Of a stretch of DNA of 64,000 bases, positions 1 through 64,000 are shown one piece after another (the stretch's first letter is position 1; each line of letters starts with the position of its first letter). The stretch lies in contig NZ_JAHNZT010000034.1 in assembly GCF_019039035.1 (NCBI RefSeq), positions 1-64,000 on the forward strand. The letters are read 5' to 3'. Source of the DNA: Citreicoccus inhibens. Its GTDB lineage: Bacteria > Myxococcota > Myxococcia > Myxococcales > Myxococcaceae. Both the position numbers and the translations under genes were made by a program. Below the pieces are notes generated by a model, which saw nothing but the letters and a program-made list of their open reading frames with translations, made no database searches and was not told the origin of the DNA.

Positions 1-1400
1 CCGCCGCCGCGCCGGCCCCTCCCGCCGCATCCCCCAGCGCCCGGCCCGCCGCGCCCGCCTCAGCAGCCCCCGCGCCCGCCGCGGGAGCTCGGCCCGGCGT
101 TACGCCGGCGCGCACCACGCATCCCTCCATGCCGGCGGCCTCGGTACCGGGCGCGGAGGCCCGAACGGGCGCTCCCGCTTCAGCGCCCACCGCGGAGGCC
201 CGGCCCGCCGCGCGCGCCATCCCCGTCTCGCGCACGGGCCCCACCGCGGGCCGTGAGCTGGCCCTGTTGCTGGATGAGGCGCGGCGCTCGGGAGCGAGCG
301 ACCTGCATGTCGTGGCGGGCCGACCCGCGCTGTTCCGACTGGTGGGCGAGCTGCGGCCACAAGGCGCCGTGCTGGAGGCCGCCACCGTGGAGCGCATGCT
401 GCTCCCCGTGGTGCCCGAGCGACTGCGCGCGGTGCTGGAGAAGGACGGCAGCTGCGACTTCGCGCTCGACTCGGCCGAGACGGGACGCTTCCGCGTCAAC
501 GTGGGCCGCCAGCGCACGGGCCTCAAGGGCGTCTTCCGCGTCATCAGCCGCGAGGTGCCCACGCTGGAGTCGCTGGGCCTGCCGATGGACATCGCGAAGG
601 CCACGCACCACCACCAGGGCCTCATCGTCATCACCGGTCCCTCCGGCCACGGCAAGACGAGCACGCTGGCCGCCATCGTCGACATCATCAACCGCGAGAC
701 GACGCACCACGTGCTCACCGTGGAGGACCCCGTCGAGTACCTGCACCCGCGCAAGCGCGCGCTCATCAGCCAGCGCGAGGTGGGCAGCACCACGCGCACC
801 TTCGCCAGCGCGCTGAAGGGCTCGCTGCGTGAGGACCCCGACGTCATCGTGGTGGGCGAGCTGCGCGATACCGAGACGGTGCGCATGGCGCTCGCGGCCA
901 GCGAGACGGGCCACCTGCTCATCAGCACCATGAACACGCCGAGCGCGGCGAAGACCATCGACCGGCTCATCGACTTGTTCCCTCCGGCGGATCAGCAGCA
1001 GGTGCGGCTGTCGCTCGCCAGCGGCCTGCGCCTCATCGCGAGCCAGCGCCTCATGGCGAGCGCGGACGGCAAGTCCCTGGTCGCCGCGTCCGAGGTGCTC
1101 CCCGGCTCCGTCGCGCTGGGCAACCTCATCCGCGACAACAAGACGTACCAGATTCCGTCGCTCCAACAGCGCGGCAAGTCGCTCGGCATCATCCGCTTCG
1201 AGGACTCGCTGGCGGACATCGTGCGCGCGGGCAAGGTCTCGCTGGAGACGGCGAAGGGCTTCGCCGAGAACCCCGAGGAGTTGGAGGCCGTGGTGACCGG
1301 CAAGCGAGGCGGCGTCAGCGTGGCGCCGCCCCAGACACCGCAGGAAGGTGCGCGGATGCTGTCGAAGATGGGCTCGCTGCTCGGAAAGAAGGGGGCGTGA
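1..1400 (+). CDS. PilT-like type IV pilus retraction ATPase, 5' end outside window
   Basis: A hexameric secretion ATPase of the PilT/VirB11 class, expected to power type IV pilus retraction at the inner face of the cytoplasmic membrane. The frame is open from base 3 with no stop before the ATG at 129. The upstream part codes a Pro/Ala-rich linker, so the true start probably lies left of the window (at least 465 residues here). Counting from the ATG at 129, the PilT core follows at about residue 40. It has Walker A GPSGHGKT, Asp box VEDPVEY and Walker B with VVGELRD. The conserved His-box histidine (TLHT in PilT) is Asn here (STMNTPSA), so activity may be altered. Only one base separates its stop from the next PilT gene, so the two are surely co-transcribed. 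The family is certain; the exact paralogue is not. Confidence 0.88.
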   Translation, partial: AAAPAPPAASPSARPAAPASAAPAPAAGARPGVTPARTTHPSMPAASVPGAEARTGAPASAPTAEARPAARAIPVSRTGPTAGRELALLLDEARRSGASDLHVVAGRPALFRLVGELRPQGAVLEAATVERMLLPVVPERLRAVLEKDGSCDFALDSAETGRFRVNVGRQRTGLKGVFRVISREVPTLESLGLPMDIAKATHHHQGLIVITGPSGHGKTSTLAAIVDIINRETTHHVLTVEDPVEYLHPRKRALISQREVGSTTRTFASALKGSLREDPDVIVVGELRDTETVRMALAASETGHLLISTMNTPSAAKTIDRLIDLFPPADQQQVRLSLASGLRLIASQRLMASADGKSLVAASEVLPGSVALGNLIRDNKTYQIPSLQQRGKSLGIIRFEDSLADIVRAGKVSLETAKGFAENPEELEAVVTGKRGGVSVAPPQTPQEGARMLSKMGSLLGKKGA

Positions 1401-1401
1401 C

Positions 1402-2508
1402 ATGAGCGCCACGCCGCGAATCGCCTCCTGGTTCGACCAGCTCCTGGAGAAGAAGGGCAGCGACCTGCACCTGAGCGTCGGCTATCCGCCCATGGGCCGC
1501 ATCCGAGGCGAGCTGACGCCCCTGCGCGAGGAGGCCCTCACGGAGGCCGAGCTGGAGGGCCTGCTGTTCGAGATCGTCTCGCCCGAGCAGAGGCGGCAGA
1601 TCGTCGAGGAGTTGGACCTCGACTTCGCCTATGGCTACGAGACCAAGGCCCGCTTCCGCGCCAACTACTTCTACAAGATGACGGGCCTGGCGGCCGTCTT
1701 CCGCACCATCCCGAGCAAGGTGCTGACCCTCGAGGACCTCAAGACGCCCGAGGTGGTGCGCAAGCTGGCCGACCGCCGCAGCGGGCTCGTGCTGGTGACG
1801 GGCCCCACGGGCAGCGGCAAGTCCACCACCCTGGCCGGGATGATCAACCACATCAACCAGACGCGTCCCGCGCACGTGCTCACCATCGAGGACCCGGTGG
1901 AGTTCGTGCACGAGCCGCTGAAGGCTCAGGTCACCCACCGCGAGGTCGGGCCCCACGCCTCGAGCTTCGCCACGGCCATCCGCTCCGCGGGCCGCGAGGA
2001 CCCCAACGTCATCCTCATCGGCGAGTTGCGCACCAATGAGACGATGAAGCTGGCGCTCCAGCTCGCGAGCTTCGGCGTGCTCGTGTTCGCCACGGTGCAC
2101 ACCAACAGCGCGCCCGCCACCATCGACCGCATCATCAACGCCTTCCCCGCCGACGAGCAGGGGCAGGTGCGAGGCATGCTCGCCGAGAGCCTCGCGGGCA
2201 TCGTCGCGCAGCAGCTCATCAAGACCGCGGACGGCAAGGGCCGCGTCGCGGCGCTGGAGATCCTCATCGGCAGCAGCGCCATCGCCGCGATGATTCGCGA
2301 GGGCAAGGTCTTCCAGATCGCCTCCAAGATGCAGGCAGGCCAGGGCCAGGGCATGCAGACGCTCGACATGCACCTGGAGCGGCTGGTGAAGGACAACGTC
2401 ATCACGCCCGAGTCCGCGCTGGAGAAGGCCGCCGACAAGGAGAACTTCGTGAAGGTCATCCAGCGCCTCAAGCCCGACTGGGAAATCCCCGAGTCCGCGA
2501 AGGCCTGA
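1402..2508 (+). CDS. pilT: PilT-family twitching motility ATPase
   Basis: A 368-residue ATPase of the PilT family, the usual length for a retraction motor. The start is the ATG one base after the previous stop, giving MSATPRIASW; the open frame extends further upstream only inside the previous gene. Visible motifs are Walker A GPTGSGKST, Asp box IEDPVEF, Walker B region NVILIGELR and an intact His box TVHTNSA. The segment after the catalytic Glu reads GELRTNET instead of the usual GEMRDLET. The C-terminal AMIREGK helix is typical of PilT. The tandem with the previous gene suggests the two subunits act together or in sequence on one pilus or surface machine. The gene symbol denotes family only, since myxobacteria carry several pilT paralogues. 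Confidence 0.88.
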   Translation: MSATPRIASWFDQLLEKKGSDLHLSVGYPPMGRIRGELTPLREEALTEAELEGLLFEIVSPEQRRQIVEELDLDFAYGYETKARFRANYFYKMTGLAAVFRTIPSKVLTLEDLKTPEVVRKLADRRSGLVLVTGPTGSGKSTTLAGMINHINQTRPAHVLTIEDPVEFVHEPLKAQVTHREVGPHASSFATAIRSAGREDPNVILIGELRTNETMKLALQLASFGVLVFATVHTNSAPATIDRIINAFPADEQGQVRGMLAESLAGIVAQQLIKTADGKGRVAALEILIGSSAIAAMIREGKVFQIASKMQAGQGQGMQTLDMHLERLVKDNVITPESALEKAADKENFVKVIQRLKPDWEIPESAKA

Positions 2509-2679
2509 CCTCCTTCGCCCACTCAAACTCCGCGAATTCGAAACGCCCCCGCAAACCCAAGCAGGGGTGTTCACGCCGTGCGGGGCCAACGCATTGCATC
2601 CCCTCCAGGAATCGTCTTTTGTTCGGTTTCACACCAATGCGCCCGTGGTTCACGGGCACCACCTTTGGAGGGGGAATCC

Positions 2680-3078
2680 ATGGATGAGCAGCAGCAGTTG
2701 GAGATGATTCAGGCGCAGCAGGCGGCCGGCGGTATCGGCATCGTGGGCGGCATCATCTATCTCGCCGTCATTGGCCTGATGATCGCCGGGCTGTGGAAGA
2801 CGTTCGCCAAGGCCGGTGAGCCGGGCTGGGCCGCCATCGTCCCCATCTACAACATCATCGTGATGCTGAAGATTGTCGGCCGGCCGATGTGGTGGTTCGT
2901 GCTCCTCATGATCCCCTGCGTGAACTTCATCGCGCTCATCATCCTCGGCATGGATATGGCGAAGTCGTTCGGCAAGAGCACGGGCTTCGGTCTGGGCCTC
3001 GGGCTGCTGGGCTTCATCTTCTACCCGATGCTGGGCTTCAGCGACGCCAACTATCAGGGTCCGTCGGCCACGGCGTAA
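2680..3078 (+). CDS. DUF5684 small integral membrane protein
   Basis: A 132-residue membrane protein. After a Gln-rich soluble start (MDEQQQLEMI) there are about four hydrophobic helices. Between them are the family signatures WKTFAKAGEPGWAAIVPIYN and GMDMAKSFGKS, characteristic of DUF5684 proteins, often annotated as signal-peptidase-I-like although they have no catalytic Ser/Lys dyad. The function is unknown. The start at 2680 is set by the purine-rich ribosome site GGAGGGGG eight bases upstream; a longer open frame to 2578 has no such site. It is followed by a strong hairpin and appears monocistronic. Confidence 0.82.
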   Translation: MDEQQQLEMIQAQQAAGGIGIVGGIIYLAVIGLMIAGLWKTFAKAGEPGWAAIVPIYNIIVMLKIVGRPMWWFVLLMIPCVNFIALIILGMDMAKSFGKSTGFGLGLGLLGFIFYPMLGFSDANYQGPSATA

Positions 3079-3109
3079 GCCGCGCCCTGATACACCCACG
3101 CTTCATGCG

Positions 3110-3144
3110 ACGGCGATGGAGGGCACCGGGCCCTTCATCGCCGT
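3110..3144. terminator. Strong hairpin, likely bidirectional terminator
   Basis: Arms ACGGCGATG (3110-3118) and CATCGCCGT (3136-3144) enclose a second stem AGGGC/GCCCT around the loop ACCGG, giving about 15 paired positions with one G-T. It lies between the DUF5684 gene and the convergent small lipoprotein frame. There is no long T-run, as is common in high-GC genomes. Confidence 0.65.
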
Positions 3145-3362
3145 TCGTGTTCCCAGGGATGCCCACCACCGGGGTCCGAGTCATCCGGAGGCACTTGCTC
3201 CGCCCCCCCGTCCTCGCGATGCCACGAGCCCCCGTCTGGCGCGACCGGCGCCATGGGTTCACCGCTCGCGGCGGGCCCCAGGACAATCGGGTCGCACGCC
3301 CCCAGCACCAGCCCAGTGGCGAGACAGCAAAAGAACAAGCGGCGAAGGGGCGCCACGGACAT
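3135..3362 (-). CDS. Small predicted lipoprotein
   Basis: A 75-residue frame beginning MSVAPLRRLFF, followed by a hydrophobic stretch and a lipobox GLVLGAC, so the mature protein would be an acylated peptide of about 50 residues rich in Pro, Gly and Asp. No family is recognised. A start 20 codons further upstream (3422) is open, but the signal sequence begins at 3362. No clear ribosome site precedes that ATG, which lowers confidence. Its stop falls in the hairpin at 3110-3144. Together with that hairpin it accounts for the otherwise gene-free gap between the neighbouring genes. Confidence 0.5.
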   Translation of the reverse strand: MSVAPLRRLFFCCLATGLVLGACDPIVLGPAASGEPMAPVAPDGGSWHREDGGAEQVPPDDSDPGGGHPWEHERR

Positions 3363-3444
3363 GGGGTTCGCGCGGCATGGGGGCAGCGAGGGGCCGCACC
3401 CTGCATACGCACCCAGGCCCATTTTCGGGTCGCTCGAGCGCCGC

Positions 3445-5424
3445 TCAGCGCACCAGACGGACGGGACCGTTGAACCAGCGGTTCAGCTCCGTCACGTCAT
3501 CCAAGCGGTGCGCGGGCGGGAGGCTGGACAGGAACACGCGGCCATAACCCTTGGTCACGATGCGTCGGTCCAACATGGCGACGATGCCTCGGTCCGCTTG
3601 CGTCCGGATGAGCCGCCCGAAGCCCTGTCGCAGCGCGAGCGCCGCCTGCGGGAGTTGATACTGCTCGAAGGGCTCCTCGCCTCGCGCTTCAAGCTGCCGG
3701 ATGCGCGCGGCGACCAGCGGGTCTCCCGGCGACGCGAACGGCAACCGGTCGATGATGACCAGGCTGAGCGCATCCCCGGGCACGTCGACACCCTCCCAGA
3801 AGCTGTGCGCCGCGAACAACACGCTCGGCGTCGAGCGGAAGGACTCCAGGAGCTGGGCCTTCGGGCGCTCGCCCTGGAGCAGCGCGGGAACCATGAGCCG
3901 CCCCGCCACCAGCTCATACGCGCGCACCATGTTCCGCAGGCTGGTGAAGAGCACGAAGGCGCGCCCTCCCGTCACCTGGCACAGCTCCAGAATCTCCTCC
4001 GAGGCCGCCTCGATGAAGCCGGGCGCGCTGGGGTCCGGCAGGTGCGTGGGCAGGTACAGCGCGGACTGGCGCGGGAAGTCGAACGGGCTGGGCACGGACA
4101 GCGTGCGCACGCGAGCCACCGGCTGGCCCTCGTCGTCGTACATCCCCATGCGGCTGGCGAAGAAGTCGAAGCGGCTGTCGGCCGCGAGCGTGGCCGAGGT
4201 GAACACCACCGTGTCCACCGCGCCATACAGGCGCTCGCGAAGCTCCTTCGCCACGTCGATGGGACTGGCGCGCAGGAACACGCCCCGGCCTCGCGACTCC
4301 GCCCAATACACGTGGTCCGCGGACTCGGCCTTCTCCAAGAAGGAGAGCTGCTCGACCATCTCCTCGCCGCGCCGGTGGATGGCCGCCAGCTCCGGCTCGC
4401 GCTCCCCCGCCGCGAAGGACGCGAGCGCGGCAAGCCCCTCGCGCACCTGCTCCATCGCGCCGGACAGCTTCGCCAGGCTCTCCGGCCGCAGCGCCACGGA
4501 CGACTCCGCGCCCGACAGGCCCAGCGCGCGCGGCGCCTGATTGAAGAAGGCCTCCGCGTGCGTGCGCACCCGAGCGGCCAAGGCTGACAGCGTGGTGTGT
4601 CGCTCGTCAGTGGCGGGCAGCAACGCGGAGGCGTCGCGCGCCAGCTCCTCCAGCCGGAAGTTCGAGACGCCGTAGCCGAAGTTGCCGCTGGCCGCGTCCT
4701 CCAACGCGTGCGCCTCGTCGAAGACGACCGCGTCGTACCAGGGCAGCACGCCCTCCACGCGCTTGCCCGAGCTGCGCAGCGACAGGTCCGCGAAGAACAG
4801 GTGGTGGTTGACCACCAGCAGATCCGCGGCCTCCGCGGCCTTGCGCATGCGCGTGACGAAGCACGTCTCATACAGCGGGCAGCGCGAACCCAGACACGTC
4901 TCCGAGGTCGTGGACAGCCGCGACCACGCGCCGAACGACTCGGGCAGGTCCAGTTCGGCCCGGTCCCCCGTCTTCGTCTCGCCCACCCACGCCTTCAGCC
5001 GGGGCCACTGCCGAGCCTCCTCGCGCGAGGGGAACTGCGGGTCCTTCGCGAAGGACTCGTAGCGGTGCAGGCACAGGTAGTTGCTGCGGCCCTTGAGGTA
5101 CGCGGCCTCGAACTTGAGGCCCATCTTCTCGCGCAGCAGCGGCAGGTCCTTGAAGAAGACCTGATCCTGCAGCGTCTTCGTCGCGGTGGAGACCACCACG
5201 CGGCGCCCAGACAGCAGCGCGGGGACCAGATAGGCGAGCGTCTTGCCCGTGCCGGTGCCCGCCTCGGCCAGCAGGTAGCTGTGCTCGGAGAAGGCCCGCT
5301 CCACGGCGCGCGCCATCTGGAGCTGTTCCGGACGGTGCTCGTACGCGGGCAACGCTTCCTGTAGGGCGCCACCGGGGCCCAACAGACTGTCGACGGAGAG
5401 CGATGGAGTGGCGGAGAGGGACAT
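3445..5424 (-). CDS. dinG: DinG/YoaA-type ATP-dependent DNA helicase (XPD-like)
   Basis: A 659-residue superfamily 2 helicase that unwinds DNA 5' to 3', normally in repair and in resolving R-loops or G-quadruplexes. Motif I is AEAGTGTGKT and motif II is DEAH (VVFDEAHALED). Four cysteines between them (CLGSRCPLYETC plus an upstream LCLHRY) fit the 4Fe-4S cluster of the XPD/DinG branch. Late motifs are FWEGVDVPG and QGFGRLIR. The start at 5424 (MSLSATPSLS) places the first helicase motif at the usual distance; the frame is open for another 178 codons upstream, but that part is compositionally biased and looks non-coding. The fit to the family is very good. Confidence 0.9.
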   Translation of the reverse strand: MSLSATPSLSVDSLLGPGGALQEALPAYEHRPEQLQMARAVERAFSEHSYLLAEAGTGTGKTLAYLVPALLSGRRVVVSTATKTLQDQVFFKDLPLLREKMGLKFEAAYLKGRSNYLCLHRYESFAKDPQFPSREEARQWPRLKAWVGETKTGDRAELDLPESFGAWSRLSTTSETCLGSRCPLYETCFVTRMRKAAEAADLLVVNHHLFFADLSLRSSGKRVEGVLPWYDAVVFDEAHALEDAASGNFGYGVSNFRLEELARDASALLPATDERHTTLSALAARVRTHAEAFFNQAPRALGLSGAESSVALRPESLAKLSGAMEQVREGLAALASFAAGEREPELAAIHRRGEEMVEQLSFLEKAESADHVYWAESRGRGVFLRASPIDVAKELRERLYGAVDTVVFTSATLAADSRFDFFASRMGMYDDEGQPVARVRTLSVPSPFDFPRQSALYLPTHLPDPSAPGFIEAASEEILELCQVTGGRAFVLFTSLRNMVRAYELVAGRLMVPALLQGERPKAQLLESFRSTPSVLFAAHSFWEGVDVPGDALSLVIIDRLPFASPGDPLVAARIRQLEARGEEPFEQYQLPQAALALRQGFGRLIRTQADRGIVAMLDRRIVTKGYGRVFLSSLPPAHRLDDVTELNRWFNGPVRLVR

Positions 5425-5561
5425 GCGCGCGAGCCGGTGCGCCAGAGGAAGCGCCCGGCCGGTCAAGATAGCAGCGGGACCCGCTTCCGGCGCGTTCCTG
5501 ACCGCACATCCGCGCCAGGCCCTCGCGCCCGCCCGCTCAGCGGGGGGCCAACAGGTGGGGA

Positions 5562-6299
5562 CTACGGTCCGCCGAGGAACGCACCGGCAGCGAAGTGGAT
5601 GGCCATCATCGTGAGCACCAGCGCCACCACCAGGGTGATGCCCATCATCACCGCCTTCGCGCGACGCGCGGCCAGCGGCACCTCCGCGTGCGTCATCTCC
5701 GCGGAGGAAGCGGTGGCGGCGCGACGCACGACCTCCTCTCGCCCGCGCCGCGCCTGCGCATCCTCGGGAGCCTGCGCCAGCTGAAGGCGATACAGCCGCC
5801 CCGCCATGGCCAGCTCGCCTCGCGCCAGGGCCTGCGCCAGCCATTGCTCGTGCGCGTCCCAGTCCGCCCATCGCTCGCGCAGCGCCCGCCAGCCCTGGGC
5901 CAGCACCTCCGAGGGCCGATGCTCCTCCGCCAGGAAGTTGGCGTAGACGAGTCCGCACGCCGCGCAGGACTCACGGTCCTCGCGCCGAGGGGACACGCAC
6001 TTGGGACAGAAGCCCGGCGGAGCACTGAAGTCATCGCGCACCGGGGCGCCGCCCGTCGCGACAGCGGTCGCGTCCTCCGTGCGCACCACGCGCAGCGCGG
6101 GCACGCTCGGGCGAACTGACGGCTCGGCGGGCGTGGGCGTGGCCACCGCGGCCACGGCCTCGGGCTGAGCGGCGGCCACCGTCAGCGCGGCGCGGCTCTC
6201 CGCTCCGCAGCGACCGCACGCGACGACGAGCGCGCCTGCTTCGACGCGGAAGACTTCCAATGGGACCAACCGCTCACAGGCCTCGCACTGGAACTTCAT
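5562..6299 (-). CDS. Zinc-ribbon protein with C-terminal membrane anchor
   Basis: A 245-residue protein starting MKFQCEACERLVP. The N-terminus has a CxxC...CxxC zinc ribbon (CEAC, CGRC) of the zinc-ribbon type seen at the start of many myxobacterial membrane-associated proteins. A Pro/Ala linker follows, then a second ribbon (CPKC, CAAC at about residues 113-135), a helical segment, and one transmembrane helix near the C-terminus (MMGITLVVALVLTMMAI). The ATG overlaps the TGA of the upstream M50 protease gene (ATGA at 6296-6299), so the two are translationally coupled. One inference is that this membrane-tethered protein is a partner or substrate of that protease; nothing in the sequence proves it. 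Confidence 0.8.
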   Translation of the reverse strand: MKFQCEACERLVPLEVFRVEAGALVVACGRCGAESRAALTVAAAQPEAVAAVATPTPAEPSVRPSVPALRVVRTEDATAVATGGAPVRDDFSAPPGFCPKCVSPRREDRESCAACGLVYANFLAEEHRPSEVLAQGWRALRERWADWDAHEQWLAQALARGELAMAGRLYRLQLAQAPEDAQARRGREEVVRRAATASSAEMTHAEVPLAARRAKAVMMGITLVVALVLTMMAIHFAAGAFLGGP

Positions 6300-7294
6300 G
6301 ACATCACCGTCCGCAAGGGAATGGGCATGGCACACCCGATGAGCGCCAGCAGGCAGATGGCGCATATCCATTGACGACCTCGGCTCAATGGCTCGCGCGG
6401 TTCAATGACTTCCGGATGGCCGAACCCCACCATCTTGCTCGTCACCACCAACCACAGCCCCCAGGACGCGGTGGCGAACACCGTGAGGAACAACAGCAAC
6501 AGGGCCACGCCCTGCCCCACCCGACGCGCGCGAGAACCCAGCACCGCGAAAGACAGATGTCCGCCGTCGAGCTGTCCCACTGGCATGAGATTGAGCAGCG
6601 TGACCAGCAATCCAAACCATCCCGCGATGACCACGGGATGCACGGCCACATCCTTGCCCTCCGGCACCGGCCCCACCGCCAGGCGCGTGAGCCCCTTCAT
6701 GAGCAAGCTGTCACCGAACAACGTCTGAACCTGTCGCAGCGGCGCCTCGGGCGGCGGCGGCGCGTGCGTCAGCTTCGCGACGAGCCAATGGAACAACTCC
6801 GTTCCCAGCACCCACAGCGACGACTCTCCGGGGAAGGGCGACGCCACCGACGGCGCATCCACCACCGCCGAGTGCCGCAGCCCCCAGTAGAGGATGGGCA
6901 GCGCCACCACCAGCCCCGCGAGCGGCCCCGCCGCGCCAATGTCCACCAAGGCATTGCGCGAGGGAATGCGGCTGCGGATCCGGATGACCGCGCCCAGCGT
7001 GCCCAGACTGCCCGGCACCGGCAGCGGGATGAAGTACGGCAACGACGTGTCCACGCCGTGGATCCGCGCCAGCACGTAGTGCCCCATCTCGTGCGAGCCG
7101 AGGATGGCCAACAGCGACAGGCTGAAGGCCAGCGCTTGCGCGCCATCCTCGGGACGCAGGCCCGCTTCGGTGAACGGAAACGAGCCCGTGAAGAGCACCA
7201 GATACGCGAGGAACGTGGTGCCCACCGTCAGCACGAACAACAAGACGTGCAGCCAGAGCCGGGCATAGGGACGGGCAACGGAGACGGAGTCCAT
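6296..7294 (-). CDS. Site-2-protease-type M50 zinc metallopeptidase
   Basis: A 332-residue polytopic intramembrane protease. The zinc motif HEMGH lies in the third hydrophobic segment, and the second catalytic segment reads NLMPVGQLDGGH, the NPDG/LDG motif of M50 peptidases. This arrangement matches the archaeal/plant EGY-like S2P branch without PDZ. Such enzymes cut transmembrane helices of regulators inside the membrane. The start at 7294 (MDSVSVARPY) precedes the first transmembrane helix; the longer frame to 7492 has no membrane or signal character. It is translationally coupled to the downstream zinc-ribbon gene. Confidence 0.88.
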   Translation of the reverse strand: MDSVSVARPYARLWLHVLLFVLTVGTTFLAYLVLFTGSFPFTEAGLRPEDGAQALAFSLSLLAILGSHEMGHYVLARIHGVDTSLPYFIPLPVPGSLGTLGAVIRIRSRIPSRNALVDIGAAGPLAGLVVALPILYWGLRHSAVVDAPSVASPFPGESSLWVLGTELFHWLVAKLTHAPPPPEAPLRQVQTLFGDSLLMKGLTRLAVGPVPEGKDVAVHPVVIAGWFGLLVTLLNLMPVGQLDGGHLSFAVLGSRARRVGQGVALLLLFLTVFATASWGLWLVVTSKMVGFGHPEVIEPREPLSRGRQWICAICLLALIGCAMPIPLRTVMS

Positions 7295-7391
7295 GGACAG
7301 GTGAAGCCTCGGCGGGTGGCGAGCAACAGGAGCGATGTAATTCAACGCGACCAGGCTTTCAGCACAGCCTGGAATGAGACGGGGACGGGTC

Positions 7392-7419
7392 TTGACAGAC
7401 AGTTGACATCTGCTACGAA
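7392..7419 (+). promoter_or_regulatory. Possible sigma-70-like promoter
   Basis: TTGACA at 7392-7397 (repeated at 7403-7408), followed after 16 bases by TACGAA at 7414-7419. It lies about 100 bases upstream of the small lipoprotein gene at 7521, in a divergent intergenic region. The -10 match is weak. Confidence 0.3.
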
Positions 7420-7520
7420 ACCCGGCCGCTTGAGGTTTCATCGAACGGCTGGGCGCCTGCCCAGGCCGCCCAGCCACCTCGCAAGCGCTCAACTCTTAGT
7501 TTTTAAGGGAGCGAACAACC

Positions 7521-7868
7521 ATGAAGAAGCTCATCCTGTCCGCCGTTCTCGCGAGCAGCCTGGTGGGTTGCACCAGCGTCGAGTCCGCCGTTGTCTCCGG
7601 CAGCGAGATCGCCGCCAATGGCGAGGCCGTGGCTGTCGTTCAGGCCAACGCGCTGGGTCTGACGGCCATCTTCCACATCATCGACATCGTGCAGAGCGAT
7701 CTCGACACCGTGGTGAACAAGCTCCTCATCACCGAGGCCAAGGCCATGGGCGCCTCCAAGGTTGACCTGAAGGGCGCCTCCACCACGCCCCGTCACGGCA
7801 TCTACGCCCTGTTCGGGACCATCATCGGCGTGACCAGCTCCTCCGCCACGGGCGTCGCCGTCAAGTAG
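7521..7868 (+). CDS. Small lipoprotein of unknown function
   Basis: A 115-residue protein with an n-region MKK, a hydrophobic core and lipobox SLVGC, so it should be exported and lipid-modified at Cys17. The mature part is Ala/Val/Ser-rich, with a predicted alpha/beta pattern and a C-terminus rich in Ser and Gly. No family is recognised. The ribosome site GGGAGCG sits 11 bases before the ATG. A rho-independent terminator follows at once, so it is probably expressed alone, possibly at a high level. Confidence 0.78.
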   Translation: MKKLILSAVLASSLVGCTSVESAVVSGSEIAANGEAVAVVQANALGLTAIFHIIDIVQSDLDTVVNKLLITEAKAMGASKVDLKGASTTPRHGIYALFGTIIGVTSSSATGVAVK

Positions 7869-7895
7869 TCCGCTCCGCCTTTCCTGGCGGATAAG

Positions 7896-7932
7896 AAAGG
7901 CCCCCTGGAAACAGCGGGGCCTTTGCTTTTTT
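7896..7932 (+). terminator. Rho-independent terminator
   Basis: Perfect 9-bp arms AAAGGCCCC (7896-7904) and GGGGCCTTT (7916-7924), followed by a run of six T (7927-7932). This is the clearest intrinsic terminator in the window. It ends the lipoprotein transcript only 11 bases before the next ATG. Confidence 0.88.
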
Positions 7933-7943
7933 CTGGGTCCCTC

Positions 7944-8744
7944 ATGCGTCTTCTTCTCCTGCTGTCGTGTGTCGCACTCGTCGCCTGTCGCTCCCGCTCC
8001 GCCACGGAGGAGCCCGGCGCGCTGCTGTCGCAAGCGCGTCAGCGTCTGGCCGAGCGCGACGCGAAGCTCGCCCACTACCGACTGGAGGGCACGCAGCGAG
8101 AGGGAGACAGCGCGCAGGCGTCCTTCACCTTCACCTATCGCGCGCCCCAGCGAATGCTGGGCACGGTGACGGCGCCGATGTCTCGCACGGTGGCCTGGGA
8201 TGGCACGCACCTGTTCGAGAAGCTCGATGAGCCCAAGCAGTTCACCACCTTCGCCAATGAGCTGCCTCCCGAGAAGCTGTCGGGATTTCTCACCGAGGTG
8301 TTCGCGCCCTTCGTGCCCGAGGGCTTCCGCGCGCCGCTGCTGCTGCGCAGCGTGACCGCGAAGCGCGTGACGCACGCGCGCGCCAGGGACGCCGTGGAGC
8401 TGTCCATGAAGCTGGAGGGCGCCGAGGCCGAGGGCCTGGAAGTGGCCTACGTGCTGCGTTGGCCCACGCTGGACTTCCTCGCCAAGCGCACGCACGCGCC
8501 CGACGGTGGCACGTCCGAGGTGCGCGTGGAGGACGAGCACTGCGATGCGGCGCTCCAGCTCTGCGTGCCGCGTCGGCTGACCCGTTGGGTGGATGGCAAG
8601 CAGGTAGGAGAGACCTCGCTCTCCCGAGTGGACCTCCAGGCCGCCCTGCCCAATGACACGTTCACCCTGGTGGCGCCGGCGGGCTACACCGCGCAGAGCC
8701 GCACGCTCGTGGAGAGTGGGGCGGCCAGCTCGGACGGCGGTTGA
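7944..8744 (+). CDS. Outer-membrane lipoprotein with LolA/LppX-like fold (predicted)
   Basis: A 266-residue lipoprotein. MRLLLLLSC leads into lipobox VALVAC, with lipidation at Cys15. The mature part begins with a helix (LLSQARQRLAERDAKL), then strands of the type YRAPQRMLGTV and VAWDGTHLFEKLD, the pattern of LolA/LolB/LppX half-barrels that bind lipid or lipoprotein acyl chains. The last third has a short Cys pair (CDAALQLC). The start at 7944 is chosen because the signal peptide begins there. No good ribosome site is visible, since the preceding terminator occupies that space. The fold assignment is inferred from pattern only. Confidence 0.75.
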   Translation: MRLLLLLSCVALVACRSRSATEEPGALLSQARQRLAERDAKLAHYRLEGTQREGDSAQASFTFTYRAPQRMLGTVTAPMSRTVAWDGTHLFEKLDEPKQFTTFANELPPEKLSGFLTEVFAPFVPEGFRAPLLLRSVTAKRVTHARARDAVELSMKLEGAEAEGLEVAYVLRWPTLDFLAKRTHAPDGGTSEVRVEDEHCDAALQLCVPRRLTRWVDGKQVGETSLSRVDLQAALPNDTFTLVAPAGYTAQSRTLVESGAASSDGG

Positions 8745-8789
8745 CCCATCCCCCACGCGTCCCCACCTTCCGCCGGGGGGAGGTGCCGC

Positions 8790-9506
8790 ATGGTGGAGAA
8801 CGTCATCTTCGACGTGGATGGGACCCTGGTGGACTCGGTGGACGAGCACGCCGAAGCATGGCGCCGCGCGTTCCTGCACTTCGGTCGGGACATCCCCTTC
8901 GCCCATGTCCGCAGCCAGATTGGAAAGGGCGCGGATCAGCTCCTGCCCGTCTTCTTCAGCGAAGAGGAGCTGGAGCGCATTGGCAAGGAGCTGGAGGACT
9001 ACCGCTCCGCGCTGTACCTGCGCGAGTTCCTCCCCAAGGTCCGGGCCTTCCCACGTGTGAAGGAGCTCTTCCAGCGGCTGCGCCAGGAAGGCCGCCACCT
9101 GGCCTTGGCCACCAGCGCGAAGGGCGACGAGCTGAAGCACTACGTGAAGCTGTGCGGCATCGACGGTCTGTTCGAGGCGAAGGCGAGCCAGGACGAGGTG
9201 GACCAGAGCAAGCCGCACCCGGACATCTACGAGGCCGCCCTGGCGCGACTGGGAAAGCCCGCGCCCGCCGCGACGGCGGTGGTGGGCGATGCACCGTATG
9301 ACGCTCTCGCCGCGACCAGGCTGGGACTGTCCACCGTGGGCATGCTGTGCGGCGGCTTCTCGCGCGAGGACCTGAACGCCGCGGGGTGTCGCACGCTCGT
9401 GAAGGACCCGGAGGCCCTGCTGCGCCGCTTCGAGTCCAATCCGCGAAGCTGGCCGTGGGAGGAGACGCGCGCCGAGGCCACGAGCAAGGACGAAGGCCGC
9501 CGCTGA
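8790..9506 (+). CDS. HAD-superfamily phosphatase (phosphoglycolate phosphatase-like)
   Basis: A 238-residue hydrolase with all four HAD motifs: DVDGT (nucleophile Asp9 and acid Asp11), the motif II segment ALATSAKG, Lys in SKPHPDIY, and VVGDAPYDALAA. An alpha-helical cap lies between motif I and II, as in the Gph/beta-phosphoglucomutase subgroup. The substrate is probably a small phosphorylated metabolite but cannot be read from sequence. The ribosome site GGGGGAGG is 9 bases upstream of ATG. The last 20 residues are charged and variable. Confidence 0.85.
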   Translation: MVENVIFDVDGTLVDSVDEHAEAWRRAFLHFGRDIPFAHVRSQIGKGADQLLPVFFSEEELERIGKELEDYRSALYLREFLPKVRAFPRVKELFQRLRQEGRHLALATSAKGDELKHYVKLCGIDGLFEAKASQDEVDQSKPHPDIYEAALARLGKPAPAATAVVGDAPYDALAATRLGLSTVGMLCGGFSREDLNAAGCRTLVKDPEALLRRFESNPRSWPWEETRAEATSKDEGRR

Positions 9507-9660
9507 GGTCCTCATGCGCGGTCGGGTGCCGAGACCTGCCCGAGACGCTTCGGAGCCCAACCCCTGGACCATGAACCGGGTCATGCGCGTGGAGTCTGCC
9601 CTCCTGCGACCTGCGCGGGCGCGCGTGAGGGCTTGAGGTGTCACTGAGTCGAGACACATG

Positions 9661-9690
9661 GGCCCTCGGCGGCCTTCACCGCCGAGGGCC
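9661..9690. terminator. Perfect 12-bp inverted repeat between convergent genes
   Basis: GGCCCTCGGCGG (9661-9672) and CCGCCGAGGGCC (9679-9690) with the six-base loop CCTTCA. It sits between the ends of the HAD gene and the convergent basic-protein gene, so a bidirectional terminator is the simplest reading. No T-run follows. Confidence 0.65.
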
Positions 9691-9709
9691 TCGTCACGAG
9701 CCCGCGCCA

Positions 9710-10207
9710 CTATCTGCGCGAACCGCGCCGCTTCGTCATGCTTCGGCCCCGCGATGCGGTGGCGCGCCTGGCGCCGCGACCGGAGACCCGTGAGCGCCGA
9801 GACGTCACGCGCTTGCCCGCGGTTCCCGCGCGCGCCGTGGACTTGCGCCCCATTGTGCGCGTGGCCCGCCGAGGACTGGCCCGCGTGGAGCGACGCGCCG
9901 TCGTCCGCTTGCGCGCCGCGGTCGCCTTGCGCGCCGTGCGCTTGCGCGCGGCCGCCACGGACCGCCTGCGGCCCGACACCCGACCCGCCTTGCGCGCGTT
10001 CTTCCGCGCGGCGGGACGCCGACGCGCCACCTTCGCCCTGCTTCCGGATCCACCCTTCATACCGCCCCCCGTGAGCTTGTTGACGGTGGCCCAGGCCCGC
10101 GCCACGGACGTGCTCTCGTCAACTCCTCGCTGCTCGTAACCCTGCTCGATGTCCCGAGCCATTCGCTGCTGCCTGTTCGAGTACTTCGCCTTGCTCCCTC
10201 TCGCCAT
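9710..10207 (-). CDS. Histone-H1-like basic protein with N-terminal 'plasmid stabilization'-type domain
   Basis: A 165-residue protein. Residues 1-52 (MARGSKAKYSNRQQRMARDI, then EQGYEQRGV, ARAWATVNKLTGGG) match the small domain often annotated as plasmid stabilization protein. The remainder is a Lys/Arg/Ala/Ser/Thr tail with repeated AARKRT-type segments, like bacterial histone-H1-like proteins, and should bind DNA non-specifically. The start at 10207 is fixed by GGCAGGAGG six bases upstream. The upstream open frame to 10381 is not needed. It is divergent from the lipid-kinase gene. A chromosomal nucleoid role is more likely than plasmid maintenance. Confidence 0.8.
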   Translation of the reverse strand: MARGSKAKYSNRQQRMARDIEQGYEQRGVDESTSVARAWATVNKLTGGGMKGGSGSRAKVARRRPAARKNARKAGRVSGRRRSVAAARKRTARKATAARKRTTARRSTRASPRRATRTMGRKSTARAGTAGKRVTSRRSRVSGRGARRATASRGRSMTKRRGSRR

Positions 10208-10399
10208 CCCCACCTCCTGCCCATGCACCCCGCCGGTCGGTATGGAACCAGCGTCGCTTGCAAGGTGTTCAGCCCTCCGCCTCGGCGGAAGTGCGCATGT
10301 CACTTCCTCTGTCCACATGGGAACGGCCGCCCCCACACCTGGCCCTCGCGCGCGTGCGTGCACACCCTGTGGGCACGACACCCGTGAGGAGGAGCCACC

Positions 10400-11371
10400 C
10401 TGGAACCCGCGCTCATCGAGCCTCCCCGTCGCCGCCCCCTGGACGAGGGCCCCGCCATCCTGGTGGTCAACACCCGCTCACGCTCCGGCCGCGAAGCCTT
10501 CGCCCAGGCACGCGAGCGGCTCGCCGCGCTGGGGGTGACACTCCAGTCCTCGCATGCGCTCGCGACGCCGGAGCAACTGCGCGCGGTGCTGGAGCAAGGC
10601 ATTCACGGCGGCGTGCGTCGCATCCTGGTGGGCGGCGGCGACGGCACGGTGAGCCATGCCGTGGGCGCGCTGCTGGGCCGAGACGTGACGCTCGGAGTCC
10701 TACCCCTGGGCACGGGCAATGACTTCGCCCGCTCCCTGGGAATCGCCGACTCGATGGAGGCGGCCTGCGCGGTCATCGCGAGAGGCTACGCGGCGCGCGT
10801 GGACGTGGGGCTCGCCAACGGGCGGCCGTTCCTCAACGCCGCGAGCGTGGGGCTGACGGCGGGCATCGCCCGGCGGCTCACGAAGCGCCTCAAGCAGCGC
10901 GCGGGCAAGCTCGCGTATCCCGTGGCCGCCGCCGCGCAGGTGCGCGACCTGCGTCCCTTCCACCTGCGCTTGCAAGCCGACACCGAGATGCTGGAGCTGG
11001 ACGCGCTCCAGCTCGTGGTGGGCAATGGGCTCTTCCATGGCGCCGGCAACATGGTGGCGCCCGATGCCACGCTGGATGACCGGCTGTTGCATGTGTATGC
11101 CGTCGCGGCGGCGTCCTCGGAGGGTGGAAGGACTGGCACGGGCCTGGGCTACTTGCAGGACGTGGCCACGCTGGCGCGCGTGGCGCTGGGGCTGCGCACC
11201 GGCGAGCATCCCGAGCACCCATCGGTCATCACGCTCCGCACCGCGCGGCTCTACGTGGAGACCCAGCCGGCCCTGGAGGTGAACGTGGACGGCGAGCTGG
11301 GCTGCCGCACACCGGTGCGCTTCGAGGTGGCCCCCGCTGCCCTTCGCGTCTACGCGCCCGCGCCGCACTGA
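10400..11371 (+). CDS. Diacylglycerol/sphingosine kinase-fold protein (YegS/DagK-like), probable CTG start
   Basis: A lipid kinase of the DAGK catalytic-domain family. The ATP-site motifs are GGGDGTVSHAV and LPLGTGNDFARSLGI, and the C-terminal domain ends with VNVDGEL. Usual length is about 300 residues. The family starts with a strand (here ILVVNTRSRSG). The first conventional start, GTG at 10463, would cut this strand in half. The frame upstream is open to a TGA at 10385, and the only plausible initiator is CTG at 10400, six bases after GGAGGAG (10388-10394). That gives 323 residues starting EPALIEPPRR after the initiator Met. The product call is firm; the start codon is an inference. Confidence 0.83.
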   Translation: MEPALIEPPRRRPLDEGPAILVVNTRSRSGREAFAQARERLAALGVTLQSSHALATPEQLRAVLEQGIHGGVRRILVGGGDGTVSHAVGALLGRDVTLGVLPLGTGNDFARSLGIADSMEAACAVIARGYAARVDVGLANGRPFLNAASVGLTAGIARRLTKRLKQRAGKLAYPVAAAAQVRDLRPFHLRLQADTEMLELDALQLVVGNGLFHGAGNMVAPDATLDDRLLHVYAVAAASSEGGRTGTGLGYLQDVATLARVALGLRTGEHPEHPSVITLRTARLYVETQPALEVNVDGELGCRTPVRFEVAPAALRVYAPAPH

Positions 11372-11464
11372 GACGCCGGGTGGGGTTCTCGCGAGCGTGA
11401 GACTTCTGGCCTAGGCTCGGTGTTCACCGTGGCGGTTCCCCGCCGCTCGACGGAGGACGAGCCC

Positions 11465-11929
11465 GTGCGCCAGCGTTCCCGCCTCCCACTCCTCTTCGCC
11501 GGCACCTTGGGCTGCGCGGCGATGCTGCTCTTGTGGCTGCGCATGCCGCCACCGGGCTCACCCAGTCTTCGGCCTCACGTCACCGCCACGCTCGACCCGA
11601 ATGCGCGCGGGGCCGTGCCCGCCCATGACGAGACCCAGCGACTCGAGCCCACCGCGCCGGAGACACGGCGGGCCGCGCCGGGCACGGTGGGCGCGGGCTT
11701 CCGCGAGGAGCAGGGCCGCGTCGCCATCGCCTGGTTGATTCCCAATGGGCCCGCGGACCGCGCGGGGGCACACGTCGGCGCATGGTTGCTCGCGGTGGAT
11801 GGACAAGAAGTCCGCGACGCACAGGAAGCCGAGGCCCGCACGTTCGGTCCACCCGGCACATCGGTTCGACTCCAGGTCCGAGACGACAGCGGCACGGAGC
11901 GCGAGGTACGGGTGTCTCGCGCGGACTGA
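11465..11929 (+). CDS. Membrane-anchored PDZ-domain protein
   Basis: A 154-residue protein with an N-terminal transmembrane helix or uncleaved signal (LPLLFAGTLGCAAMLLLWL), a Pro/Thr-rich spacer and a C-terminal PDZ fold. The fold is marked by WLIPNGPADRAGAHVGAWL, AVDGQEV and a closing strand EREVRVS. There is no protease domain. Such proteins act as periplasmic adaptors or as the type II secretion GspC-like PDZ. The start is GTG at 11465 with GGAGG eight bases upstream; a GTG at 11420 is also in frame without such a site. Confidence 0.72.
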   Translation: MRQRSRLPLLFAGTLGCAAMLLLWLRMPPPGSPSLRPHVTATLDPNARGAVPAHDETQRLEPTAPETRRAAPGTVGAGFREEQGRVAIAWLIPNGPADRAGAHVGAWLLAVDGQEVRDAQEAEARTFGPPGTSVRLQVRDDSGTEREVRVSRAD

Positions 11930-11987
11930 CCTCGCGGTCCGTTGCGCATGCATGGCATGATCGCCACGGGCCGGAGGGGTGATGTCC

Positions 11988-14285
11988 ATGTCTGGGTTGG
12001 GTTGGGGTTGGTTGGCGAGTGTGGTCGTCATGGCATCGGGTGGAACAGCGCCGGAGGAAGCAACGGCTGCGAATCCACCCTCGGAAGCACGCACCACGCA
12101 GGCCCTCACGGGGCACGTGGTGTCTGGGGAGACGAAGCAGTCCTTGCCCGACGTCGTCGTGACCGCGACGTCACCTGTGCTCGCGGAGCCGCGCACCACG
12201 GTGACGGACGCCGAGGGGAACTTCCGCATCGAGGATGTGCCGCCCGGCATCTATGCGCTGCGCTTCGAGCACAGCGAATACAACCCATGGCTCCGAGAGG
12301 AAATCATCCTGCGGCCGGGGCGCACCCCGCGCATCAACTCCGAACTGTTCCAAGGCTCCGAATCTTACGTCGCAATAGGGCCCTGCAGCGTGGCCGTCGA
12401 CAAGGACCAGTCGACGACCCGCGAGGAAATATTGGAGAGTGAGCGCTGGCGCTTCGAGCGGGCTCGACCGTCGGCCCAGAGCACGCCGTTCCGTTCGCTG
12501 GACCGCGTTCTCGACGTAACGCCGGGCGTGACGAGCGAGGCATTGGGCCTCACCATCCACGGCGCCACGGCCTTCGAGAATCACTATCTGCTCGACCGCC
12601 TCACCACCAACGCCCCAGCCACGGGCGCCAATGCGCTGCCGGTGGACACGGAGTTCCTCAGAAACGCACTCATCATCACGGGCGGTCCCAAGGCGGAGTC
12701 TGGTCAACACCTGGGCGGAACTGTCGAGGCAATCACGCGATGGGGCGAGCACTCTCTTCGCGGTACCATCTTCAGCCACTGGGTCCCCAGGGCGCTGGGC
12801 AGCACCTCCGCCTCGAACCGAGTCCTCCAATATCAAGCGGACTTTGGCGCCACCATCGCGGGCCCCCTCCTCGAGAACAAGCTGTGGTTCCTCGCGGGCG
12901 TCGCGCCCGCGTTCCTTCGCACCTCCGATTCGACGACCCCGTTCACGGATCAGCGCGGGATCCAAGCGCTGGCCAAGCTGACCTATCTGACCAACGCCCA
13001 TCATCTCCTCACCCTGAGCACCCTCATGACGTCAGCTGAGTCCTCGGCACCTTCCGCGGAAGCGACGGAGACGCATGATCTCGCCAGGCTCACCTCGCTG
13101 AGCTACTCCGGGGCAGCGATGGAGCAGTTACTCTGGTTCGACGTCAATGCGGGCTGGCTCCATCTCCAAGACACGGCCTCGTCGATTGAGCACACCCAGG
13201 AGCGCTATCAAGTGCACTCCAGCGTGCTGGTTCTCCCGCGTGGCTCTCCAGCCCTGCTGAAGCACATGTTCATAGGAGGATTGGATGTGGAGGCCCTGCG
13301 AGATGCGCCTGCCCCGGCGCTCGTCACGAGCCAGCTCGTCGGCGGCTATGTGCAGGATAAATGGTACCTCCTCGACTTTCTGACCCTCGACGCGGGCCTC
13401 CGCTACGACGCCCAATGGCTGAAGCCAGCCGTGGGCGAGACGTCGCTTCGAGTCGCGAATACCTTCTCGCCTCGGCTGGGATTCTCGCTGGATCCACTCC
13501 GCAACTATCACTCGCGGTTCTTCGCTCACATCGGGCAACTCCAGGCCCCGCTTCCGCTCGGACTGTTCGCCGAGGAGAACACCACGGCCGACCCCAGCCT
13601 CACCGCGCCCACCGCGCGCGAGTTCGTCACGGGCCTGCAATACGAGGCCCTCAGGAACATCGTCCTGGGCGCCACGTTCACGCATCGCGAGTGGCGCAAT
13701 GGACTCCAAGCGCTCACTCGCGATGACGGCACCACCGCCATCGTCAACCCGGGCACGGGACTGGGCGTGGACCTGGCCCGCTCGACGCGCCGCTACGACG
13801 CGGTCACGGTGGAGATCTTCCGGAGCCCGTTCGAGGAGTGGGACGGGCGCATCAGCTACACATGGTCACGGCTCCGCGGGAACTCCCCGGGCCTGCTGCC
13901 GCTCGCGGAGCTGCGCGCCGAGGCAGACCGCGCATCGCTCTCATCGGAGCGACTGCTGTCCACCGACCGCACGCACGTGCTCAAGGCCTCCGGCCACCGG
14001 AAGATTTCGTTCTCGCAGTCGACCTCGGCACAGGTGGGGTTCGCGTACTTCGGGGCCTCGGGGACTCCCGTCGCGGGCACGGCGCGGCGCCTTCCTTGGC
14101 TCCAGTCGCTCGATGCCCATGCCGACGCGCGCTACGCGCTCACGCCGACCACCTCGGTGACGGTGGGCCTGGATGTCTTCAACGTGCTCAACGCGCAGGC
14201 CGAGACACGGCTCGACGCGCAGGGGCTGCCGCTCCAGTACCAGCCCCCGCGACAGGCTCGGCTCTCCGCGCGGTGCGACTTCTGA
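11988..14285 (+). CDS. TonB-dependent receptor / Oar-like outer-membrane protein
   Basis: A 765-residue outer-membrane protein. It has a signal peptide (GLGWGWLASVVVMASGG), then a carboxypeptidase-regulatory-like Ig domain at about residues 40-115 (LTGHVVSGETKQSLPDVVV, DVPPGIYALRF). A plug-like region (DRVLDVTPGVTSEALGL, IHGATAFENHYLLD, ITGGPKAESG) and a beta-barrel follow, ending in terminal Phe (SARCDF). This is the layout of the Oar family, but it is shorter than typical Oar proteins of about 1000 residues. No TonB box is obvious. The substrate is unknown. The start at 11988 is chosen from GGAGGGG eight bases upstream; ATG 11982 is too close to it. Some stretches use AT-richer codons than neighbours. 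Confidence 0.82.
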   Translation: MSGLGWGWLASVVVMASGGTAPEEATAANPPSEARTTQALTGHVVSGETKQSLPDVVVTATSPVLAEPRTTVTDAEGNFRIEDVPPGIYALRFEHSEYNPWLREEIILRPGRTPRINSELFQGSESYVAIGPCSVAVDKDQSTTREEILESERWRFERARPSAQSTPFRSLDRVLDVTPGVTSEALGLTIHGATAFENHYLLDRLTTNAPATGANALPVDTEFLRNALIITGGPKAESGQHLGGTVEAITRWGEHSLRGTIFSHWVPRALGSTSASNRVLQYQADFGATIAGPLLENKLWFLAGVAPAFLRTSDSTTPFTDQRGIQALAKLTYLTNAHHLLTLSTLMTSAESSAPSAEATETHDLARLTSLSYSGAAMEQLLWFDVNAGWLHLQDTASSIEHTQERYQVHSSVLVLPRGSPALLKHMFIGGLDVEALRDAPAPALVTSQLVGGYVQDKWYLLDFLTLDAGLRYDAQWLKPAVGETSLRVANTFSPRLGFSLDPLRNYHSRFFAHIGQLQAPLPLGLFAEENTTADPSLTAPTAREFVTGLQYEALRNIVLGATFTHREWRNGLQALTRDDGTTAIVNPGTGLGVDLARSTRRYDAVTVEIFRSPFEEWDGRISYTWSRLRGNSPGLLPLAELRAEADRASLSSERLLSTDRTHVLKASGHRKISFSQSTSAQVGFAYFGASGTPVAGTARRLPWLQSLDAHADARYALTPTTSVTVGLDVFNVLNAQAETRLDAQGLPLQYQPPRQARLSARCDF

Positions 14286-14303
14286 GCGCCGTGCGCGCGG
14301 CGC
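14286..14303. terminator. Short hairpin between convergent genes
   Basis: GCGCCG (14286-14291) and CGGCGC (14298-14303) fill the 18-base gap between the receptor gene and hrcA, which converge. No T-run. Confidence 0.35.
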
Positions 14304-15335
14304 CTACGCCTTCTCCAGCACGCGCGAGAGCACCTGCGCGGTGAAGTTCACCAACGGAATCACGCGCCGGTAGTCCATGCGCGTGGGGCCGATGACGCCC
14401 ACCGTGCCCAGCACCTGCTCTCCCGTGCCGTACGGGCTCGCGATGACCGTGACGTCCCCGGCCGCGGAGAACTCGCTCTCCGCGCCGATGAAGACGTGCA
14501 TCGCGTTCGTGCGCTGCACTCGGTCCAACAGGTGCAACAGCTTGTGCTTCTCATCCAACGCGCGGAACAGCGCGCGCATCCGCTCCACGTCCGCGAACTC
14601 GGGCTGCTCCAGGAACGAGCCCGTGCCTTCAATCAACACGCGCTCCGGCGCCTGGAGGTCCGTGGCCGCTGCGCCCAACCGCAGCGCCTTCGCCGTCAGC
14701 GCGTTGTAGAGCGCCTGCTCCTGGTCCATCTCCACCCGGATGCGCTCGCGCGCCTCCTCCAACGGGACCTCGCGCAGCAGCTCGGACAGGTAGTTGCTCG
14801 CCTTGATGAGCTCATCGGAGGTGAGCGGGAAATCGACCGTCAGCGCCTTGTTGTGCACCTGTCCGTTGTGGCCCACCAGGATGGCGAGCACCCGGTCCTC
14901 GCGCAGCCGCACGAACTCGATGCGCTGGAACACCGCCGCATCCGGTCGCGGCGCCAGCACCACGCCCGCGTGCCGCGTCAACGAGTGCAGCACCCGGCTC
15001 GCCTCCGACAGCACGTCGCCCAGGTGCGTGTCCAACACCAGCCCCGCGTGGATGAGTTCGCGGTCCCTCGGCGTCGGGTCTCGCAGCTTCACCAGCGTGT
15101 CCACGTAGAACCGATAACCCCGGTCCGTCGGGACGCGGCCCGCCGAGGTGTGAGGCTTTTCCAGGAAGCCCAGGGCTTCGAGGTCCGCGAGCACGTTGCG
15201 CATGGTCGCGGACGACACGTCGAACTCGGCCTTGCGCGTCAGCTGCTGACTGCCGACAGGGCCGCCCGTGGTGATGTACTCCTGCACGACGGCGCGCAGG
15301 ACTTCCTTTTCGCGGTCTCCCAGCTCCTCGGACAT
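14304..15335 (-). CDS. hrcA: Heat-inducible transcription repressor HrcA
   Basis: A 343-residue repressor that represses chaperone genes by binding CIRCE elements, with folding assisted by GroEL. The N-terminal winged helix contains YITTGGPVGSQQL, SSATMRNVLADLE and the signature HTSAGRVPTDRGYR. The C-terminal GAF-like dimerisation domain ends VIGPTRMDYRR...VNFTAQVLSRVLE, typical of HrcA. The length is normal. dnaK, grpE or groE are not in the window, and I see no CIRCE sequence upstream, so this copy appears orphaned from its usual operon and is not obviously self-regulated. It is divergent from the DMT transporter gene. Confidence 0.95.
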   Translation of the reverse strand: MSEELGDREKEVLRAVVQEYITTGGPVGSQQLTRKAEFDVSSATMRNVLADLEALGFLEKPHTSAGRVPTDRGYRFYVDTLVKLRDPTPRDRELIHAGLVLDTHLGDVLSEASRVLHSLTRHAGVVLAPRPDAAVFQRIEFVRLREDRVLAILVGHNGQVHNKALTVDFPLTSDELIKASNYLSELLREVPLEEARERIRVEMDQEQALYNALTAKALRLGAAATDLQAPERVLIEGTGSFLEQPEFADVERMRALFRALDEKHKLLHLLDRVQRTNAMHVFIGAESEFSAAGDVTVIASPYGTGEQVLGTVGVIGPTRMDYRRVIPLVNFTAQVLSRVLEKA

Positions 15336-15474
15336 CCCGGTTCACACTCCGGAGCCGCGACCCGGCTCGCATCATGCGCCGTGGCTCCAGCGAAAGTGTA
15401 AAGGGGCACCACCGCGTGGGGCAACGGGCAGGCGGCGAGCCGGGCCCTCCCCCGCGGCGCACCTGGGTGTGGCA

Positions 15475-16452
15475 ATGCGCACATCGCGGGCGCGAAGGTC
15501 GGACGCTAGAAGACCGCCGCCCGTGTCTACCTCCGCTCCCGCCCCCTCGACGCCCGCCCCGGTTGCCCCCACCTCAGACGTCGCGCCCGCCGGGGCGCAG
15601 CGAGGATGGCTGCTCTTCTGCTTGTTCGCGCTGTACGTCATCTGGGGCTCCACCTACCTGGCCATGAGGTGGGCGCTGGTGAGCTTCCCGCCCTTCCTGA
15701 TGGCAGGGACGCGCTTCCTGACGGCGGGCTCGCTGCTCTTCGCGGTGATGTGGCTCAGAGGAGCGCCGCTGCCCTCCCCGCGGCAGTGGGGGGCGTCCGC
15801 CCTCATCGGGTTCCTGCTGCTCGTGGTGGGCAACGGCGGAGTCGCGCTCGCGCAACACCTGGGGGTGCCCTCGGGGGTGGCCGCGGTGCTGGTGGGCAGT
15901 GTGCCTTTGTGGGCCGCCCTCTTCGGCGGGGTGTTCGGGCAGTGGCCGGGCCGCGCGGAGCTGGGCGGGCTGGCGCTGGGGTTCGCGGGCGTGGTGGTGC
16001 TCAACCTGGGAGGCGACCTGGGAGGTCACCCGCTGCCCATGCTCGCGATGCTGCTGGCGCCGCTGAGCTGGGCGTTCGGCTCCGTGTTCAGCCGCCGCCT
16101 GCCGCTGCCCCAGGGCTTGATGGCCACCGCGGCGCAGATGCTGTGCGGCGGCGCGATGATGCTGGGCATCAGCCTGGCGATGGGCGAGCACCTGACGGGA
16201 GTGCCCGAGCCGCGCGCGGTGCTGTCGTTCTTCTATCTCGTGGTCTTCGGCTCGCTGGTGGCCTTCAGCGCGTATGGCTACCTCTTGCGCCATGCGCGGC
16301 CCGCGCTGGCGACGAGCTACGCCTACGTCAACCCGGCGGTGGCGGTGCTGCTGGGCGTGGGGCTCGCGGGCGAGTCCCTGCGCCCCGTCACCTGGGTCGC
16401 CATGGCGACCATCCTGGTGTCGGTCATCCTCATCGCGCGCCGCAAGCGCTAG
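15475..16452 (+). CDS. EamA/DMT-superfamily transporter (YedA-like)
   Basis: A polytopic inner-membrane exporter with about ten transmembrane helices in two EamA repeats. The first repeat starts YVIWGSTYLAMRWALVSFPP, a classic YedA/RhaT-type signature. The second has LAPLSWAFGSVFSRR and ends SYAYVNPAVAVLLG...GESLRPVTW. These proteins usually export amino acids or related metabolites; the substrate is unknown. The ATG at 15475 gives 325 residues with a Pro/Ala-rich N-tail; GTG at 15523 would give 309 residues and is equally possible, since neither has a strong ribosome site. Confidence 0.87.
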   Translation: MRTSRARRSDARRPPPVSTSAPAPSTPAPVAPTSDVAPAGAQRGWLLFCLFALYVIWGSTYLAMRWALVSFPPFLMAGTRFLTAGSLLFAVMWLRGAPLPSPRQWGASALIGFLLLVVGNGGVALAQHLGVPSGVAAVLVGSVPLWAALFGGVFGQWPGRAELGGLALGFAGVVVLNLGGDLGGHPLPMLAMLLAPLSWAFGSVFSRRLPLPQGLMATAAQMLCGGAMMLGISLAMGEHLTGVPEPRAVLSFFYLVVFGSLVAFSAYGYLLRHARPALATSYAYVNPAVAVLLGVGLAGESLRPVTWVAMATILVSVILIARRKR

Positions 16453-16466
16453 CCACGCCGAGTCGG

Positions 16467-18440
16467 TCAGCTCGCGGGGGGCGGCCCGTTGCCCACGTGC
16501 GGCGAGGGCGCCTCCGTCTCGCGCGGGAGCCACACGTGGAAGGCGGAGCCCTTGCCCAGGACGCCCGCGGACTCCACCCAGATGCGTCCGCCGTGCTGCT
16601 CGACGATGCCCTGGCTGATGGTGAGCCCCAGGCCCAGGCCGCCGTACTTGCTGCCGTGCGCGCGACCGAAGCGCTCGAAGATGAGCGCCTGCTTCTCGCG
16701 GGGAATGCCCACGCCCTGGTCCTGCACGACGAGGTGCACGCCCGTGTCGCCATCGCGCAAGAGGCGCACCCGCACCTGTCCGCCTTCGGGCGAGTAGCGG
16801 ATGGCGTTGGACAGGAGATTGGTCAGCACCTGTTCCACGCGCCCGCGGTCCCACGTTCCTTCCAATGACTCGGGGCCCTCCACGGTCAGCTCGTGGGCCT
16901 GGGACAGCACGGCCATGCGGTCGCGCGTCTCGTTCACCAGCGTGCGCAGGTCGAACCGCTCCAGCTCCAACGACAAGCGGCCCGCTTGCAGCCGGCTGAT
17001 GTCGAGCAGGTCCTCCACCAGCTTGGCCATGCGGTCGATCTGCCGGTTGATGATCTTCAGCGACTTGCCCGGCCCGGCCTCGGTCTGCCCGCCCAGCTTG
17101 AGCAGCGCGAGGTGCGCGTGGCCCTTGGCCGCCGCCAGCGGGGTGCGCAGCTCGTGGCTCGCGGCGGCGAGGAAGGCGTCCTTGGCCTCGCTGGCCAGTC
17201 GCAGCGCCGTCTCCGCGCGCTGACGCTCGGTGATGTCGCGCGCCACGGAGATGAAGCGGCCGGGCCCCTCGTCGCCGGGGATGAACTGGAGCATCACCTC
17301 CACCGGCACCTCCGAGCCGTCACGTCGCCGGTGCGTGGTGGTGTACGTCTGCGAGGGCAGCGTGCCGGACATGAGCGGCGCGAGGAGCTTGCGGAAGCCC
17401 TCTTCGTCGAAGGCGCTCTCCACGTCGAGGATGCCCAGCCCCATCAGCTCCTCGACGGTGCCATGGAGCTGACGGGCCGCGCCCGCGTTGGCGTAGGTGA
17501 GCGTCAGCGAGTCCGGCGAGAACATGAGGACGCAGTCGAGCGTGGCATCCAGCGTGGCCTTGAAGCTCGCCAGGGATTGCTCGGCGCGGCGCTTGTCGTC
17601 GATGTCCGTGGCCACGGCGAGCCACCCCGCCACCCGGCCGTCCTCGTCCCGCTCCGGCACCGCGCGCGCCATGTGCCAGCGGTACACGCCATCGAAGCGC
17701 TTGAGGCGGAACTCCCGCTCCACGCGCAGGCCATGGCGCACCGCCTGGGTCCACGTGGTGCGCAGCCGCTCGCGATCCGCGGGGTGGACGTCCTCCAGGA
17801 AGGTGGCCAGCGACAGGGTCCGCTCACTGTGCCGTCCCGTGTAGTCGCGCCACGCGCGGTTCGCATACGTGAGCGTTCCATCCGCGCGCGCGGCCCACAT
17901 CGCCTCGGGCAGGGACTCGGTGAGCCGGCGGTAGCGCAGCTCGCTCAGTTGCTCCAGCGCCTCGCGCTCACGCTGACGCAGCAGCGCGCCCTGGCGTTGG
18001 ATCTGCTGCTCCTTGAGGAACAGGTCCACGAAGACGCTCACCTTCGAGCGGAGGATCTCCGGATCGAACGGCTTGAGGAGGTAGTCCACCGCCCCATGCG
18101 CGTAGCCCTTGAAGACATGGTCCGCGTCGCGGCTGAGCGCGGTGAGGAAGATGATGGGCGTGGTGCGGGTGCGCTCGCGCTGCTTGATGAGCGAGGCCGT
18201 CTGGAAGCCATCCATGCCCGGCATCTGCACGTCCATCAGGATGACGGCGAAGTCCCGATGAAGCAGGTGCTTGAGCGCCTCCTCGCCGCTGGTGGCGCGC
18301 ACGAGGTCCTGACCGAGCGGCTCGAGGATGGCCTCGAGGGCAAGCAGGTTGGACGGATGGTCGTCCACCAGCAGGATGCTGGCGCGAGACACCGCGGGCG
18401 GATTTCCCGCGCCTTCCTGGCCGTGTTCATTGGGCGTCAT
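16467..18440 (-). CDS. Hybrid sensor histidine kinase, REC-PAS-PAS-HisKA-HATPase
   Basis: A 657-residue soluble kinase. The receiver comes first (residues about 22-140, LLVDDHPSNLL, LMDVQMPGMDG with phospho-Asp, Lys in LLKPFD). A coiled linker leads to two PAS/PAC sensor domains (about 170-290 and 300-415), then HisKA with AASHELRTPLAAAKGH. HATPase follows with N box LLSNAIRYSPEGG, G1 DQGVGIP and G2 GLGLGLTIS. The ATG at 18440 follows the stop of the poly-HAMP kinase by eight bases, and the purines of that junction (TGAGGG) serve as ribosome site. The two are clearly one operon and probably form a relay in which the large kinase feeds this receiver, or the reverse. Confidence 0.9.
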   Translation of the reverse strand: MTPNEHGQEGAGNPPAVSRASILLVDDHPSNLLALEAILEPLGQDLVRATSGEEALKHLLHRDFAVILMDVQMPGMDGFQTASLIKQRERTRTTPIIFLTALSRDADHVFKGYAHGAVDYLLKPFDPEILRSKVSVFVDLFLKEQQIQRQGALLRQREREALEQLSELRYRRLTESLPEAMWAARADGTLTYANRAWRDYTGRHSERTLSLATFLEDVHPADRERLRTTWTQAVRHGLRVEREFRLKRFDGVYRWHMARAVPERDEDGRVAGWLAVATDIDDKRRAEQSLASFKATLDATLDCVLMFSPDSLTLTYANAGAARQLHGTVEELMGLGILDVESAFDEEGFRKLLAPLMSGTLPSQTYTTTHRRRDGSEVPVEVMLQFIPGDEGPGRFISVARDITERQRAETALRLASEAKDAFLAAASHELRTPLAAAKGHAHLALLKLGGQTEAGPGKSLKIINRQIDRMAKLVEDLLDISRLQAGRLSLELERFDLRTLVNETRDRMAVLSQAHELTVEGPESLEGTWDRGRVEQVLTNLLSNAIRYSPEGGQVRVRLLRDGDTGVHLVVQDQGVGIPREKQALIFERFGRAHGSKYGGLGLGLTISQGIVEQHGGRIWVESAGVLGKGSAFHVWLPRETEAPSPHVGNGPPPAS

Positions 18441-18448
18441 ACCCACCC

Positions 18449-24253
<5,805 letters not shown>

Positions 24254-24451
24254 GGCTGAAACCTCGGGTCGGAGATGTACGTTGCGAAGATGCGCAGCGG
24301 AGGGACGGGCTGCCTGAATCTCCAGGAAGTACGCGGGTTTGTCGATTCCAAAGGCCAGCAATTCACCCAAATGCTTTGAGCTGAACAATCCTGATGAAGT
24401 GCCCCCGACTCTCCGTGCAACACATGGAGCGCGGATGCCTTGTCCTGGGGC

Positions 24452-25369
24452 TCAGGGCGCGGGGGCCGTGCAGGGGAACCCGTCGCAGGCATGCACGTAG
24501 AGCGCGCGGCCGAGCAGGCGGCGGGCCGGGGCGCGAGGGCGCGAGGGCGCGGCCCGCGAGGTGCCCAGGCGGACATCCAGGATGAAGGATGCCTGGGGCG
24601 CGCCGGCGTCAGGGGGCGTGCCCGCGACGCAGGCCACGAGCACCTCGGACGGCGCATCGAGCCACCAGAGCGACTCCACCGGGCAGGGCGGCGCGCGCTC
24701 GGGAAGCAGCGGCGTCAGCGTGCGGGCTTCGTAGGCCAACACCCACCCGCCCCACACCACGGTGGCCAGGGTGCCGCCAGGGCCCACGGACAGCCGGCCT
24801 CCGGGCCCCGGCAGCATCACCTGGCCGAGCACGGCCCCCTCGGGCGACACGGAGACGAGCTGGCCCGAGGCATCCAGCGCGAGCACGCCCGAGGCATGCC
24901 CCGCGAGCGACACGGGCGGAGAGAAGTCCCCCACGGGGCGCAGCGCGCCGCCCTCCTCGCGCAGCAGGCGATGGCCCGCCGCGACCCAGAGGCGCTGGGC
25001 GCCATCGAACGTGAGCGCCGTGGCGCCGGGGACCTCCTCGCGGAACAGGCCGCCCTGGAGATCGCACACGGCCACCACGCGCGGGCCGAACACCGCCGCG
25101 CGCGAGGCATCTGGAGAGACGGCCCACCCCAGCCGCGTGCGCTCTCCCAGCGCGCGAAACAGGCAGCGATTGAGCGCGCCGAGATTCGTGTCGCTGGAGG
25201 GCGAGACGATGACGAAGGGCAGGCTGGACGAGACGACGTAGAGCAGCAGCCCGAGCGCGGCGGAGGAGACGACCGTCAGCGACCACGCGCGGAGCTGGGC
25301 GAGCGCGAACGACCGTCCCGGCGCACGCGCCGCGCGCCTCTGCGCCCCCGGACCGTCACGTCCACTCAC
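24452..25369 (-). CDS. Membrane-anchored beta-propeller-like protein, unknown function
   Basis: A 305-residue protein with a basic N-tail, one transmembrane helix (LTVVSSAALGLLLYVVSSSLPFV), and a repetitive all-beta extracytoplasmic part. That part has blocks resembling WD/YVTN blades (GWAVSPDASRAAVFG, ATALTFDGAQRLWVA, SGVLALDASGQLVSV, GRLSVGPGGTLATVV). Two Cys pairs near the end (CPVESL...VACVAG and CDGFPC) may form disulfides. No enzyme motif is present. The start is GTG at 25369 with GGGGAGGAG five bases upstream; the open frame continues far upstream over the neighbouring gene and is ignored. The function is not recognised. Confidence 0.72.
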   Translation of the reverse strand: MSGRDGPGAQRRAARAPGRSFALAQLRAWSLTVVSSAALGLLLYVVSSSLPFVIVSPSSDTNLGALNRCLFRALGERTRLGWAVSPDASRAAVFGPRVVAVCDLQGGLFREEVPGATALTFDGAQRLWVAAGHRLLREEGGALRPVGDFSPPVSLAGHASGVLALDASGQLVSVSPEGAVLGQVMLPGPGGRLSVGPGGTLATVVWGGWVLAYEARTLTPLLPERAPPCPVESLWWLDAPSEVLVACVAGTPPDAGAPQASFILDVRLGTSRAAPSRPRAPARRLLGRALYVHACDGFPCTAPAP

Positions 25370-25552
25370 CGCCACTCCTCCCCACGCTCGCCGCGCGCGG
25401 GCATGCGGGGCAGCACACCACAGCGCCCGGGCAGCGGGAATCCAGCCGGGGCAGGCCGCCGGGCTGCCGATGCCCAGAACGTCCGCCCTTGGCTTGTCCC
25501 ATCCGTCCGTGTCCGCACCTTTGCGCCTGGTAACGCAGCAAAGGAGCCAACC

Positions 25553-26584
25553 ATGCGCCGCACTCTCACCGCAGCAGCCCTCGCCTTCAGCTTCGTGCTC
25601 GCGACCCACGCCTCCGCCGCGCCCCAGGGAGGGAGCGCCACGGGCACGCAGGGGGGAACGGGCCAGTCGGGAACTTCTTCCTCGACCGGCGACACCACCG
25701 GAGGTTCCATCTCCACGCCCCCGAGCACCACGGGTGACTCCACCTCCTCCGGGGTGGACGTGGGCACCGGCGGCTCGGGCTCGTCCATGACGACGGATGG
25801 CGGGACGGGCGGCGCCGGGTCCACGGGCACGGGCACCAGCACCGGCGGTGGCACGCAGGGCACCACCGGCACGGGCACGACGGGCTCCGGGACGAGCAAC
25901 CCGGGTTCCACGGGCACCTATGGCGGGAGCAATGGCGCGGGCAGCACGGGCACCACGGGCGGTGGCACGGGGGGCTCGGGCAGCACGGGGACCCTGGGCA
26001 ATGACTCCACCGGCACGGGCGGTACCGGGACCCCGCCCGCGAGCCTGGATGGACAGGACACGGTGAACCCCGGCGGCACGGGCCAGGGGGGCACCGGCAC
26101 GAGCGGTGGAGGCACGTCGAGCGGCTCGGGGACGAGTGGTGGCGGGGGTCGGGCCGAGGCCGCGGGCAGCCGCGCGGACTCCGCGGTGGCGCTGCGCCAA
26201 GGGGCGACCGAGTTAGAGCCACTGCAGCACGAGGTCTCCCAGCTGAGAGCCACGGTGCACTCGCTCCAGCAACAGGTGACCTCTCTGCGACGCGAGAACG
26301 CGGGCACGGGGGGCTCGGGCGGCGCGGTGAAGGCCAGCCCGAGGACCGTGGTGGCCAGCGTGGTGATGGAGGGCCAGGTGGCCGCGGTGGGCAGGGACCG
26401 GCTGGCGCTGCGCGACAGTGAGTCGGGCGCCATCTACGACCTGCGCACGGGCCAGGGCTCGCCGCTCATCCAGGGGCTGCCCCCCGGGAGTCAGGTGCGC
26501 GCGGCCTACAACCTGACCGCCAACGGGGACAACTACCTGACCCGCGTGCTCGTGCTGCCGCAGCAGCGCGTGGCGCCGCGGTAA
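25553..26584 (+). CDS. Exported Gly/Ser/Thr-rich low-complexity protein with coiled coil
   Basis: A 343-residue protein with a clear signal peptide (RRTLTAAALAFSFVLATHASA). About 190 residues composed almost only of Gly, Ser and Thr follow (GTGGSGS-type repeats), then a short heptad coiled coil (LEPLQHEVSQLRATVHSLQQ) and a C-terminal beta-domain (VEGQVA-like strand VVMEGQVAAVGRDRLALRD, ending YLTRVLVL). The layout suggests a flexible surface or envelope protein with an oligomerising C-terminal head. AAGGAG lies seven bases before the ATG. No family is recognised. The low-complexity part could be wrongly called alone, but the flanking ordered domains support a real gene. Confidence 0.8.
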   Translation: MRRTLTAAALAFSFVLATHASAAPQGGSATGTQGGTGQSGTSSSTGDTTGGSISTPPSTTGDSTSSGVDVGTGGSGSSMTTDGGTGGAGSTGTGTSTGGGTQGTTGTGTTGSGTSNPGSTGTYGGSNGAGSTGTTGGGTGGSGSTGTLGNDSTGTGGTGTPPASLDGQDTVNPGGTGQGGTGTSGGGTSSGSGTSGGGGRAEAAGSRADSAVALRQGATELEPLQHEVSQLRATVHSLQQQVTSLRRENAGTGGSGGAVKASPRTVVASVVMEGQVAAVGRDRLALRDSESGAIYDLRTGQGSPLIQGLPPGSQVRAAYNLTANGDNYLTRVLVLPQQRVAPR

Positions 26585-26602
26585 CGCGAACGCCGCGAGG
26601 AA

Positions 26603-26634
26603 GTCGGCCGCCGGGGTCCGCCTCGGCGGCCGAC
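26603..26634. terminator. Hairpin between convergent genes
   Basis: 11-bp arms GTCGGCCGCCG (26603-26613) and CGGCGGCCGAC (26624-26634), ten-base loop. It lies just after the Gly/Ser-rich protein gene and before the convergent 79-codon gene. Probable bidirectional terminator. Confidence 0.65.
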
Positions 26635-26641
26635 GCGCGTC

Positions 26642-26881
26642 TCAGCGTCCGCCGTCGGGCTTCTTCGCCGCGCCATCCGCCAGGCGGCGAAGCTTCGCGG
26701 CGAAGGGGCTCTCCTCGCCCGCGGACGACGGAGGACCGCCCGACAGCCGCTCCCGGCGAGTCGCCGCGAGTCCACCTTCTGGCGGCCCCTCGACGCCTTC
26801 CTTCTCGAAGCGGTCCTGCCCCCCCAGCACCCGGCCCACGGGGCGGGATGAGCTGACGCGGCGGTTGGTATCCACGGGCAT
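26642..26881 (-). CDS. Small hydrophilic protein, unknown function
   Basis: A 79-residue charged, Gly/Arg-rich protein (MPVDTNRRVSSSRPVGRVLG at the start, FAAKLRRLADGAAKK near the end). No signal or membrane helix and no family recognised; it is probably disordered. A textbook ribosome site GGAGG lies seven bases before the ATG, and the gene follows the E2-like gene by 26 bases on the same strand, so it is probably its operon partner. Confidence 0.62.
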   Translation of the reverse strand: MPVDTNRRVSSSRPVGRVLGGQDRFEKEGVEGPPEGGLAATRRERLSGGPPSSAGEESPFAAKLRRLADGAAKKPDGGR

Positions 26882-26907
26882 GGCGGCGCCTCCGGCTGTC
26901 CCCTCTT

Positions 26908-27753
26908 CTACCCCGGCGCCAGGCCGCGCGCACCCCAGGCGCGCTCGGGGTCCTCCAGCGCCTCGCCCAGATGGCGCAGCACGCGCGCGGCCAGCGTCAC
27001 GTCGATGAGCCGCGCATCCCAGGTGCACGTCAACGTCAGGAGATTGCCCGGCACCAGCGCGCCGTCCTCCAGCACGGGCTCGTCGCGCACCGAGCCGGGA
27101 GCGAGCAACAGCGGCACCCGCGTGTACGGCGCCAGCGCCACATAGCCGCGCTCCAGCCCCAGCGAGCCCAGGTTGGTCACCACCACCGAGCCGAAGGGGT
27201 CCCGGGGCATGCCCACCGCGCGCAGGTCCACGTTCAGCCCGAACCAGACGAAGGACAGCAGCCGCAGCGCCGGCCCCATCAGCCAGCCGGGGAGCCGAGA
27301 GGAGCGGCGCTTGCCTCGCTCGATGACGGCGTCGCGGCGGGCGCGGACCTGGGACACGCGCGCCTCGAGCTGCTCGGCCATCGCCTCCAGCGACATCGCG
27401 TCCGCGCGGTGCACGGTGGCGGTGGTGAGGTCCACGCGGCCGGTGCCCTGGGCGGGCTGCGCCACCATCACGCACACGCCCACGTCCCGGCGCTGCCACG
27501 GGCGGTTGCGGCGCAGCAGCACGTTCGCCTCGGGGTAGCGGGCGAGCGCGTCCGCCGCGGCCTTGGCCACCAGGTGCGTCACCGTGAGGCGTGGACCCGA
27601 GTCCCTCCGCAGCGCGGCCATGAAGGCCAGCGCGCGCTCCATGCGGACCTCCAACGACGCATACGCGCTGGGGTCGCGCGGCGTGCGCCACGTGCCCAGC
27701 GCGAGCTTGCGAAAGGCGCTGGGGGTCCGCGCCGGCTGGAGGTCCAGGTTCAC
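26908..27753 (-). CDS. E2-type acyltransferase-fold protein lacking the catalytic histidine
   Basis: A 281-residue protein resembling the catalytic domain of 2-oxoacid dehydrogenase E2 (chloramphenicol acetyltransferase fold), with no lipoyl or subunit-binding domain. Family landmarks are TVTHLVAKAAADALARYPE at about 60-78, the strand SVVVTNLGSLGLERGY, and the C-terminal block WDARLIDVTLAARVLRHL. In active E2 enzymes that last block reads DHRxxDG; here it is DARLIDV, so the essential His is Ala and Gly is Val. It is therefore probably not an acyltransferase, and may bind an acyl or cofactor ligand or have a structural role. A central hydrophobic stretch (MGPALRLLSFVWFGLNV) may contact the membrane. 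Divergent from the DUF1684 gene. Confidence 0.75.
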   Translation of the reverse strand: MNLDLQPARTPSAFRKLALGTWRTPRDPSAYASLEVRMERALAFMAALRRDSGPRLTVTHLVAKAAADALARYPEANVLLRRNRPWQRRDVGVCVMVAQPAQGTGRVDLTTATVHRADAMSLEAMAEQLEARVSQVRARRDAVIERGKRRSSRLPGWLMGPALRLLSFVWFGLNVDLRAVGMPRDPFGSVVVTNLGSLGLERGYVALAPYTRVPLLLAPGSVRDEPVLEDGALVPGNLLTLTCTWDARLIDVTLAARVLRHLGEALEDPERAWGARGLAPG

Positions 27754-27805
27754 GCTCGGCTCCGGGCCATCGCACGCCCGAGACTCCCCTGCAACCCACC
27801 TCCCG

Positions 27806-27820
27806 CCCTGTTAGACAGGG
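27806..27820. promoter_or_regulatory. Operator-like palindrome in divergent intergenic region
   Basis: CCCTGT-TAG-ACAGGG, perfect 6-bp arms, midway between the divergent E2-like gene (start 27753) and DUF1684 gene (start 27859). It could be a repressor site controlling both, or a chance palindrome. Confidence 0.35.
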
Positions 27821-27858
27821 AGCCGCAGGCCGGTCCCTCTCGCTTCGAGGCCCTTCCC

Positions 27859-28782
27859 ATGAGCCCCCTCGCCCTCGCTCTCGCCCTGTCCCTCCACGCC
27901 ACCCCGCAGCCGCCCAAGAAGGCCCCGCCGCCTCCGGCCGCGAAGGCGGCGGCCCCCGCGGAAGATGTCACCACGGCCACGCGCGCCTGGAACGAGAGCC
28001 GCATCCAGCGGCTGACGTCGGAGGATGGCTGGCTCACCCTGGTGGGCCTCTCGTGGCTGAAGGAGGGCGAGCAGACCGCCGGCTCCGCGCCGAACAGCGC
28101 CGTGCCGCTCCCCGCCTCCACGCCGGCCCGGGTGGGCACCTTCACGCGCACGGGCGAGGCCGTCACCTTCCAGCCCGCGCCGGGCGTGACGCTCACGCGC
28201 AACGGCCTGCCATTCACCGGCGGGGCGCTCCAGTCGGACGCGAAGGGCGAGCCGGACGTGCTCAAGGTGGGCAGCGTCACGTTCCAGGTCATCAAGCGCG
28301 GGGACCGGTTGGGCGTGCGCGTGAAGGACTCGGAGGCCCCCACGCGCAAGGCGTTCCACGGCATCCCCGTGTATGAGCCGAGCGCCGCGTGGCGCGTGCA
28401 GGCGCGCCTGGAGCCCGCGGCCGCGCCCCACACGCTCGCCGTCCCCAACGTGCTGGGCATGGTGGAGGAGATGCCGTCGCCGGGCACGTTGGTGTTCACG
28501 GTGAACGGCAAGGAGTACCGCCTGATGCCCGTCATCGAGGAGGGCGCCAACCAGCTCTTCATCATCTTCGCCGACGAGACCAACCGCGACACCACCTACG
28601 GCGCGGGCCGCTTCCTCTCCGCGGAGTTGCCGGACAAGGACGGACGCGTGACGTTGGATTTCAATCGCGCGTACAACCCGCCCTGCGCGTTCACGCGCTT
28701 CGCCACCTGCCCGCTGCCGCCGCGTGGCAACCGGCTGGCCCTGCGCGTGGAGGCGGGCGAGAAGCGCGCGGGCGACCACTGA
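27859..28782 (+). CDS. Secreted DUF1684 protein
   Basis: A 307-residue protein with a short signal (SPLALALALSLHA) and a Pro/Lys linker. The full DUF1684 domain follows, starting WNESRIQRLTSEDGWLTLVG and ending with the diagnostic DFNRAYNPPCAFTRFATCPL. Its conserved Tyr, Asn, Cys and Phe residues suggest an active or ligand site. The family is common in Bacteroidetes, actinobacteria and myxobacteria and its function is unknown. GAGG lies nine bases before the ATG. Confidence 0.88.
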   Translation: MSPLALALALSLHATPQPPKKAPPPPAAKAAAPAEDVTTATRAWNESRIQRLTSEDGWLTLVGLSWLKEGEQTAGSAPNSAVPLPASTPARVGTFTRTGEAVTFQPAPGVTLTRNGLPFTGGALQSDAKGEPDVLKVGSVTFQVIKRGDRLGVRVKDSEAPTRKAFHGIPVYEPSAAWRVQARLEPAAAPHTLAVPNVLGMVEEMPSPGTLVFTVNGKEYRLMPVIEEGANQLFIIFADETNRDTTYGAGRFLSAELPDKDGRVTLDFNRAYNPPCAFTRFATCPLPPRGNRLALRVEAGEKRAGDH

Positions 28783-28870
28783 CGGACACCGCGGGGGGCA
28801 TCCGCCCGGCCGTGCGCTCGCGGAGGATTTGAGGGGTGCGCGGCGCGGCTCCATTTGAGACGCTGGGGCC

Positions 28871-30457
28871 GTGCTCCTCGAGATGCCCCTTCTCATTGGC
28901 CTCATGGTGGCGGCCATCGCGTTGGCCATCGCGGCCAAGCGCGTGCGCGTGCCCTACAACGTCGCGCTGGTCGTGGGCGGACTGCTCATCTCGGTGGGAC
29001 ACCTGCTGCCGGGCGTGCCCCCTCTGAATCCGGAGGTGGTGTTCCTGGTCTGCCTGCCGCTGCTCCTGTTCGAGGGCGGCATCACCGCGGACCTGGCGAG
29101 CATCCGCGCCAACGCCGCGCCCATCAGCCTCCTGTCCACGCTGGGCATGGTGCTGGCCATTGGCGCGACGGGCGGCATGCTCCACGCGCTGGTGGGCCTG
29201 GACTGGGGCCCCGCGCTGCTGCTGGGCGCCATCCTGTCCGTCACGGACACCGTCTCCATCCTCTACGCGTTCCGCAAGGCGCCGGTGCCCGCGCGGCTGT
29301 CCGGAATCGTGCAGGGCGAGAGCCTCTTCAACGACGGCACCGCGCTGGTGGCGTACTCGGCCATCGCGGCGGTGGTGGCGGGAGGCGCGCCGCCCACGCT
29401 GGCGTCCATGGGCGCGCGCATGGTGCTGGCGTCCATGGGCGGCGCCGTGGTGGGCCTGTCCCTGGGCATGCTGGGCGCGTTCATCATCCGCCGCACCGAG
29501 GAGCCGCTGGCGGACATCATGGTGACCACGGCCGTGGCGCTCGCCTCGTACGTGCTCGCCGAGCAGCTGCACCTGTCCGGCGCCATCTCCGCCGTCACCT
29601 CGGGCCTCGCGGTGGGCGTGACGTTGCATCGCGACGTGACGCCGCAGAGCCAGCTCTCCATCCACACCTTCTGGGAGTACGTCGCCTTCGGGGTGAACAC
29701 CTTCCTGTTCCTCTCCGTGGGGCTCACCACGCACCCCGGCGACCTGCGCGGCTATCTGCCCGGGGTGGGGCTGGCGGTGCTCAGCGTCTTCGTGGGGCGC
29801 GCGGTGGGCGTGTACATCCCCTTCCTCTTGCTGCGCTGGCTGCGGCCCGCGGAGAGCATCCCGCCGCGCTGGCAGCACGTCTTCCTGGTGGGCAACATCA
29901 AGGGCGCGCTGTCCATCGGTCTGGCGCTGGGCATGCCCGAGTCCACGCCCTCGCGCGAGCAGCTCGTGGCGCTCTCGTTCGGCGTCACGCTGGTGTCGCT
30001 GGTGGGCCAGGGCCTGCTCCTGACGGGCGCGCTCAAGAAGCTGGGCCTCATCCAAGAGGACGCGGTGGCGCTGGCCATGGCGGAGCAGCGCGGAAGGCTC
30101 ATCGCGAGCCGCGCGGCGCACGTGGAGCTGGAGGCGCTGCACTCGCAGGGGCTGCTGCCGCGCGGGGCCTATGAGCACCTGCGCAGCGAGTACCAGGTGA
30201 ACATCGCGCGCGCGGAGCGGGAGCTGCGCCGAATCGGGGAGCAGCACCTCGCGGAGGGCGCGCGTGACTTGCTGGCCATGCGCCGGCGGCTCATCGACGC
30301 GGAGCGCACCGCGCTTCAGGGCGCGCGGCGCAACGGGCTCATCCCCGAGGCCACCGCGGAGCACATGCTCGGGCAGCTCGACGAGCGCATCCTGGATTTG
30401 GAGCACGTGCTGCGCGGCCGCGCGGACTCGGACACTCAGAAGGAGCACGCGTCATGA
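28871..30457 (+). CDS. CPA1-family cation/proton antiporter (NhaP-like)
   Basis: A 528-residue inner-membrane antiporter exchanging Na+ or K+ for H+. About twelve helices span residues 5-400, with CPA1 signatures LPLLLFEGGI, GAILSVTDTVSILY and GESLFNDGTALVAYS (ion-binding Asp of the ND motif). A soluble helical C-tail of about 120 residues (ESL... MAEQRGRLIASRAAHVELEAL) probably carries regulation. The GTG at 28871 is taken as start; ATG at 28883 is in frame and possible. Its stop overlaps the start of the TrkA-cNMP gene (ATGA), which makes that protein the probable cytoplasmic regulator of this antiporter. Confidence 0.9.
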   Translation: MLLEMPLLIGLMVAAIALAIAAKRVRVPYNVALVVGGLLISVGHLLPGVPPLNPEVVFLVCLPLLLFEGGITADLASIRANAAPISLLSTLGMVLAIGATGGMLHALVGLDWGPALLLGAILSVTDTVSILYAFRKAPVPARLSGIVQGESLFNDGTALVAYSAIAAVVAGGAPPTLASMGARMVLASMGGAVVGLSLGMLGAFIIRRTEEPLADIMVTTAVALASYVLAEQLHLSGAISAVTSGLAVGVTLHRDVTPQSQLSIHTFWEYVAFGVNTFLFLSVGLTTHPGDLRGYLPGVGLAVLSVFVGRAVGVYIPFLLLRWLRPAESIPPRWQHVFLVGNIKGALSIGLALGMPESTPSREQLVALSFGVTLVSLVGQGLLLTGALKKLGLIQEDAVALAMAEQRGRLIASRAAHVELEALHSQGLLPRGAYEHLRSEYQVNIARAERELRRIGEQHLAEGARDLLAMRRRLIDAERTALQGARRNGLIPEATAEHMLGQLDERILDLEHVLRGRADSDTQKEHAS

Positions 30458-31590
30458 GGATTGTCATCGCGGGGGGCGGCCGGGTGGGCAGCGTGCTGGC
30501 CGCGCGGCTGGTGGATGAGCAGCACGCGGTGACGGTCATCGAGCGGGACCCGGCCACGTGTGCCCGCCTCTTCGAGGAGGTGGGCGTGGTGACGGTGTGC
30601 GGGGACGCCACCAACCCCAAGACCCTGGAGGCCGCGGGCATCGGGGCGGCGGACATCGCGGCGGGCGTGCTGGCGCGCGACTCGGAGAACCTGGCGTTCG
30701 CGATGCTGGCGCGCTCCGTGTCCAGCGCGCGCGTCATGGTGCGCATGCTGGACACCAGCTACCGCGAGGCCTACCGCATGGCGGGCGTGAAGGAGCTGGT
30801 GGCCGAGGCGGAAGTGGTGGTGGCGAAGATGACCACCGCCATCGACTTTCCGCAGGTGGCGGGCTCGCTGCCGCTGACGAGCGGCGACGCGCTCCTCTTC
30901 GAGCTGACCATCCCCGCGCGCGCCGGAGTGGCCGGGCAGACGGTGGCGCAGGTGCGCGCGACGGCGGGTTTTCCTCGCGAGTGCATCTTCATCGCGCTGT
31001 TGGATCCGGACGGCCAGACGGCGCTCCCGGAGGGCAGCACGGTGCTGCGCGGCGGCCACACCGCCATCCTGGTGGCGCGCCGGGCGCAAGTGGCGCAAGC
31101 GGTGGAGTTCCTCACCTACGAGCCCGCGCAGGGCACCGGCGTGACGTCCTCGCTGGCGCAGACGCTGCGCAAGGTGGACTTCCTCACCCCGCTCAGCGAC
31201 GACGAAGTGGAGGCCGTGGCGCGCGGCGCCGAGTTCCTCCCCAAGGCCGCGGGCGAGCAGATCTTCCACCAGGGCGACGCGGGCGAGACGTTCTACGTCG
31301 TGCTCACCGGGGAGGTGGCGCTCAAGGACAACGTGGGCCAGACGGTGTCCACCGTGTCCGCGGGAGGATTCTTCGGCGAGCTGGCCCTGCTCACCGGAGA
31401 GCCGCGCACGGCCACCGCCGTGGCGTCCACCACCTGCGAGCTGGCCGCGGTGGGACGCGAGGACTTCCGAGGCGTGGTGATGGCCAACCCCTCGGTGGCG
31501 CTGGAGATGAGCCGCATCCTGGGCCAGCGCCTGACGCGCGCGCAGAGCAACGCGCCTCCCACGAAGCGCCGCGGCCTGTTCGGCCGCTGA
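30454..31590 (+). CDS. TrkA-N/TrkA-C protein with C-terminal cyclic-nucleotide-binding domain
   Basis: A 378-residue cytoplasmic regulator. Residues 1-120 form an NAD(H)-binding Rossmann RCK domain (IVIAGGGRVGSVLAARL, acidic end of strand 2 VIERDP, VCGDAT). About 140-225 is a TrkA-C domain. About 245-365 is a cNMP-binding domain (FHQGDAGETFYVVLTGEVAL and phosphate-cassette-like FFGELALLTGEPRTATAVA, which keeps the Glu and Arg that contact cyclic nucleotide). The combination lets NADH/NAD state and cAMP or cGMP both gate ion transport. It is translationally coupled to the CPA1 antiporter upstream. The domains are clear; the coupling to that antiporter is inferred from the overlap. Confidence 0.9.
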   Translation: MRIVIAGGGRVGSVLAARLVDEQHAVTVIERDPATCARLFEEVGVVTVCGDATNPKTLEAAGIGAADIAAGVLARDSENLAFAMLARSVSSARVMVRMLDTSYREAYRMAGVKELVAEAEVVVAKMTTAIDFPQVAGSLPLTSGDALLFELTIPARAGVAGQTVAQVRATAGFPRECIFIALLDPDGQTALPEGSTVLRGGHTAILVARRAQVAQAVEFLTYEPAQGTGVTSSLAQTLRKVDFLTPLSDDEVEAVARGAEFLPKAAGEQIFHQGDAGETFYVVLTGEVALKDNVGQTVSTVSAGGFFGELALLTGEPRTATAVASTTCELAAVGREDFRGVVMANPSVALEMSRILGQRLTRAQSNAPPTKRRGLFGR

Positions 31591-31601
31591 CGCGAAGCAG
31601 A

Positions 31602-31641
31602 GCGCCGCGCGCCTCGTCCAAGACGCTCCAACGCGCGGCGC
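31602..31641. terminator. Hairpin after the antiporter operon
   Basis: 10-bp arms GCGCCGCGCG (31602-31611) and CGCGCGGCGC (31632-31641) with a 20-base loop, 11 bases after the TrkA-cNMP stop and before the convergent TPR gene. The rest of the gap to 31790 shows nothing else. Confidence 0.5.
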
Positions 31642-31789
31642 AGCGCCGGCCCACACGGGTCGACGCAGGCCCTGAACCGGCAGCGCCCTCGGGTGCCCTG
31701 CTGTCGCGCGTGCGCGGCGACACGGGCGGGAGCAGCCGCCCGGTCATCGCCGGATGCGCGGATGCATGCGCCCGACTGTCGGCGCGGGC

Positions 31790-32959
31790 TCAGGCGCCGA
31801 GCTGTTCGAGCAACTGGGCCGCCTGCGCCTGGATGTCGCTGTCACCCAGCGCCTGGGCTTGCCGTGCGTGGCGGGCCGCGGTGACAGCGTCCACCGACTG
31901 CGTGGCCCGCGCGAGGTTCAGGTGCGTGCCCGCGTCCCGAGGATGCGCCGCCAGCGCTCGCTCCAACACCGGCAGGGCCAGCGCGTGCGCGTTCTCCGCC
32001 ATCAGGAGCGCCGCGAGGTCATTGGCGGGGCCCAGCTCGCGCGGCACGGCGCTCACGACCTCCTCCAGCAGCGAGCGGGCCATGTCGCGCTCACCGAGCG
32101 CCGTGCACACCTGCGCCAGCGCGTGACGCACCTGCCAGCTCGACGGTGAACCCTGGAGCGCCTCGGCGAAGAGGGCCTTGGCCTCCGCGCCCTGGCCCGC
32201 GCTCATCATCGCCACGCCGTGCAGGTAGACGTAGTTGACGTTGGTGGGCTCCAGGCGCCGCAGCTCCAGCACCGCGCGCTTGGCCCCATCCGGGCTGCCC
32301 GCGGCGAGGTACAGCTTGAAGAGGTCCTCCAGGGCCGCGCGCTGCGTGGCGCCCTGCGCCTTGTCCAACACCTGCGTCGCCGTCTGGAGCGCGAGCCCCA
32401 CGTCGCCCCGCGCCGCGTGCGCTCGCGACAACATGAGCAGCGGCATGGCCTCCTGGGGCGCCAGCTCCGAGGCCTTCTGGAAGTGCGTCACGGCGGACAG
32501 CAGGTCCCCGGACTGCATCCCGATGCGCCCCAGCTCGAAGTGGGTGTGAGCGCTGCCCGGCACCACCTCCAGCGCGGACGCGAAGGCGGCCCGAGCGCCC
32601 GCCAGGTCCCCCCGCTCGAAGAGGAGCGAGCCCAGGTTGAAGCGCTCGAAGTAGCCCGCGTCCGGCGCGGCGGCCAGCACCTTGAGGGCCTCCAGCGCCT
32701 CGGCGTTGCCCGCCTGGGCGCGCAGCATGGCCAGGTGCCCCTGCCCCTCCACGTGGTCCGGCTTGACCTTCAGGAGCCTCAGGACGGCGGCCTCGGCCTC
32801 GGCGGCGGCCCCGGTGCTCAGGTGCGTGCGCACGAGCCCCAGGAGACAATCCACGTCGTGGGGGTCGATGGAGAGGCCCTTCTGGAAGGCCTTCACGGCC
32901 TCCTGGGGCACACCCATCTGCAAGAGCCGGCCACCTTCGCGCGCGTGCATCGATGCCAT
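31790..32959 (-). CDS. TPR-repeat protein
   Basis: A 389-residue protein composed of about ten tetratricopeptide units (for example QEAVKAFQKGLSIDPHDVDC, GDLAGARAAFASALEVVPGS, LPVLERALAAHPRDAGTHLN). No signal peptide or enzyme domain is visible, so it is a cytoplasmic scaffold or partner-binding protein. It follows the aldehyde dehydrogenase gene by 72 bases on the same strand. Confidence 0.85.
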   Translation of the reverse strand: MASMHAREGGRLLQMGVPQEAVKAFQKGLSIDPHDVDCLLGLVRTHLSTGAAAEAEAAVLRLLKVKPDHVEGQGHLAMLRAQAGNAEALEALKVLAAAPDAGYFERFNLGSLLFERGDLAGARAAFASALEVVPGSAHTHFELGRIGMQSGDLLSAVTHFQKASELAPQEAMPLLMLSRAHAARGDVGLALQTATQVLDKAQGATQRAALEDLFKLYLAAGSPDGAKRAVLELRRLEPTNVNYVYLHGVAMMSAGQGAEAKALFAEALQGSPSSWQVRHALAQVCTALGERDMARSLLEEVVSAVPRELGPANDLAALLMAENAHALALPVLERALAAHPRDAGTHLNLARATQSVDAVTAARHARQAQALGDSDIQAQAAQLLEQLGA

Positions 32960-33031
32960 GCCGCGATACCTACCACGCTCCCGCCGCGCCGCTCACTCGG
33001 CGGCGCGGGTCCAGGCCGCTTCACCCGCCCC

Positions 33032-34747
33032 TCACACCCGGAGCGCGGCGGCGGCGATGCCCGGCACCTTCAGCCACGAGGGCCCCAGCTCGAATTGGAC
33101 CAGCCGACGCCCCAGGTCGAGCGCCCCGCGGTGCCCCGGCACCCAGGGCGGGGGCGGCAGGTTCGTCAGGGGCGCGCGCAGCACCGCCTTCTCGATGTCC
33201 TCCAGCATCAGCGTGTTGTGCACCCAGCCCAGCCCGCTCTGGATGTCCTGGGGCGTGGACGAGGGGTGGCCGCCCCAGGGCAGGCTGCCCAGCACGTAGC
33301 CCGCGGCCGGCCACGTGTTGATGGCCACCGTGCCGTAGCGCAGCTCGCGCACCGCGCGCTCCACCGCGGCCCGGGCGCGCGCGTCCTGAAGGGTCTTCGG
33401 GTGGACGATGAGCGTCGCGTTGAGGGTGCCCCAGACCTTCTCGTTCAGGAAGGGCACCGCCGCGTCCAGGAAGGCCACCGGGTCATCGCCCCCGGGCAGG
33501 CCCGTCTCGGACAGCACGGTGCACCAGGGCTCCTGGCGGAAGACGCGGTCATCCAGGTGGCTTGGGTCCACGCCGGGAATCAGCGCGTAGGGCAGCTCGC
33601 CCTCGCCCGCCGAGCCCACCAGCCGCAGGCCGCTGCGCCCCTCGGTGAACTGCCTCCAGCGCTGGTCGGCGCCGGGGTAGTACGCGCGGCGCACGGCGGC
33701 GCGGCCCAGACCCGCCTGGATGCCGTCCACCAGCGGTCCCCGCTTCGCCCACCCCGCGGGCTGCACCAGCAGCTTGGCCGCGTTGCAGTTGAACGACGCG
33801 TTGTTGGACACCATGCCGGCGATGTCGTTCGCCTGGAAGCGCAGCTCACCGTCGGAGTACGGGCCGGGCACCACCACCACGGGGGACACGTTGCCCAGCT
33901 CGCTGGACATGGGCTTCCTGAGCAGCGGCTCGTTGCGCGCGCGCCGCGCGTCGGACTCGGGCCCGGGAGGTCCCCACACGAGCGCGTCGTGCGTCCGGTC
34001 GCTCCCGGTGATGTGCACCTCGTCCACCGCCGCGTGGTGCACCAGCGCCGCGCCCTCTTCCGCGCCGCCATACACCACGGCGAAGACGTCCTGGTTCGTC
34101 AGGACGGAGAAGGCCTCCTCCAGGAAGGGCCCGAGGTAGCCATTCACCGGGTTCATCTTGAGCACGCACGCGGTGCCCTCGACGAAGAGCTTGTAGAGGC
34201 AGTCCAGCGGCGGGATGGAGTTGACGTTGCCCGCCCCCAGCACCGCGCACACCCGGCCGCCGTGCGGCTTTCGGTAGAACGAAGCCTGGTGCTCGCGCAG
34301 GTTGTCCGCGGTGACACCCGGCTGGAAGTACACCTCGCCCACGTTGCGCGGCAGGAGCATCCCGTCGAGCGCGTTCATCGGGTACACGCGCGCGGCGAGC
34401 CGCCCGTCATCCAGCGTCCGCAGCCGCGAACGGGGGATGACGGGCGCGCCGTGCCGCTGGACGTCCTTCAGCGAGTCCACGAGCTGGCGCAGGTTGCGCA
34501 GCACCGGCAGCGGGCCGGAGAGCCACTCCTCTCCGGCCAGGGGACTCGCGGGGTCGATGCCCTTGGCCTCGCACGCCGCGCGCACGCTCCGCTCGGCGAT
34601 GACGCCGTAGGCGCGGCGCAGCTCTTCCAGCAGGGCGATCTTCTCCTTCAGGCCGCGCTTCACCCACGCGCGCGAGCCCTCCTGGACTCGGCGCACCACG
34701 GTTTCGAGTGCCTGACTGGAAGTGGACCGCGGAACGGCGACGGACAT
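33032..34747 (-). CDS. Aldehyde dehydrogenase family protein
   Basis: A 571-residue NAD(P)-dependent aldehyde dehydrogenase-fold enzyme, longer than the usual 480-500 residues. Visible landmarks are the Rossmann region CAVLGAGNVNSIPPLD, HITGSDRTHDAL, general base Glu in SSELGNVSPVVVV and nucleophile Cys in NNASFNCNAAKLLV. It is a divergent member, without the usual FTG(S/G)T and GQxC forms, so the natural substrate is open. The start at 34747 (MSVAVPRS) has GGAGG eight bases upstream; ATG 34768 is an alternative with GGGAG. Confidence 0.85.
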   Translation of the reverse strand: MSVAVPRSTSSQALETVVRRVQEGSRAWVKRGLKEKIALLEELRRAYGVIAERSVRAACEAKGIDPASPLAGEEWLSGPLPVLRNLRQLVDSLKDVQRHGAPVIPRSRLRTLDDGRLAARVYPMNALDGMLLPRNVGEVYFQPGVTADNLREHQASFYRKPHGGRVCAVLGAGNVNSIPPLDCLYKLFVEGTACVLKMNPVNGYLGPFLEEAFSVLTNQDVFAVVYGGAEEGAALVHHAAVDEVHITGSDRTHDALVWGPPGPESDARRARNEPLLRKPMSSELGNVSPVVVVPGPYSDGELRFQANDIAGMVSNNASFNCNAAKLLVQPAGWAKRGPLVDGIQAGLGRAAVRRAYYPGADQRWRQFTEGRSGLRLVGSAGEGELPYALIPGVDPSHLDDRVFRQEPWCTVLSETGLPGGDDPVAFLDAAVPFLNEKVWGTLNATLIVHPKTLQDARARAAVERAVRELRYGTVAINTWPAAGYVLGSLPWGGHPSSTPQDIQSGLGWVHNTLMLEDIEKAVLRAPLTNLPPPPWVPGHRGALDLGRRLVQFELGPSWLKVPGIAAAALRV

Positions 34748-34832
34748 GGTGACGACCTCCGACGGCATGGGGCTCTCCCGAAGGTATAGGAGATGCCCGC
34801 GTCGGGCGTCACGGGGTTGCGTGACTTCGTCG

Positions 34833-36974
34833 TCAGGTGGGCAGTGGTTCGCCCAGGCCCTGGCGGATCGCCTCGTCGATGATCTCGTACATCTTGCGGT
34901 TCAGCTCGCGGCCCAGCGCCTCCTGCTTCTGGCCGAGCTTCTCCTGCTCGCGGCCCAGCGCCTCCTGCTTCTGGCCGAGCTTCTCCTGCTCCTGGGCCAG
35001 CGCCTCTTGCTTCTCACTGAGCGCGGCCTGCTCGCGATCCACCGCGGCCTCCAGCTGGTCCAGCTCCGACTCCTTCTTCGCGAGTTCCTGGCGCCGACGG
35101 TCCCGCTCACGCTCGTCGGTCATATGGTCGATCGTCGACTCGTCCAACCCGACCAGCGCGCGCTTGTGGCCCAGCTCCGCCTGCTTCACGCCGAGCGCCG
35201 CCTGCTGCTGGCCGAGCGCCGCCTGCTTCACCCCCAACGCCCCCTGCTGCTCGCCCAAGGCGCCCTGCTTCTCACCCAGCGCGCCCTGCTCGTTGCCCAG
35301 CTCCTGCGCGGGCCGCGTCGCGTCGCGCATGCGCTGGATGATGCCGTTGTCACGGATGAGGAACGACTTGCCGGCGCGGCGCACATAGAGCAGGTCCTTG
35401 CCCGGCCGCTTGAAGGTGCGCGCCACGTTCACGTCGTCCGAAGAGCCCGACATGTTGACATGGCCATCGGACATGAGGACGTAGCTGTCCTCGTTGTCAT
35501 CGTCCTCGCGATAGCGCGGAGCCGGCGGCGCAGGAGGAGGCACGGGCGCCGTCATCCCAGCCGCCGCCCGAGGAGGCACCGGCGGCGGGGGAGTCATCGC
35601 GAGACGCGGAGGGGCCGGCGGCGCGGGAACGGAGAGCGAGCGCGGCGTGACTGGCGTCACAGGAGTCACTGGCGTCACAGGAGTCACTGGCGTCACTGGC
35701 GTCACGAACGCGCGCGGCGGGGCCGGAGCCACGGGTGCGACCGGAGCCGGAGGGGCAGTGCGCACATGCGGCGCCACCGCGTCCCCCGTCCCACTCGGAG
35801 TGGCCGGACTCGCCGAGACGACCGGCGTCGCCTGGGTCCGCGAGGAAGCCGGCGTGGGCTCAGCGGGTCGGGCGACGACCGTGACGGGCACCAGCGCCAC
35901 GACGCCCAACAATCCCAGTGCTCCCTTCAGCCAGCGGCGGGACCGAGGAACAACCACATCGACGTGCTCGAGCATGCGAAGCCTCCTGTGCAGTGCGTGG
36001 AGATGAGCGGAGGCGCCATTCGCCGCCGCGGTACCGGGAGCCCGTGTGACTCCAAAGGCAATGAGCAGATCGCCGTAGTCCGCGGGCTCGGCGCCCGTGA
36101 GGTGCAGGGCCTCAGCGTCACAGGCCTCCTCGCGGGCCAGCGCGTATTCGCGGGCCGCCTGGCGCGCGAACGGGTGGAAGAAGAGGAGGGTCTCCGCGAG
36201 CGCCGGAACCCAGCCCAGCCACAGGTCCCCGCGCCGCAAGTGCGCCACCTCGTGAGCGAGCGCCATGCGCAGCACGTCCACCGGCAACGAGCGCACCGCC
36301 TTGGACGGGAGCACCACCACGGGAGACCAGAGCCCCGCGGCCAGCGGGCTCGCCACCTCGTCCGACACCAGCAGCCGTGGCGGTGCGCGCAGTCCCGCCT
36401 CTCCTGAGAGGAACTCCAGCTCCTCCGCGAGTTCCGCGCTCTGGAGCGGCCTCGCTCGCTGACACATGCGCCGCACGCGCAGCCATGCATGCACCTGCAT
36501 GCGCACCTGCCACGCGATGCCCACGGCCCACGCGAGCAGCAATCCCCCCACCACGTCCCGCAGCAGCGACATGCCCCACGCCAGCCCCGAAGCCGTCGGC
36601 GGAGTCGCGCTCATCCGAGGCGCAGAAACCGCTCCCCCCACACGCAAGGGGATGACAGGCGCGTCCGCGCTCGTGCCCTGCTCCCACCGCGTCACCACGC
36701 GCGCAGCCGGCGACAGGTCGTGCGTCTCGATGGGCGCCTCCCTCCGCGCGACGGGAGGGCTCGCGACAAGAGGCGGCTCGGCCGACAAGAGGGGCAGCGC
36801 CACCGGATGCGGCCAGCCCAGGGACAGCACGAACTTCAGCGCCACCAGCCACCACAGTCCCGCGCGCAACGAGGCGGGCACGCTCGGCACCGCGCGCAGC
36901 ACCGCCCAGACGAGCAGCGCGCACACCGCGCCCTGCCACGACGCACGCCACAGCCCTTCCCAGAGCAGGCCCAT
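34833..36974 (-). CDS. M56 (BlaR1-type) membrane metallopeptidase with heptad-repeat tail
   Basis: A 713-residue integral membrane zinc protease of the BlaR1/MecR1 type. Helices at the N-terminus, then the cytoplasmic-loop protease domain with HEVAH (about residue 240), GDLWLGW and a further Glu in REEACDAEAL. The last helix (WLKGALGLLGVVALVPVTVVA) leads to a Pro-rich linker with VTPVTP repeats. There is no penicillin-binding sensor domain. A short module (YVLMSDGHVNMSGSSDDVN, LLYVRRAGKSFLIRD) is followed by seven-residue repeats (EQGALGE, KQGALGE, QQAALGV) and a coiled coil, an arrangement seen in other proteobacterial M56 proteins. It starts three bases after the BlaI-type repressor gene, whose stop overlaps its ribosome site (AAGGAGTGA). 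Probably senses envelope stress and cleaves the repressor. Confidence 0.88.
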   Translation of the reverse strand: MGLLWEGLWRASWQGAVCALLVWAVLRAVPSVPASLRAGLWWLVALKFVLSLGWPHPVALPLLSAEPPLVASPPVARREAPIETHDLSPAARVVTRWEQGTSADAPVIPLRVGGAVSAPRMSATPPTASGLAWGMSLLRDVVGGLLLAWAVGIAWQVRMQVHAWLRVRRMCQRARPLQSAELAEELEFLSGEAGLRAPPRLLVSDEVASPLAAGLWSPVVVLPSKAVRSLPVDVLRMALAHEVAHLRRGDLWLGWVPALAETLLFFHPFARQAAREYALAREEACDAEALHLTGAEPADYGDLLIAFGVTRAPGTAAANGASAHLHALHRRLRMLEHVDVVVPRSRRWLKGALGLLGVVALVPVTVVARPAEPTPASSRTQATPVVSASPATPSGTGDAVAPHVRTAPPAPVAPVAPAPPRAFVTPVTPVTPVTPVTPVTPVTPRSLSVPAPPAPPRLAMTPPPPVPPRAAAGMTAPVPPPAPPAPRYREDDDNEDSYVLMSDGHVNMSGSSDDVNVARTFKRPGKDLLYVRRAGKSFLIRDNGIIQRMRDATRPAQELGNEQGALGEKQGALGEQQGALGVKQAALGQQQAALGVKQAELGHKRALVGLDESTIDHMTDERERDRRRQELAKKESELDQLEAAVDREQAALSEKQEALAQEQEKLGQKQEALGREQEKLGQKQEALGRELNRKMYEIIDEAIRQGLGEPLPT
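35140..35300 (-). repeat. 21-bp repeats coding heptads in the M56 protein
   Basis: Seven successive 21-base units coding (E/K/Q)Q(G/A)ALG(E/V/Q/H)-type heptads. The register is exact, so the encoded segment is a continuous helix with a stripe of Ala/Leu. Confidence 0.8.
35646..35705 (-). repeat. Short tandem 9-bp repeats coding VTPVTP
   Basis: Alternating GTCACTGGC and GTCACAGGA units code seven consecutive Val-Thr-Pro triplets in the M56 linker. This looks like slippage-prone linker DNA; copy number may vary between strains. Confidence 0.85.
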
Positions 36975-36977
36975 GGC

Positions 36978-37361
36978 TCACTCCTTCCGCTTCTTCTGCC
37001 GCAGCCGCGCCACGACGTCCTGGAGCTGCTTCAGCTCCTCGTCGGACACGTCCTCGGCCTCGGCCAGGTAGGTGACGAAGGGAGACAGGGAGCCCGAGAG
37101 CTGCCGCTCCACGAAGTCTCCCACCACGCCCCGCAGCAGCTCGCCCGCGGGCACCGGCGAGACGTACTGGAAGACCCCTTCCACCTTGCGGCGCGTCAGG
37201 TAGCCCTTCAGCCGCAGCCGCTCCATCACCGTCAGGATGGTGGAGCGCGCCAGCCCTTGCGCCTCACCGAAGCGCTCGGCCACCTCGCCGACCGTCGCCG
37301 GTCCGTGCTCCGCCACATGCCGGAGCACCGCCAGCTCCTGCTCTCCCACGGGTTTCTTCAT
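36978..37361 (-). CDS. BlaI/MecI/CopY-family transcriptional repressor
   Basis: A 127-residue winged-helix repressor. The DNA-binding part includes GEQELAVLRHVAEHGPATVG, RSTILTVMERLRLKGYLTR and the wing RKVEGVFQYV, followed by the dimerisation helices (EELKQLQDVVARLRQKK). The family is normally inactivated by its partner M56 protease, which is encoded next, three bases away. The start is MKKPVGEQ at 37361 (GAGG upstream); an in-frame ATG at 37382 adds seven residues and would abut the operator. A BlaI-type operator lies directly upstream, so the operon is probably self-repressed. Confidence 0.92.
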   Translation of the reverse strand: MKKPVGEQELAVLRHVAEHGPATVGEVAERFGEAQGLARSTILTVMERLRLKGYLTRRKVEGVFQYVSPVPAGELLRGVVGDFVERQLSGSLSPFVTYLAEAEDVSDEELKQLQDVVARLRQKKRKE

Positions 37362-37382
37362 CGGGGCCTCGCGTGACGACAT

Positions 37383-37424
37383 CTGTAGTCACGGCGAAAG
37401 GTACGCGTGACTACAGTCGTAGTC
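37383..37424. promoter_or_regulatory. BlaI-type operator cluster
   Basis: GACTAC-AGTC-GTAGTC at 37409-37424 has the 6-4-6 geometry of known BlaI/MecI operators (TACTAC-N4-GTAGTA). A further half-site CTGTAGTCACG at 37383-37393 pairs as an 11-bp inverted repeat with CGTGACTACAG at 37406-37416. Three half-sites thus lie immediately before the repressor gene. Confidence 0.8.
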
Positions 37425-37446
37425 AAGAGGCCCGCCCGCGAGCGGC

Positions 37447-38232
37447 CTACAGCGACGCGGGCTGTCCGGGAACGAGCACGCGCAGCCGGGGGTCACCGGC
37501 GAAGGCGGCGCGCACATCGGGTTCTTCGGAGAGCGGCTCGAAGGTGCCGAAGTGCATGGGGACGATGAGGGAAGGCCGGAAGTATTTGCGCACGGCGAGC
37601 GCCGCGGTCTTGGGGTCCATGCCCCAGCGGCCGCCGCCCACGTTGAGCAGCAGGATGTCCGGGTGGAACAGCTCCTGGATGAGGGCCATGTCCCCGAAGA
37701 GCCACGAGTCCCCCGTGTGGTACAGCGAGCGTCCATCCGCGAACGTCAGCACGTAGCCCAGAGGCCGGCCTCCGGCCTCGCTCGAGTGCATGGCGGGCAC
37801 CACGTGCACCGTCACGTCGCCGAGCTGGAACGTGCCACCCACGTTGACGCTGTGCTGCTGCGCCTCGGGAATCTTCATCGCGCGCAGGTGCTCGCCCGTG
37901 GCCACCACGGGCGCACCCGTCGTCCACGCGAGCGCGGGCACATCGTCCGCATGGTCCCCATGGGAGTGGGTGACGAGGATGGCGGTGGGGCGCTCGCGCG
38001 TGAAGCGCGTCACGTCCGTCCACGCGGGCGGCGTCTTGGGGTTCCCCTTCAGCCACGGGTCGATGAGCAGCCGTGTGCCTCCGGGCGACACGACCTCGAA
38101 CGCCGCGTGTCCCAGCCACGTCACCTGTACCGCAGCGCGAGGCGGCGTGGGCGTGGGCGGTGGCGCGGCAACAGCGGCGAGAGACACACAACAGAAGACG
38201 AGCCACGCGGGCCCGGACAGGGAAGCACGCAT
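37447..38232 (-). CDS. Exported metallo-beta-lactamase-fold hydrolase (UPF0173-like)
   Basis: A 261-residue MBL-fold protein. Metal ligands are in THSHGDHADD (the HxHxDH motif), then His in VPAMHSSE, Asp in YHTGDSWLFGD and His in VPMHFGTF, the order of the UPF0173 metal-dependent hydrolases. Unlike typical members it carries an N-terminal signal (PAWLVFCCVSLAAVAAPPP), so it should act in the periplasm or on the envelope. The substrate is unknown. The start at 38232 follows GAGGTGA by five bases. It lies just upstream of the BlaI/M56 operon on the same strand, separated by the operator. Confidence 0.85.
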   Translation of the reverse strand: MRASLSGPAWLVFCCVSLAAVAAPPPTPTPPRAAVQVTWLGHAAFEVVSPGGTRLLIDPWLKGNPKTPPAWTDVTRFTRERPTAILVTHSHGDHADDVPALAWTTGAPVVATGEHLRAMKIPEAQQHSVNVGGTFQLGDVTVHVVPAMHSSEAGGRPLGYVLTFADGRSLYHTGDSWLFGDMALIQELFHPDILLLNVGGGRWGMDPKTAALAVRKYFRPSLIVPMHFGTFEPLSEEPDVRAAFAGDPRLRVLVPGQPASL

Positions 38233-38327
38233 TCGAATCACCTCGCGGAGCACGGCCGCGCGAACGAGCGGCACGAGAGTCCAGCGCTCCAGGAGATAGG
38301 CGGGCCGCGGCGTGCGCCGCTTGGGCG

Positions 38328-39173
38328 TTATTGACGTGCGCGGGCGTACTGGCCCGGCGTGAGCCCCACGATGCGCTTGAAGTGGCGGTTGAGCTGGCTC
38401 TGGTCGTAGAGCCCCACCTCCAGCGCGACATCGCCCGCGGGACGTCCCCGCGCGAGCAGCACGCGGGCCCGCGCCACGCGCAGGTGCGTGAGGTACTCGT
38501 GCGGTGGCAGGCCGAACTCCGCGCGGAACTGGCGCAACAGCTGGAAGCGATTGAGCCCCACCGCGGACGACAGCGCCTCCAGGCCCACGGCCTCCGCGAC
38601 GCGTGCGTGCAGGAAGTCCCGCGCGCGGCGCACGGCGGGAAGGTGCCGCGCGTCCCCCGTCTCCAAGGGAGCCTCCTCGGCGTACTCGCGCAGCATCGCC
38701 TCGACTGTCTCGGCGAGCGCCGACTCGGCCTCGAGCGGACCCACTCCCGAATCGGAGAGCACGGCGCGGAGCCTCCCCCACGCGGCCTCGGTGTGGCCCG
38801 TGCCGCGCGTGAGCACGTCGCGAAACGCGAGGGGCGCGCGCAGGCCCACCGCCCGCGCCGCGTTCTCCACGAGCGAGGGCTCGAACGCGAGGGACAGCGC
38901 CGTCACGGGGGCATGCACGCGAAGGTCGCGGTGCACCTCGCCGGGTTGCTTGAGCTTCAGCCGCCCCGGCCCCTGCGTCCAGACGCGCTTGCGGTACCAG
39001 AAGTCGAAGGCGCCCGCGTCCGTGGCCAGCAGCGCGTAGCGCGTGGAGTGCCCCGCCCACAGGCGGACGTCCTCCTCCACGCGGGTGACCTCCACGCCAG
39101 GCAGCAGCGCGGGACGCCACGTGCGAAGCGAGCCCGCCGCCCCCTCCGCGCATGTCACCCGAGCGCGACCCAT
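38328..39173 (-). CDS. AraC-family transcriptional regulator
   Basis: A 281-residue regulator with an N-terminal AraC-type effector domain of unrecognised specificity (VEEDVRLWAGHSTRYALL...QPGEVHRD) and a C-terminal double helix-turn-helix. The second contains LSSAVGLNRFQLLRQFRAEF, VALEVGLYDQSQLNRHFKR and GLTPGQYARA, the standard AraC signature. Its ATG comes four bases after the stop of the barrel-like gene upstream, so the two are co-transcribed. Confidence 0.88.
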   Translation of the reverse strand: MGRARVTCAEGAAGSLRTWRPALLPGVEVTRVEEDVRLWAGHSTRYALLATDAGAFDFWYRKRVWTQGPGRLKLKQPGEVHRDLRVHAPVTALSLAFEPSLVENAARAVGLRAPLAFRDVLTRGTGHTEAAWGRLRAVLSDSGVGPLEAESALAETVEAMLREYAEEAPLETGDARHLPAVRRARDFLHARVAEAVGLEALSSAVGLNRFQLLRQFRAEFGLPPHEYLTHLRVARARVLLARGRPAGDVALEVGLYDQSQLNRHFKRIVGLTPGQYARARQ

Positions 39174-39177
39174 GGCG

Positions 39178-40587
39178 TCAGTGGCGCGCGAAGTCCACGC
39201 CCACCCCCGCGCCCGCGCTCACCCCGCGCACCAACGTCCCATCCGGCTGCGGGAAGTGCACCGTGTTGCCCGCGGCCCAGAGGTACAGCGCGGGGAGGAT
39301 GCGCTGACGTCCCTCCACGCCCACCGAGTAGCGAGGCGCCGAGCCCAGGCCCGTCACCACCACCCGCGCGATGCCTCGCGACTTGCCCCCTGGCGTGCTG
39401 AAGCTCAGCGACAGGTCCGCGTCCGTGCGGCCGAAGGCGAAGTACTCCACCGAGCCGCTCGCCACCACCTCCGTGGAGTCCGTCCCCGAGCCACGCGCCA
39501 TGGAGACCTCCAGGTAGCCGGAGAAGTCCTCGGGCAGGTGCTCGCGCGCCGCGGGCTCCTCGGACAGGCCCTGCGCGGAGAAGCGCGCCAGCTCATAGCC
39601 CGCGCCGAAGAAGCCGAACCGGAAGCCACCGCCCTGGCGGCGCCCTTGAATGGTGGTGCTGATCTGCGTCCCCTTGAACGTGCCCTCGAAGGCGAGCCCG
39701 AGCAGCCCCCCCACGTCCTGCGCGTCGCCGTTGAGGCGCGCGCCGCCGGACAGCAGGACCCAGGCCCGAAGCCGCTCGCCCTTGTACATGGCGACCTCGC
39801 CCGCGATCGACGCCAGCGTCACCTCGGGCGTGACGCCTCCCGCCTCACCGAAGTCATGCGCCGCTGACGCGCGCACCAGGTAGCGATCGAAGCGCTCCGG
39901 GTTGCCGCTCACCAGGCGGCCAATGTCCAGGAGCAGCTCGCCAGAGAAGATGCGCGCGGCCAGCACGTCGCTGGCGAGCAACTCCACGCGCGCGGGGCCC
40001 GCGGTGAATGCCAGCGTGCCTCCCGCCGGGTGGTAGTCCGCCGAGAGCTGGTTGTCGTAGCGGTTCACCAGGTAGCCGCGCCCCAGGGACTCCTCCAGGA
40101 ACGGCTCGATGCGCAGGCTCCCGTGGCCGTCCTCATTGCCAATGCGCAGCAGGCGCACCACCTGCCCATAGTCGCTGCGCTCGTCCCAGTCCTCGCGCCG
40201 CAGATACGCGCCGTAGTCCTGGTCCTTCTGCTTCGGTGCCTCATCCACCATGCGGAAGCGCAGCGGCGCGCCGAGCATGAACGCGAAGTCCTCGCCGCCA
40301 TCCACGCCCAGCGAAGGATAGGCGTAGGCGAACAGGTCCTGCTTCCCGCCCCGAGTTCCCGACGGGAAGCTCAGCGGCCCTACCTCCAACAGCGCGCGGA
40401 AGCCGAGGCCCCCCTTGGAGCCTCCGCTGGGCTCGCTGGGCCAGCTTGGACTCTCGCTGGGCCCGTCGTGGTCCGGAACCGGATCGACTTGGAAGGGAGG
40501 GTTCGGATCGTTGGGGACCTCTTGCACCGAGGAGGACTGGGTGTGAATCAACGCGAGGAGGGCAATGAAGGGGGCGGCGCCAGTCAT
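39178..40587 (-). CDS. Predicted outer-membrane beta-rich protein
   Basis: A 469-residue protein with a short signal (MTGAAPFIALLALIHTQ), a Pro/Ser/Asp-rich spacer, and about 400 residues of alternating beta-strand pattern. Repeated aromatic-glycine strands such as FAFMLGAPLRFRMVD, YGAYLRREDW, GGFRFGFFGAGYELARF and YSVGVEGRQRILPALYLWAA fit an outer-membrane barrel. The C-terminus (VDFARH) lacks the classical terminal Phe. No family is recognised. Alternative starts upstream exist, but this ATG precedes the signal. Operon with the AraC regulator. Confidence 0.7.
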   Translation of the reverse strand: MTGAAPFIALLALIHTQSSSVQEVPNDPNPPFQVDPVPDHDGPSESPSWPSEPSGGSKGGLGFRALLEVGPLSFPSGTRGGKQDLFAYAYPSLGVDGGEDFAFMLGAPLRFRMVDEAPKQKDQDYGAYLRREDWDERSDYGQVVRLLRIGNEDGHGSLRIEPFLEESLGRGYLVNRYDNQLSADYHPAGGTLAFTAGPARVELLASDVLAARIFSGELLLDIGRLVSGNPERFDRYLVRASAAHDFGEAGGVTPEVTLASIAGEVAMYKGERLRAWVLLSGGARLNGDAQDVGGLLGLAFEGTFKGTQISTTIQGRRQGGGFRFGFFGAGYELARFSAQGLSEEPAAREHLPEDFSGYLEVSMARGSGTDSTEVVASGSVEYFAFGRTDADLSLSFSTPGGKSRGIARVVVTGLGSAPRYSVGVEGRQRILPALYLWAAGNTVHFPQPDGTLVRGVSAGAGVGVDFARH

Positions 40588-40700
40588 TGACGTGCACTCT
40601 ACCCGCCCCTCTGGAGCAACGAAGAAGCCGAACGCGCCTTCGTGTGGGAGGCCGCGCCACACCCTGCTCGCAACCAGGCGAGCAGGCTCGACTCCGCGCT

Positions 40701-40940
40701 TCACCCCACGAACACGATGTGCTTGCCGGTGGCGACGGTCATGTCACGGGACGACACCACCTGCGCCACCTTGCGCGCCTCATCGCCCACGGTGTCGAAG
40801 GCCGCCGCGATGAGGTCCCCCAACGTCACCTGCACCCGCCGCACTCGCCGCCCCGCGCCCGTCATCGCCCGCGCCGTCCCCACCTTCACCTGCCGGGCCT
40901 TCCGACGAATGACCTGACCACGCTGCTGAGCCTTCGCCAT
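40701..40940 (-). CDS. Small basic protein, unknown function
   Basis: A 79-residue protein, Arg/Lys-rich at the start (MAKAQQRGQVIRRKARQVKV), with an amphipathic helix (TLGDLIAAAFDTVGDEARKV) and a closing strand (GKHIVFVG). There is no signal peptide. It could bind nucleic acid. The ribosome site GGGAGAAG six bases before the ATG supports it as a real gene. No family recognised. Confidence 0.65.
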   Translation of the reverse strand: MAKAQQRGQVIRRKARQVKVGTARAMTGAGRRVRRVQVTLGDLIAAAFDTVGDEARKVAQVVSSRDMTVATGKHIVFVG

Positions 40941-41218
40941 GCTCGCTTCTCCCTAGGTTGAGGATTGCCGCCCTGCTGCCCGGGGCAGCGAGCAACGCCC
41001 GTGCCGGTAGCCAACCCCGCGTGCTCGCAGGGAGTGGCGTGGAACGACCCGCCCGGGGCCGTCGGAGGACTGGCATTTCTTCAGGGCCCCCAGGCGCAGG
41101 CGCCGTCACGTCCCCGACAGGGAGGCGACGCCTCGGGCATGGAAGTGAGCCGCGAACGACACGTCCTGGGGCACACGCGCCAGCAGAAGCGAGGCGCGGG
41201 CCGCGAGCAGGACGCGAG

Positions 41219-41671
41219 CTACTTGGGCGGCGGGGACAGGACGAGGATGAGCTCGCCGCCCACGTGCCGACCGGCCTTCTGGTACACCGAGCCCTGACGG
41301 CCCAGTTCCACGTCCAGCGACGACTGCCGCGGGATGTCCACGCGCACCGTGGCGATGCCGCCCTTCATGGCCAACAGCTTCAGCGAGGCGTTCACCCCGT
41401 TGGGGAGCTTCACCTCGGTGGCCTTGTCGGTGCCCACCTCCAGCACCTCCTGGGACAAGCGCTTGAAGGACGTGAAGCTGAAGTTCTGCTTCTGGAACGT
41501 CTCCTTCATCTTGCTCAGCTCGGCGGGCTCCACCGCGGTGCCCTTGTTGGAGGCCAACACCACCTCCACCTGCACCTTCACCTTCTCATCCTGAGCGCGG
41601 GCCGCGCCGGGCGCGACCACCAGCACCAGCGCGCCCAAGAGGGCCAGTCCCGCCACCCCGTGCATTCTCAT
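41219..41671 (-). CDS. Exported protein of the sigma-factor operon
   Basis: A 150-residue protein with a clear signal peptide (GLALLGALVLVVAPGAARAQ) and an all-beta-looking mature part (VKVQVEVVLASNKGTAVEP, FSFTSFKRLSQEVL, LRVDIP-like strands, ELILVLSP). No family is recognised. Its ATG overlaps the anti-sigma stop (ATGA, 41668-41671), so it belongs to the ECF sigma operon and may be the periplasmic sensor or inhibitor that modulates the anti-sigma factor. The 278 bases beyond it (40941-41218) show no gene. Confidence 0.75.
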   Translation of the reverse strand: MRMHGVAGLALLGALVLVVAPGAARAQDEKVKVQVEVVLASNKGTAVEPAELSKMKETFQKQNFSFTSFKRLSQEVLEVGTDKATEVKLPNGVNASLKLLAMKGGIATVRVDIPRQSSLDVELGRQGSVYQKAGRHVGGELILVLSPPPK

Positions 41672-42330
41672 AGTGCTCCTCCGGTGGGGCGTGGCGCCCC
41701 GGGACCCGCGGGCTTCGCCGGCGTCGCGCCCGGAGCCTGGGTATCCGGCTCCATGCCCAGCTCCTCGCTGTCCGCCTCGTCGCGCGGCGGACGAGCGCCC
41801 CCGCCATTCGCGTCGGGGGCCTCCTGCTCATCTACCATCCAGATGATGGAGCCGCCGTTGTCCGTCTCCATCACCACCGGCGCGACGTGGGCTCCCGCGT
41901 AGGGCTGGATGGCCTTCACCGTCATGCGCTCGCCGGCGTAGCCCACCGGGGCGCGCTGCGAGAGCAAGAGGGGCAGCCCCACCAGCACCAGCACGGCGGC
42001 GGTGGCCAGCGAGGAGAGCATCGCGGTGCGCTGGTAGAGGAACATCTCGGAGAGCGCCAGCCTGAGCCGCTCCAGGAGCGGCGGCTTCTCCGGCGTCACC
42101 CGCGCCATCACCTTCTGGGCGAAGTCCTTGAAGTCGACATCGTCCACCGCCATGTCCAGGCCCACGCGCAACAGGCCCGACTCCGCGCGGAGATCCGCCG
42201 CGCGGCCCGTGCAGTCACGGCATGCCGTCAGATGACGCTCGACGGTGACGCGCTCCGCGGGAGGCAGTTCTCCGTCGATGTAGGGGGACAGGAGCGGGAT
42301 GAAGCGCTCGCACGCGGGATTTCCGGCCAT
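41668..42330 (-). CDS. Transmembrane anti-sigma factor with zinc-finger (zf-HC2)
   Basis: A 220-residue protein. The N-terminal cytoplasmic domain has the HxxxCxxC zinc motif (RHLTACRDC) of ZAS-type anti-sigma factors. A helical linker, one transmembrane helix (AMLSSLATAAVLVLVGLPLLL) and an extracytoplasmic tail rich in Asp/Glu/Pro/Gly follow. The start at 42330 (MAGNPACERF) fits. The partner is the ECF sigma encoded just upstream (72-base gap). Confidence 0.88.
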   Translation of the reverse strand: MAGNPACERFIPLLSPYIDGELPPAERVTVERHLTACRDCTGRAADLRAESGLLRVGLDMAVDDVDFKDFAQKVMARVTPEKPPLLERLRLALSEMFLYQRTAMLSSLATAAVLVLVGLPLLLSQRAPVGYAGERMTVKAIQPYAGAHVAPVVMETDNGGSIIWMVDEQEAPDANGGGARPPRDEADSEELGMEPDTQAPGATPAKPAGPGAPRPTGGAL

Positions 42331-42401
42331 GGATTCACCCTGCTGAATCAGTGAAGGTGCCGCGGTGAGACGGGGGCGCTCCCCGCATATTCGACGCCCG
42401 C

Positions 42402-43031
42402 TCACTCACCGCCCACCCCGCTCTTCGCCTCGTCCAATTCCAGGTAATCGCTGAGGATTTTCTGCACCTTGGCGCGGGCATGGAAGAGGCGGCTCATCAC
42501 CGTCCCCTTGGGAATGTCCAGGGTGCGGGCCAGGTCCTCGTAGGACATGCCCTCGATCTCCCGCAGCAGGAGGATGGCGCGGTGCTTCTCCGGCACCGTG
42601 GCGAGGGCCTCCTGAATCTTCTCGGCCAGCTCCTTGCGGAGCGCGCTCTTCTGCGGATTGGTCCCCAGCCGACTGCCCAGCGCGCCGATGCGCGCCTCGG
42701 ACAGGTCCACCGCCTGCGTCTCATCGAACTCGACGGGGTCTCCCCCACCCCCGCGACGCTTGCGCAGCACGTCGATGCAGATGTTCGAGGTGATGCGGTA
42801 GAGCCACGTATAGAAGGAGGCGTCGCCCTTGAAGTGGTCCAGGTACTTGTAGACCTTGACGAACGCCTCCTGGGAGACGTCCATCGCTTCCTCCTTGTCC
42901 TTCAGCATTCCCAGCGCAACGGCGTACACCTTGCGCTGATAGCGCTCGACGAGGAGCTTGAAAGCGCGCTGGTCCCCGCTACGGACGCGCTTGACGAGTG
43001 TAAGGTCGTCGGTGGCCAACTTGTGCGGCAC
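42402..43031 (-). CDS. ECF RNA polymerase sigma factor
   Basis: A 209-residue sigma factor. Region 2 (AFKLLVERYQRKVYAVALGM, DVSQEAFVKVYKYLDHF, SFYTWLYRITSNICIDVLRK) and region 4 (ALATVPEKHRAILLLREIEG, MSYEDLARTLDIPKGTVMSR) are both complete. A 60-residue linker with the sequence GGGGDPVEFDE lies between them. The start is GTG at 43031, giving VPHKLATDDL; the open frame upstream to 43163 is GC-biased and lacks homology. It should direct transcription of its own operon and an extracytoplasmic-stress or motility regulon. Confidence 0.92.
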   Translation of the reverse strand: MPHKLATDDLTLVKRVRSGDQRAFKLLVERYQRKVYAVALGMLKDKEEAMDVSQEAFVKVYKYLDHFKGDASFYTWLYRITSNICIDVLRKRRGGGGDPVEFDETQAVDLSEARIGALGSRLGTNPQKSALRKELAEKIQEALATVPEKHRAILLLREIEGMSYEDLARTLDIPKGTVMSRLFHARAKVQKILSDYLELDEAKSGVGGE

Positions 43032-43134
43032 CGTACCACAAGCCTGCTGCCGCCCAAGCGAATCACGCGGCCCCGCGCCACCATGCCCCCGGTACCTTGG
43101 GGGGCGAGCCTGGGGGCGCCCTCCGAGGGCGGGC

Positions 43135-44361
43135 CTAGAGGCTGCTGATGAGGGCAACCGCAACCAAGGCGATGCCCACGAGCGCCAGCATGGCCCCGAA
43201 GGCCATGCGTTCCCACCTCGCCTGCGTCACGGCCCCGTCCTCCTCGGGGCCGGCGCGGAAGCGGTGCAGCACGTTCCACAGCATGGGGCCGCCGAGCTTG
43301 CGAGCGCTGCCCTGGCGCGCACTCGGGTCGGCGGGCGACGGGGAGGCATCGAAGCGGTCGCGGCGCTCCAGCGGCACGGACGCGCCCAGCCCGCGCGCGA
43401 GGTTCGCCGCGGCGAGCTGGCCCGCGGTGAGGCCGGGCGGCTCGAAGCGCTCGGGGCCTCGCTGCTCCACCGCGGGGCGTTCCCGGGCGGGCTCCTCACG
43501 GGGGGGCGCTTCCTTCTGCGGCACGAAGGCCGCTTCCGAGCGCAGCACCTCGGGAGGCGGCTCCAGGCGGACGGTCTCCGCGCGCTGGCGCGCCTCCTCG
43601 GGGCTGTCCGCGTCGAGCACCCACAGCGCCGCCGTCACGCCGTCCTGCCCCGTGTCCGCGTCGTGGAAGGTGGCGAAGCCCTGGTCGTCCAGCGCCTCGC
43701 GGAACGCGGCGCGTGCCTCATCCTGGGGAGGGTGCGCGGCGGCGGCCTCCGCGTAGGCGGCGAAGAAGGACCACAGGCGCGCCACCCGCTCCGAGGACGG
43801 CAGCGACGCGGGGCTCAACCGGGGCGCGAGCAGCGCGGAGTCCGAGGCGAAGCGGCCCGCCAGCGACTCCTGCCCCTCCAGGCCCTCCAGCCCCGGGGGG
43901 AGCAGCTCGCGCACGTCCAGGACGGGCTCGCGCGCGGTGGCGCCCAGCGCGGGGCGAGCGCCCGAGGTCCCGGACTTCGACAGGAAACCATCCGCGACCG
44001 GCTGGGGCTCCGGCATCGGCGCGCCCCCACCGCGAGGGCGCGGCGTGGCGGGTGACTCTCCGGGCGGCGAGACGCGGACGCCGCGAGTCCCCTCGGAGAT
44101 GCGGGACGACATGGGAGCTGCCTCGGTGGCGGGGCGCGCGCGGCCGTCCTGGGGGCCGTCGTCCCCGAGGGTGCGGCCCCCCTGTCCGCGTGGCGAGCGC
44201 CCCGGCCCGCCTGACTTGGGCCCTCGGAAAGCGCCGCCGTCCTCGGAACCGCCCTGTTCACCGGTGGACATCCGCCCATCGGAAGGACCGTCCGAGCCGG
44301 AGCCCTGCCGAGGCTCGCCCGGCCGGCCCCGAGGTCCCTTCACATCACCGACGTGTCCCAT
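43135..44361 (-). CDS. Tail-anchored Pro/Gly/Glu-rich protein, unknown function
   Basis: A 408-residue protein. The first 150 residues are low-complexity, Gly/Pro/Arg/Ser-rich and probably disordered. A folded helical core follows at about 170-260 (ERVARLWSFFAAYAEAAAAH, DEARAAFREALDDQGFATF, AALWVLDADSPEEARQRAET), then a Pro/Glu linker and a single C-terminal transmembrane helix (MAFGAMLALVGIALVAVALI). No signal peptide, so it is likely tail-anchored facing the cytoplasm. The start at 44361 is supported only by a weak ribosome site. Confidence 0.7.
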   Translation of the reverse strand: MGHVGDVKGPRGRPGEPRQGSGSDGPSDGRMSTGEQGGSEDGGAFRGPKSGGPGRSPRGQGGRTLGDDGPQDGRARPATEAAPMSSRISEGTRGVRVSPPGESPATPRPRGGGAPMPEPQPVADGFLSKSGTSGARPALGATAREPVLDVRELLPPGLEGLEGQESLAGRFASDSALLAPRLSPASLPSSERVARLWSFFAAYAEAAAAHPPQDEARAAFREALDDQGFATFHDADTGQDGVTAALWVLDADSPEEARQRAETVRLEPPPEVLRSEAAFVPQKEAPPREEPARERPAVEQRGPERFEPPGLTAGQLAAANLARGLGASVPLERRDRFDASPSPADPSARQGSARKLGGPMLWNVLHRFRAGPEEDGAVTQARWERMAFGAMLALVGIALVAVALISSL

Positions 44362-44418
44362 GTCCCCATTCTCGCTGAGTCGGCGGCGCCCGTTGCGGGA
44401 AGTTCCACGGGCCCCTCG

Positions 44419-45327
44419 CTACGCGAGCCGGACGCCCGTGAGCCGCGAGACGATTTGGAGACAGGCGCGGAGGGCCGGTCCCGGCGGCGCGAGGGGGCGC
44501 GCGATGGTCAGCGCCACGCGCCGCTGCTCGCCCACGAGCGGGCGGTAGACGACGCCCTTGCGACTGAAGGTGCGGACGGACTCGGGGAGGATGGCCACGC
44601 CGATGCCCGCCACCACCAAGCTGACGATGGTGTACCACTCGCTCGCTTCGGTGACGAAGGTCGGCGTGAAGCCCGCGCTGGCGCACATGGCCATCATCGC
44701 GTCGTGCAGGGGTGGCACGGGCTCGCGGGGAAAGCCGATGAACGGCGCGTCCGCCAGCGCCTCGACCGGCACCTTCGCGCGTCGCGCGAGGCGGTGGTTC
44801 GAGGGCAGCACCACCACGAGGGGCTCTTCATACAGCGTGTCCACGCGGATGCCCGGCGCCGGGATGGGGCCTCGCACGAAGGCCACGTCGAGCTGACCGA
44901 GCCGCACCTCTTCCAACAACGTCACGCTGTCCGCCTCGCGGAGCACCAGGTGGACATCCGGGTGCGCCTGACGCAGGCGGCGCAGGACCTCCGGCACGAG
45001 CGCGAAGGCAGCGGGACTGAGGAACCCCACGCGCAGCAGCGCCACCTGGTTGGCGGCGGTGCGCTGCGCGGCATCCGCGGCGTGGGAGAGCTGCGCGAGC
45101 GCGCGACGCCCGGTGTCCAGCAGCGCGGCCCCCGCGGGCGTGAGTTCCACGCGGCGGCGATCTCGCTTCAGCAACTGACAGCCGAGTTCCTCCTCCAAGC
45201 GACGGATGTGCTGACTGAGCGCGGGCTGGGCCAGCCGGAGGCGCTCGGCGGCCTTGCGGAAGTGGAGCAGCTCCGCGACTGCGATGAAGTACGCGAGGCG
45301 GCGGGAGTCGAGGGTCGGTGAGAGCAT
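44419..45327 (-). CDS. LysR-family transcriptional regulator
   Basis: A 302-residue regulator. The N-terminal winged helix-turn-helix reads FRKAAERLRLAQPALSQHIR and EELGCQLLKRDRRRVELTPAG, followed by the two-lobed effector domain (LRVGFLSPAAF, LDVAFVRGPI, VVAGIGVAILPESVR). This is the CatR/BenM-like length and layout. It is divergent from the secreted hydrolase gene at 45392, with only 64 bases between starts, the usual arrangement for LysR control of its neighbour. The effector is unknown. Confidence 0.92.
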   Translation of the reverse strand: MLSPTLDSRRLAYFIAVAELLHFRKAAERLRLAQPALSQHIRRLEEELGCQLLKRDRRRVELTPAGAALLDTGRRALAQLSHAADAAQRTAANQVALLRVGFLSPAAFALVPEVLRRLRQAHPDVHLVLREADSVTLLEEVRLGQLDVAFVRGPIPAPGIRVDTLYEEPLVVVLPSNHRLARRAKVPVEALADAPFIGFPREPVPPLHDAMMAMCASAGFTPTFVTEASEWYTIVSLVVAGIGVAILPESVRTFSRKGVVYRPLVGEQRRVALTIARPLAPPGPALRACLQIVSRLTGVRLA

Positions 45328-45391
45328 TTCGTTATCACAGGCATCAAAGCCGATATTGGACCCCCATGCGCGCCCTTGCTCTAACGGCGCC

Positions 45392-46882
45392 ATGATTCAG
45401 GCCGCCGCGTCCGCGCTGCTGATGCTGTCCCTGTCCACCGCGACTCCGCCTCCCCCGTCGGAGCCCCCAGCCGCTCGCTACGAGCGAACCGCCTGCGCCG
45501 ACGAGGTCGCGAAGGACGAGCCCATCGAGTGCGGCGTGCTGACCGTGCCGGAGAACCGAGGCAAAGCGGGCTCTCGGATGATCCAACTCCCGGTGATGCG
45601 GCTGCGCAGCCGCGCCGAGAAGCCGGGCATCCCCTTCGTGTTCCTCCCGGGAGGCCCCGGCGTCAGCGCGGTGGACCACCAGCGCTCGGGCAAGGCGAAC
45701 CCCATCGTCGAGGAGCACGACTTCATCCTCTTGGAGCCGCGAGGCGGCAAGCACGCGAAGCCCAACCTGGAGTGCCCGGAGATCAACGCGCTCACCGCGG
45801 AGGCGTCCGCGGGAAGGCTGCGCGGCAAGCAGTTCGTTGAGGCGATGGCGGGCGCGGCGGGGCGCTGCCGTGCGGCGCTCACCGGCGCGGGCGTGGACCT
45901 CGACGGATACACGACGGAGGCCATCGCCGATGACCTCGACGACCTGCGGCGGGCGGTGGGCATCGAGAAGTGGAGCCTCATGGGGCTGTCCTATGGCACT
46001 CGGCCAGCGCTGGAGCTGATGCGCCGCCACCCAGAGGGCCTCCAGAGCGTCATCCTGGATTCGGTGTTCCCGCCCGACGTCGTGTTCGATGAGCACCCGG
46101 CCAGCAATCTGCTGCGCTCGCTGAACCTCGTCTTCGACGGCTGCGCGGCGGACCGTGAGTGCGGCGCCGCGTATCCGCAGCTGCGCGCGCAGTTCGCTCG
46201 GCTGATGACCAGCGCGGACGCGCGACCGCTGGCGCTCGGGCTGGACCTGTCCATGTCGGGAGGACACCCGCTGGAGATCCGCGGCGCGCAGGTGGCCGAT
46301 GCACTCGCCACGGGATTGCATCAGCGCGACACGATTCCCCGCTTGCCGCGCATCATCTCCCGCGCCGCCTCGGGCCATCCGGAGGAGCTGGCCGCGCTGG
46401 TGAAGGACACGCAAGGCCCGTCCAACTTCACGTGGGGGCTGCGCATGTCCGTGACGTGCGCGGAGGAGAATCCCTTCGCCAACGTGCCTCGCGCCACCGC
46501 GCAGCTCTCGCCCGCGATGGGGCTGGGAGGAATCGATGGGCGCACGGTTCCGACCGAGGTGTGCCGCGCATGGAATGTCGCCCCCGCGCCCGCTCGCGTG
46601 AAGGAGCCCGTCCGCAGCGACATCCCCACGCTCATCTACGCGGGCGAGTTCGACCCGGACACGCCGCCGGACTGGGGGCGTCAGCTCCTGGAGACCCTGC
46701 CCCATGCGTACTTCGTGGAGATGCGCGGCCTGAGCCATGGCGCGGGCTTCAACCTCTGCGGCAGGGACATCACCCTCGCCTTCCTCCGCGACCCGACCCA
46801 CGCACCGCCCGTGGGCTGCGCCCTCCAGCTCCGAGGCGCCGACTTTGGCCAGAGCGCGAAGCCGCCCCCTCCGAGCCCTTGA
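45392..46882 (+). CDS. Secreted alpha/beta-hydrolase, TAP/prolyl aminopeptidase-like
   Basis: A 496-residue exported hydrolase of the tripeptidyl-aminopeptidase/proline iminopeptidase branch. After a signal (SALLMLSLSTATPP) come VFLPGGPGVSA (oxyanion region), nucleophile Ser in LMGLSYGTRPALE, a cap insertion with Cys residues (CAADREC), Asp in YAGEFDPDTPPDW and His in RGLSHGAGF. The C-terminal TAP domain follows. It is expected to release N-terminal residues from peptides in the periplasm or outside. Divergent from the LysR gene; followed by two hairpins. Confidence 0.88.
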   Translation: MIQAAASALLMLSLSTATPPPPSEPPAARYERTACADEVAKDEPIECGVLTVPENRGKAGSRMIQLPVMRLRSRAEKPGIPFVFLPGGPGVSAVDHQRSGKANPIVEEHDFILLEPRGGKHAKPNLECPEINALTAEASAGRLRGKQFVEAMAGAAGRCRAALTGAGVDLDGYTTEAIADDLDDLRRAVGIEKWSLMGLSYGTRPALELMRRHPEGLQSVILDSVFPPDVVFDEHPASNLLRSLNLVFDGCAADRECGAAYPQLRAQFARLMTSADARPLALGLDLSMSGGHPLEIRGAQVADALATGLHQRDTIPRLPRIISRAASGHPEELAALVKDTQGPSNFTWGLRMSVTCAEENPFANVPRATAQLSPAMGLGGIDGRTVPTEVCRAWNVAPAPARVKEPVRSDIPTLIYAGEFDPDTPPDWGRQLLETLPHAYFVEMRGLSHGAGFNLCGRDITLAFLRDPTHAPPVGCALQLRGADFGQSAKPPPPSP

Positions 46883-46899
46883 GCCATACGCCCGCGTGG

Positions 46900-46962
46900 G
46901 CCCATGCATCGCATGGGCGTGGCGCCATCTACGCCCGATGCCCCCGCCCCTTGCTCGGGCGT
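46900..46962. terminator. Two consecutive hairpins after the hydrolase gene
   Basis: GCCCATGC/GCATGGGC (46900-46918, three-base loop) and ACGCCCGA/TCGGGCGT (46931-46938 with 46955-46962). They lie 18 and 49 bases after the stop. No T-run; plausible terminators. Confidence 0.45.
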
Positions 46963-47005
46963 GGCTCCGTCACCACCGGATGAGGGACAGCATCCGCAGC
47001 GTGCG

Positions 47006-47035
47006 CGGAAATGGGATGGCGGGTTCCCATTTCCG
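47006..47035. promoter_or_regulatory. Perfect 10-bp inverted repeat upstream of the permease gene
   Basis: CGGAAATGGG (47006-47015) and CCCATTTCCG (47026-47035) with a ten-base spacer, about 110 bases before the ADOP permease start. It is AT-richer than surrounding DNA, which fits a repressor operator better than a terminator. Confidence 0.4.
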
Positions 47036-47144
47036 GTCGTGTCCCCAGTCATGGGAGTACGCTCTGCGTCTATCGCGGAGCCTGCGGGTCCTGGCACTGT
47101 CGTTGCTTCGCGGGACTCGTCCCCTGGCACGCTGACCACGACCC

Positions 47145-49556
47145 ATGCTCTGGATGGAAGTCCGTCGCGCCCTTCGCTCGATGGCTCGGGAACGAGCCTT
47201 CACCGCCGTCGTCGTGCTCACGCTCGCGCTCACCATCGGCGCCACGTCCGCGGTCTTCAGCGTCGTGTATCCGGTGCTCTGGCAGCCCCTGCCCTACCCG
47301 GACGCGAACCAGCTCGTCCGCCTCTTCCAGACGACGACACCGGGCGCGGGCGCGGGGCCCCACAAGGACCGCACGCGCGTCACCTCTCCCGTGTGGAGCG
47401 CCTGGCGCGAGCGGGCTCGGAGCGTCTCGGACATCGAGGGCCTGCGCGCGGAGAAGCACGTCCTCGGCGGCGCCGGGCTCGACGCGCGATTGACGGTGGG
47501 AAGAGCTTCCGCCGGGCTGCTTCCCATGCTCGGCGTCCTGCCGTCACGGGGCCGCCTCTGGGGCGCCGACCTGGAGGTACCAGGACGTGACCGGGAGCTC
47601 GTCCTCACGCATGCGGCGTGGCAGCGGCTGTACGGCGGAGACCCCGCGGTGCTCGGCCAACACCTGCTGCTCGATGACGTGTCACACACCATCGTGGGCG
47701 TGCTGCCCGAAGACTTCCGCTTCGAGCCGGATGTGGAGGTCTGGAAGCCGCTGGCCCTGGACCTCCTGCATGAGCAAGAGAGCGTGCTGCGCGTCGTGGG
47801 ACGCCTGCGCCCAGGGGTCTCTCGGGAGCAGGCCCAGGCGGAGCTGCAGTCCCTCGCGATGGACACCCCGCACGTGGCAGGGGTGACGATGATGGGCATC
47901 AGCGTGGAGCCCCTCCACGCGCTCTGGGTCGAGCAATCCCGCACACAACTCCACGTCGCCAGCGGAGTGGCGCTGCTGCTGCTCCTGCTCGGCTGCGCCA
48001 ACCTCACGAACCTCCTGCTCGCCCGCGGAAGCACGCGGCTGCGAGAACTCGCGGTGCGCAGCGCGTTGGGCGCGACCCGCGCACAGCTCGTCCGACAGGT
48101 GTTCGTGGAGAACCTGCTTCAAGCCCTGTTCGGCGGCGCGCTCGGGTGGCTCGTCGCGCTCTGGGGTCGCGGACTGCTCCAGGCGTTCATCCCACCGCAG
48201 CTCGTCACCGGTCCCGACCAGGGGCCAGTCGTCCTGGGCATCACCACCGCGACATCCCTGCTGACGGCGCTGCTGGTGGGCATCCTCCCCGCGCTCCATG
48301 CTTCACGCGGTGGGACAGTGCTCGGCCCTCGGAACCTCGGGGCCTCGGGTGGCTCCTCCGTGGGCTGGGTGCGCTCGGTGCTCGTCATCACTCAGCTCTC
48401 GCTGGCGATGGTGCCGCTGGTGGGCGCGGGCCTCATGCTGCGCAGCCTCTGGAAGCTGCAGGACGTTCCGCTCGGCTTCGAGTCTCGGCAGGTCACCGTC
48501 GCGGAGGTGTTCTTCCCGCTGGAGAAGTTCCCGGACTCGTCACGCCCTCCCGTGCTCGCGAGGGAACTGACCGCGCGCCTGGAGGCCGTGCCCGGAGTGA
48601 GCGCCGCGGGCATCACCAGCGCACTGCCGTTCTCCGGCGAGGTGTGGCGCGAGACCACGGGGGTCCGCGTCCAGGGCACGCCGGAGCCCGAGGGCGCGAG
48701 GCCCCGCGTGGGATTGCTCGTGGCCAACGCGGGCTACTTCCAAGCCCTGGGGCTGCCCCTGAAGCGAGGGCGATGGATGCGCACGACGGACACCGCGGAT
48801 CAACCGCCCGTCGCCCTCATCTCCGAGTTCTTCGCGCAGCGGCACTTCGCGGGACAGGAGCCCGTGGGGGCTCGGCTCTTGCTCGACACGGACCGCGACG
48901 GCGGCCCCCCCGTGGCCCGCGAAGTGATTGGCGTGGTGGGCGACGTGCCCATGGTGTCGCGCACGGAGGAGCGCTCCGGCGACGTCTACCTGCCGCTGGA
49001 ACAGGACATGCGCAAGAGCCTCCAGCTCGCGGTGAAGTCCTCGCTGCCCGCGCCGGCGCTCCTCGCGTTGATGCAGCGCGAGGTGCGCAGCACGAGCCCG
49101 GAGCTGAGGCTGCTCAAGGTGCGGGCCTTGGACGAAGTCGTGGCGGACAGCGATGCGCGCATGCGAGTGCTGAGTGGACTCTTGGGCGCCTTCGCGGGGC
49201 TGGGGGTCGTACTTGCCGCCGTGGGGCTGTATGGGTTGCTCGCGTTCTGGGTCTCGCAGCGCACGCGAGAGCTGGGCATTCGCGGCGCCCTCGGCGCGAC
49301 CCCGGCGGACCTGCTGCGTGGCGTGGTGAGCCAGGGGATGGGGCTCACGAGCATCGGCCTGGGCGTGGGGCTGGTGGCGGCGGGGGCGCTGTCTCGCGCG
49401 CTGGGCGCCTTGCTGTACGGCGTCGCTCCGCATGACCCGCTCATCTTCGTGGGCGCGCCCGCGCTGCTCCTCATCGTCGCGCTCGCCGCGAGTTGGTGGC
49501 CTGCCCGCGCCGCGACCCGGGTGTCTCCGCTCGAGGCGCTTCGCCGCGACACCTGA
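47145..49556 (+). CDS. ADOP/MacB-type ABC transporter permease
   Basis: An 803-residue permease made of two tandem MacB-PCD/FtsX modules, the ADOP layout. The N-terminal helix (AFTAVVVLTLALTIGATSAVFSVV) leads to a first periplasmic domain. Three helices follow (about 270-400, VASGVALLLLLLGCANLTNLL, RELAVRSALGATRAQL), then a fourth helix pair, a second periplasmic domain (YFQALGLPLKRGRWM) and three terminal helices (TRELGIRGALGATPADLLRG). No ATPase is encoded adjacent, so it is an orphan that must recruit one elsewhere. Such proteins are linked to export of lipids, lipoproteins or peptides. The start at 47145 is preferred; ATG 47154 is possible. Confidence 0.88.
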   Translation: MLWMEVRRALRSMARERAFTAVVVLTLALTIGATSAVFSVVYPVLWQPLPYPDANQLVRLFQTTTPGAGAGPHKDRTRVTSPVWSAWRERARSVSDIEGLRAEKHVLGGAGLDARLTVGRASAGLLPMLGVLPSRGRLWGADLEVPGRDRELVLTHAAWQRLYGGDPAVLGQHLLLDDVSHTIVGVLPEDFRFEPDVEVWKPLALDLLHEQESVLRVVGRLRPGVSREQAQAELQSLAMDTPHVAGVTMMGISVEPLHALWVEQSRTQLHVASGVALLLLLLGCANLTNLLLARGSTRLRELAVRSALGATRAQLVRQVFVENLLQALFGGALGWLVALWGRGLLQAFIPPQLVTGPDQGPVVLGITTATSLLTALLVGILPALHASRGGTVLGPRNLGASGGSSVGWVRSVLVITQLSLAMVPLVGAGLMLRSLWKLQDVPLGFESRQVTVAEVFFPLEKFPDSSRPPVLARELTARLEAVPGVSAAGITSALPFSGEVWRETTGVRVQGTPEPEGARPRVGLLVANAGYFQALGLPLKRGRWMRTTDTADQPPVALISEFFAQRHFAGQEPVGARLLLDTDRDGGPPVAREVIGVVGDVPMVSRTEERSGDVYLPLEQDMRKSLQLAVKSSLPAPALLALMQREVRSTSPELRLLKVRALDEVVADSDARMRVLSGLLGAFAGLGVVLAAVGLYGLLAFWVSQRTRELGIRGALGATPADLLRGVVSQGMGLTSIGLGVGLVAAGALSRALGALLYGVAPHDPLIFVGAPALLLIVALAASWWPARAATRVSPLEALRRDT

Positions 49557-49597
49557 GGCGCCGCACGCCCTGCCCGTCCCGGTGATACACGGAACGC

Positions 49598-50158
49598 ATG
49601 GCACCGAACGACTCCGCCGACGAAGCCCTGCTCGCCCTCTTCCGACACAACGGCATCACGTTCGACTCGGCCGAGGACGCGTGGCAGCGCTCCGAGCCCC
49701 TCTTCCCGCTGCTGGGGTGGCTCGCGGCGCGGTTCCCCGAGGAGGAAGCCTTCGAAATCTGCCTGGAGTGGCTGCGCCTGTGCGCGATGGAGGTCCCCGG
49801 CGCGGGCGAGGTGCCCGACCTCTTCGCCCAGGCCCGAGGCGGAGGCCCTCGCCAGGGTCACATCAGCGCGAGCGCGCTGGGGGACCAGGTCAATCGCAAC
49901 ATCCTCGACAAGAAGCCCGCGGTGGCCGCGTTCGCGGACTGCGCCGCGCAGCTCTGCGAGGTGTGGGCCGCGGTGACGACGGGCGAGGTGGATGAGGAGA
50001 CGGACCCCTGGCGCCGCGCGCAGACCGCGTCCCAGGCCATGGTGTCGTCCTGGCTGATGGCACGCGACCTGGACGACGAGAATCGCGAGGAGCGCGCTCG
50101 GGCCCGGAGCGGACTCGTCCGGTTGCTCCGCACGGCCCGAGGCCCCCTCGCCGGCTGA
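49598..50158 (+). CDS. Hypothetical helical protein
   Basis: A 186-residue acidic protein, helical throughout, with segments such as EEALLALFRHNGITFD-like starts (DEALLALFRHNGITF), AFEICLEWLRLCAMEVPG and QTASQAMVSSWLMARDLDD. No signal, membrane helix or recognised motif. The ATG at 49598 lies 42 bases after the permease stop; the stop is nine bases from the convergent pilin-like gene. Confidence 0.65.
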   Translation: MAPNDSADEALLALFRHNGITFDSAEDAWQRSEPLFPLLGWLAARFPEEEAFEICLEWLRLCAMEVPGAGEVPDLFAQARGGGPRQGHISASALGDQVNRNILDKKPAVAAFADCAAQLCEVWAAVTTGEVDEETDPWRRAQTASQAMVSSWLMARDLDDENREERARARSGLVRLLRTARGPLAG

Positions 50159-50167
50159 CGCGGAGGG

Positions 50168-50662
50168 CTACTCGCCCTCGTGCTGAACCTCGACGGGGCT
50201 GGTCATCCCGTTCGCATCCAGCCGCACGCGGTACACCGCGTTGTGCCCGTCTCCATTCGTGTCGATGCGCGCGACGCAGGAGACCTCGGGCTCGCCCACC
50301 GGGCTCTCCTGCACTGTCACTTCGTACTGGAAGTGCACGCTCGGCCCGGGGTTGAAGCCGATGCGCTGGAAGGACTCGTCGTCGTGCGGGAAGGGCACCG
50401 CCTCGCCGTGCCGGGGCACGGGGCGAGGCAGCGGGCCCGCCGTCACGTAGTTGCCGTGCTCGTCGCGGAACGCCTGCACCGCGTCACACAGGGCCAGCAC
50501 CTGCACGCGCGCCTCGTTCGCGAGCTGCTCGGGCGAGACGGAGGACGCGTGGCTCGCGAGGAAGCCCGCCACCGCGGCCACCAGGACGAGCCCGCCCAAT
50601 CCCAGGACGACGAGGACGCGCCGGCTCCGCGTGGCGGGAGGCGGCGCCGCGACGGGCTCCAT
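50168..50662 (-). CDS. Small pilin-like/secreted-domain membrane protein
   Basis: A 164-residue protein with a basic N-tail, one hydrophobic helix (VLVVLGLGGLVLVAAVAGFLA), then ALCDAVQAFRDEHGNYV, the helix-then-tyrosine pattern common in minor pilins and pseudopilins, and a beta-rich head (CVARIDTNGDGHNAVYRVRL). The prepilin peptidase motif GFTLxE is absent, so it may only resemble a pilin. The start at 50662 shares one base with the hemF stop (TGATG), with GGGAG eight bases upstream, so translation is coupled to HemF. Confidence 0.72.
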   Translation of the reverse strand: MEPVAAPPPATRSRRVLVVLGLGGLVLVAAVAGFLASHASSVSPEQLANEARVQVLALCDAVQAFRDEHGNYVTAGPLPRPVPRHGEAVPFPHDDESFQRIGFNPGPSVHFQYEVTVQESPVGEPEVSCVARIDTNGDGHNAVYRVRLDANGMTSPVEVQHEGE

Positions 50663-51555
50663 CAGGCCCACTCCCGAGGCTGACGCAGCACCTCCACCAA
50701 CCGCGCCTCGGGCGTGCCGGGCTCCGGGTGGTAGTCATAGAGCCAGCGCACCTGCGGCGGCAGCGACATGAGGATGGACTCGGTGCGCCCCTGCGTCTCC
50801 AGGCCGAAGATGGTGCCCCGGTCGTAGACGAGGTTGAACTCCACGTAGCGCCCGCGGCGGATCTCCTGCCAGTAGCGCTGCGCCTCCGTGAAGGGCGTGT
50901 TCTTGCGGCGCTCGGCGATGGTCAGGTACGCGGGCAGGAAGGCCTTGCCGCAGTCCTGGACGAAGGCGAACTCCTTCTCCAGGTCGCCGCCCATGTTCTC
51001 GAAGAAGATGCCGCCCACGCCGCGCGCCTCGCCGCGGTGGCGCACGTGGAAGTACGCGTCGCAGGCCTGCTTGAAGCGCGGGTAGTACGTGGCGTCATGC
51101 GCGTCGCACGCCGCCTTGTGCACGCGGTGGAAGTGCGCCGCGTCCTCGTCCTGGAGGTAGTAGGGCGTCAGGTCCGCGCCGCCGCCGAACCACGCCTTGC
51201 CGCCCTGGTGGATGAACCGGTAGTTCGCGTGCACCGTGGGCACATGCGGGTTGCGCGGGTGCAGCACCAGCGACAGGCCGCCCGCCCAGAAGGTGCGCCC
51301 CTCGCCCTGCAGCCGCTTGGCGAAGGCCTCTTCCAGCTCGCCGTGCACCACGGAGATGTTGACGCCGCCCTTCTCAATCACGGCGCCGCCCTCCAGCACG
51401 CGGCTGCGCCCACCGCCGCCGCCCGGACGAGTCCACGGGTCCTCGCGGAAACGACCCTGTCCATCCAGCCGCTCCAGCGCGCCGCAGATGTCGTCCTGCA
51501 GCGCGTGGATGAAGGCCGACATGCGCGTCTTCAGGCTCTCCACGTCCACCGTCAT
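50662..51555 (-). CDS. hemF: Oxygen-dependent coproporphyrinogen III oxidase
   Basis: A 297-residue soluble enzyme converting coproporphyrinogen III to protoporphyrinogen IX with O2, the aerobic heme step. Signatures: RPGGGGGRSRVLEGGAVIEK, GVNISVVHGELEE, SLVLHPRNPHVPTVHANYR, WFGGGADLTPYYLQDEDAAH, GVGGIFFENM and RYVEFNLVYDRGTIFGL. The length and sequence are typical. The start is MTVDVES at 51555 with GGGGAGACG five bases upstream. It is first of a two-gene unit with the pilin-like gene. Confidence 0.96.
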   Translation of the reverse strand: MTVDVESLKTRMSAFIHALQDDICGALERLDGQGRFREDPWTRPGGGGGRSRVLEGGAVIEKGGVNISVVHGELEEAFAKRLQGEGRTFWAGGLSLVLHPRNPHVPTVHANYRFIHQGGKAWFGGGADLTPYYLQDEDAAHFHRVHKAACDAHDATYYPRFKQACDAYFHVRHRGEARGVGGIFFENMGGDLEKEFAFVQDCGKAFLPAYLTIAERRKNTPFTEAQRYWQEIRRGRYVEFNLVYDRGTIFGLETQGRTESILMSLPPQVRWLYDYHPEPGTPEARLVEVLRQPREWA

Positions 51556-51592
51556 GCACGTCTCCCCATGCCAGTCGTGACGGGCGTGGATG

Positions 51593-52351
51593 CTACTGCT
51601 GGGCGGTCTGAGCGGAAGGGGCTTCGAAGTCCACGGAGGCCGTCCCGGGCGCTGGATTGCCCGCGGCGTCAAAGGCATCTACTCGCGCTCGGTAGCTGCG
51701 CCCATCCTCCAGCGCGAAGGCGCCACCGCAGGACTCGTGGCCCAGGAACGCGGCGTTGCCCTGCACCACGGGCAGCACGTAGGTCTGGGGCGCGATGCCG
51801 GCGCGGCGCGGCGTCAGCTTCACCACCAGATACGAGGGGCTCTCCTCGCGCAGGGCGAGGTTGAGCTTCACGAAGCGGGAGATGCCCTGGGCGGAGCGGC
51901 GGAAGAAGCCCTCGGACACGGCGGGCTTCTTCTGCCAGAGGGGTGGGCTCTTGTCCGGGCCCTTGCCCGTGAGCCACCCCGGCAGGCCCGAGCCCCGGCC
52001 GTTGAGCAGCGTGACGTTGGGCAACACGCTGTCCAGGTGCATCTCGTAGCGCTTGCCGGGCTGGAGCGGCTCGGAGGCCTGGAGGACGACGGTGACGCGG
52101 CCGAGGCTGCTCTCCCAGCCGCGCGTCACCTTCAGCTCCACCGAGTGGCCCGGCGCCGACAACCGCACGGTGCGCCCTGGCAGCGCGGAGACCGGCGAGC
52201 GCGCGGTGCCCACGCCTTCCAGCAGGAAGCGCGTGTTGGTGGGGACGACGGCGCCCGGAGTGGGGAACAGCTGCACACCGTCACCCAGACACTGGGCCGA
52301 GGCGGCCGGCGCCCACACGAGCGCGAGGAGGACGAGGAGGGCGCGAAGCAC
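51593..52351 (-). CDS. Exported protein of unknown function
   Basis: A 252-residue protein with a signal peptide (RALLVLLALVWAPAASAQC) and a beta-sandwich-like mature part. Strand-rich segments include FLLEGVGTARSPVSAL, VTVVLQASEPLQPGKRYEMH, SYLVVKLTPRRAG and a closing YRARVDAFDAAGNPAPGT resembling fibronectin/Ig-type domains. Cysteines C46-like in AQC and in GHESCGG may pair. The start is GTG at 52351; a longer ATG start at 52429 overlaps the DUF3467 gene. Confidence 0.7.
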   Translation of the reverse strand: MLRALLVLLALVWAPAASAQCLGDGVQLFPTPGAVVPTNTRFLLEGVGTARSPVSALPGRTVRLSAPGHSVELKVTRGWESSLGRVTVVLQASEPLQPGKRYEMHLDSVLPNVTLLNGRGSGLPGWLTGKGPDKSPPLWQKKPAVSEGFFRRSAQGISRFVKLNLALREESPSYLVVKLTPRRAGIAPQTYVLPVVQGNAAFLGHESCGGAFALEDGRSYRARVDAFDAAGNPAPGTASVDFEAPSAQTAQQ

Positions 52352-52412
52352 GGTGGACGCAGTCTGCGCCGCCCCCCGGCTCCAGGCAAAGCGCCCGCGT
52401 GGGGACACCACG

Positions 52413-52703
52413 TCAATGCACCGGGCCATCGTCCTCGCCCAGCACGATGGCGCCGAAGCGCGCCTCGTAGCGCTGGAGGTTGTCCTGCATGGCCAGCAGC
52501 AGGCGCTTCATGTGCTTGGGATTGGTGACGATGCGCGAGCGCACCCGAGCCTTGGCCTGCTGCGGCTGGACGAAGATGAAGTCCAGCACGAACTCGGTGT
52601 CGGTGTGGTTCACCAGCGCCATGTTGCAGTACTGGCCGTTGGCCACATCCTCGTCGATTTGTATCTGCAACGGCATGTCCGGGGGCTTCGAAGTGTCCGC
52701 CAT
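52413..52703 (-). CDS. DUF3467 protein
   Basis: A 96-residue cytoplasmic protein of the DUF3467 family: IQIDEDVANGQYCNMALVNH, TEFVLDFIFVQP, ARVRSRIVTNPKHMKRLLLA and the final NLQRYEARFG all match. The function is unknown; members occur in diverse bacteria as compact beta-alpha proteins. It is divergent from the esterase at 52773. Confidence 0.9.
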   Translation of the reverse strand: MADTSKPPDMPLQIQIDEDVANGQYCNMALVNHTDTEFVLDFIFVQPQQAKARVRSRIVTNPKHMKRLLLAMQDNLQRYEARFGAIVLGEDDGPVH

Positions 52704-52772
52704 GTGTCAGGCGGCATAGCGCCTGCGCGAGGCCATGGCCAGTGTCATGGGGTGAGCGCGCCCGCCCGAGCC

Positions 52773-53591
52773 ATGGACCCCGTCAAGACGGCCCCCTTCG
52801 ACCTGGGGCGAGGCCCGGACGCGTGCCTGTTGTTGCATGGTTTCACCGGCAGCCCGTGGGACCTGCGGCCCCTGGGCGAGTCCCTGGCGACGCGGGGCAT
52901 GCGCGTGGTGGCGCCTCGTCTCCCGGGCCACGGCACCACGCCCGAGGCGCTCCTGAACGTGACGCACCAGGACTGGCGAGACGCGGCGGATTCAGCGCTG
53001 GCCTCGCTGCGCGGGCACCGCCGCGTCTTCGTGGGCGGACTGTCCGTGGGCGCATTGCTGGCCTTGGGGCTCGCGGCGCGACATCCGGGGGTCGTGGAGG
53101 CCCTGGCCCTGGTGGCGCCCGCGGTGCGGTTTCGGGGGCCGCGCATGGCGGTCATCCGGCAGCTGGCGCGCACGCCGCTGTTGGCCTGGGCGAAGCCGTG
53201 GGCGGACAAGTCCGGCTCGGACATCTGCGACCCGGTGGCGCGCGAAGCAGCGCCCCACCTGCCCGCCTTTCCCGTGGCGCGCCTGCGCGATGTCTGCGCG
53301 CTGCAGGATGGCGTGGGGCCCGACGCCGCGCGCGTGCGCTGCCCCGTGCTCGTGGCCGTGGCCGAGCAGGACCACGTGGTGGACCCAGAAGGAGGGCGCT
53401 GGCTGGCGCGGCGGCTGACGGGCGCGCCCGAGGTGCGCCTCATCTCCTTCCGCGAGGGGTTCCACATCATCCCGCGCGACACCAGCGGCCCGCGGCTGTC
53501 CGACGAAGTGGGCACGTTCCTGGATGCGTGGCGCGACGCGGGGCTCAGCCCTTGGCCGGAAGAGGCGGCGCCAGACGCGCCACCGCCGTGA
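52773..53591 (+). CDS. Alpha/beta-hydrolase (carboxylesterase/monoacylglycerol lipase-like)
   Basis: A 272-residue cytoplasmic hydrolase. CLLLHGFTGSPWDLRPL carries the oxyanion loop, nucleophile Ser is in VGGLSVGALLALGLA, Asp in AVAEQDHVVDP and His in REGFHIIPRD. The arrangement resembles carboxylesterase Est30/YvaK. The substrate is probably a medium-chain ester or lysophospholipid. The start at 52773 is preferred (GTG 52752 possible). The 3' end overlaps the convergent kinase gene by 47 bases. Confidence 0.85.
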   Translation: MDPVKTAPFDLGRGPDACLLLHGFTGSPWDLRPLGESLATRGMRVVAPRLPGHGTTPEALLNVTHQDWRDAADSALASLRGHRRVFVGGLSVGALLALGLAARHPGVVEALALVAPAVRFRGPRMAVIRQLARTPLLAWAKPWADKSGSDICDPVAREAAPHLPAFPVARLRDVCALQDGVGPDAARVRCPVLVAVAEQDHVVDPEGGRWLARRLTGAPEVRLISFREGFHIIPRDTSGPRLSDEVGTFLDAWRDAGLSPWPEEAAPDAPPP

Positions 53592-55644
53592 GCAGCTCCA
53601 CCGCGTCCAGGGGCTTGGCCACGAAGGCGCTGAAGCCCGCGCGCAGGGCTCGGTCCCGGTCCTCGCGCCGCGCCAGCGCGGTGATGGCCAGCGCGGGCAC
53701 GCCGCCCCCTGAGTCCCAGGGCAGCTCACGCAGGCGATACAGCAGCGCGTAGCCGTCATCGCCGGGCAACCCCACATCCGTCACCAGCACCGTGGGCGGC
53801 AAGCGGCGCACATGCTCCAAGGCCTCATGCACACTGGAGGCGAGCTGCACCTGCGCGCCCACCCGCGTGAGCAGCGCGGCCATGAGTTCGCGCGCGTCCG
53901 ACTCGTCGTCCACCACCAACACACGCAGCCCCTCCAGCTCCGGGAACGGCGGCAGCACCAGGTCCGCCACGCCTTGCGCGCCGCGGCTGATGCCCGTGCG
54001 CGCCTGGGGCAACCACACGCTGAAGGCCGTGCCCTGCCCCTGGCCCTCGCTGGACACGGTGACGGTGCCGCCGTGCAGCTCCACCAGGTGGCGTACGATG
54101 GACAGCCCCAGGCCCAGTCCACCGTGGCGGCGGCTGACGCCCGTGTCCGCCTGGCGGAAGCGCTCGAAGAGGAACGGCATGAAGTCCGGCGGGATGCCTT
54201 CGCCGTTGTCGCGCACCACCACTTCGACCCCGCTCTCACGACGGCGGGCGGACACCTCCACGCGTCCACCGGCGGGCGTGAACTTGATGGCGTTGGCGAG
54301 CAGGTTCCACACCACCTGCTGGAGTCGATCCGGGTCGCCCCACATGGGCACGCCGTCCACGTCCACCAGCGACACCAGCTCCAGCTCTCGCGCGGCGGCG
54401 GCGGGGCGCACGGCGTCCAGCGCGGCCTCCACCACGTGCGCCATCTCCAGCGGCCCCATCTCCAGGCGCAGCCGCCCGCTGGCGATGCGGCTGATGTCCA
54501 GCAGGTCCTCGATGAGCTGGCGCTGCGCCCTCGCGTTGCGCTCGATGGCCTCCAGCGCGCGCGGCAGCTTCTCGTCCGTCAGCCGCCCCTGCCGCATCAT
54601 CTGCGCCCAGCCGAGGATGGAGGTCAGCGGCGTGCGCAGCTCGTGCGACACCATGGCGAGGAACTCGTCCTTGGCGCGGCTGGCGGCCTCAGCGGCGGCT
54701 CGGGCGGCGCGCTCCTCGTCGTAGAGTCGCGCGCGGTCCATGGCCTGGGCGCACTGGCGGCCCACCGTCATGAGGAAGGCCCGCTCGGAGGCATCGAAGA
54801 CGCGCGCATCCGAGAACCCCAGCCCCAGCACGCCGAACGAGCGCCCTCCACTCAACAGCGGGATGGCGGCCCAGGCGCCCGCGGCGCCCTGCTGCGCGAC
54901 CGAGGCCACCAGCGGATAGCGCGTGGCCATCTCCTCCTGGGAACCGAGCACCACCAGGTCGCCCGTGCGCGCCGCATCCATCATGGGCAACTTGTCGCGG
55001 GCGGAGACGCGCCGCCAGTTCTCCAGGCTGCCGCTGGGGTAGCCATGGGAGGCGGCCAGCTCGAAGGCATCGCCCTGCACGGGCACCATCACCACGCCCG
55101 CGATGGCGCCCAGCGCCAGGGCCCCATCGCGCGCGGCCACCTCCGCCACCTGCCCCGGGGTGAGGGACTCGGAGAGGGCGGCCGTCATCGCTTGGAGTCG
55201 CTCGGTGCGCCACGACGCGGTGGCCCACGCGGCGCGGCGGGTGTGAACCAACTCCGTCACATCCACGGCGAAGGCCAGCACGCCCTCCACCTGTCCGTTC
55301 GCGTCTCGGCGCGGCAGGAGCGACAGGTTGAAGAACAGCTCCTCGTCCTCGGGGCACAGGCGCGCGGAGGCCTCGCGCAGGTGCAGCGGTTGGCCGGTGG
55401 CGAAGACGCGGTCCCACGCCTCGTACCAACCCTGTCCCTCCAGCTGCGGACAGGCCTCGCGCAGCGTCACGCCCGGCGCGGCGCTTCGAGAGAGGAGCGC
55501 CAGCCGCGTGTCGCTGAGGAACTCGATGAGGTGCGTGGGGCCCCGATGCAACGCGAAGAAGGCAGGCAGCTGCGCGAGCAGCTCCTGGATGCGCTCGCGC
55601 TCATCGACCGGCGACTGCCGCCGCCCGCCCTGGGCATCGTCCAC
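53545..55644 (-). CDS. Hybrid sensor histidine kinase PAS-GAF-HisKA-HATPase-REC
   Basis: A 699-residue soluble kinase. An N-terminal PAS (about 25-140, PAC-like GVLAFAVDVTEL) is followed by GAF (about 155-310, GVVMVPVQGDAFELAA, AAIPLLSGGRSFGVLGLGFS) and HisKA with MVSHELRTPLTSILGWA. HATPase has NAIKFTPAGG, DNGEGIP and GLGLGLSIV. The C-terminal receiver has VLVVDDESDARE, LVTDVGLPGDDG with phospho-Asp, and Lys in AKPLD. The start is GTG at 55644 with GGGAGGG upstream. It is divergent from the Att-type ABC operon; the input is unknown. Confidence 0.9.
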   Translation of the reverse strand: MDDAQGGRRQSPVDERERIQELLAQLPAFFALHRGPTHLIEFLSDTRLALLSRSAAPGVTLREACPQLEGQGWYEAWDRVFATGQPLHLREASARLCPEDEELFFNLSLLPRRDANGQVEGVLAFAVDVTELVHTRRAAWATASWRTERLQAMTAALSESLTPGQVAEVAARDGALALGAIAGVVMVPVQGDAFELAASHGYPSGSLENWRRVSARDKLPMMDAARTGDLVVLGSQEEMATRYPLVASVAQQGAAGAWAAIPLLSGGRSFGVLGLGFSDARVFDASERAFLMTVGRQCAQAMDRARLYDEERAARAAAEAASRAKDEFLAMVSHELRTPLTSILGWAQMMRQGRLTDEKLPRALEAIERNARAQRQLIEDLLDISRIASGRLRLEMGPLEMAHVVEAALDAVRPAAAARELELVSLVDVDGVPMWGDPDRLQQVVWNLLANAIKFTPAGGRVEVSARRRESGVEVVVRDNGEGIPPDFMPFLFERFRQADTGVSRRHGGLGLGLSIVRHLVELHGGTVTVSSEGQGQGTAFSVWLPQARTGISRGAQGVADLVLPPFPELEGLRVLVVDDESDARELMAALLTRVGAQVQLASSVHEALEHVRRLPPTVLVTDVGLPGDDGYALLYRLRELPWDSGGGVPALAITALARREDRDRALRAGFSAFVAKPLDAVELLTAVARLAPPLPAKG

Positions 55645-55832
55645 GCGTCCCTCCCGGTGCGGAGGCCTTCCCCTCCGCCATTAAACGCGGAGTGCACCGT
55701 GCCTGCACAAAAAGCACCCCTGGAAGGCAGCTGACTGTCGGCGGATGGGCTCTTTGCTCCAACTCGCGTCCGGAAACGGGCACCCTCCCGAGGCGACGCC
55801 GGGCGGTGCATCGGCTATGTCGGGAGCCCGGC

Positions 55833-56555
55833 ATGCCCTCTCCTTCCGAGCCCGCCCCTCTCGTCGAGCTGCGTGACGTCACCAAGTCCTATGAGGAGGG
55901 CGACTCCGTGAGAGAGGTTCTCGCGGGCGCGTCGCTCCACCTGAGAAGGGGTGAGTTCGTGGTGCTGCTCGGCCGCAGCGGCTCGGGCAAATCGACGCTG
56001 CTCAACCTCATCAGTGGAATCGACCTGCCCACGCGCGGCGAGGTGCGCGTGGAGGGCCGCGACCTGGGACGGATGAGCGAGCGGGAGCGCACCCTGCTTC
56101 GCCGCGAGCGCATGGGCTTCATCTTCCAGGCCTTCAACCTGCTGCCCACGCTGACGGTGGAGGAGAACGTGCGCCTGCCGCTGGAGTTGACCGGACGCAC
56201 CGGCGCCTCGGCCCATGAGCGGGCCAGGACGCTGCTGGAGCACGTGGGGCTGGCGGGCCGCGCGGACAGCTTTCCGGACCGACTGTCGGGCGGTGAGCAA
56301 CAGCGCGTGGCGGTGGCCCGAGCCCTGGCGCACGCCCCGCCGCTGCTGCTGGCGGACGAGCCCACCGGCAACCTCGACGAGAGCACCGGCAAGCGCGTGC
56401 TCGACTTGCTGGAGGGACTGACGCGCGAGGGACACGCCTGCGCGCTCGTCGTCACGCATGAACCCGGGCTGGTGGCGCGCGCGGACCGCGTGCTGACGAT
56501 GGAGGCGGGACGTCTGGTGGAGCGGCCGGGCGGCGCGCGGCGGGAGCAACCATGA
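55833..56555 (+). CDS. ABC transporter ATP-binding protein (LolD/AttE-like)
   Basis: A 240-residue ATPase: Walker A LGRSGSGKST, Q loop FIFQAFNLLPTLTV, signature LSGGEQQRVAVARAL, Walker B LLLADEPTGNLDEST and switch His THEP. The LolD/MacB/AttE type that powers FtsX-like permeases. Starts at ATG 55833 with GGGAG seven bases before. It overlaps the permease gene by ATGA. Confidence 0.92.
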   Translation: MPSPSEPAPLVELRDVTKSYEEGDSVREVLAGASLHLRRGEFVVLLGRSGSGKSTLLNLISGIDLPTRGEVRVEGRDLGRMSERERTLLRRERMGFIFQAFNLLPTLTVEENVRLPLELTGRTGASAHERARTLLEHVGLAGRADSFPDRLSGGEQQRVAVARALAHAPPLLLADEPTGNLDESTGKRVLDLLEGLTREGHACALVVTHEPGLVARADRVLTMEAGRLVERPGGARREQP

Positions 56556-59089
56556 ACGCCTTGCTGCGGCGCGCGAGCCTGCGCCACCTGGGCAAGCACC
56601 CGTGGCTCACGGCGCTGTCCCTGCTGGGCATCGCGCTGGGCGTGGCCGTGGTGGTGTCCATCGACCTGGCGAGCGGCAGCGCGCTGAGCGCCTTCGAGCG
56701 CTCCACGGACCTGGTGGCGGGGCGGGCCACGCATCAGCTCGTGGGAGGGACCTCCGGACTCCCCGAGGGCGTGTACACGGCGCTGCGCCTGCGCGCGGAC
56801 GCGCCGCTCGCCGCGCCGGTGGTGGAAGGGACCGTGCAAGCGGACCTGGGTGACCGCCGCGCGCTCACCGTGCTGGGCGTGGACCCATTCGCGGAGGCCC
56901 CCTTCCGAGACTTCGCGAGCGGAGGCGCGGTGGGCAACGTGACCGGGCTCTTGACTCGGCCCGGCGCGGCGCTGTTGGGCGAGCGAGCCGCGCGGGCACT
57001 CGGCCTCGGCACCGGCGACACGTTGCCGGTGACGGTGGCGGGCACGCGCCGGGACCTGCACGTGGTGGCGCTGCTGGCGCCACGAGACGAGCGCGCGGCC
57101 CGGGCGCTGGAGTCGCTCGTGCTGATGGATGTGTCCTCGGCGCAGGAGCTGCTGGGCCAGGTGGGCCGGCTGTCGCGAATCGACCTGCGCCTGACGGATG
57201 GCGAGGCCGAGGCCCAGCGGTTGACGGCCACGCTGCCTCCCGGCGTGGAGCTGACGCGTCCCTCCGCGCGCGCGGGCACGGTGGAGCAGATGACGCGCGC
57301 GTTCCGCACCAACCTCACCGCGCTGTCCCTGCTGGCCCTCGTGGTGGGGATGTTCCTCATCTACAACACGATGACGTTCTCGGTGGTGCAGCGGCGCGGG
57401 CAGCTCGGACGGCTTCGCGCCATGGGGCTCACGCGCGGCGAGCTGTTCGCGATGGTGCTGGGCGAGGCCTCGGTGCTCGCGCTGGTGGGCACCACGGCCG
57501 GCATGCTGATGGGCGTGCTGATGGCGCGCGGGCTGCTGGGGCTCGTCACGCAAACCATCAACGACCTGTACTTCGTGGTCGACGCGCGACGGCTGACGCT
57601 CACGCCCTTCACGTTGGGAAAGGGCCTGGCCCTGGGCCTGGGCGCCACGCTGGCGGCGGCGCTGGTGCCCGCGTGGGAAGCGGCGCGCTCGACGCCCGTG
57701 ACGACGATGCGGCGCTCCACGCTGGAGGACACCTCGCGGCGACGCGCGCCGGGGCTCGCGCTGCTGGGGCTGGGCGTGCTGGCCGTGGGCGTGGGGCTGC
57801 TCGCGTGGCCCACCCCGGCGCTGACTCCGGCCTATGCCGGACTGTTCGCGGTGCTGCTCGGCGCGTCGTTGGAGGTGCCGTGGGTGACGGAGAAGCTGAC
57901 GACGGGCGCGGCGCGTCCGCTCGGCGCCCTCTTCGGTCCGCTGGGGCGCATGGCGGCGCGCGGGGTGACGGCCAGCCTGTCTCGCACGGCGGTGGCGCTC
58001 GCGGCGCTGATGGTGGCGGTGGCCACCACGGTGGGCGTGGGCCTGATGGTGTCCAGCTTCCGCGGCACGGTGGAGTCGTGGCTGGAGGCCTCGCTGCAAG
58101 CCGATGTGTTCATCTCGCCGCCGTCGCTGGTCGCCCGGCGCGGAGATGCCACGCTGCTGCCCGGCCTGGCCGAGCGCGTCCGCGCGACTCCCGGCGTCCA
58201 GACGAGCAGCAGCATCCGCGTGACGCAGGTGCGCGCCCAAGGCGTGCCCACGGACCTGATGGCCATCGACTTCGCCGCGGGGCATCGGCCCTATCGGCTC
58301 AAGGAGGGAGACGCGGAGCGGGTGTGGCGCGAGCTGGACGCATCCGCCGACGCCCTGCTCGTCTCCGAGCCCTTCGGCTTCCATCGCGGCGTCCACCTGG
58401 GCGACACCGTGACGCTGGCCACGGACCGCGGGCCGCACGCCTTCCACGTGGTGGGCGTGTACTTCGACTATGGCTCGGACGTGGGGACGCTGCTGATGCC
58501 CCGCGCCACGTACACGCGGTGGTTCGACGACCGAGGCGTCAGCGGTGTCGCGCTCTACGCGCAGCCCGGCCAGGACGTGGACGCGCTGGTGGCACGTGTT
58601 CGCGAGCGCGCGGCGGGCGCGCAAGCGCTCCAGGTGCGCGCCAATCGGGTGCTGCGGCAGACCTCCATGGAGGTGTTCGACCGGACCTTCACCATCACAC
58701 AGGTGCTGCGCTTGCTGGCCATCGCCGTCGCCTTCGTCGGCGTGTTGAGCGCGCTCATGGCGCTGCAACTGGAGCGCGCGCGCGAGTACGCGGTGCTGCG
58801 CGCCATGGGACTCACGCCGGGACAGCTCTGGGGCATGGTGTCGTTGCAGACGGGGCTGCTGGGTTTGCTGGCGGGCCTGTTCTCCGTGCCGCTGGGCGGC
58901 GCGCTGGCGTACGTGCTCGTGCATGTCATCAATCAGCGCTCCTTCGGGTGGACGCTGCGGCTCACGGTTTCGCCGGGCGTGCTGTGGCAAGCGGTGGTGC
59001 TCGCGCTGGTGGCGGCGGCGCTGGCGGGCCTGTACCCGGCCTGGAAGATGGCGCGGGCGCGACCCGCGCTGGCGCTGCGAGAGGAGTAA
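56552..59089 (+). CDS. FtsX-family ABC permease (AttF/AttG-like fusion)
   Basis: An 845-residue permease with two FtsX modules. First helix ALSLLGIALGVAVVVSIDLA, periplasmic region, then helices about 250-410 (LSLLALVVGMFLIYNTMTFS, MGLTRGELFAMVLGEASVLA), a second module (TAVALAALMVAVATTVGVGL) and terminal helices (MGLTPGQLWGMVSLQTGLLG). In the Agrobacterium AttEFGH system the two permeases are separate; here they seem fused into one chain. It ends RPALALREE, three bases before the next gene. Confidence 0.88.
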   Translation: MNALLRRASLRHLGKHPWLTALSLLGIALGVAVVVSIDLASGSALSAFERSTDLVAGRATHQLVGGTSGLPEGVYTALRLRADAPLAAPVVEGTVQADLGDRRALTVLGVDPFAEAPFRDFASGGAVGNVTGLLTRPGAALLGERAARALGLGTGDTLPVTVAGTRRDLHVVALLAPRDERAARALESLVLMDVSSAQELLGQVGRLSRIDLRLTDGEAEAQRLTATLPPGVELTRPSARAGTVEQMTRAFRTNLTALSLLALVVGMFLIYNTMTFSVVQRRGQLGRLRAMGLTRGELFAMVLGEASVLALVGTTAGMLMGVLMARGLLGLVTQTINDLYFVVDARRLTLTPFTLGKGLALGLGATLAAALVPAWEAARSTPVTTMRRSTLEDTSRRRAPGLALLGLGVLAVGVGLLAWPTPALTPAYAGLFAVLLGASLEVPWVTEKLTTGAARPLGALFGPLGRMAARGVTASLSRTAVALAALMVAVATTVGVGLMVSSFRGTVESWLEASLQADVFISPPSLVARRGDATLLPGLAERVRATPGVQTSSSIRVTQVRAQGVPTDLMAIDFAAGHRPYRLKEGDAERVWRELDASADALLVSEPFGFHRGVHLGDTVTLATDRGPHAFHVVGVYFDYGSDVGTLLMPRATYTRWFDDRGVSGVALYAQPGQDVDALVARVRERAAGAQALQVRANRVLRQTSMEVFDRTFTITQVLRLLAIAVAFVGVLSALMALQLERAREYAVLRAMGLTPGQLWGMVSLQTGLLGLLAGLFSVPLGGALAYVLVHVINQRSFGWTLRLTVSPGVLWQAVVLALVAAALAGLYPAWKMARARPALALREE

Positions 59090-59092
59090 CGG

Positions 59093-60292
59093 GTGAGCCA
59101 GGGACGCGGACTCGTCATCGGGACATCGGGGGTGCTGGCGGCGCTCGCCGTGGCGGTGGTCCTCGTCACGCGCGAGCCAGCTGCCGGGGTGGCAGCGGGG
59201 CCCCGCGCGCTCACCGTGGCCGGGGTGTTGGGGGCCTCGGACGGTGGAGCGGACGGCTTCGCGCGGGCGCTCGAGCCCCGGCCCTTCCACTTTCCCGAGG
59301 ACCACGGTCCCCATCCCGACTTCCGCGCCGAGTGGTGGTACTGGACCGGCAACCTGGAGACCGCGGATGGGCGCGCGTTTGGCTATCAGTTCACCCTCTT
59401 CCGCAGCGCGCTCACGGCGCAGGCGCCCGCGCGAGGCTCGGCCTGGGGTTCGCGGCAGGTGTTCATGGGGCACTTCACGCTGACGGACGTGCGCGCGGGC
59501 CGCTTCCACGCCGCCGAGCGCTTCAGCCGAGCGGCCGTGGGATTGGCGGGCGCCACCGCGACGCCCTTCCATGTGTGGCTCCAGGATTGGGAGGTCCGCG
59601 GCGCGAGCGACATGGAGCCGTGGCCCATGTACCTGCGCGCCCAAGCGGACGGCGTGGCGCTGGCGTTGACGCTGGAGCCGGGCAAGCCCGCGGTCGCCCA
59701 GGGAGACCGGGGACTCAGCCAGAAGGGACCCGAGCAGGGCAACGCGTCCTACTACTACTCGTTCCCGCGCATGCCCTCGCGAGGCACCGTGACGGTGGGG
59801 AGCGAGTCCTTCGCCGTGACGGGCGACAGCTGGATGGATCGCGAGTGGAGCACCAGCGCGCTCGGCGCCGGACAGGTGGGCTGGGACTGGTTCTCGCTCC
59901 AGCTCTCCGACGGGAGCGAGCTGATGGAGTACCAGCTCCGGCGCGAGGACGGCACGGCGGATCCATACAGCGCGGGGCTGTGGATACCGCCCACGGGCGA
60001 GCCCGTGCGGCTCACGCGCGAGGACGTGAAGCTCGAGGTGCTGGACACGTGGCGCAGTCCGCGCGGCGCCACGTATCCCTCACGATGGCGCGTGCAGGTG
60101 CCCAAGCGGCGGCTCGACTTGACGGTGACGCCGAGGTTGGCCGACCAGGAGCTGGTGCTGAGCTTCCGCTACTGGGAGGGCGCGGTATCGCTGGAGGGCA
60201 CGCGCGAGGGTCAGCCCGTGAAGGGACGCGGCTACGTGGAGCTCACCGGCTACGCGGACGCGCGCGTGCCCGGAGACACCGCGTTGCGATAG
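59093..60292 (+). CDS. AttH-like (CrtC-fold) exported lipocalin-type protein
   Basis: A 399-residue protein with an N-terminal membrane helix or signal (LVIGTSGVLAALAVAVVLV) and the tandem beta-barrel AttH/CrtC domain: FHFPEDHGPHPDFRAEWWYW, GYQFTLFRSAL, FMGHFTLTDV, TGDSWMDREWSTS, YVELTGYADARVPG. The family includes carotenoid hydratase and AttH; the context after an ABC ATPase and a fused permease points to the AttH role, a lipid or small-molecule carrier of the exporter. The GTG start lies three bases after the permease stop. Confidence 0.9.
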   Translation: MSQGRGLVIGTSGVLAALAVAVVLVTREPAAGVAAGPRALTVAGVLGASDGGADGFARALEPRPFHFPEDHGPHPDFRAEWWYWTGNLETADGRAFGYQFTLFRSALTAQAPARGSAWGSRQVFMGHFTLTDVRAGRFHAAERFSRAAVGLAGATATPFHVWLQDWEVRGASDMEPWPMYLRAQADGVALALTLEPGKPAVAQGDRGLSQKGPEQGNASYYYSFPRMPSRGTVTVGSESFAVTGDSWMDREWSTSALGAGQVGWDWFSLQLSDGSELMEYQLRREDGTADPYSAGLWIPPTGEPVRLTREDVKLEVLDTWRSPRGATYPSRWRVQVPKRRLDLTVTPRLADQELVLSFRYWEGAVSLEGTREGQPVKGRGYVELTGYADARVPGDTALR

Positions 60293-60313
60293 TCCATCGC
60301 GAGAGGCCCCGCT

Positions 60314-61084
60314 TCACGGCGGGGACTTCTCCAGCAGGAACGAGTCCTGCGCCTCCACGCCCGGAATGGACACCTGTCGCGAGGCGCGCACGGCCTCCGG
60401 CCCCTGGGCATGCAGCGCCCGAAGCGAAGGCTCCACATCCGAGAGCGCCAGGGGCGCGCGCGAGAACAAGGCCCAGATGCGCTCGGGGCCCGGCGCCGCA
60501 TCCAGCACGATGGCCCCGGGCAACTCCACCGGATCCGCGCTGCGTCCCCGCTGGGGCAGCTCCGCGCTCAGCGTGCCCTGCGCGGGGGAGTAGACGCTCA
60601 CCGCGCCAGTGCCATCCAGGGAGACGATGAGCACGTAGGGCAACCCACTCGACGACACGACAGTGAAGCGCAGCGCGTCTCCGGCGGACAACCGCACGCC
60701 GTCCGCCACGACGTCCACGCGCGCACCTCGCTTCGCATGGACGCGCAACACCGCGCCGCCCTTGAGGCCATACACATCCGAAGGCTCGACGCCCGAAGGT
60801 CCGCGAAACACGAGCGCGGCCACGGAGGCGACGGCGACGAGCGCCGCGGGCGCCAGCAACCACCGCCAGCTCCGGACGCTGCGCGCCTCGCCCCGCGCGC
60901 GCACCCCAGGCAAGGTGCGGCGCAGCACGTCCGTGTCGAAGCGACGGTGCGCGGCCTGAAGCGAAGCGAGCGCGGCGGCGCACGCGGCGCACGCGGCGAG
61001 ATGGGCCTCGGCGTGCGCGGCGAGTTCGGGCGGCAGCGCCCGCAGGACATGCGCGTCCAGGTCGAGCTGCGACAGGTGGCTCAT
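60314..61084 (-). CDS. Anti-sigma factor with zf-HC2 and extracytoplasmic DUF4384-like domain
   Basis: A 256-residue protein. The N-terminal zinc motif HLAACAAC is of the ZAS type, followed by one transmembrane helix (WLLAPAALVAVASVAALVF) and an exported beta domain (GAVLRVHAKRGARVDVVADG, LRFTVVSSSGLPYVLIVSLD) resembling DUF4384-type folds. Its start overlaps the ECF sigma stop (ATGA, 61081-61084), so it is the cognate anti-sigma. Confidence 0.87.
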   Translation of the reverse strand: MSHLSQLDLDAHVLRALPPELAAHAEAHLAACAACAAALASLQAAHRRFDTDVLRRTLPGVRARGEARSVRSWRWLLAPAALVAVASVAALVFRGPSGVEPSDVYGLKGGAVLRVHAKRGARVDVVADGVRLSAGDALRFTVVSSSGLPYVLIVSLDGTGAVSVYSPAQGTLSAELPQRGRSADPVELPGAIVLDAAPGPERIWALFSRAPLALSDVEPSLRALHAQGPEAVRASRQVSIPGVEAQDSFLLEKSPP

Positions 61085-61569
61085 GCGAGGTCCTTTCGCG
61101 AGAAGCGCTCGACGCGCTCATGGAAGTCGGCCAGTCGGTTGACCACGGTGCGCCGTGAGACATCGAGCGTACGCGCCACCTCGCCCTGGTCGAGACCGTC
61201 CACGTAGTGAAGCCAGACAATGGCGCGCAGCTTCTCGGGCACCCTCGCCATCAATCTCACCGTGAAGTCGCGATCCAGCAGCGCGTGCTCCAGGTTGGCG
61301 CCGGTGGGCAGGTCGGGCAGCTCGGCGAGGGGCTCGGGACGAAGCCGCGCATTGCGGAGCTGGTTGAGGCAGTAGTGCGTGGCGACCCGATAGATGTATC
61401 GAAGCCCCGTGCGCGTATCGGGCGCCTTCTCCAGCTGACGCAGCACGCGCATGAACGTCTCTTGCGTGGCGTCCTCGGCCGCGGCGCCATCCCCCAACAC
61501 CCGCTGGCACCGGGCGTAGATGGACGGGCCATAGAGGCGATAGAGCTGGGCGACTCGGTCTGCGGTCAT
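61081..61569 (-). CDS. ECF RNA polymerase sigma factor
   Basis: A 162-residue sigma factor, compact. Region 2 (VAQLYRLYGPSIYARCQRVL, DATQETFMRVLRQLEK, YIYRVATHYCLNQLRNARLR) and region 4 (ARVPEKLRAIVWLHYVDGLD, QGEVARTLDVSRRTVVNRL) with a short linker. The start at 61569 (MTADRVAQ) is preferred. Divergent from the epimerase gene; likely autoregulates. Confidence 0.92.
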   Translation of the reverse strand: MTADRVAQLYRLYGPSIYARCQRVLGDGAAAEDATQETFMRVLRQLEKAPDTRTGLRYIYRVATHYCLNQLRNARLRPEPLAELPDLPTGANLEHALLDRDFTVRLMARVPEKLRAIVWLHYVDGLDQGEVARTLDVSRRTVVNRLADFHERVERFSRKDLA

Positions 61570-61731
61570 ACCCACGGGGAAGGAGGGCGCCGGGCTCCCC
61601 AGCGGCACCGCCGCGAGGCGCTCCCGCCGCTCGAAAGAGGCGCGCGTGTTACTACGCGACTTCAGCCGCGAGCAACCGCGGGGCGCCCCTCCCGGTGCTA
61701 CAACCCGGCGCTCGGGGAGGACCACACCGCC

Positions 61732-62718
61732 ATGGACGTGCTCGTCACCGGGGCCACCGGCCTCATTGGAAACGCCATCGCCCACCGGCTCGCCGCGCGA
61801 GGCGACCGCGTGCGCGCGCTCGTGAGGGACCCGGTGAAGGCCGCGCGGCTCTTGCCCGGCAACGTGGAGCTGGTGCGCGGAGACATCACCGAGCCCGCCT
61901 CGCTGCCCTCGGCCCTGCGTGGCGTGGAGCGCGTCTTCCACGCGGCGGGCATGCCCGAGCAGTGGCTGCGCGATGAGCGCCTCTTCGACCAGGTCAATCG
62001 ACAGGGCACGGTCCACGTGCTCCAGGCCGCGCTCGACGCCGGCGTGCGCCGCGTCGTCTACACCTCCACCATGGACGTGTTCGCGGCTCCGCGCGGCGGC
62101 GTCGTCGTGGAGACGAACCTCGACACCGCGCCCAAGCCCACCGCCTACGAGCGCTCCAAGCAGGCCGCGGAGCGCGAGGCCGAGGTGATTCGCCAGCGCG
62201 GGCTCGACGTCGTCTACGTCAACCCGGCCGCGGTCTACGGCCCCAGCCCGGTCCACGTCGCCATCAACTCGCTGTTCCTCCAGGTCCTCAATCGGCAGGC
62301 GCCGGTGCTGCCTCCAGGCGGCGTGTCCGTGGCCTATGTGGACGGCGTCACCGACGTGCACCTCGCCGCGGCGGAGCGAGGCGTGAACGGCGAGCGCTAC
62401 CTCGTGGCCGACACGCACGTGAGCCCCGCGGCCTTCGCCGAGGCCATCCTCCAGGCCGCGGGCACCGGGCGCCGCCCTCCGCCCACCGCGCCCGCGTTTC
62501 TCTTGCATGCGCTCGCGGGCATCTCCGCGCCGCTCGCGCGCGGCATTGGCTTCACGCCGCTCATCGCGCCAGGGCAGCTCTCGTTCCTGCTCTGGGATGC
62601 GCACGTGGACGCCAGCAAGGCCCGCCGCGAGCTGGGCTTCCAACCCACGCCGCTCATTGAAGGCGTGGCCCGCACCGTCGCCTTCCTGCGCCAGGAAGGG
62701 CTCGTGCCCGCGCGCTGA
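61732..62718 (+). CDS. NAD(P)-dependent epimerase/dehydratase (extended SDR, dihydroflavonol-reductase-like)
   Basis: A 328-residue Rossmann enzyme: GATGLIGNAIAHRL (NAD(P) glycine motif), VFHAAGM, Ser/Thr in VYTSTMDVF, catalytic YERSK, VNPAAVYGP and a C-terminal substrate domain. The GRDI-like extended SDR used in sugar or sterol/flavonoid-type oxidoreduction; the substrate is unknown. The ribosome site GGGGAGG lies 11 bases before the ATG. Confidence 0.9.
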   Translation: MDVLVTGATGLIGNAIAHRLAARGDRVRALVRDPVKAARLLPGNVELVRGDITEPASLPSALRGVERVFHAAGMPEQWLRDERLFDQVNRQGTVHVLQAALDAGVRRVVYTSTMDVFAAPRGGVVVETNLDTAPKPTAYERSKQAAEREAEVIRQRGLDVVYVNPAAVYGPSPVHVAINSLFLQVLNRQAPVLPPGGVSVAYVDGVTDVHLAAAERGVNGERYLVADTHVSPAAFAEAILQAAGTGRRPPPTAPAFLLHALAGISAPLARGIGFTPLIAPGQLSFLLWDAHVDASKARRELGFQPTPLIEGVARTVAFLRQEGLVPAR

Positions 62719-62771
62719 GCGCCCTCATACGGGGAGTCCCGCCCAGCGGTGGCTTGGAGTAGGTTCACCGC

Positions 62772-64000
62772 ATGGCGAAGGCAAAGCACGTCCTGGCCCT
62801 GGACCAGGGCACCACCGGAACGCATGTCTCCATCCTCGACAAGCAGCTGCGCGTCGTGGGGCGCTCGTACAAGGAATTCACCCAGCACTTCCCCAAGCCC
62901 TCTTGGGTGGAGCACGACCTGGATGAAATCTGGGCGACGAGCGAGTGGTGCATCGCAAAGGCGCTGAAGGACGCGGGCCTGACCGGGCGAGACATCGCCG
63001 CGGTGGGCATCACGAATCAGCGCGAGACGACGGGCCTGTGGATGCGCGACAGCGGCAAGCCCCTGGGCCGCGCCATCGTCTGGCAGGACCGCCGCACCGC
63101 GGACATCTGCCAGTCGCTCAAGGCCAAGGGCGTGGAGCCGCGCGTGCGCGAGGTGACGGGGCTGGTGCTGGACCCGTACTTCTCCGGCACGAAGCTCACG
63201 TGGATGTTCCAGCACATCAAGGGCGCGCGCGCCCGTGCCGAGAAGGGCGACGTGGCCTTCGGCACCATCGACACGTGGCTCGTCTACAAGCTCACCGGCG
63301 GCAAGGCCCACGTGACGGACGTGTCCAACGCCAGCCGCACGCTGCTGATGGATTTGCGCTCCCTCGCCTGGGATGACGAGCTGCGCTCGCTGCTCGGGGT
63401 GCCCGCCGCGTGCTTGCCGGACATCCGCGCCTCGGCCGAGGTGTATGGCACCACGCGCGGCATGCGGAGCCTGCCGGACGGCATCCCGGTGGCGGGCATG
63501 GCGGGCGACCAGCAGGCGGCCCTCTTCGGACAGGCCTGCTTCGAGCCGGGCGAGTCCAAGTGCACGTACGGCACGGGCGCCTTCCTGCTGATGAACACCG
63601 GCACGCAGCCAGTGCGCTCCACCGCGGGCCTCATCACCACCGTGGCGTGGAAGCTGGGCGACACCACGCACTATGCGCTGGAGGGCAGCTCGTTCATCGC
63701 GGGCGCCGCCGTGCAGTGGCTGCGCGATGGCCTGCGCGTCATCAAGAAGGCCCCGGACGTGGAGGCGCTCGCGGCCAGCGTGAAGGACTCGGGGGACGTG
63801 GTGTTCGTCCCCGCGCTGGCGGGCCTGGGCGCGCCGCACTGGCGGCCCGAGGCGCGCGGACTCTTCGCCGGCATCGACCGCTCCACCACGGTGGCGCACC
63901 TGGCGCGCGCCACGTTGGAAGGCGTGGCGCTCCAGATTCACGACCTGGCGGACGCCATGCGGCGCGACAGCGGCCGAGACATCCCCGTGCTCAAGGCGGA
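62772..64000 (+). CDS. glpK: Glycerol kinase, 3' end outside window
   Basis: The first 409 codons of an FGGY-family glycerol kinase, which phosphorylates glycerol to glycerol 3-phosphate. LALDQGTTGTHVSILD (phosphate loop), EHDLDEIW, VGITNQRETTGLW, RAIVWQDRRTA, GTIDTWLVYKLTGGK, VTDVSNASRTLLMDL, GMAGDQQAALFGQACF, KCTYGTGAFLLMNTG and FVPALAGLGAPHWRPEARG are all in the GlpK order. The frame is open to the window end; about 85 residues are missing. Confidence 0.95.
   Translation, partial: MAKAKHVLALDQGTTGTHVSILDKQLRVVGRSYKEFTQHFPKPSWVEHDLDEIWATSEWCIAKALKDAGLTGRDIAAVGITNQRETTGLWMRDSGKPLGRAIVWQDRRTADICQSLKAKGVEPRVREVTGLVLDPYFSGTKLTWMFQHIKGARARAEKGDVAFGTIDTWLVYKLTGGKAHVTDVSNASRTLLMDLRSLAWDDELRSLLGVPAACLPDIRASAEVYGTTRGMRSLPDGIPVAGMAGDQQAALFGQACFEPGESKCTYGTGAFLLMNTGTQPVRSTAGLITTVAWKLGDTTHYALEGSSFIAGAAVQWLRDGLRVIKKAPDVEALAASVKDSGDVVFVPALAGLGAPHWRPEARGLFAGIDRSTTVAHLARATLEGVALQIHDLADAMRRDSGRDIPVLKA

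Follow-up and report, generated by a model that had tools for sequence, protein, structure and literature searches.

A conserved gene pair in Myxococcota encoding a predicted site-2 protease and a zinc-ribbon tail-anchored protein, with a YoaA-type helicase as a recurrent neighbor

Introduction

To our knowledge, few bacterial site-2 proteases (S2Ps) have a known native partner. The proteins that S2Ps cut in general span the membrane once, in type II orientation (PMC10470546, in part), and SpoIVFB with BofA/SpoIVFA provides a model in which an S2P has partner proteins dedicated to it (PMC9042235, in part). The open-access literature, as represented by titles and the starts of abstracts, yielded nothing on a pair formed by an S2P and a zinc-ribbon protein, and the available part of an S2P review (PMC10202637) mentions neither "Myxococc" nor "zinc finger."

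Here, we describe such a pair in the window, that is, the whole 64,000-nucleotide stretch of Citreicoccus inhibens DNA that was analyzed. With the RseP-RseA and RseP-FecR systems, the locus shares an M50 protease and a single-span partner, presumed to be type II (PMC10470546, in part). It differs from them in that no PDZ domain was matched in its S2P, and in that the outer tail of the zinc-ribbon protein (hereafter, the partner) would be about nine residues long. Neither a site-1 protease nor a sigma factor was found among the six neighboring products scanned.

The partner resembles AgmX of Myxococcus xanthus, which we take to be GltJ and whose ribbon binds the Ras-like GTPase MglA. When the partner profile was compared with the PDB, the AgmX/GltJ ribbon 7zok was the top match (E 0.0028, residues 2–44), followed by 2nb9 (E 0.081), whose record is titled "Uncharacterized protein" and which is presumably the ZitP ribbon. 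AgmX/GltJ differs in being a gliding-motility protein, and the 7zok match spans the first ribbon alone.

In ZitP of Caulobacter, the zinc ligands are C5, C8, C28, and C31, and the ribbon binds the polar protein PopZ (PMC5182065, in part). The cysteines of the partner's first ribbon occupy identical positions, and both proteins would be bitopic, with a cytosolic ribbon and a single membrane helix. However, DUF3426 follows the helix of ZitP, whereas just 11 residues follow the helix core of the window partner, and ZitP W35, required for PopZ binding in vitro, is a serine in the partner. The available part of the ZitP paper (PMC5182065) shows no second ribbon or TPR-like domain in the domain scheme of ZitP and does not mention an S2P neighbor.

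The S2P and partner genes of the window

The features of the locus are listed below.

6296..7294, minus strand: predicted site-2 protease, M50 family intramembrane metalloprotease, 332 aa (PF02163, E 2e-22, and invariant motif residues)
7079..7093, minus strand: HEMGH zinc-binding/catalytic motif, S2P residues 68–72 (sequence position and alignment)
6557..6571, minus strand: LDGGH, S2P residues 242–246, with D243 (invariant in 18/18)
6296..6299, minus strand: ATGA in which the S2P stop codon and the partner start codon overlap (sequence; 4-nt overlap in 36/49 distinct pairs)
5562..6299, minus strand: zinc-ribbon tail-anchored protein, 245 aa (ORF, homolog searches, and cysteine alignment)
6192..6299, minus strand: first zinc ribbon (C5, C8, C28, C31), AgmX/ZitP-like (invariant cysteines; PDB profile matches)
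5934..6017, minus strand: second zinc ribbon (C98, C101, C112, C115; cysteines invariant in 26 rows)
5688..5909, minus strand: predicted four-helix TPR-like domain, residues 131–204 (AlphaFold model; weak fold matches; kept in family f5)
5598..5666, minus strand: C-terminal membrane helix, about residues 212–234 (hydropathy)
3445..5424, minus strand: YoaA-type DinG/XPD-like helicase, the third gene of the neighborhood (NF053712, E 4.7e-220)

The S2P gene runs from an ATG at 7294 to a TGA stop at 6298–6296, and its product scored well above the threshold for Pfam Peptidase_M50 (80.1 bits; cut-off, 27.2). Both the HExxH motif (HEMGH) and the NxxPxxxxDG(x) motif (NLMPVGQLDGG) are present; the second motif beside HEMGH 68–72 is NLMPVGQLDGGH, and LNLMPVGQLDGGH ends at residue 246. 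In the 18 aligned sequences, the window's own counted, H68, E69, H72, N235, P238, and D243 are invariant, and the DGG is a DAG in two. D243 is presumably the third zinc ligand, a role taken from the family. The protein is multi-pass, with five separate hydrophobic stretches above the cut-off (cores 17–35, 116–134 overlapping 127–145, 216–234, 266–284, and 309–327); the HExxH segment itself falls below it. The match of the S2P profile to SpoIVFB was weak (E 0.19). With its motifs intact, the protein is predicted from its sequence to carry out membrane proteolysis.

The partner gene begins with an ATG at 6299–6297, and its stop ends at 5562. The ATGA overlap that the earlier note had reported thus lies exactly at 6296–6299. 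The note's description of the product as two zinc ribbons and a single C-terminal membrane helix was likewise borne out: all eight ribbon cysteines are invariant in 26 aligned partner sequences (the window's own counted), the N-terminal ribbon following the pattern C-x2-C-x19-C-x2-C, and the only hydrophobic segment lies near the C-terminus. In the window protein, the ribbons score below the Pfam cut-offs (14.6 against 30.3 bits for Zn_ribbon_4, and 16.9 against 27.3), and Zn_ribbon_5 was not listed in the scan; the ribbon calls therefore rest on the cysteine pattern and weak profile matches. The linker between the two ribbons differs widely in length among homologs.

Beyond the 19-residue core of the membrane helix, 47 of the 48 partner homologs have ≤ 12 residues (61 in the other one). 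The charge is more positive before the helix in 30 of these 48 sequences, equal in 10, and reversed in 8, a bias that weakly backs an N-in orientation. The earlier note had seen in the partner the shape of a regulated-proteolysis substrate. The layout does fit this description, but the orientation is only weakly backed by these charges, and, as described below, the pair is not obligate. No conserved helix-breaking residue stood out in the membrane helix when the homologs were aligned, and no conserved polar or docking residues were found there. Column entropy was 1.33 bits for the second ribbon, 1.37 for the helical core, 1.50 for the first ribbon, and 2.29 for the membrane helix. The membrane helix is thus the least conserved part (2.29 against 1.37 bits), as expected of an anchor or a loosely recognized substrate rather than of a specific docking helix.

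Distribution of the gene pair in Myxococcota

Among 79 related genomes, homologs of the partner were found in 55 and of the S2P in 66. A profile search of 195 Myxococcota genomes matched the partner in 156 (ribbon-only and weak matches included), the S2P in 148, and the helicase, at E ≤ 1e-60, in 171. We then tallied best hits, with the split pieces of one gene merged and ribbon-only matches (e.g., G058, G062, and G098) excluded. The earlier note had named absence of the pair elsewhere as one of two observations that would count against its reading; the pair proved to be widespread, and 117 of the 195 genomes hold both genes among the matches listed. In 101 of these 117, again among the matches listed, the S2P gene comes first and adjoins the partner gene on the same strand; one of the 101, G019, is counted on a gene split across contigs. 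These tallies are not counts of independent events because close relatives weigh heavily in them.

Adjacent pairs occur in eight families among the matches listed: 74 of 89 genomes in f1, the family of the window, 14 in f5, 8 in f11, and one each in f2, f6, f13, f14, and f16. Within f1, the pair is adjacent in 18 of the 24 genera tallied (among the matches listed). To examine the junction, we used those adjacent pairs of the fetched loci whose first 60 partner residues differ. A 4-nt overlap (ATGA or GTGA) is present in 36 of these 49 pairs, a raw count that includes the f2 pair and five f11 pairs; the junctions of the remaining 13 vary between an overlap of 11 nt and a gap of 121 nt. The adjacency in 101/117 genomes (among the matches listed) and the raw count of 36/49 overlaps, which extend to distant families, indicate more than a chance pairing, and we conclude that the S2P/partner gene pair is real and old. 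No natural fusion of the two proteins was present in the tables of the fetched loci.

The two genes are nevertheless not an obligate pair: in the best-hit tally, and among the matches listed, 28 genomes have the S2P without the partner and 10 the partner without the S2P. A weak match to the partner profile (best E from 9e-4 to 1e-9) exists in 14 of the 28; three of these matches are ribbon-only, and eleven lie outside the matches listed. Where the S2P neighborhood of such weak-match genomes was read, no partner was found next to the S2P. In another 16 of the 117 genomes with both genes, the two lie apart (among the matches listed); one of these, G118, is undecidable, as contig ends cut its locus.

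A YoaA-type helicase as the third recurrent neighbor

The third gene of the neighborhood, absent from the earlier note, begins 137 nt past the partner gene and adjoins the S2P gene, the partner gene, or both in many families. Its product has cysteines at 118, 177, 182, and 188, which we take to match the Fe-S cysteines of XPD/DinG helicases. It scored 732.5 bits against the NCBIfam YoaA equivalog NF053712 (cut-off 680), and in this respect it is like YoaA of Escherichia coli. That protein is known together with HolC/chi (PMC8378479, in part), whereas the window helicase has an S2P and a zinc-ribbon protein as its linked neighbors.

The three genes occur in several arrangements. The full order of S2P, partner, and helicase is also present in two Myxococcus records other than M. 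xanthus (L140 and L141). In all 10 S2P-bearing genomes of f7 (six read, four by position), the helicase comes next after the S2P and no partner was matched in between, and the same direct order is found in f15, f28, f31, part of f5, and one f6 genome. The partner is followed by the helicase, with the S2P elsewhere or not found, in g2, g5, g6, g14, g18, and f3; in g5, this applies to four of the six partner-bearing genomes (G005, G026, G035, and G162, not G160 or G161). In the g17 loci read, neither the S2P nor the helicase lies alongside the partner. The S2P-partner pair without the helicase behind it was seen in f11, f13, f14, and f16, in 10 of 11 loci; the remaining locus, L109, ends too early. 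Every two-gene combination was therefore seen without the third gene, so that each pairing survives the loss of the third.

Such independence would be expected if the three genes merely shared an old transcription unit and their products made no contact, the partner acting with the helicase or alone. The presence of ribbon-family proteins next to a Peripla_BP_6 protein, without an S2P, in 6 of 7 loci of f23–f25 points the same way. However, the S2P and the ribbon protein remain adjacent where the helicase has moved away (e.g., G044, G015, and f11), and the 4-nt overlap is retained between distant families. We regard conserved synteny alone as an unlikely explanation and rank it third of the three considered here.

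Loss of the zinc ribbons and retention of the helical domain

The genomes of f5, which we take to be Anaeromyxobacter-like, are informative about the partner. In all 14 that have a family gene between the S2P and the helicase, the encoded protein lacks zinc ribbons: there is no CxxC anywhere in the open frame, and the helical domain and the membrane helix are retained. In the four other S2P-bearing f5 genomes, no family gene was matched at this position. The second ribbon is missing in the single pairs of f6, f13, f14, and f16.

The earlier note had proposed that cleavage would release a soluble zinc-ribbon domain. This is plausible for the window protein, but the release of zinc ribbons is not the conserved core of the system, since both ribbons are gone in 14/14 f5 genes beside an S2P, and we accordingly lowered it as a candidate core function. 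Taken together, the variation in linker length, the ribbon losses, and the column entropies show that the anchored helical domain is the constant element beside the S2P and that the ribbons can be lost. By sequence comparison, the four-helix domain is the most widely kept part of the partner.

The AlphaFold model of the partner, built from 3 sequences (mean pLDDT 60, pTM 0.39), places four helices at 131–204, with block-mean pLDDT values of 79–96 across residues 131–190, followed by 66 and 41. Foldseek gave no match to the helical domain at E ≤ 0.001; the rows at the best E of 0.74 or worse include several TPR chains and Fis1. In VIA, the top row was one prenyltransferase alpha chain (Z 8.7), all other rows were ≤ 7.0, and TPR chains scored near 4–5, values that, according to the tool's own note, can reflect merely a common helical arrangement. 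The domain may thus be described as TPR-like on weak and partly TPR-like fold matches. No named domain was found for the helical part: a Pfam scan of three f5 tail proteins gave no match, and in a scan of A1 (26 members) the hits were limited to models for zinc or metal binding and a few uncharacterized ones.

That the helical domain and its membrane helix stay beside the S2P in 14/14 f5 genomes with a family gene there would also be expected if the partner were a subunit of the S2P, with a role in regulation or substrate recruitment, rather than its substrate. The helical domain would then bind the S2P or its clients, and the ribbons would be optional client-binding modules, in keeping with the widely differing inter-ribbon linkers; dedicated inhibitory partners are known for one S2P (PMC9042235, in part). 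On the other hand, the membrane helix lacks conserved polar or docking residues, and, among the matches listed, 28 genomes have the S2P but no partner and 16 have the two genes unlinked. A subunit role is possible but on the doubtful side; it ranks second, as a close rival of cleavage by the S2P.

Proposed cleavage of the partner as the best explanation

The reading that we place first is that the S2P cuts the tail anchor of the partner and thereby frees or removes a zinc-ribbon/TPR-like adaptor, although we hold it tentatively and at somewhat less than an even chance. The S2P and the partner would form a co-translated membrane module. The partner would be a cytosolic adaptor composed of an AgmX/ZitP-type ribbon, a second ribbon, a small TPR-like domain, and one C-terminal helix in the inner membrane. 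It would bind other proteins, not DNA, through its ribbons and helical domain. Since the partner would expose only about nine residues on the outside, its membrane helix may be cleaved with no need for an earlier site-1 cut.

We rank cleavage first because the partner fits S2P substrates in having one C-terminal helix, a short tail, and a charge bias that weakly backs N-in. The invariance of H68, E69, H72, and D243 in 18/18 S2P sequences, the adjacency of the genes, their overlap, the short tail after the helix, and the low conservation of the helix are also in favor of it. So is the likeness of the first ribbon to those of AgmX and ZitP, its nearest solved structures, the ZitP ribbon being a PopZ binder. 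Against it stands the separation of the partner from the S2P in 16/117 genomes (among the matches listed), several of which have the helicase next to the partner instead. The weakly backed orientation and the lack of a conserved helix-breaking residue that stands out in the membrane helix also count against it. Furthermore, the S2P must have other work, since 28 genomes among the matches listed, including the 10 of f7, retain it in the partner's absence.

Whichever role applies, the partner is a candidate S2P partner encoded next door and conserved across much of the phylum, and it is approachable in Myxococcus, a genus in which genes are routinely deleted. As a substrate, it would exemplify intramembrane proteolysis that may do without a site-1 cut and without an anti-sigma factor; as a subunit, it would add a new type of regulator to those of S2Ps. 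The recurrence of the YoaA-type helicase suggests a possible and unanticipated connection of membrane proteolysis with DNA repair. A bolder proposal, which we consider improbable, is a stress switch in Myxococcota that runs from membrane to chromosome: once freed by the S2P, the adaptor would recruit or control either the helicase encoded with it or, as AgmX does, a polarity factor of the Ras-like kind. If so, an intramembrane cut would alter DNA repair or cell polarity without a sigma factor.

Distant relatives and other genes of the window

In Nitrospirota, a zinc ribbon like the second ribbon of the partner lies directly behind the S2P on the same strand in four loci (L170, L183, L197, and L207), and a zinc-ribbon protein lies about 2 kb from the S2P in two others (L171 and L185). 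These proteins were not counted as members of the partner family because they are fused to a multi-pass HEAGH domain and the ribbon alone matches.

Distant members of the zinc-ribbon family were also found in seven loci in which no S2P was matched nearby (L113, L117, L119, L123, L125, L126, and L127). The neighboring proteins there are stop-to-stop open frames, not called genes. A Peripla_BP_6 open frame lies ahead of the zinc-ribbon member in six of the seven (L113 gave no match), and FliH-like proteins follow it in L119 and L126.

Elsewhere in the window, two genes on the plus strand are divergent from the S2P gene (7521–7868 and 7944–8744); their products are lipoprotein-like by eye, and Pfam gave nothing above the cut-off for either. 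An ORF at 9710–10381 on the minus strand has a long Arg/Lys/Ala-rich C-terminal half and is histone-H1-like by eye. Two long ORFs on the plus strand, at 129–1400 and 1348–2508, overlap in tandem and are PilT-type twitching ATPase-like by eye.

Follow-up and report, generated by a model that had tools for sequence, protein, structure and literature searches.

A conserved gene pair of Myxococcota joins a CPA1-type antiporter to a soluble protein with RCK and cyclic-nucleotide-binding domains and is a candidate signal-gated ion/proton exchanger

Several arrangements are known in which RCK domains control the movement of cations. KhtTU consists of a CPA2 antiporter and a separate soluble RCK_C protein, has c-di-AMP as its ligand, and contains neither an RCK_N domain nor a cyclic-nucleotide-binding domain (CNBD). 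The TrkA and KtrA rings, which are built from soluble RCK_N and RCK_C domains and likewise have no CNBD, control the TrkH and KtrB channels, and their RCK domains bind ATP/ADP. KefC and KefB, together with the plant KEA proteins, are cation/proton antiporters of the CPA2 type with a fused nucleotide-binding RCK/KTN domain, no CNBD and regulation by glutathione; in KefC, the RCK domains bind AMP, and they contact and restrain their own exchanger (PMC11150392). Escherichia coli YcgO (CvrA) is an RCK-controlled antiporter of the CPA1 type, in which RCK_C alone is present, fused to the exchanger together with a CorC domain rather than a CNBD, and the regulator is PtsN (PMC11808508).

That cyclic nucleotides can directly control a cation/proton exchanger is known for the animal protein SLC9C1, the sperm Na+/H+ exchanger, in which a CPA1 domain is combined with a voltage sensor and a CNBD, and cAMP modulates the exchanger via this CNBD (PMC6052114). 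The plant exchanger SOS1/NHX7 also has a CPA1 domain, a helical cytoplasmic region and a CNBD fold, all within a single polypeptide that contains no RCK domain, and its CNBD-like domain is reported to be unable to bind cyclic nucleotides (PMC10372031). According to a review, the combination of exchanger and CNBD, meaning single polypeptides, is absent from bacteria (PMC7573149).

The window analysed here is a stretch of 64,000 nucleotides from Citreicoccus inhibens (contig NZ_JAHNZT010000034.1), and it contains two overlapping genes that bring these elements together (Table 1). A previous sequence-only reading of the window had proposed that an ATGA overlap joins a CPA1 antiporter gene to a gene for a cytoplasmic protein with both RCK and cNMP domains, and the two open reading frames and the ATGA were indeed found where it had placed them.

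Table 1. Features of the antiporter-regulator gene pair (positions are those of the window)
Feature	Position	Strand	Basis or detail
Gene 1, CPA1-type cation/proton antiporter	28871..30457	+	528 aa, GTG start
Predicted ion-binding region, T125-D126 and E150-S151-L-F-N154-D155	29231..29335	+	alignment
All-helical cytoplasmic tail, residues 398-514 (predicted)	30062..30412	+	AlphaFold2, modest confidence
ATGA, gene 1 stop / gene 2 start, 4-base overlap	30454..30457	+	direct reading
Gene 2, soluble regulator RCK_N-RCK_C-CNBD	30454..31590	+	378 aa, ATG start
RCK_N (TrkA_N), nucleotide-binding-type Rossmann domain, GGGRVG (G7, G9, G12), acidic residue 30	30460..30801	+	PF02254
RCK_C (TrkA_C)	30895..31113	+	PF02080
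CNBD	31246..31485	+	PF00027 4e-22
Phosphate-binding cassette GGFFGELALLTGEPRTAT with Glu309 and Arg318	31363..31416	+	aligned to PKG/PKA cassettes

The first gene matches the Pfam family Na_H_Exchanger (PF00999, 1.5e-55), and among the NCBIfam models it matches the CPA1 model TIGR00831 at 5e-69, with a score of 233 that lies below the equivalog cut-off of 279.6, while the CPA2 model reaches 0.02 only. The CPA1 classification is therefore upheld by sequence, and exchange activity is predicted. The second gene matches TrkA_N (5.5e-24), cNMP_binding (4e-22) and, barely exceeding the cut-off of 27, TrkA_C (1.7e-6, 28.2 bits). The same three domains were recovered in the two most distant orthologues, in which TrkA_C is clearer (33.6 and 34.7 bits), so the domain content attributed to the partner is borne out. 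A Pfam scan of gene 2 returned no membrane-domain or DNA-binding matches, and the gene is present in a single copy in this 9.05-Mb genome of a relative of Corallococcus.

Taken as a whole, the pair consists of known parts in a new arrangement. By analogy, it appears to be a cross between RCK control of the KefC/YcgO type and CNBD control of the SLC9C1 type; like KhtTU, it has its regulatory domains on a subunit of their own. With SLC9C1 it shares the CPA1 domain and a CNBD with intact ligand residues, but here the CNBD lies on a separate subunit, an RCK part has been added and there is no voltage sensor; with KhtTU it shares the two-gene organization with a soluble RCK-type subunit, whereas the antiporter class, the ligand and the domains differ. 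Two genes were present at every locus read, and at none of them were the exchanger and CNBD joined in a single polypeptide. A literature search found this combination of an antiporter with an RCK/CNBD protein nowhere described, and the earlier remark that it is uncharacterised thus holds for the literature searched.

The best solved relatives of gene 1, by sequence and by fold, are SOS1 and SLC9C1, with SOS1 as the top fold match. However, an orphan paralogue, L061, scores 175 bits against SLC9C1 compared with 85 for the paired antiporter, and because this orphan outscores the paired antiporter against both SLC9C1 and SOS1, a special ancestry with these proteins is not indicated. The idea that the pair derives from a split ancestor of SLC9C1/SOS1 was ruled out, as an orphan paralogue without an RCK/CNBD partner is much nearer to both. 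Judged by its sequences, then, the pair belongs neither to the SLC9C1/SOS1 type, being two polypeptides with no special similarity to it, nor to Trk. The orphan CPA1 antiporters of Myxococcota (L058-L062) are approximately 33% identical to gene 1, and the score of L061 against plant SOS1 is 170 bits, which, like that against sperm SLC9C1, is far above that of the paired antiporter. These related orphans manage without such a partner, a point against the reading of the pair as one transport system.

Full-length gene 2 was found in 59 of 195 Myxococcota genomes, from three families, and 58 of these 59 genomes have a close gene-1 orthologue as its immediate neighbour upstream, on the same strand; in the remaining genome, the contig begins with gene 2 and the upstream side is cut off. 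The genes are thus separated in none of the Myxococcota genomes, although the sequence-only reading had named separation in most genomes as the outcome that would speak against it, and the conservation that it proposed to check across myxobacteria is evident. In the genomes of this set that lack gene 2, the best relative of gene 1 is a paralogue at 32-35%. The overlap is -4 at all 53 loci with both gene ends read (three families, with some genomes counted twice because they are present in two collections); its letters are ATGA, GTGA or TTGA, and it holds down to 55-58% identity. A profile search with gene 2 across the phylum gave 574-701 bits for the RCK+CNBD orthologues and at most 100 bits for the next match, a single-domain protein, and no other RCK+CNBD protein was detected in the Myxococcota set at E 1e-22. 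A plasmid search yielded no gene-2 matches covering 80%, and the scan beyond Myxococcota used a single-protein query, which reaches close relatives only.

The genes that flank the pair are alike among close relatives only, and the divergent loci L049, L050 and L052 have none in common; thus, it is the gene pair itself that is the conserved unit. Given the adjacency in 58 of 59 genomes and the constant -4 overlap, the pairing is not due to chance, and both observations support the functional coupling of the antiporter with its partner that had been suggested. A 4-base overlap is the commonest type of gene overlap in bacteria, and the two genes could in principle be neighbours of unrelated function that share an operon. 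This explanation is exceedingly improbable, however, as the genes are not separated anywhere, their flanks differ, they are lost jointly, and RCK domains typically regulate cation transporters.

The joint loss is seen in nine Myxococcus genomes (genus by inference), three of them single-contig, from which both genes are absent. The gene upstream of the pair in the window and the TPR gene downstream of it were kept in all six pair-less Myxococcus genomes examined, and between these flanks there is a glucose-dehydrogenase-like gene, which also adjoins the pair in a sister genome, together with SDR and LysR-type genes where the pair would stand (both labels were read from sequence, without HMM annotation). 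No remnants of the antiporter or the regulator were detected by tblastn at these six loci. The pair is therefore gained or lost as a unit, and the SDR/LysR site looks as if one two-gene cassette had replaced another. At L071, L072, L073 and L076, the SDR oxidoreductase and LysR-type regulator genes are divergent, with conserved flanks on either side.

Concentrating on the possible partners of gene 2, its RCK part obtained its best NCBIfam scores with TrkA models, and the AlphaFold2 model of the protein, of modest confidence (mean pLDDT 71.9, pTM 0.39, with the domains better than their arrangement) matched the TrkA, MthK and KtrA gating rings and the PKA regulatory subunits, the TrkA and MthK rings being the best. 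Such matches would suit a Trk/Ktr-type gating subunit whose main target is a potassium channel encoded at another locus, but a search for TrkH/KtrB (PF02386) in the genome gave no match, while 11 of 14 controls were positive. In addition, the three other strong TrkA_N matches in the genome (two weak matches were left aside) are already fused to membrane domains, namely two CPA2 antiporters and one channel-like domain, and gene 2 was not seen apart from the antiporter. The identity of gene 2 as a Trk subunit was accordingly ruled out by the absence of TrkH, and we regard a principal action on a potassium channel as very improbable. As gene 2 encodes the only evident free-standing RCK protein of the genome, with no TrkH and with the other clear RCK domains fused, the antiporter is its only evident partner. 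One CPA2 antiporter of this genome (L068:226-2613, G000:C22) carries TrkA_N, TrkA_C and a C-terminal zf-UBP zinc finger (PF02148, 7.4e-11), and the fusion of this finger to an antiporter is unusual.

In the CNBD, the ligand residues Glu309 and Arg318 (cassette FFGE..LLT...R) align with the equivalent residues of PKG and PKA, and they are invariant in 41 of 41 distinct sequences from three families. The genome contains 14 class III cyclase domains and one DAC (c-di-AMP synthase) domain; c-di-AMP is therefore probably made, and the candidate ligands can thus be made by this organism. From the earlier proposal of gating by cAMP or cGMP, the ligand residues are present and invariant, and the gating itself is what we infer from them. 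As in SOS1, the CNBD of an antiporter subunit could instead be a structural or protein-contact domain, with the RCK ligand alone responsible for regulation: the presence of a CNBD alone proves no gating, CNBD proteins exist that cyclic nucleotides do not gate (PMC6052114), and SOS1 itself offers the precedent of an exchanger whose domain does not bind them. In SOS1, however, Tyr stands in place of the key Arg and binding was judged impossible (PMC10372031), whereas gene 2 keeps Arg318, together with Glu309, in every family, and the genome is rich in class III cyclase domains. A purely structural CNBD is consequently unlikely in our view.

The choice between cAMP and cGMP could not be read from the residue after Arg318, which is Thr in this protein and varies among relatives (Asn, Met, Ala or Ser). 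In several K+ transporters of Gram-positive bacteria, c-di-AMP binds to the RCK_C domain, as is established for KhtT and CpaA, and together with the DAC domain this would be compatible with c-di-AMP at RCK_C as the main signal, as in KhtTU and CpaA, and a minor role for the CNBD. Yet TrkA_C is the weakest domain match of gene 2, and its most conserved ligand site is the CNBD, which makes a cyclic dinucleotide an improbable principal ligand. Elsewhere in the genome, an MscS-type, bCNG-like channel of 493 aa with a C-terminal CNBD (L002:511-1992, G000:C55) has the CNBD closest to that of gene 2 (37%), and many Myxococcota genomes contain CNBD ORFs of approximately 500-550 aa that may be of the same MscS-type kind.

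The GxGxxG motif of RCK_N (G7/G9/G12) is invariant in the gene-2 alignment, and residue 30, at the end of beta2, is acidic (E or D) in most of the ten divergent members compared. This combination fits NAD(H), but it also fits ATP/ADP or AMP, and because RCK domains also bind these nucleotides, the gating by redox state that had been proposed for the pair should not be assumed.

The two genes probably encode one transport system, in which a nucleotide-binding RCK subunit, together with cAMP or cGMP, would gate the antiporter in trans. Gene 1 would provide an electroneutral-type CPA1 cation/proton antiporter for Na+ or K+, and gene 2 a soluble regulatory subunit, co-produced through translational coupling at the ATGA and assembling with it. 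The RCK part, probably a dimer or ring beneath the membrane, would touch the exchanger on its cytoplasmic side, as happens in KefC, and would have NAD(H), ATP/ADP or AMP as its adenine-nucleotide ligand. With cAMP or cGMP taken up by the CNBD, the RCK part would toggle between permissive and restraining states, and ion/proton exchange would track both the cyclic-nucleotide level and the energy or redox state. A likely use would be to keep ions and pH in balance during osmotic stress, because receptor adenylyl cyclases are osmosensors in Myxococcus: CyaA and CyaB of Myxococcus xanthus, another species than that of the window, act in osmosensing according to the passage of PMC7643160 that cites Kimura 2002 and 2005. 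There is an even chance that the separate subunit integrates two signals, the RCK part reading an adenine nucleotide or NAD(H) and the CNBD reading cAMP or cGMP, with a possible link from osmosensing adenylyl cyclases to ion and pH homeostasis.

If true, the pair would parallel, in bacteria, the proton exchanger that cAMP controls in sperm and would extend cyclic-nucleotide-controlled ion/proton exchange to bacteria, and this conserved two-gene version with an extra RCK sensor would represent the same control logic assembled independently. Cyclases are numerous in myxobacteria, few proteins are known there as direct effectors of cAMP, and the pair is a clear candidate for such an effector. Gene 2 would also offer a tractable soluble regulator for study.

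On the side of the antiporter, the AlphaFold2 model (pLDDT approximately 72, pTM 0.61) places the helical region at the C-terminal end of the protein, and tail residues that are invariant in the paired antiporters are missing from the orphans, which hints at the tail as a possible docking surface for the gene-2 protein. In an alignment of 11 sequences, T125, D126, E150 and D155 are invariant and N154 is nearly so, and the equivalent ion sites by alignment are those of MjNhaP1 and YcgO (PMC6052114, PMC11808508). The most distant paired antiporter, from another family (L050:4491-6080), is the one with Ser at the position of N154, so that SD replaces ND in its ion-site motif (EALFSDG).
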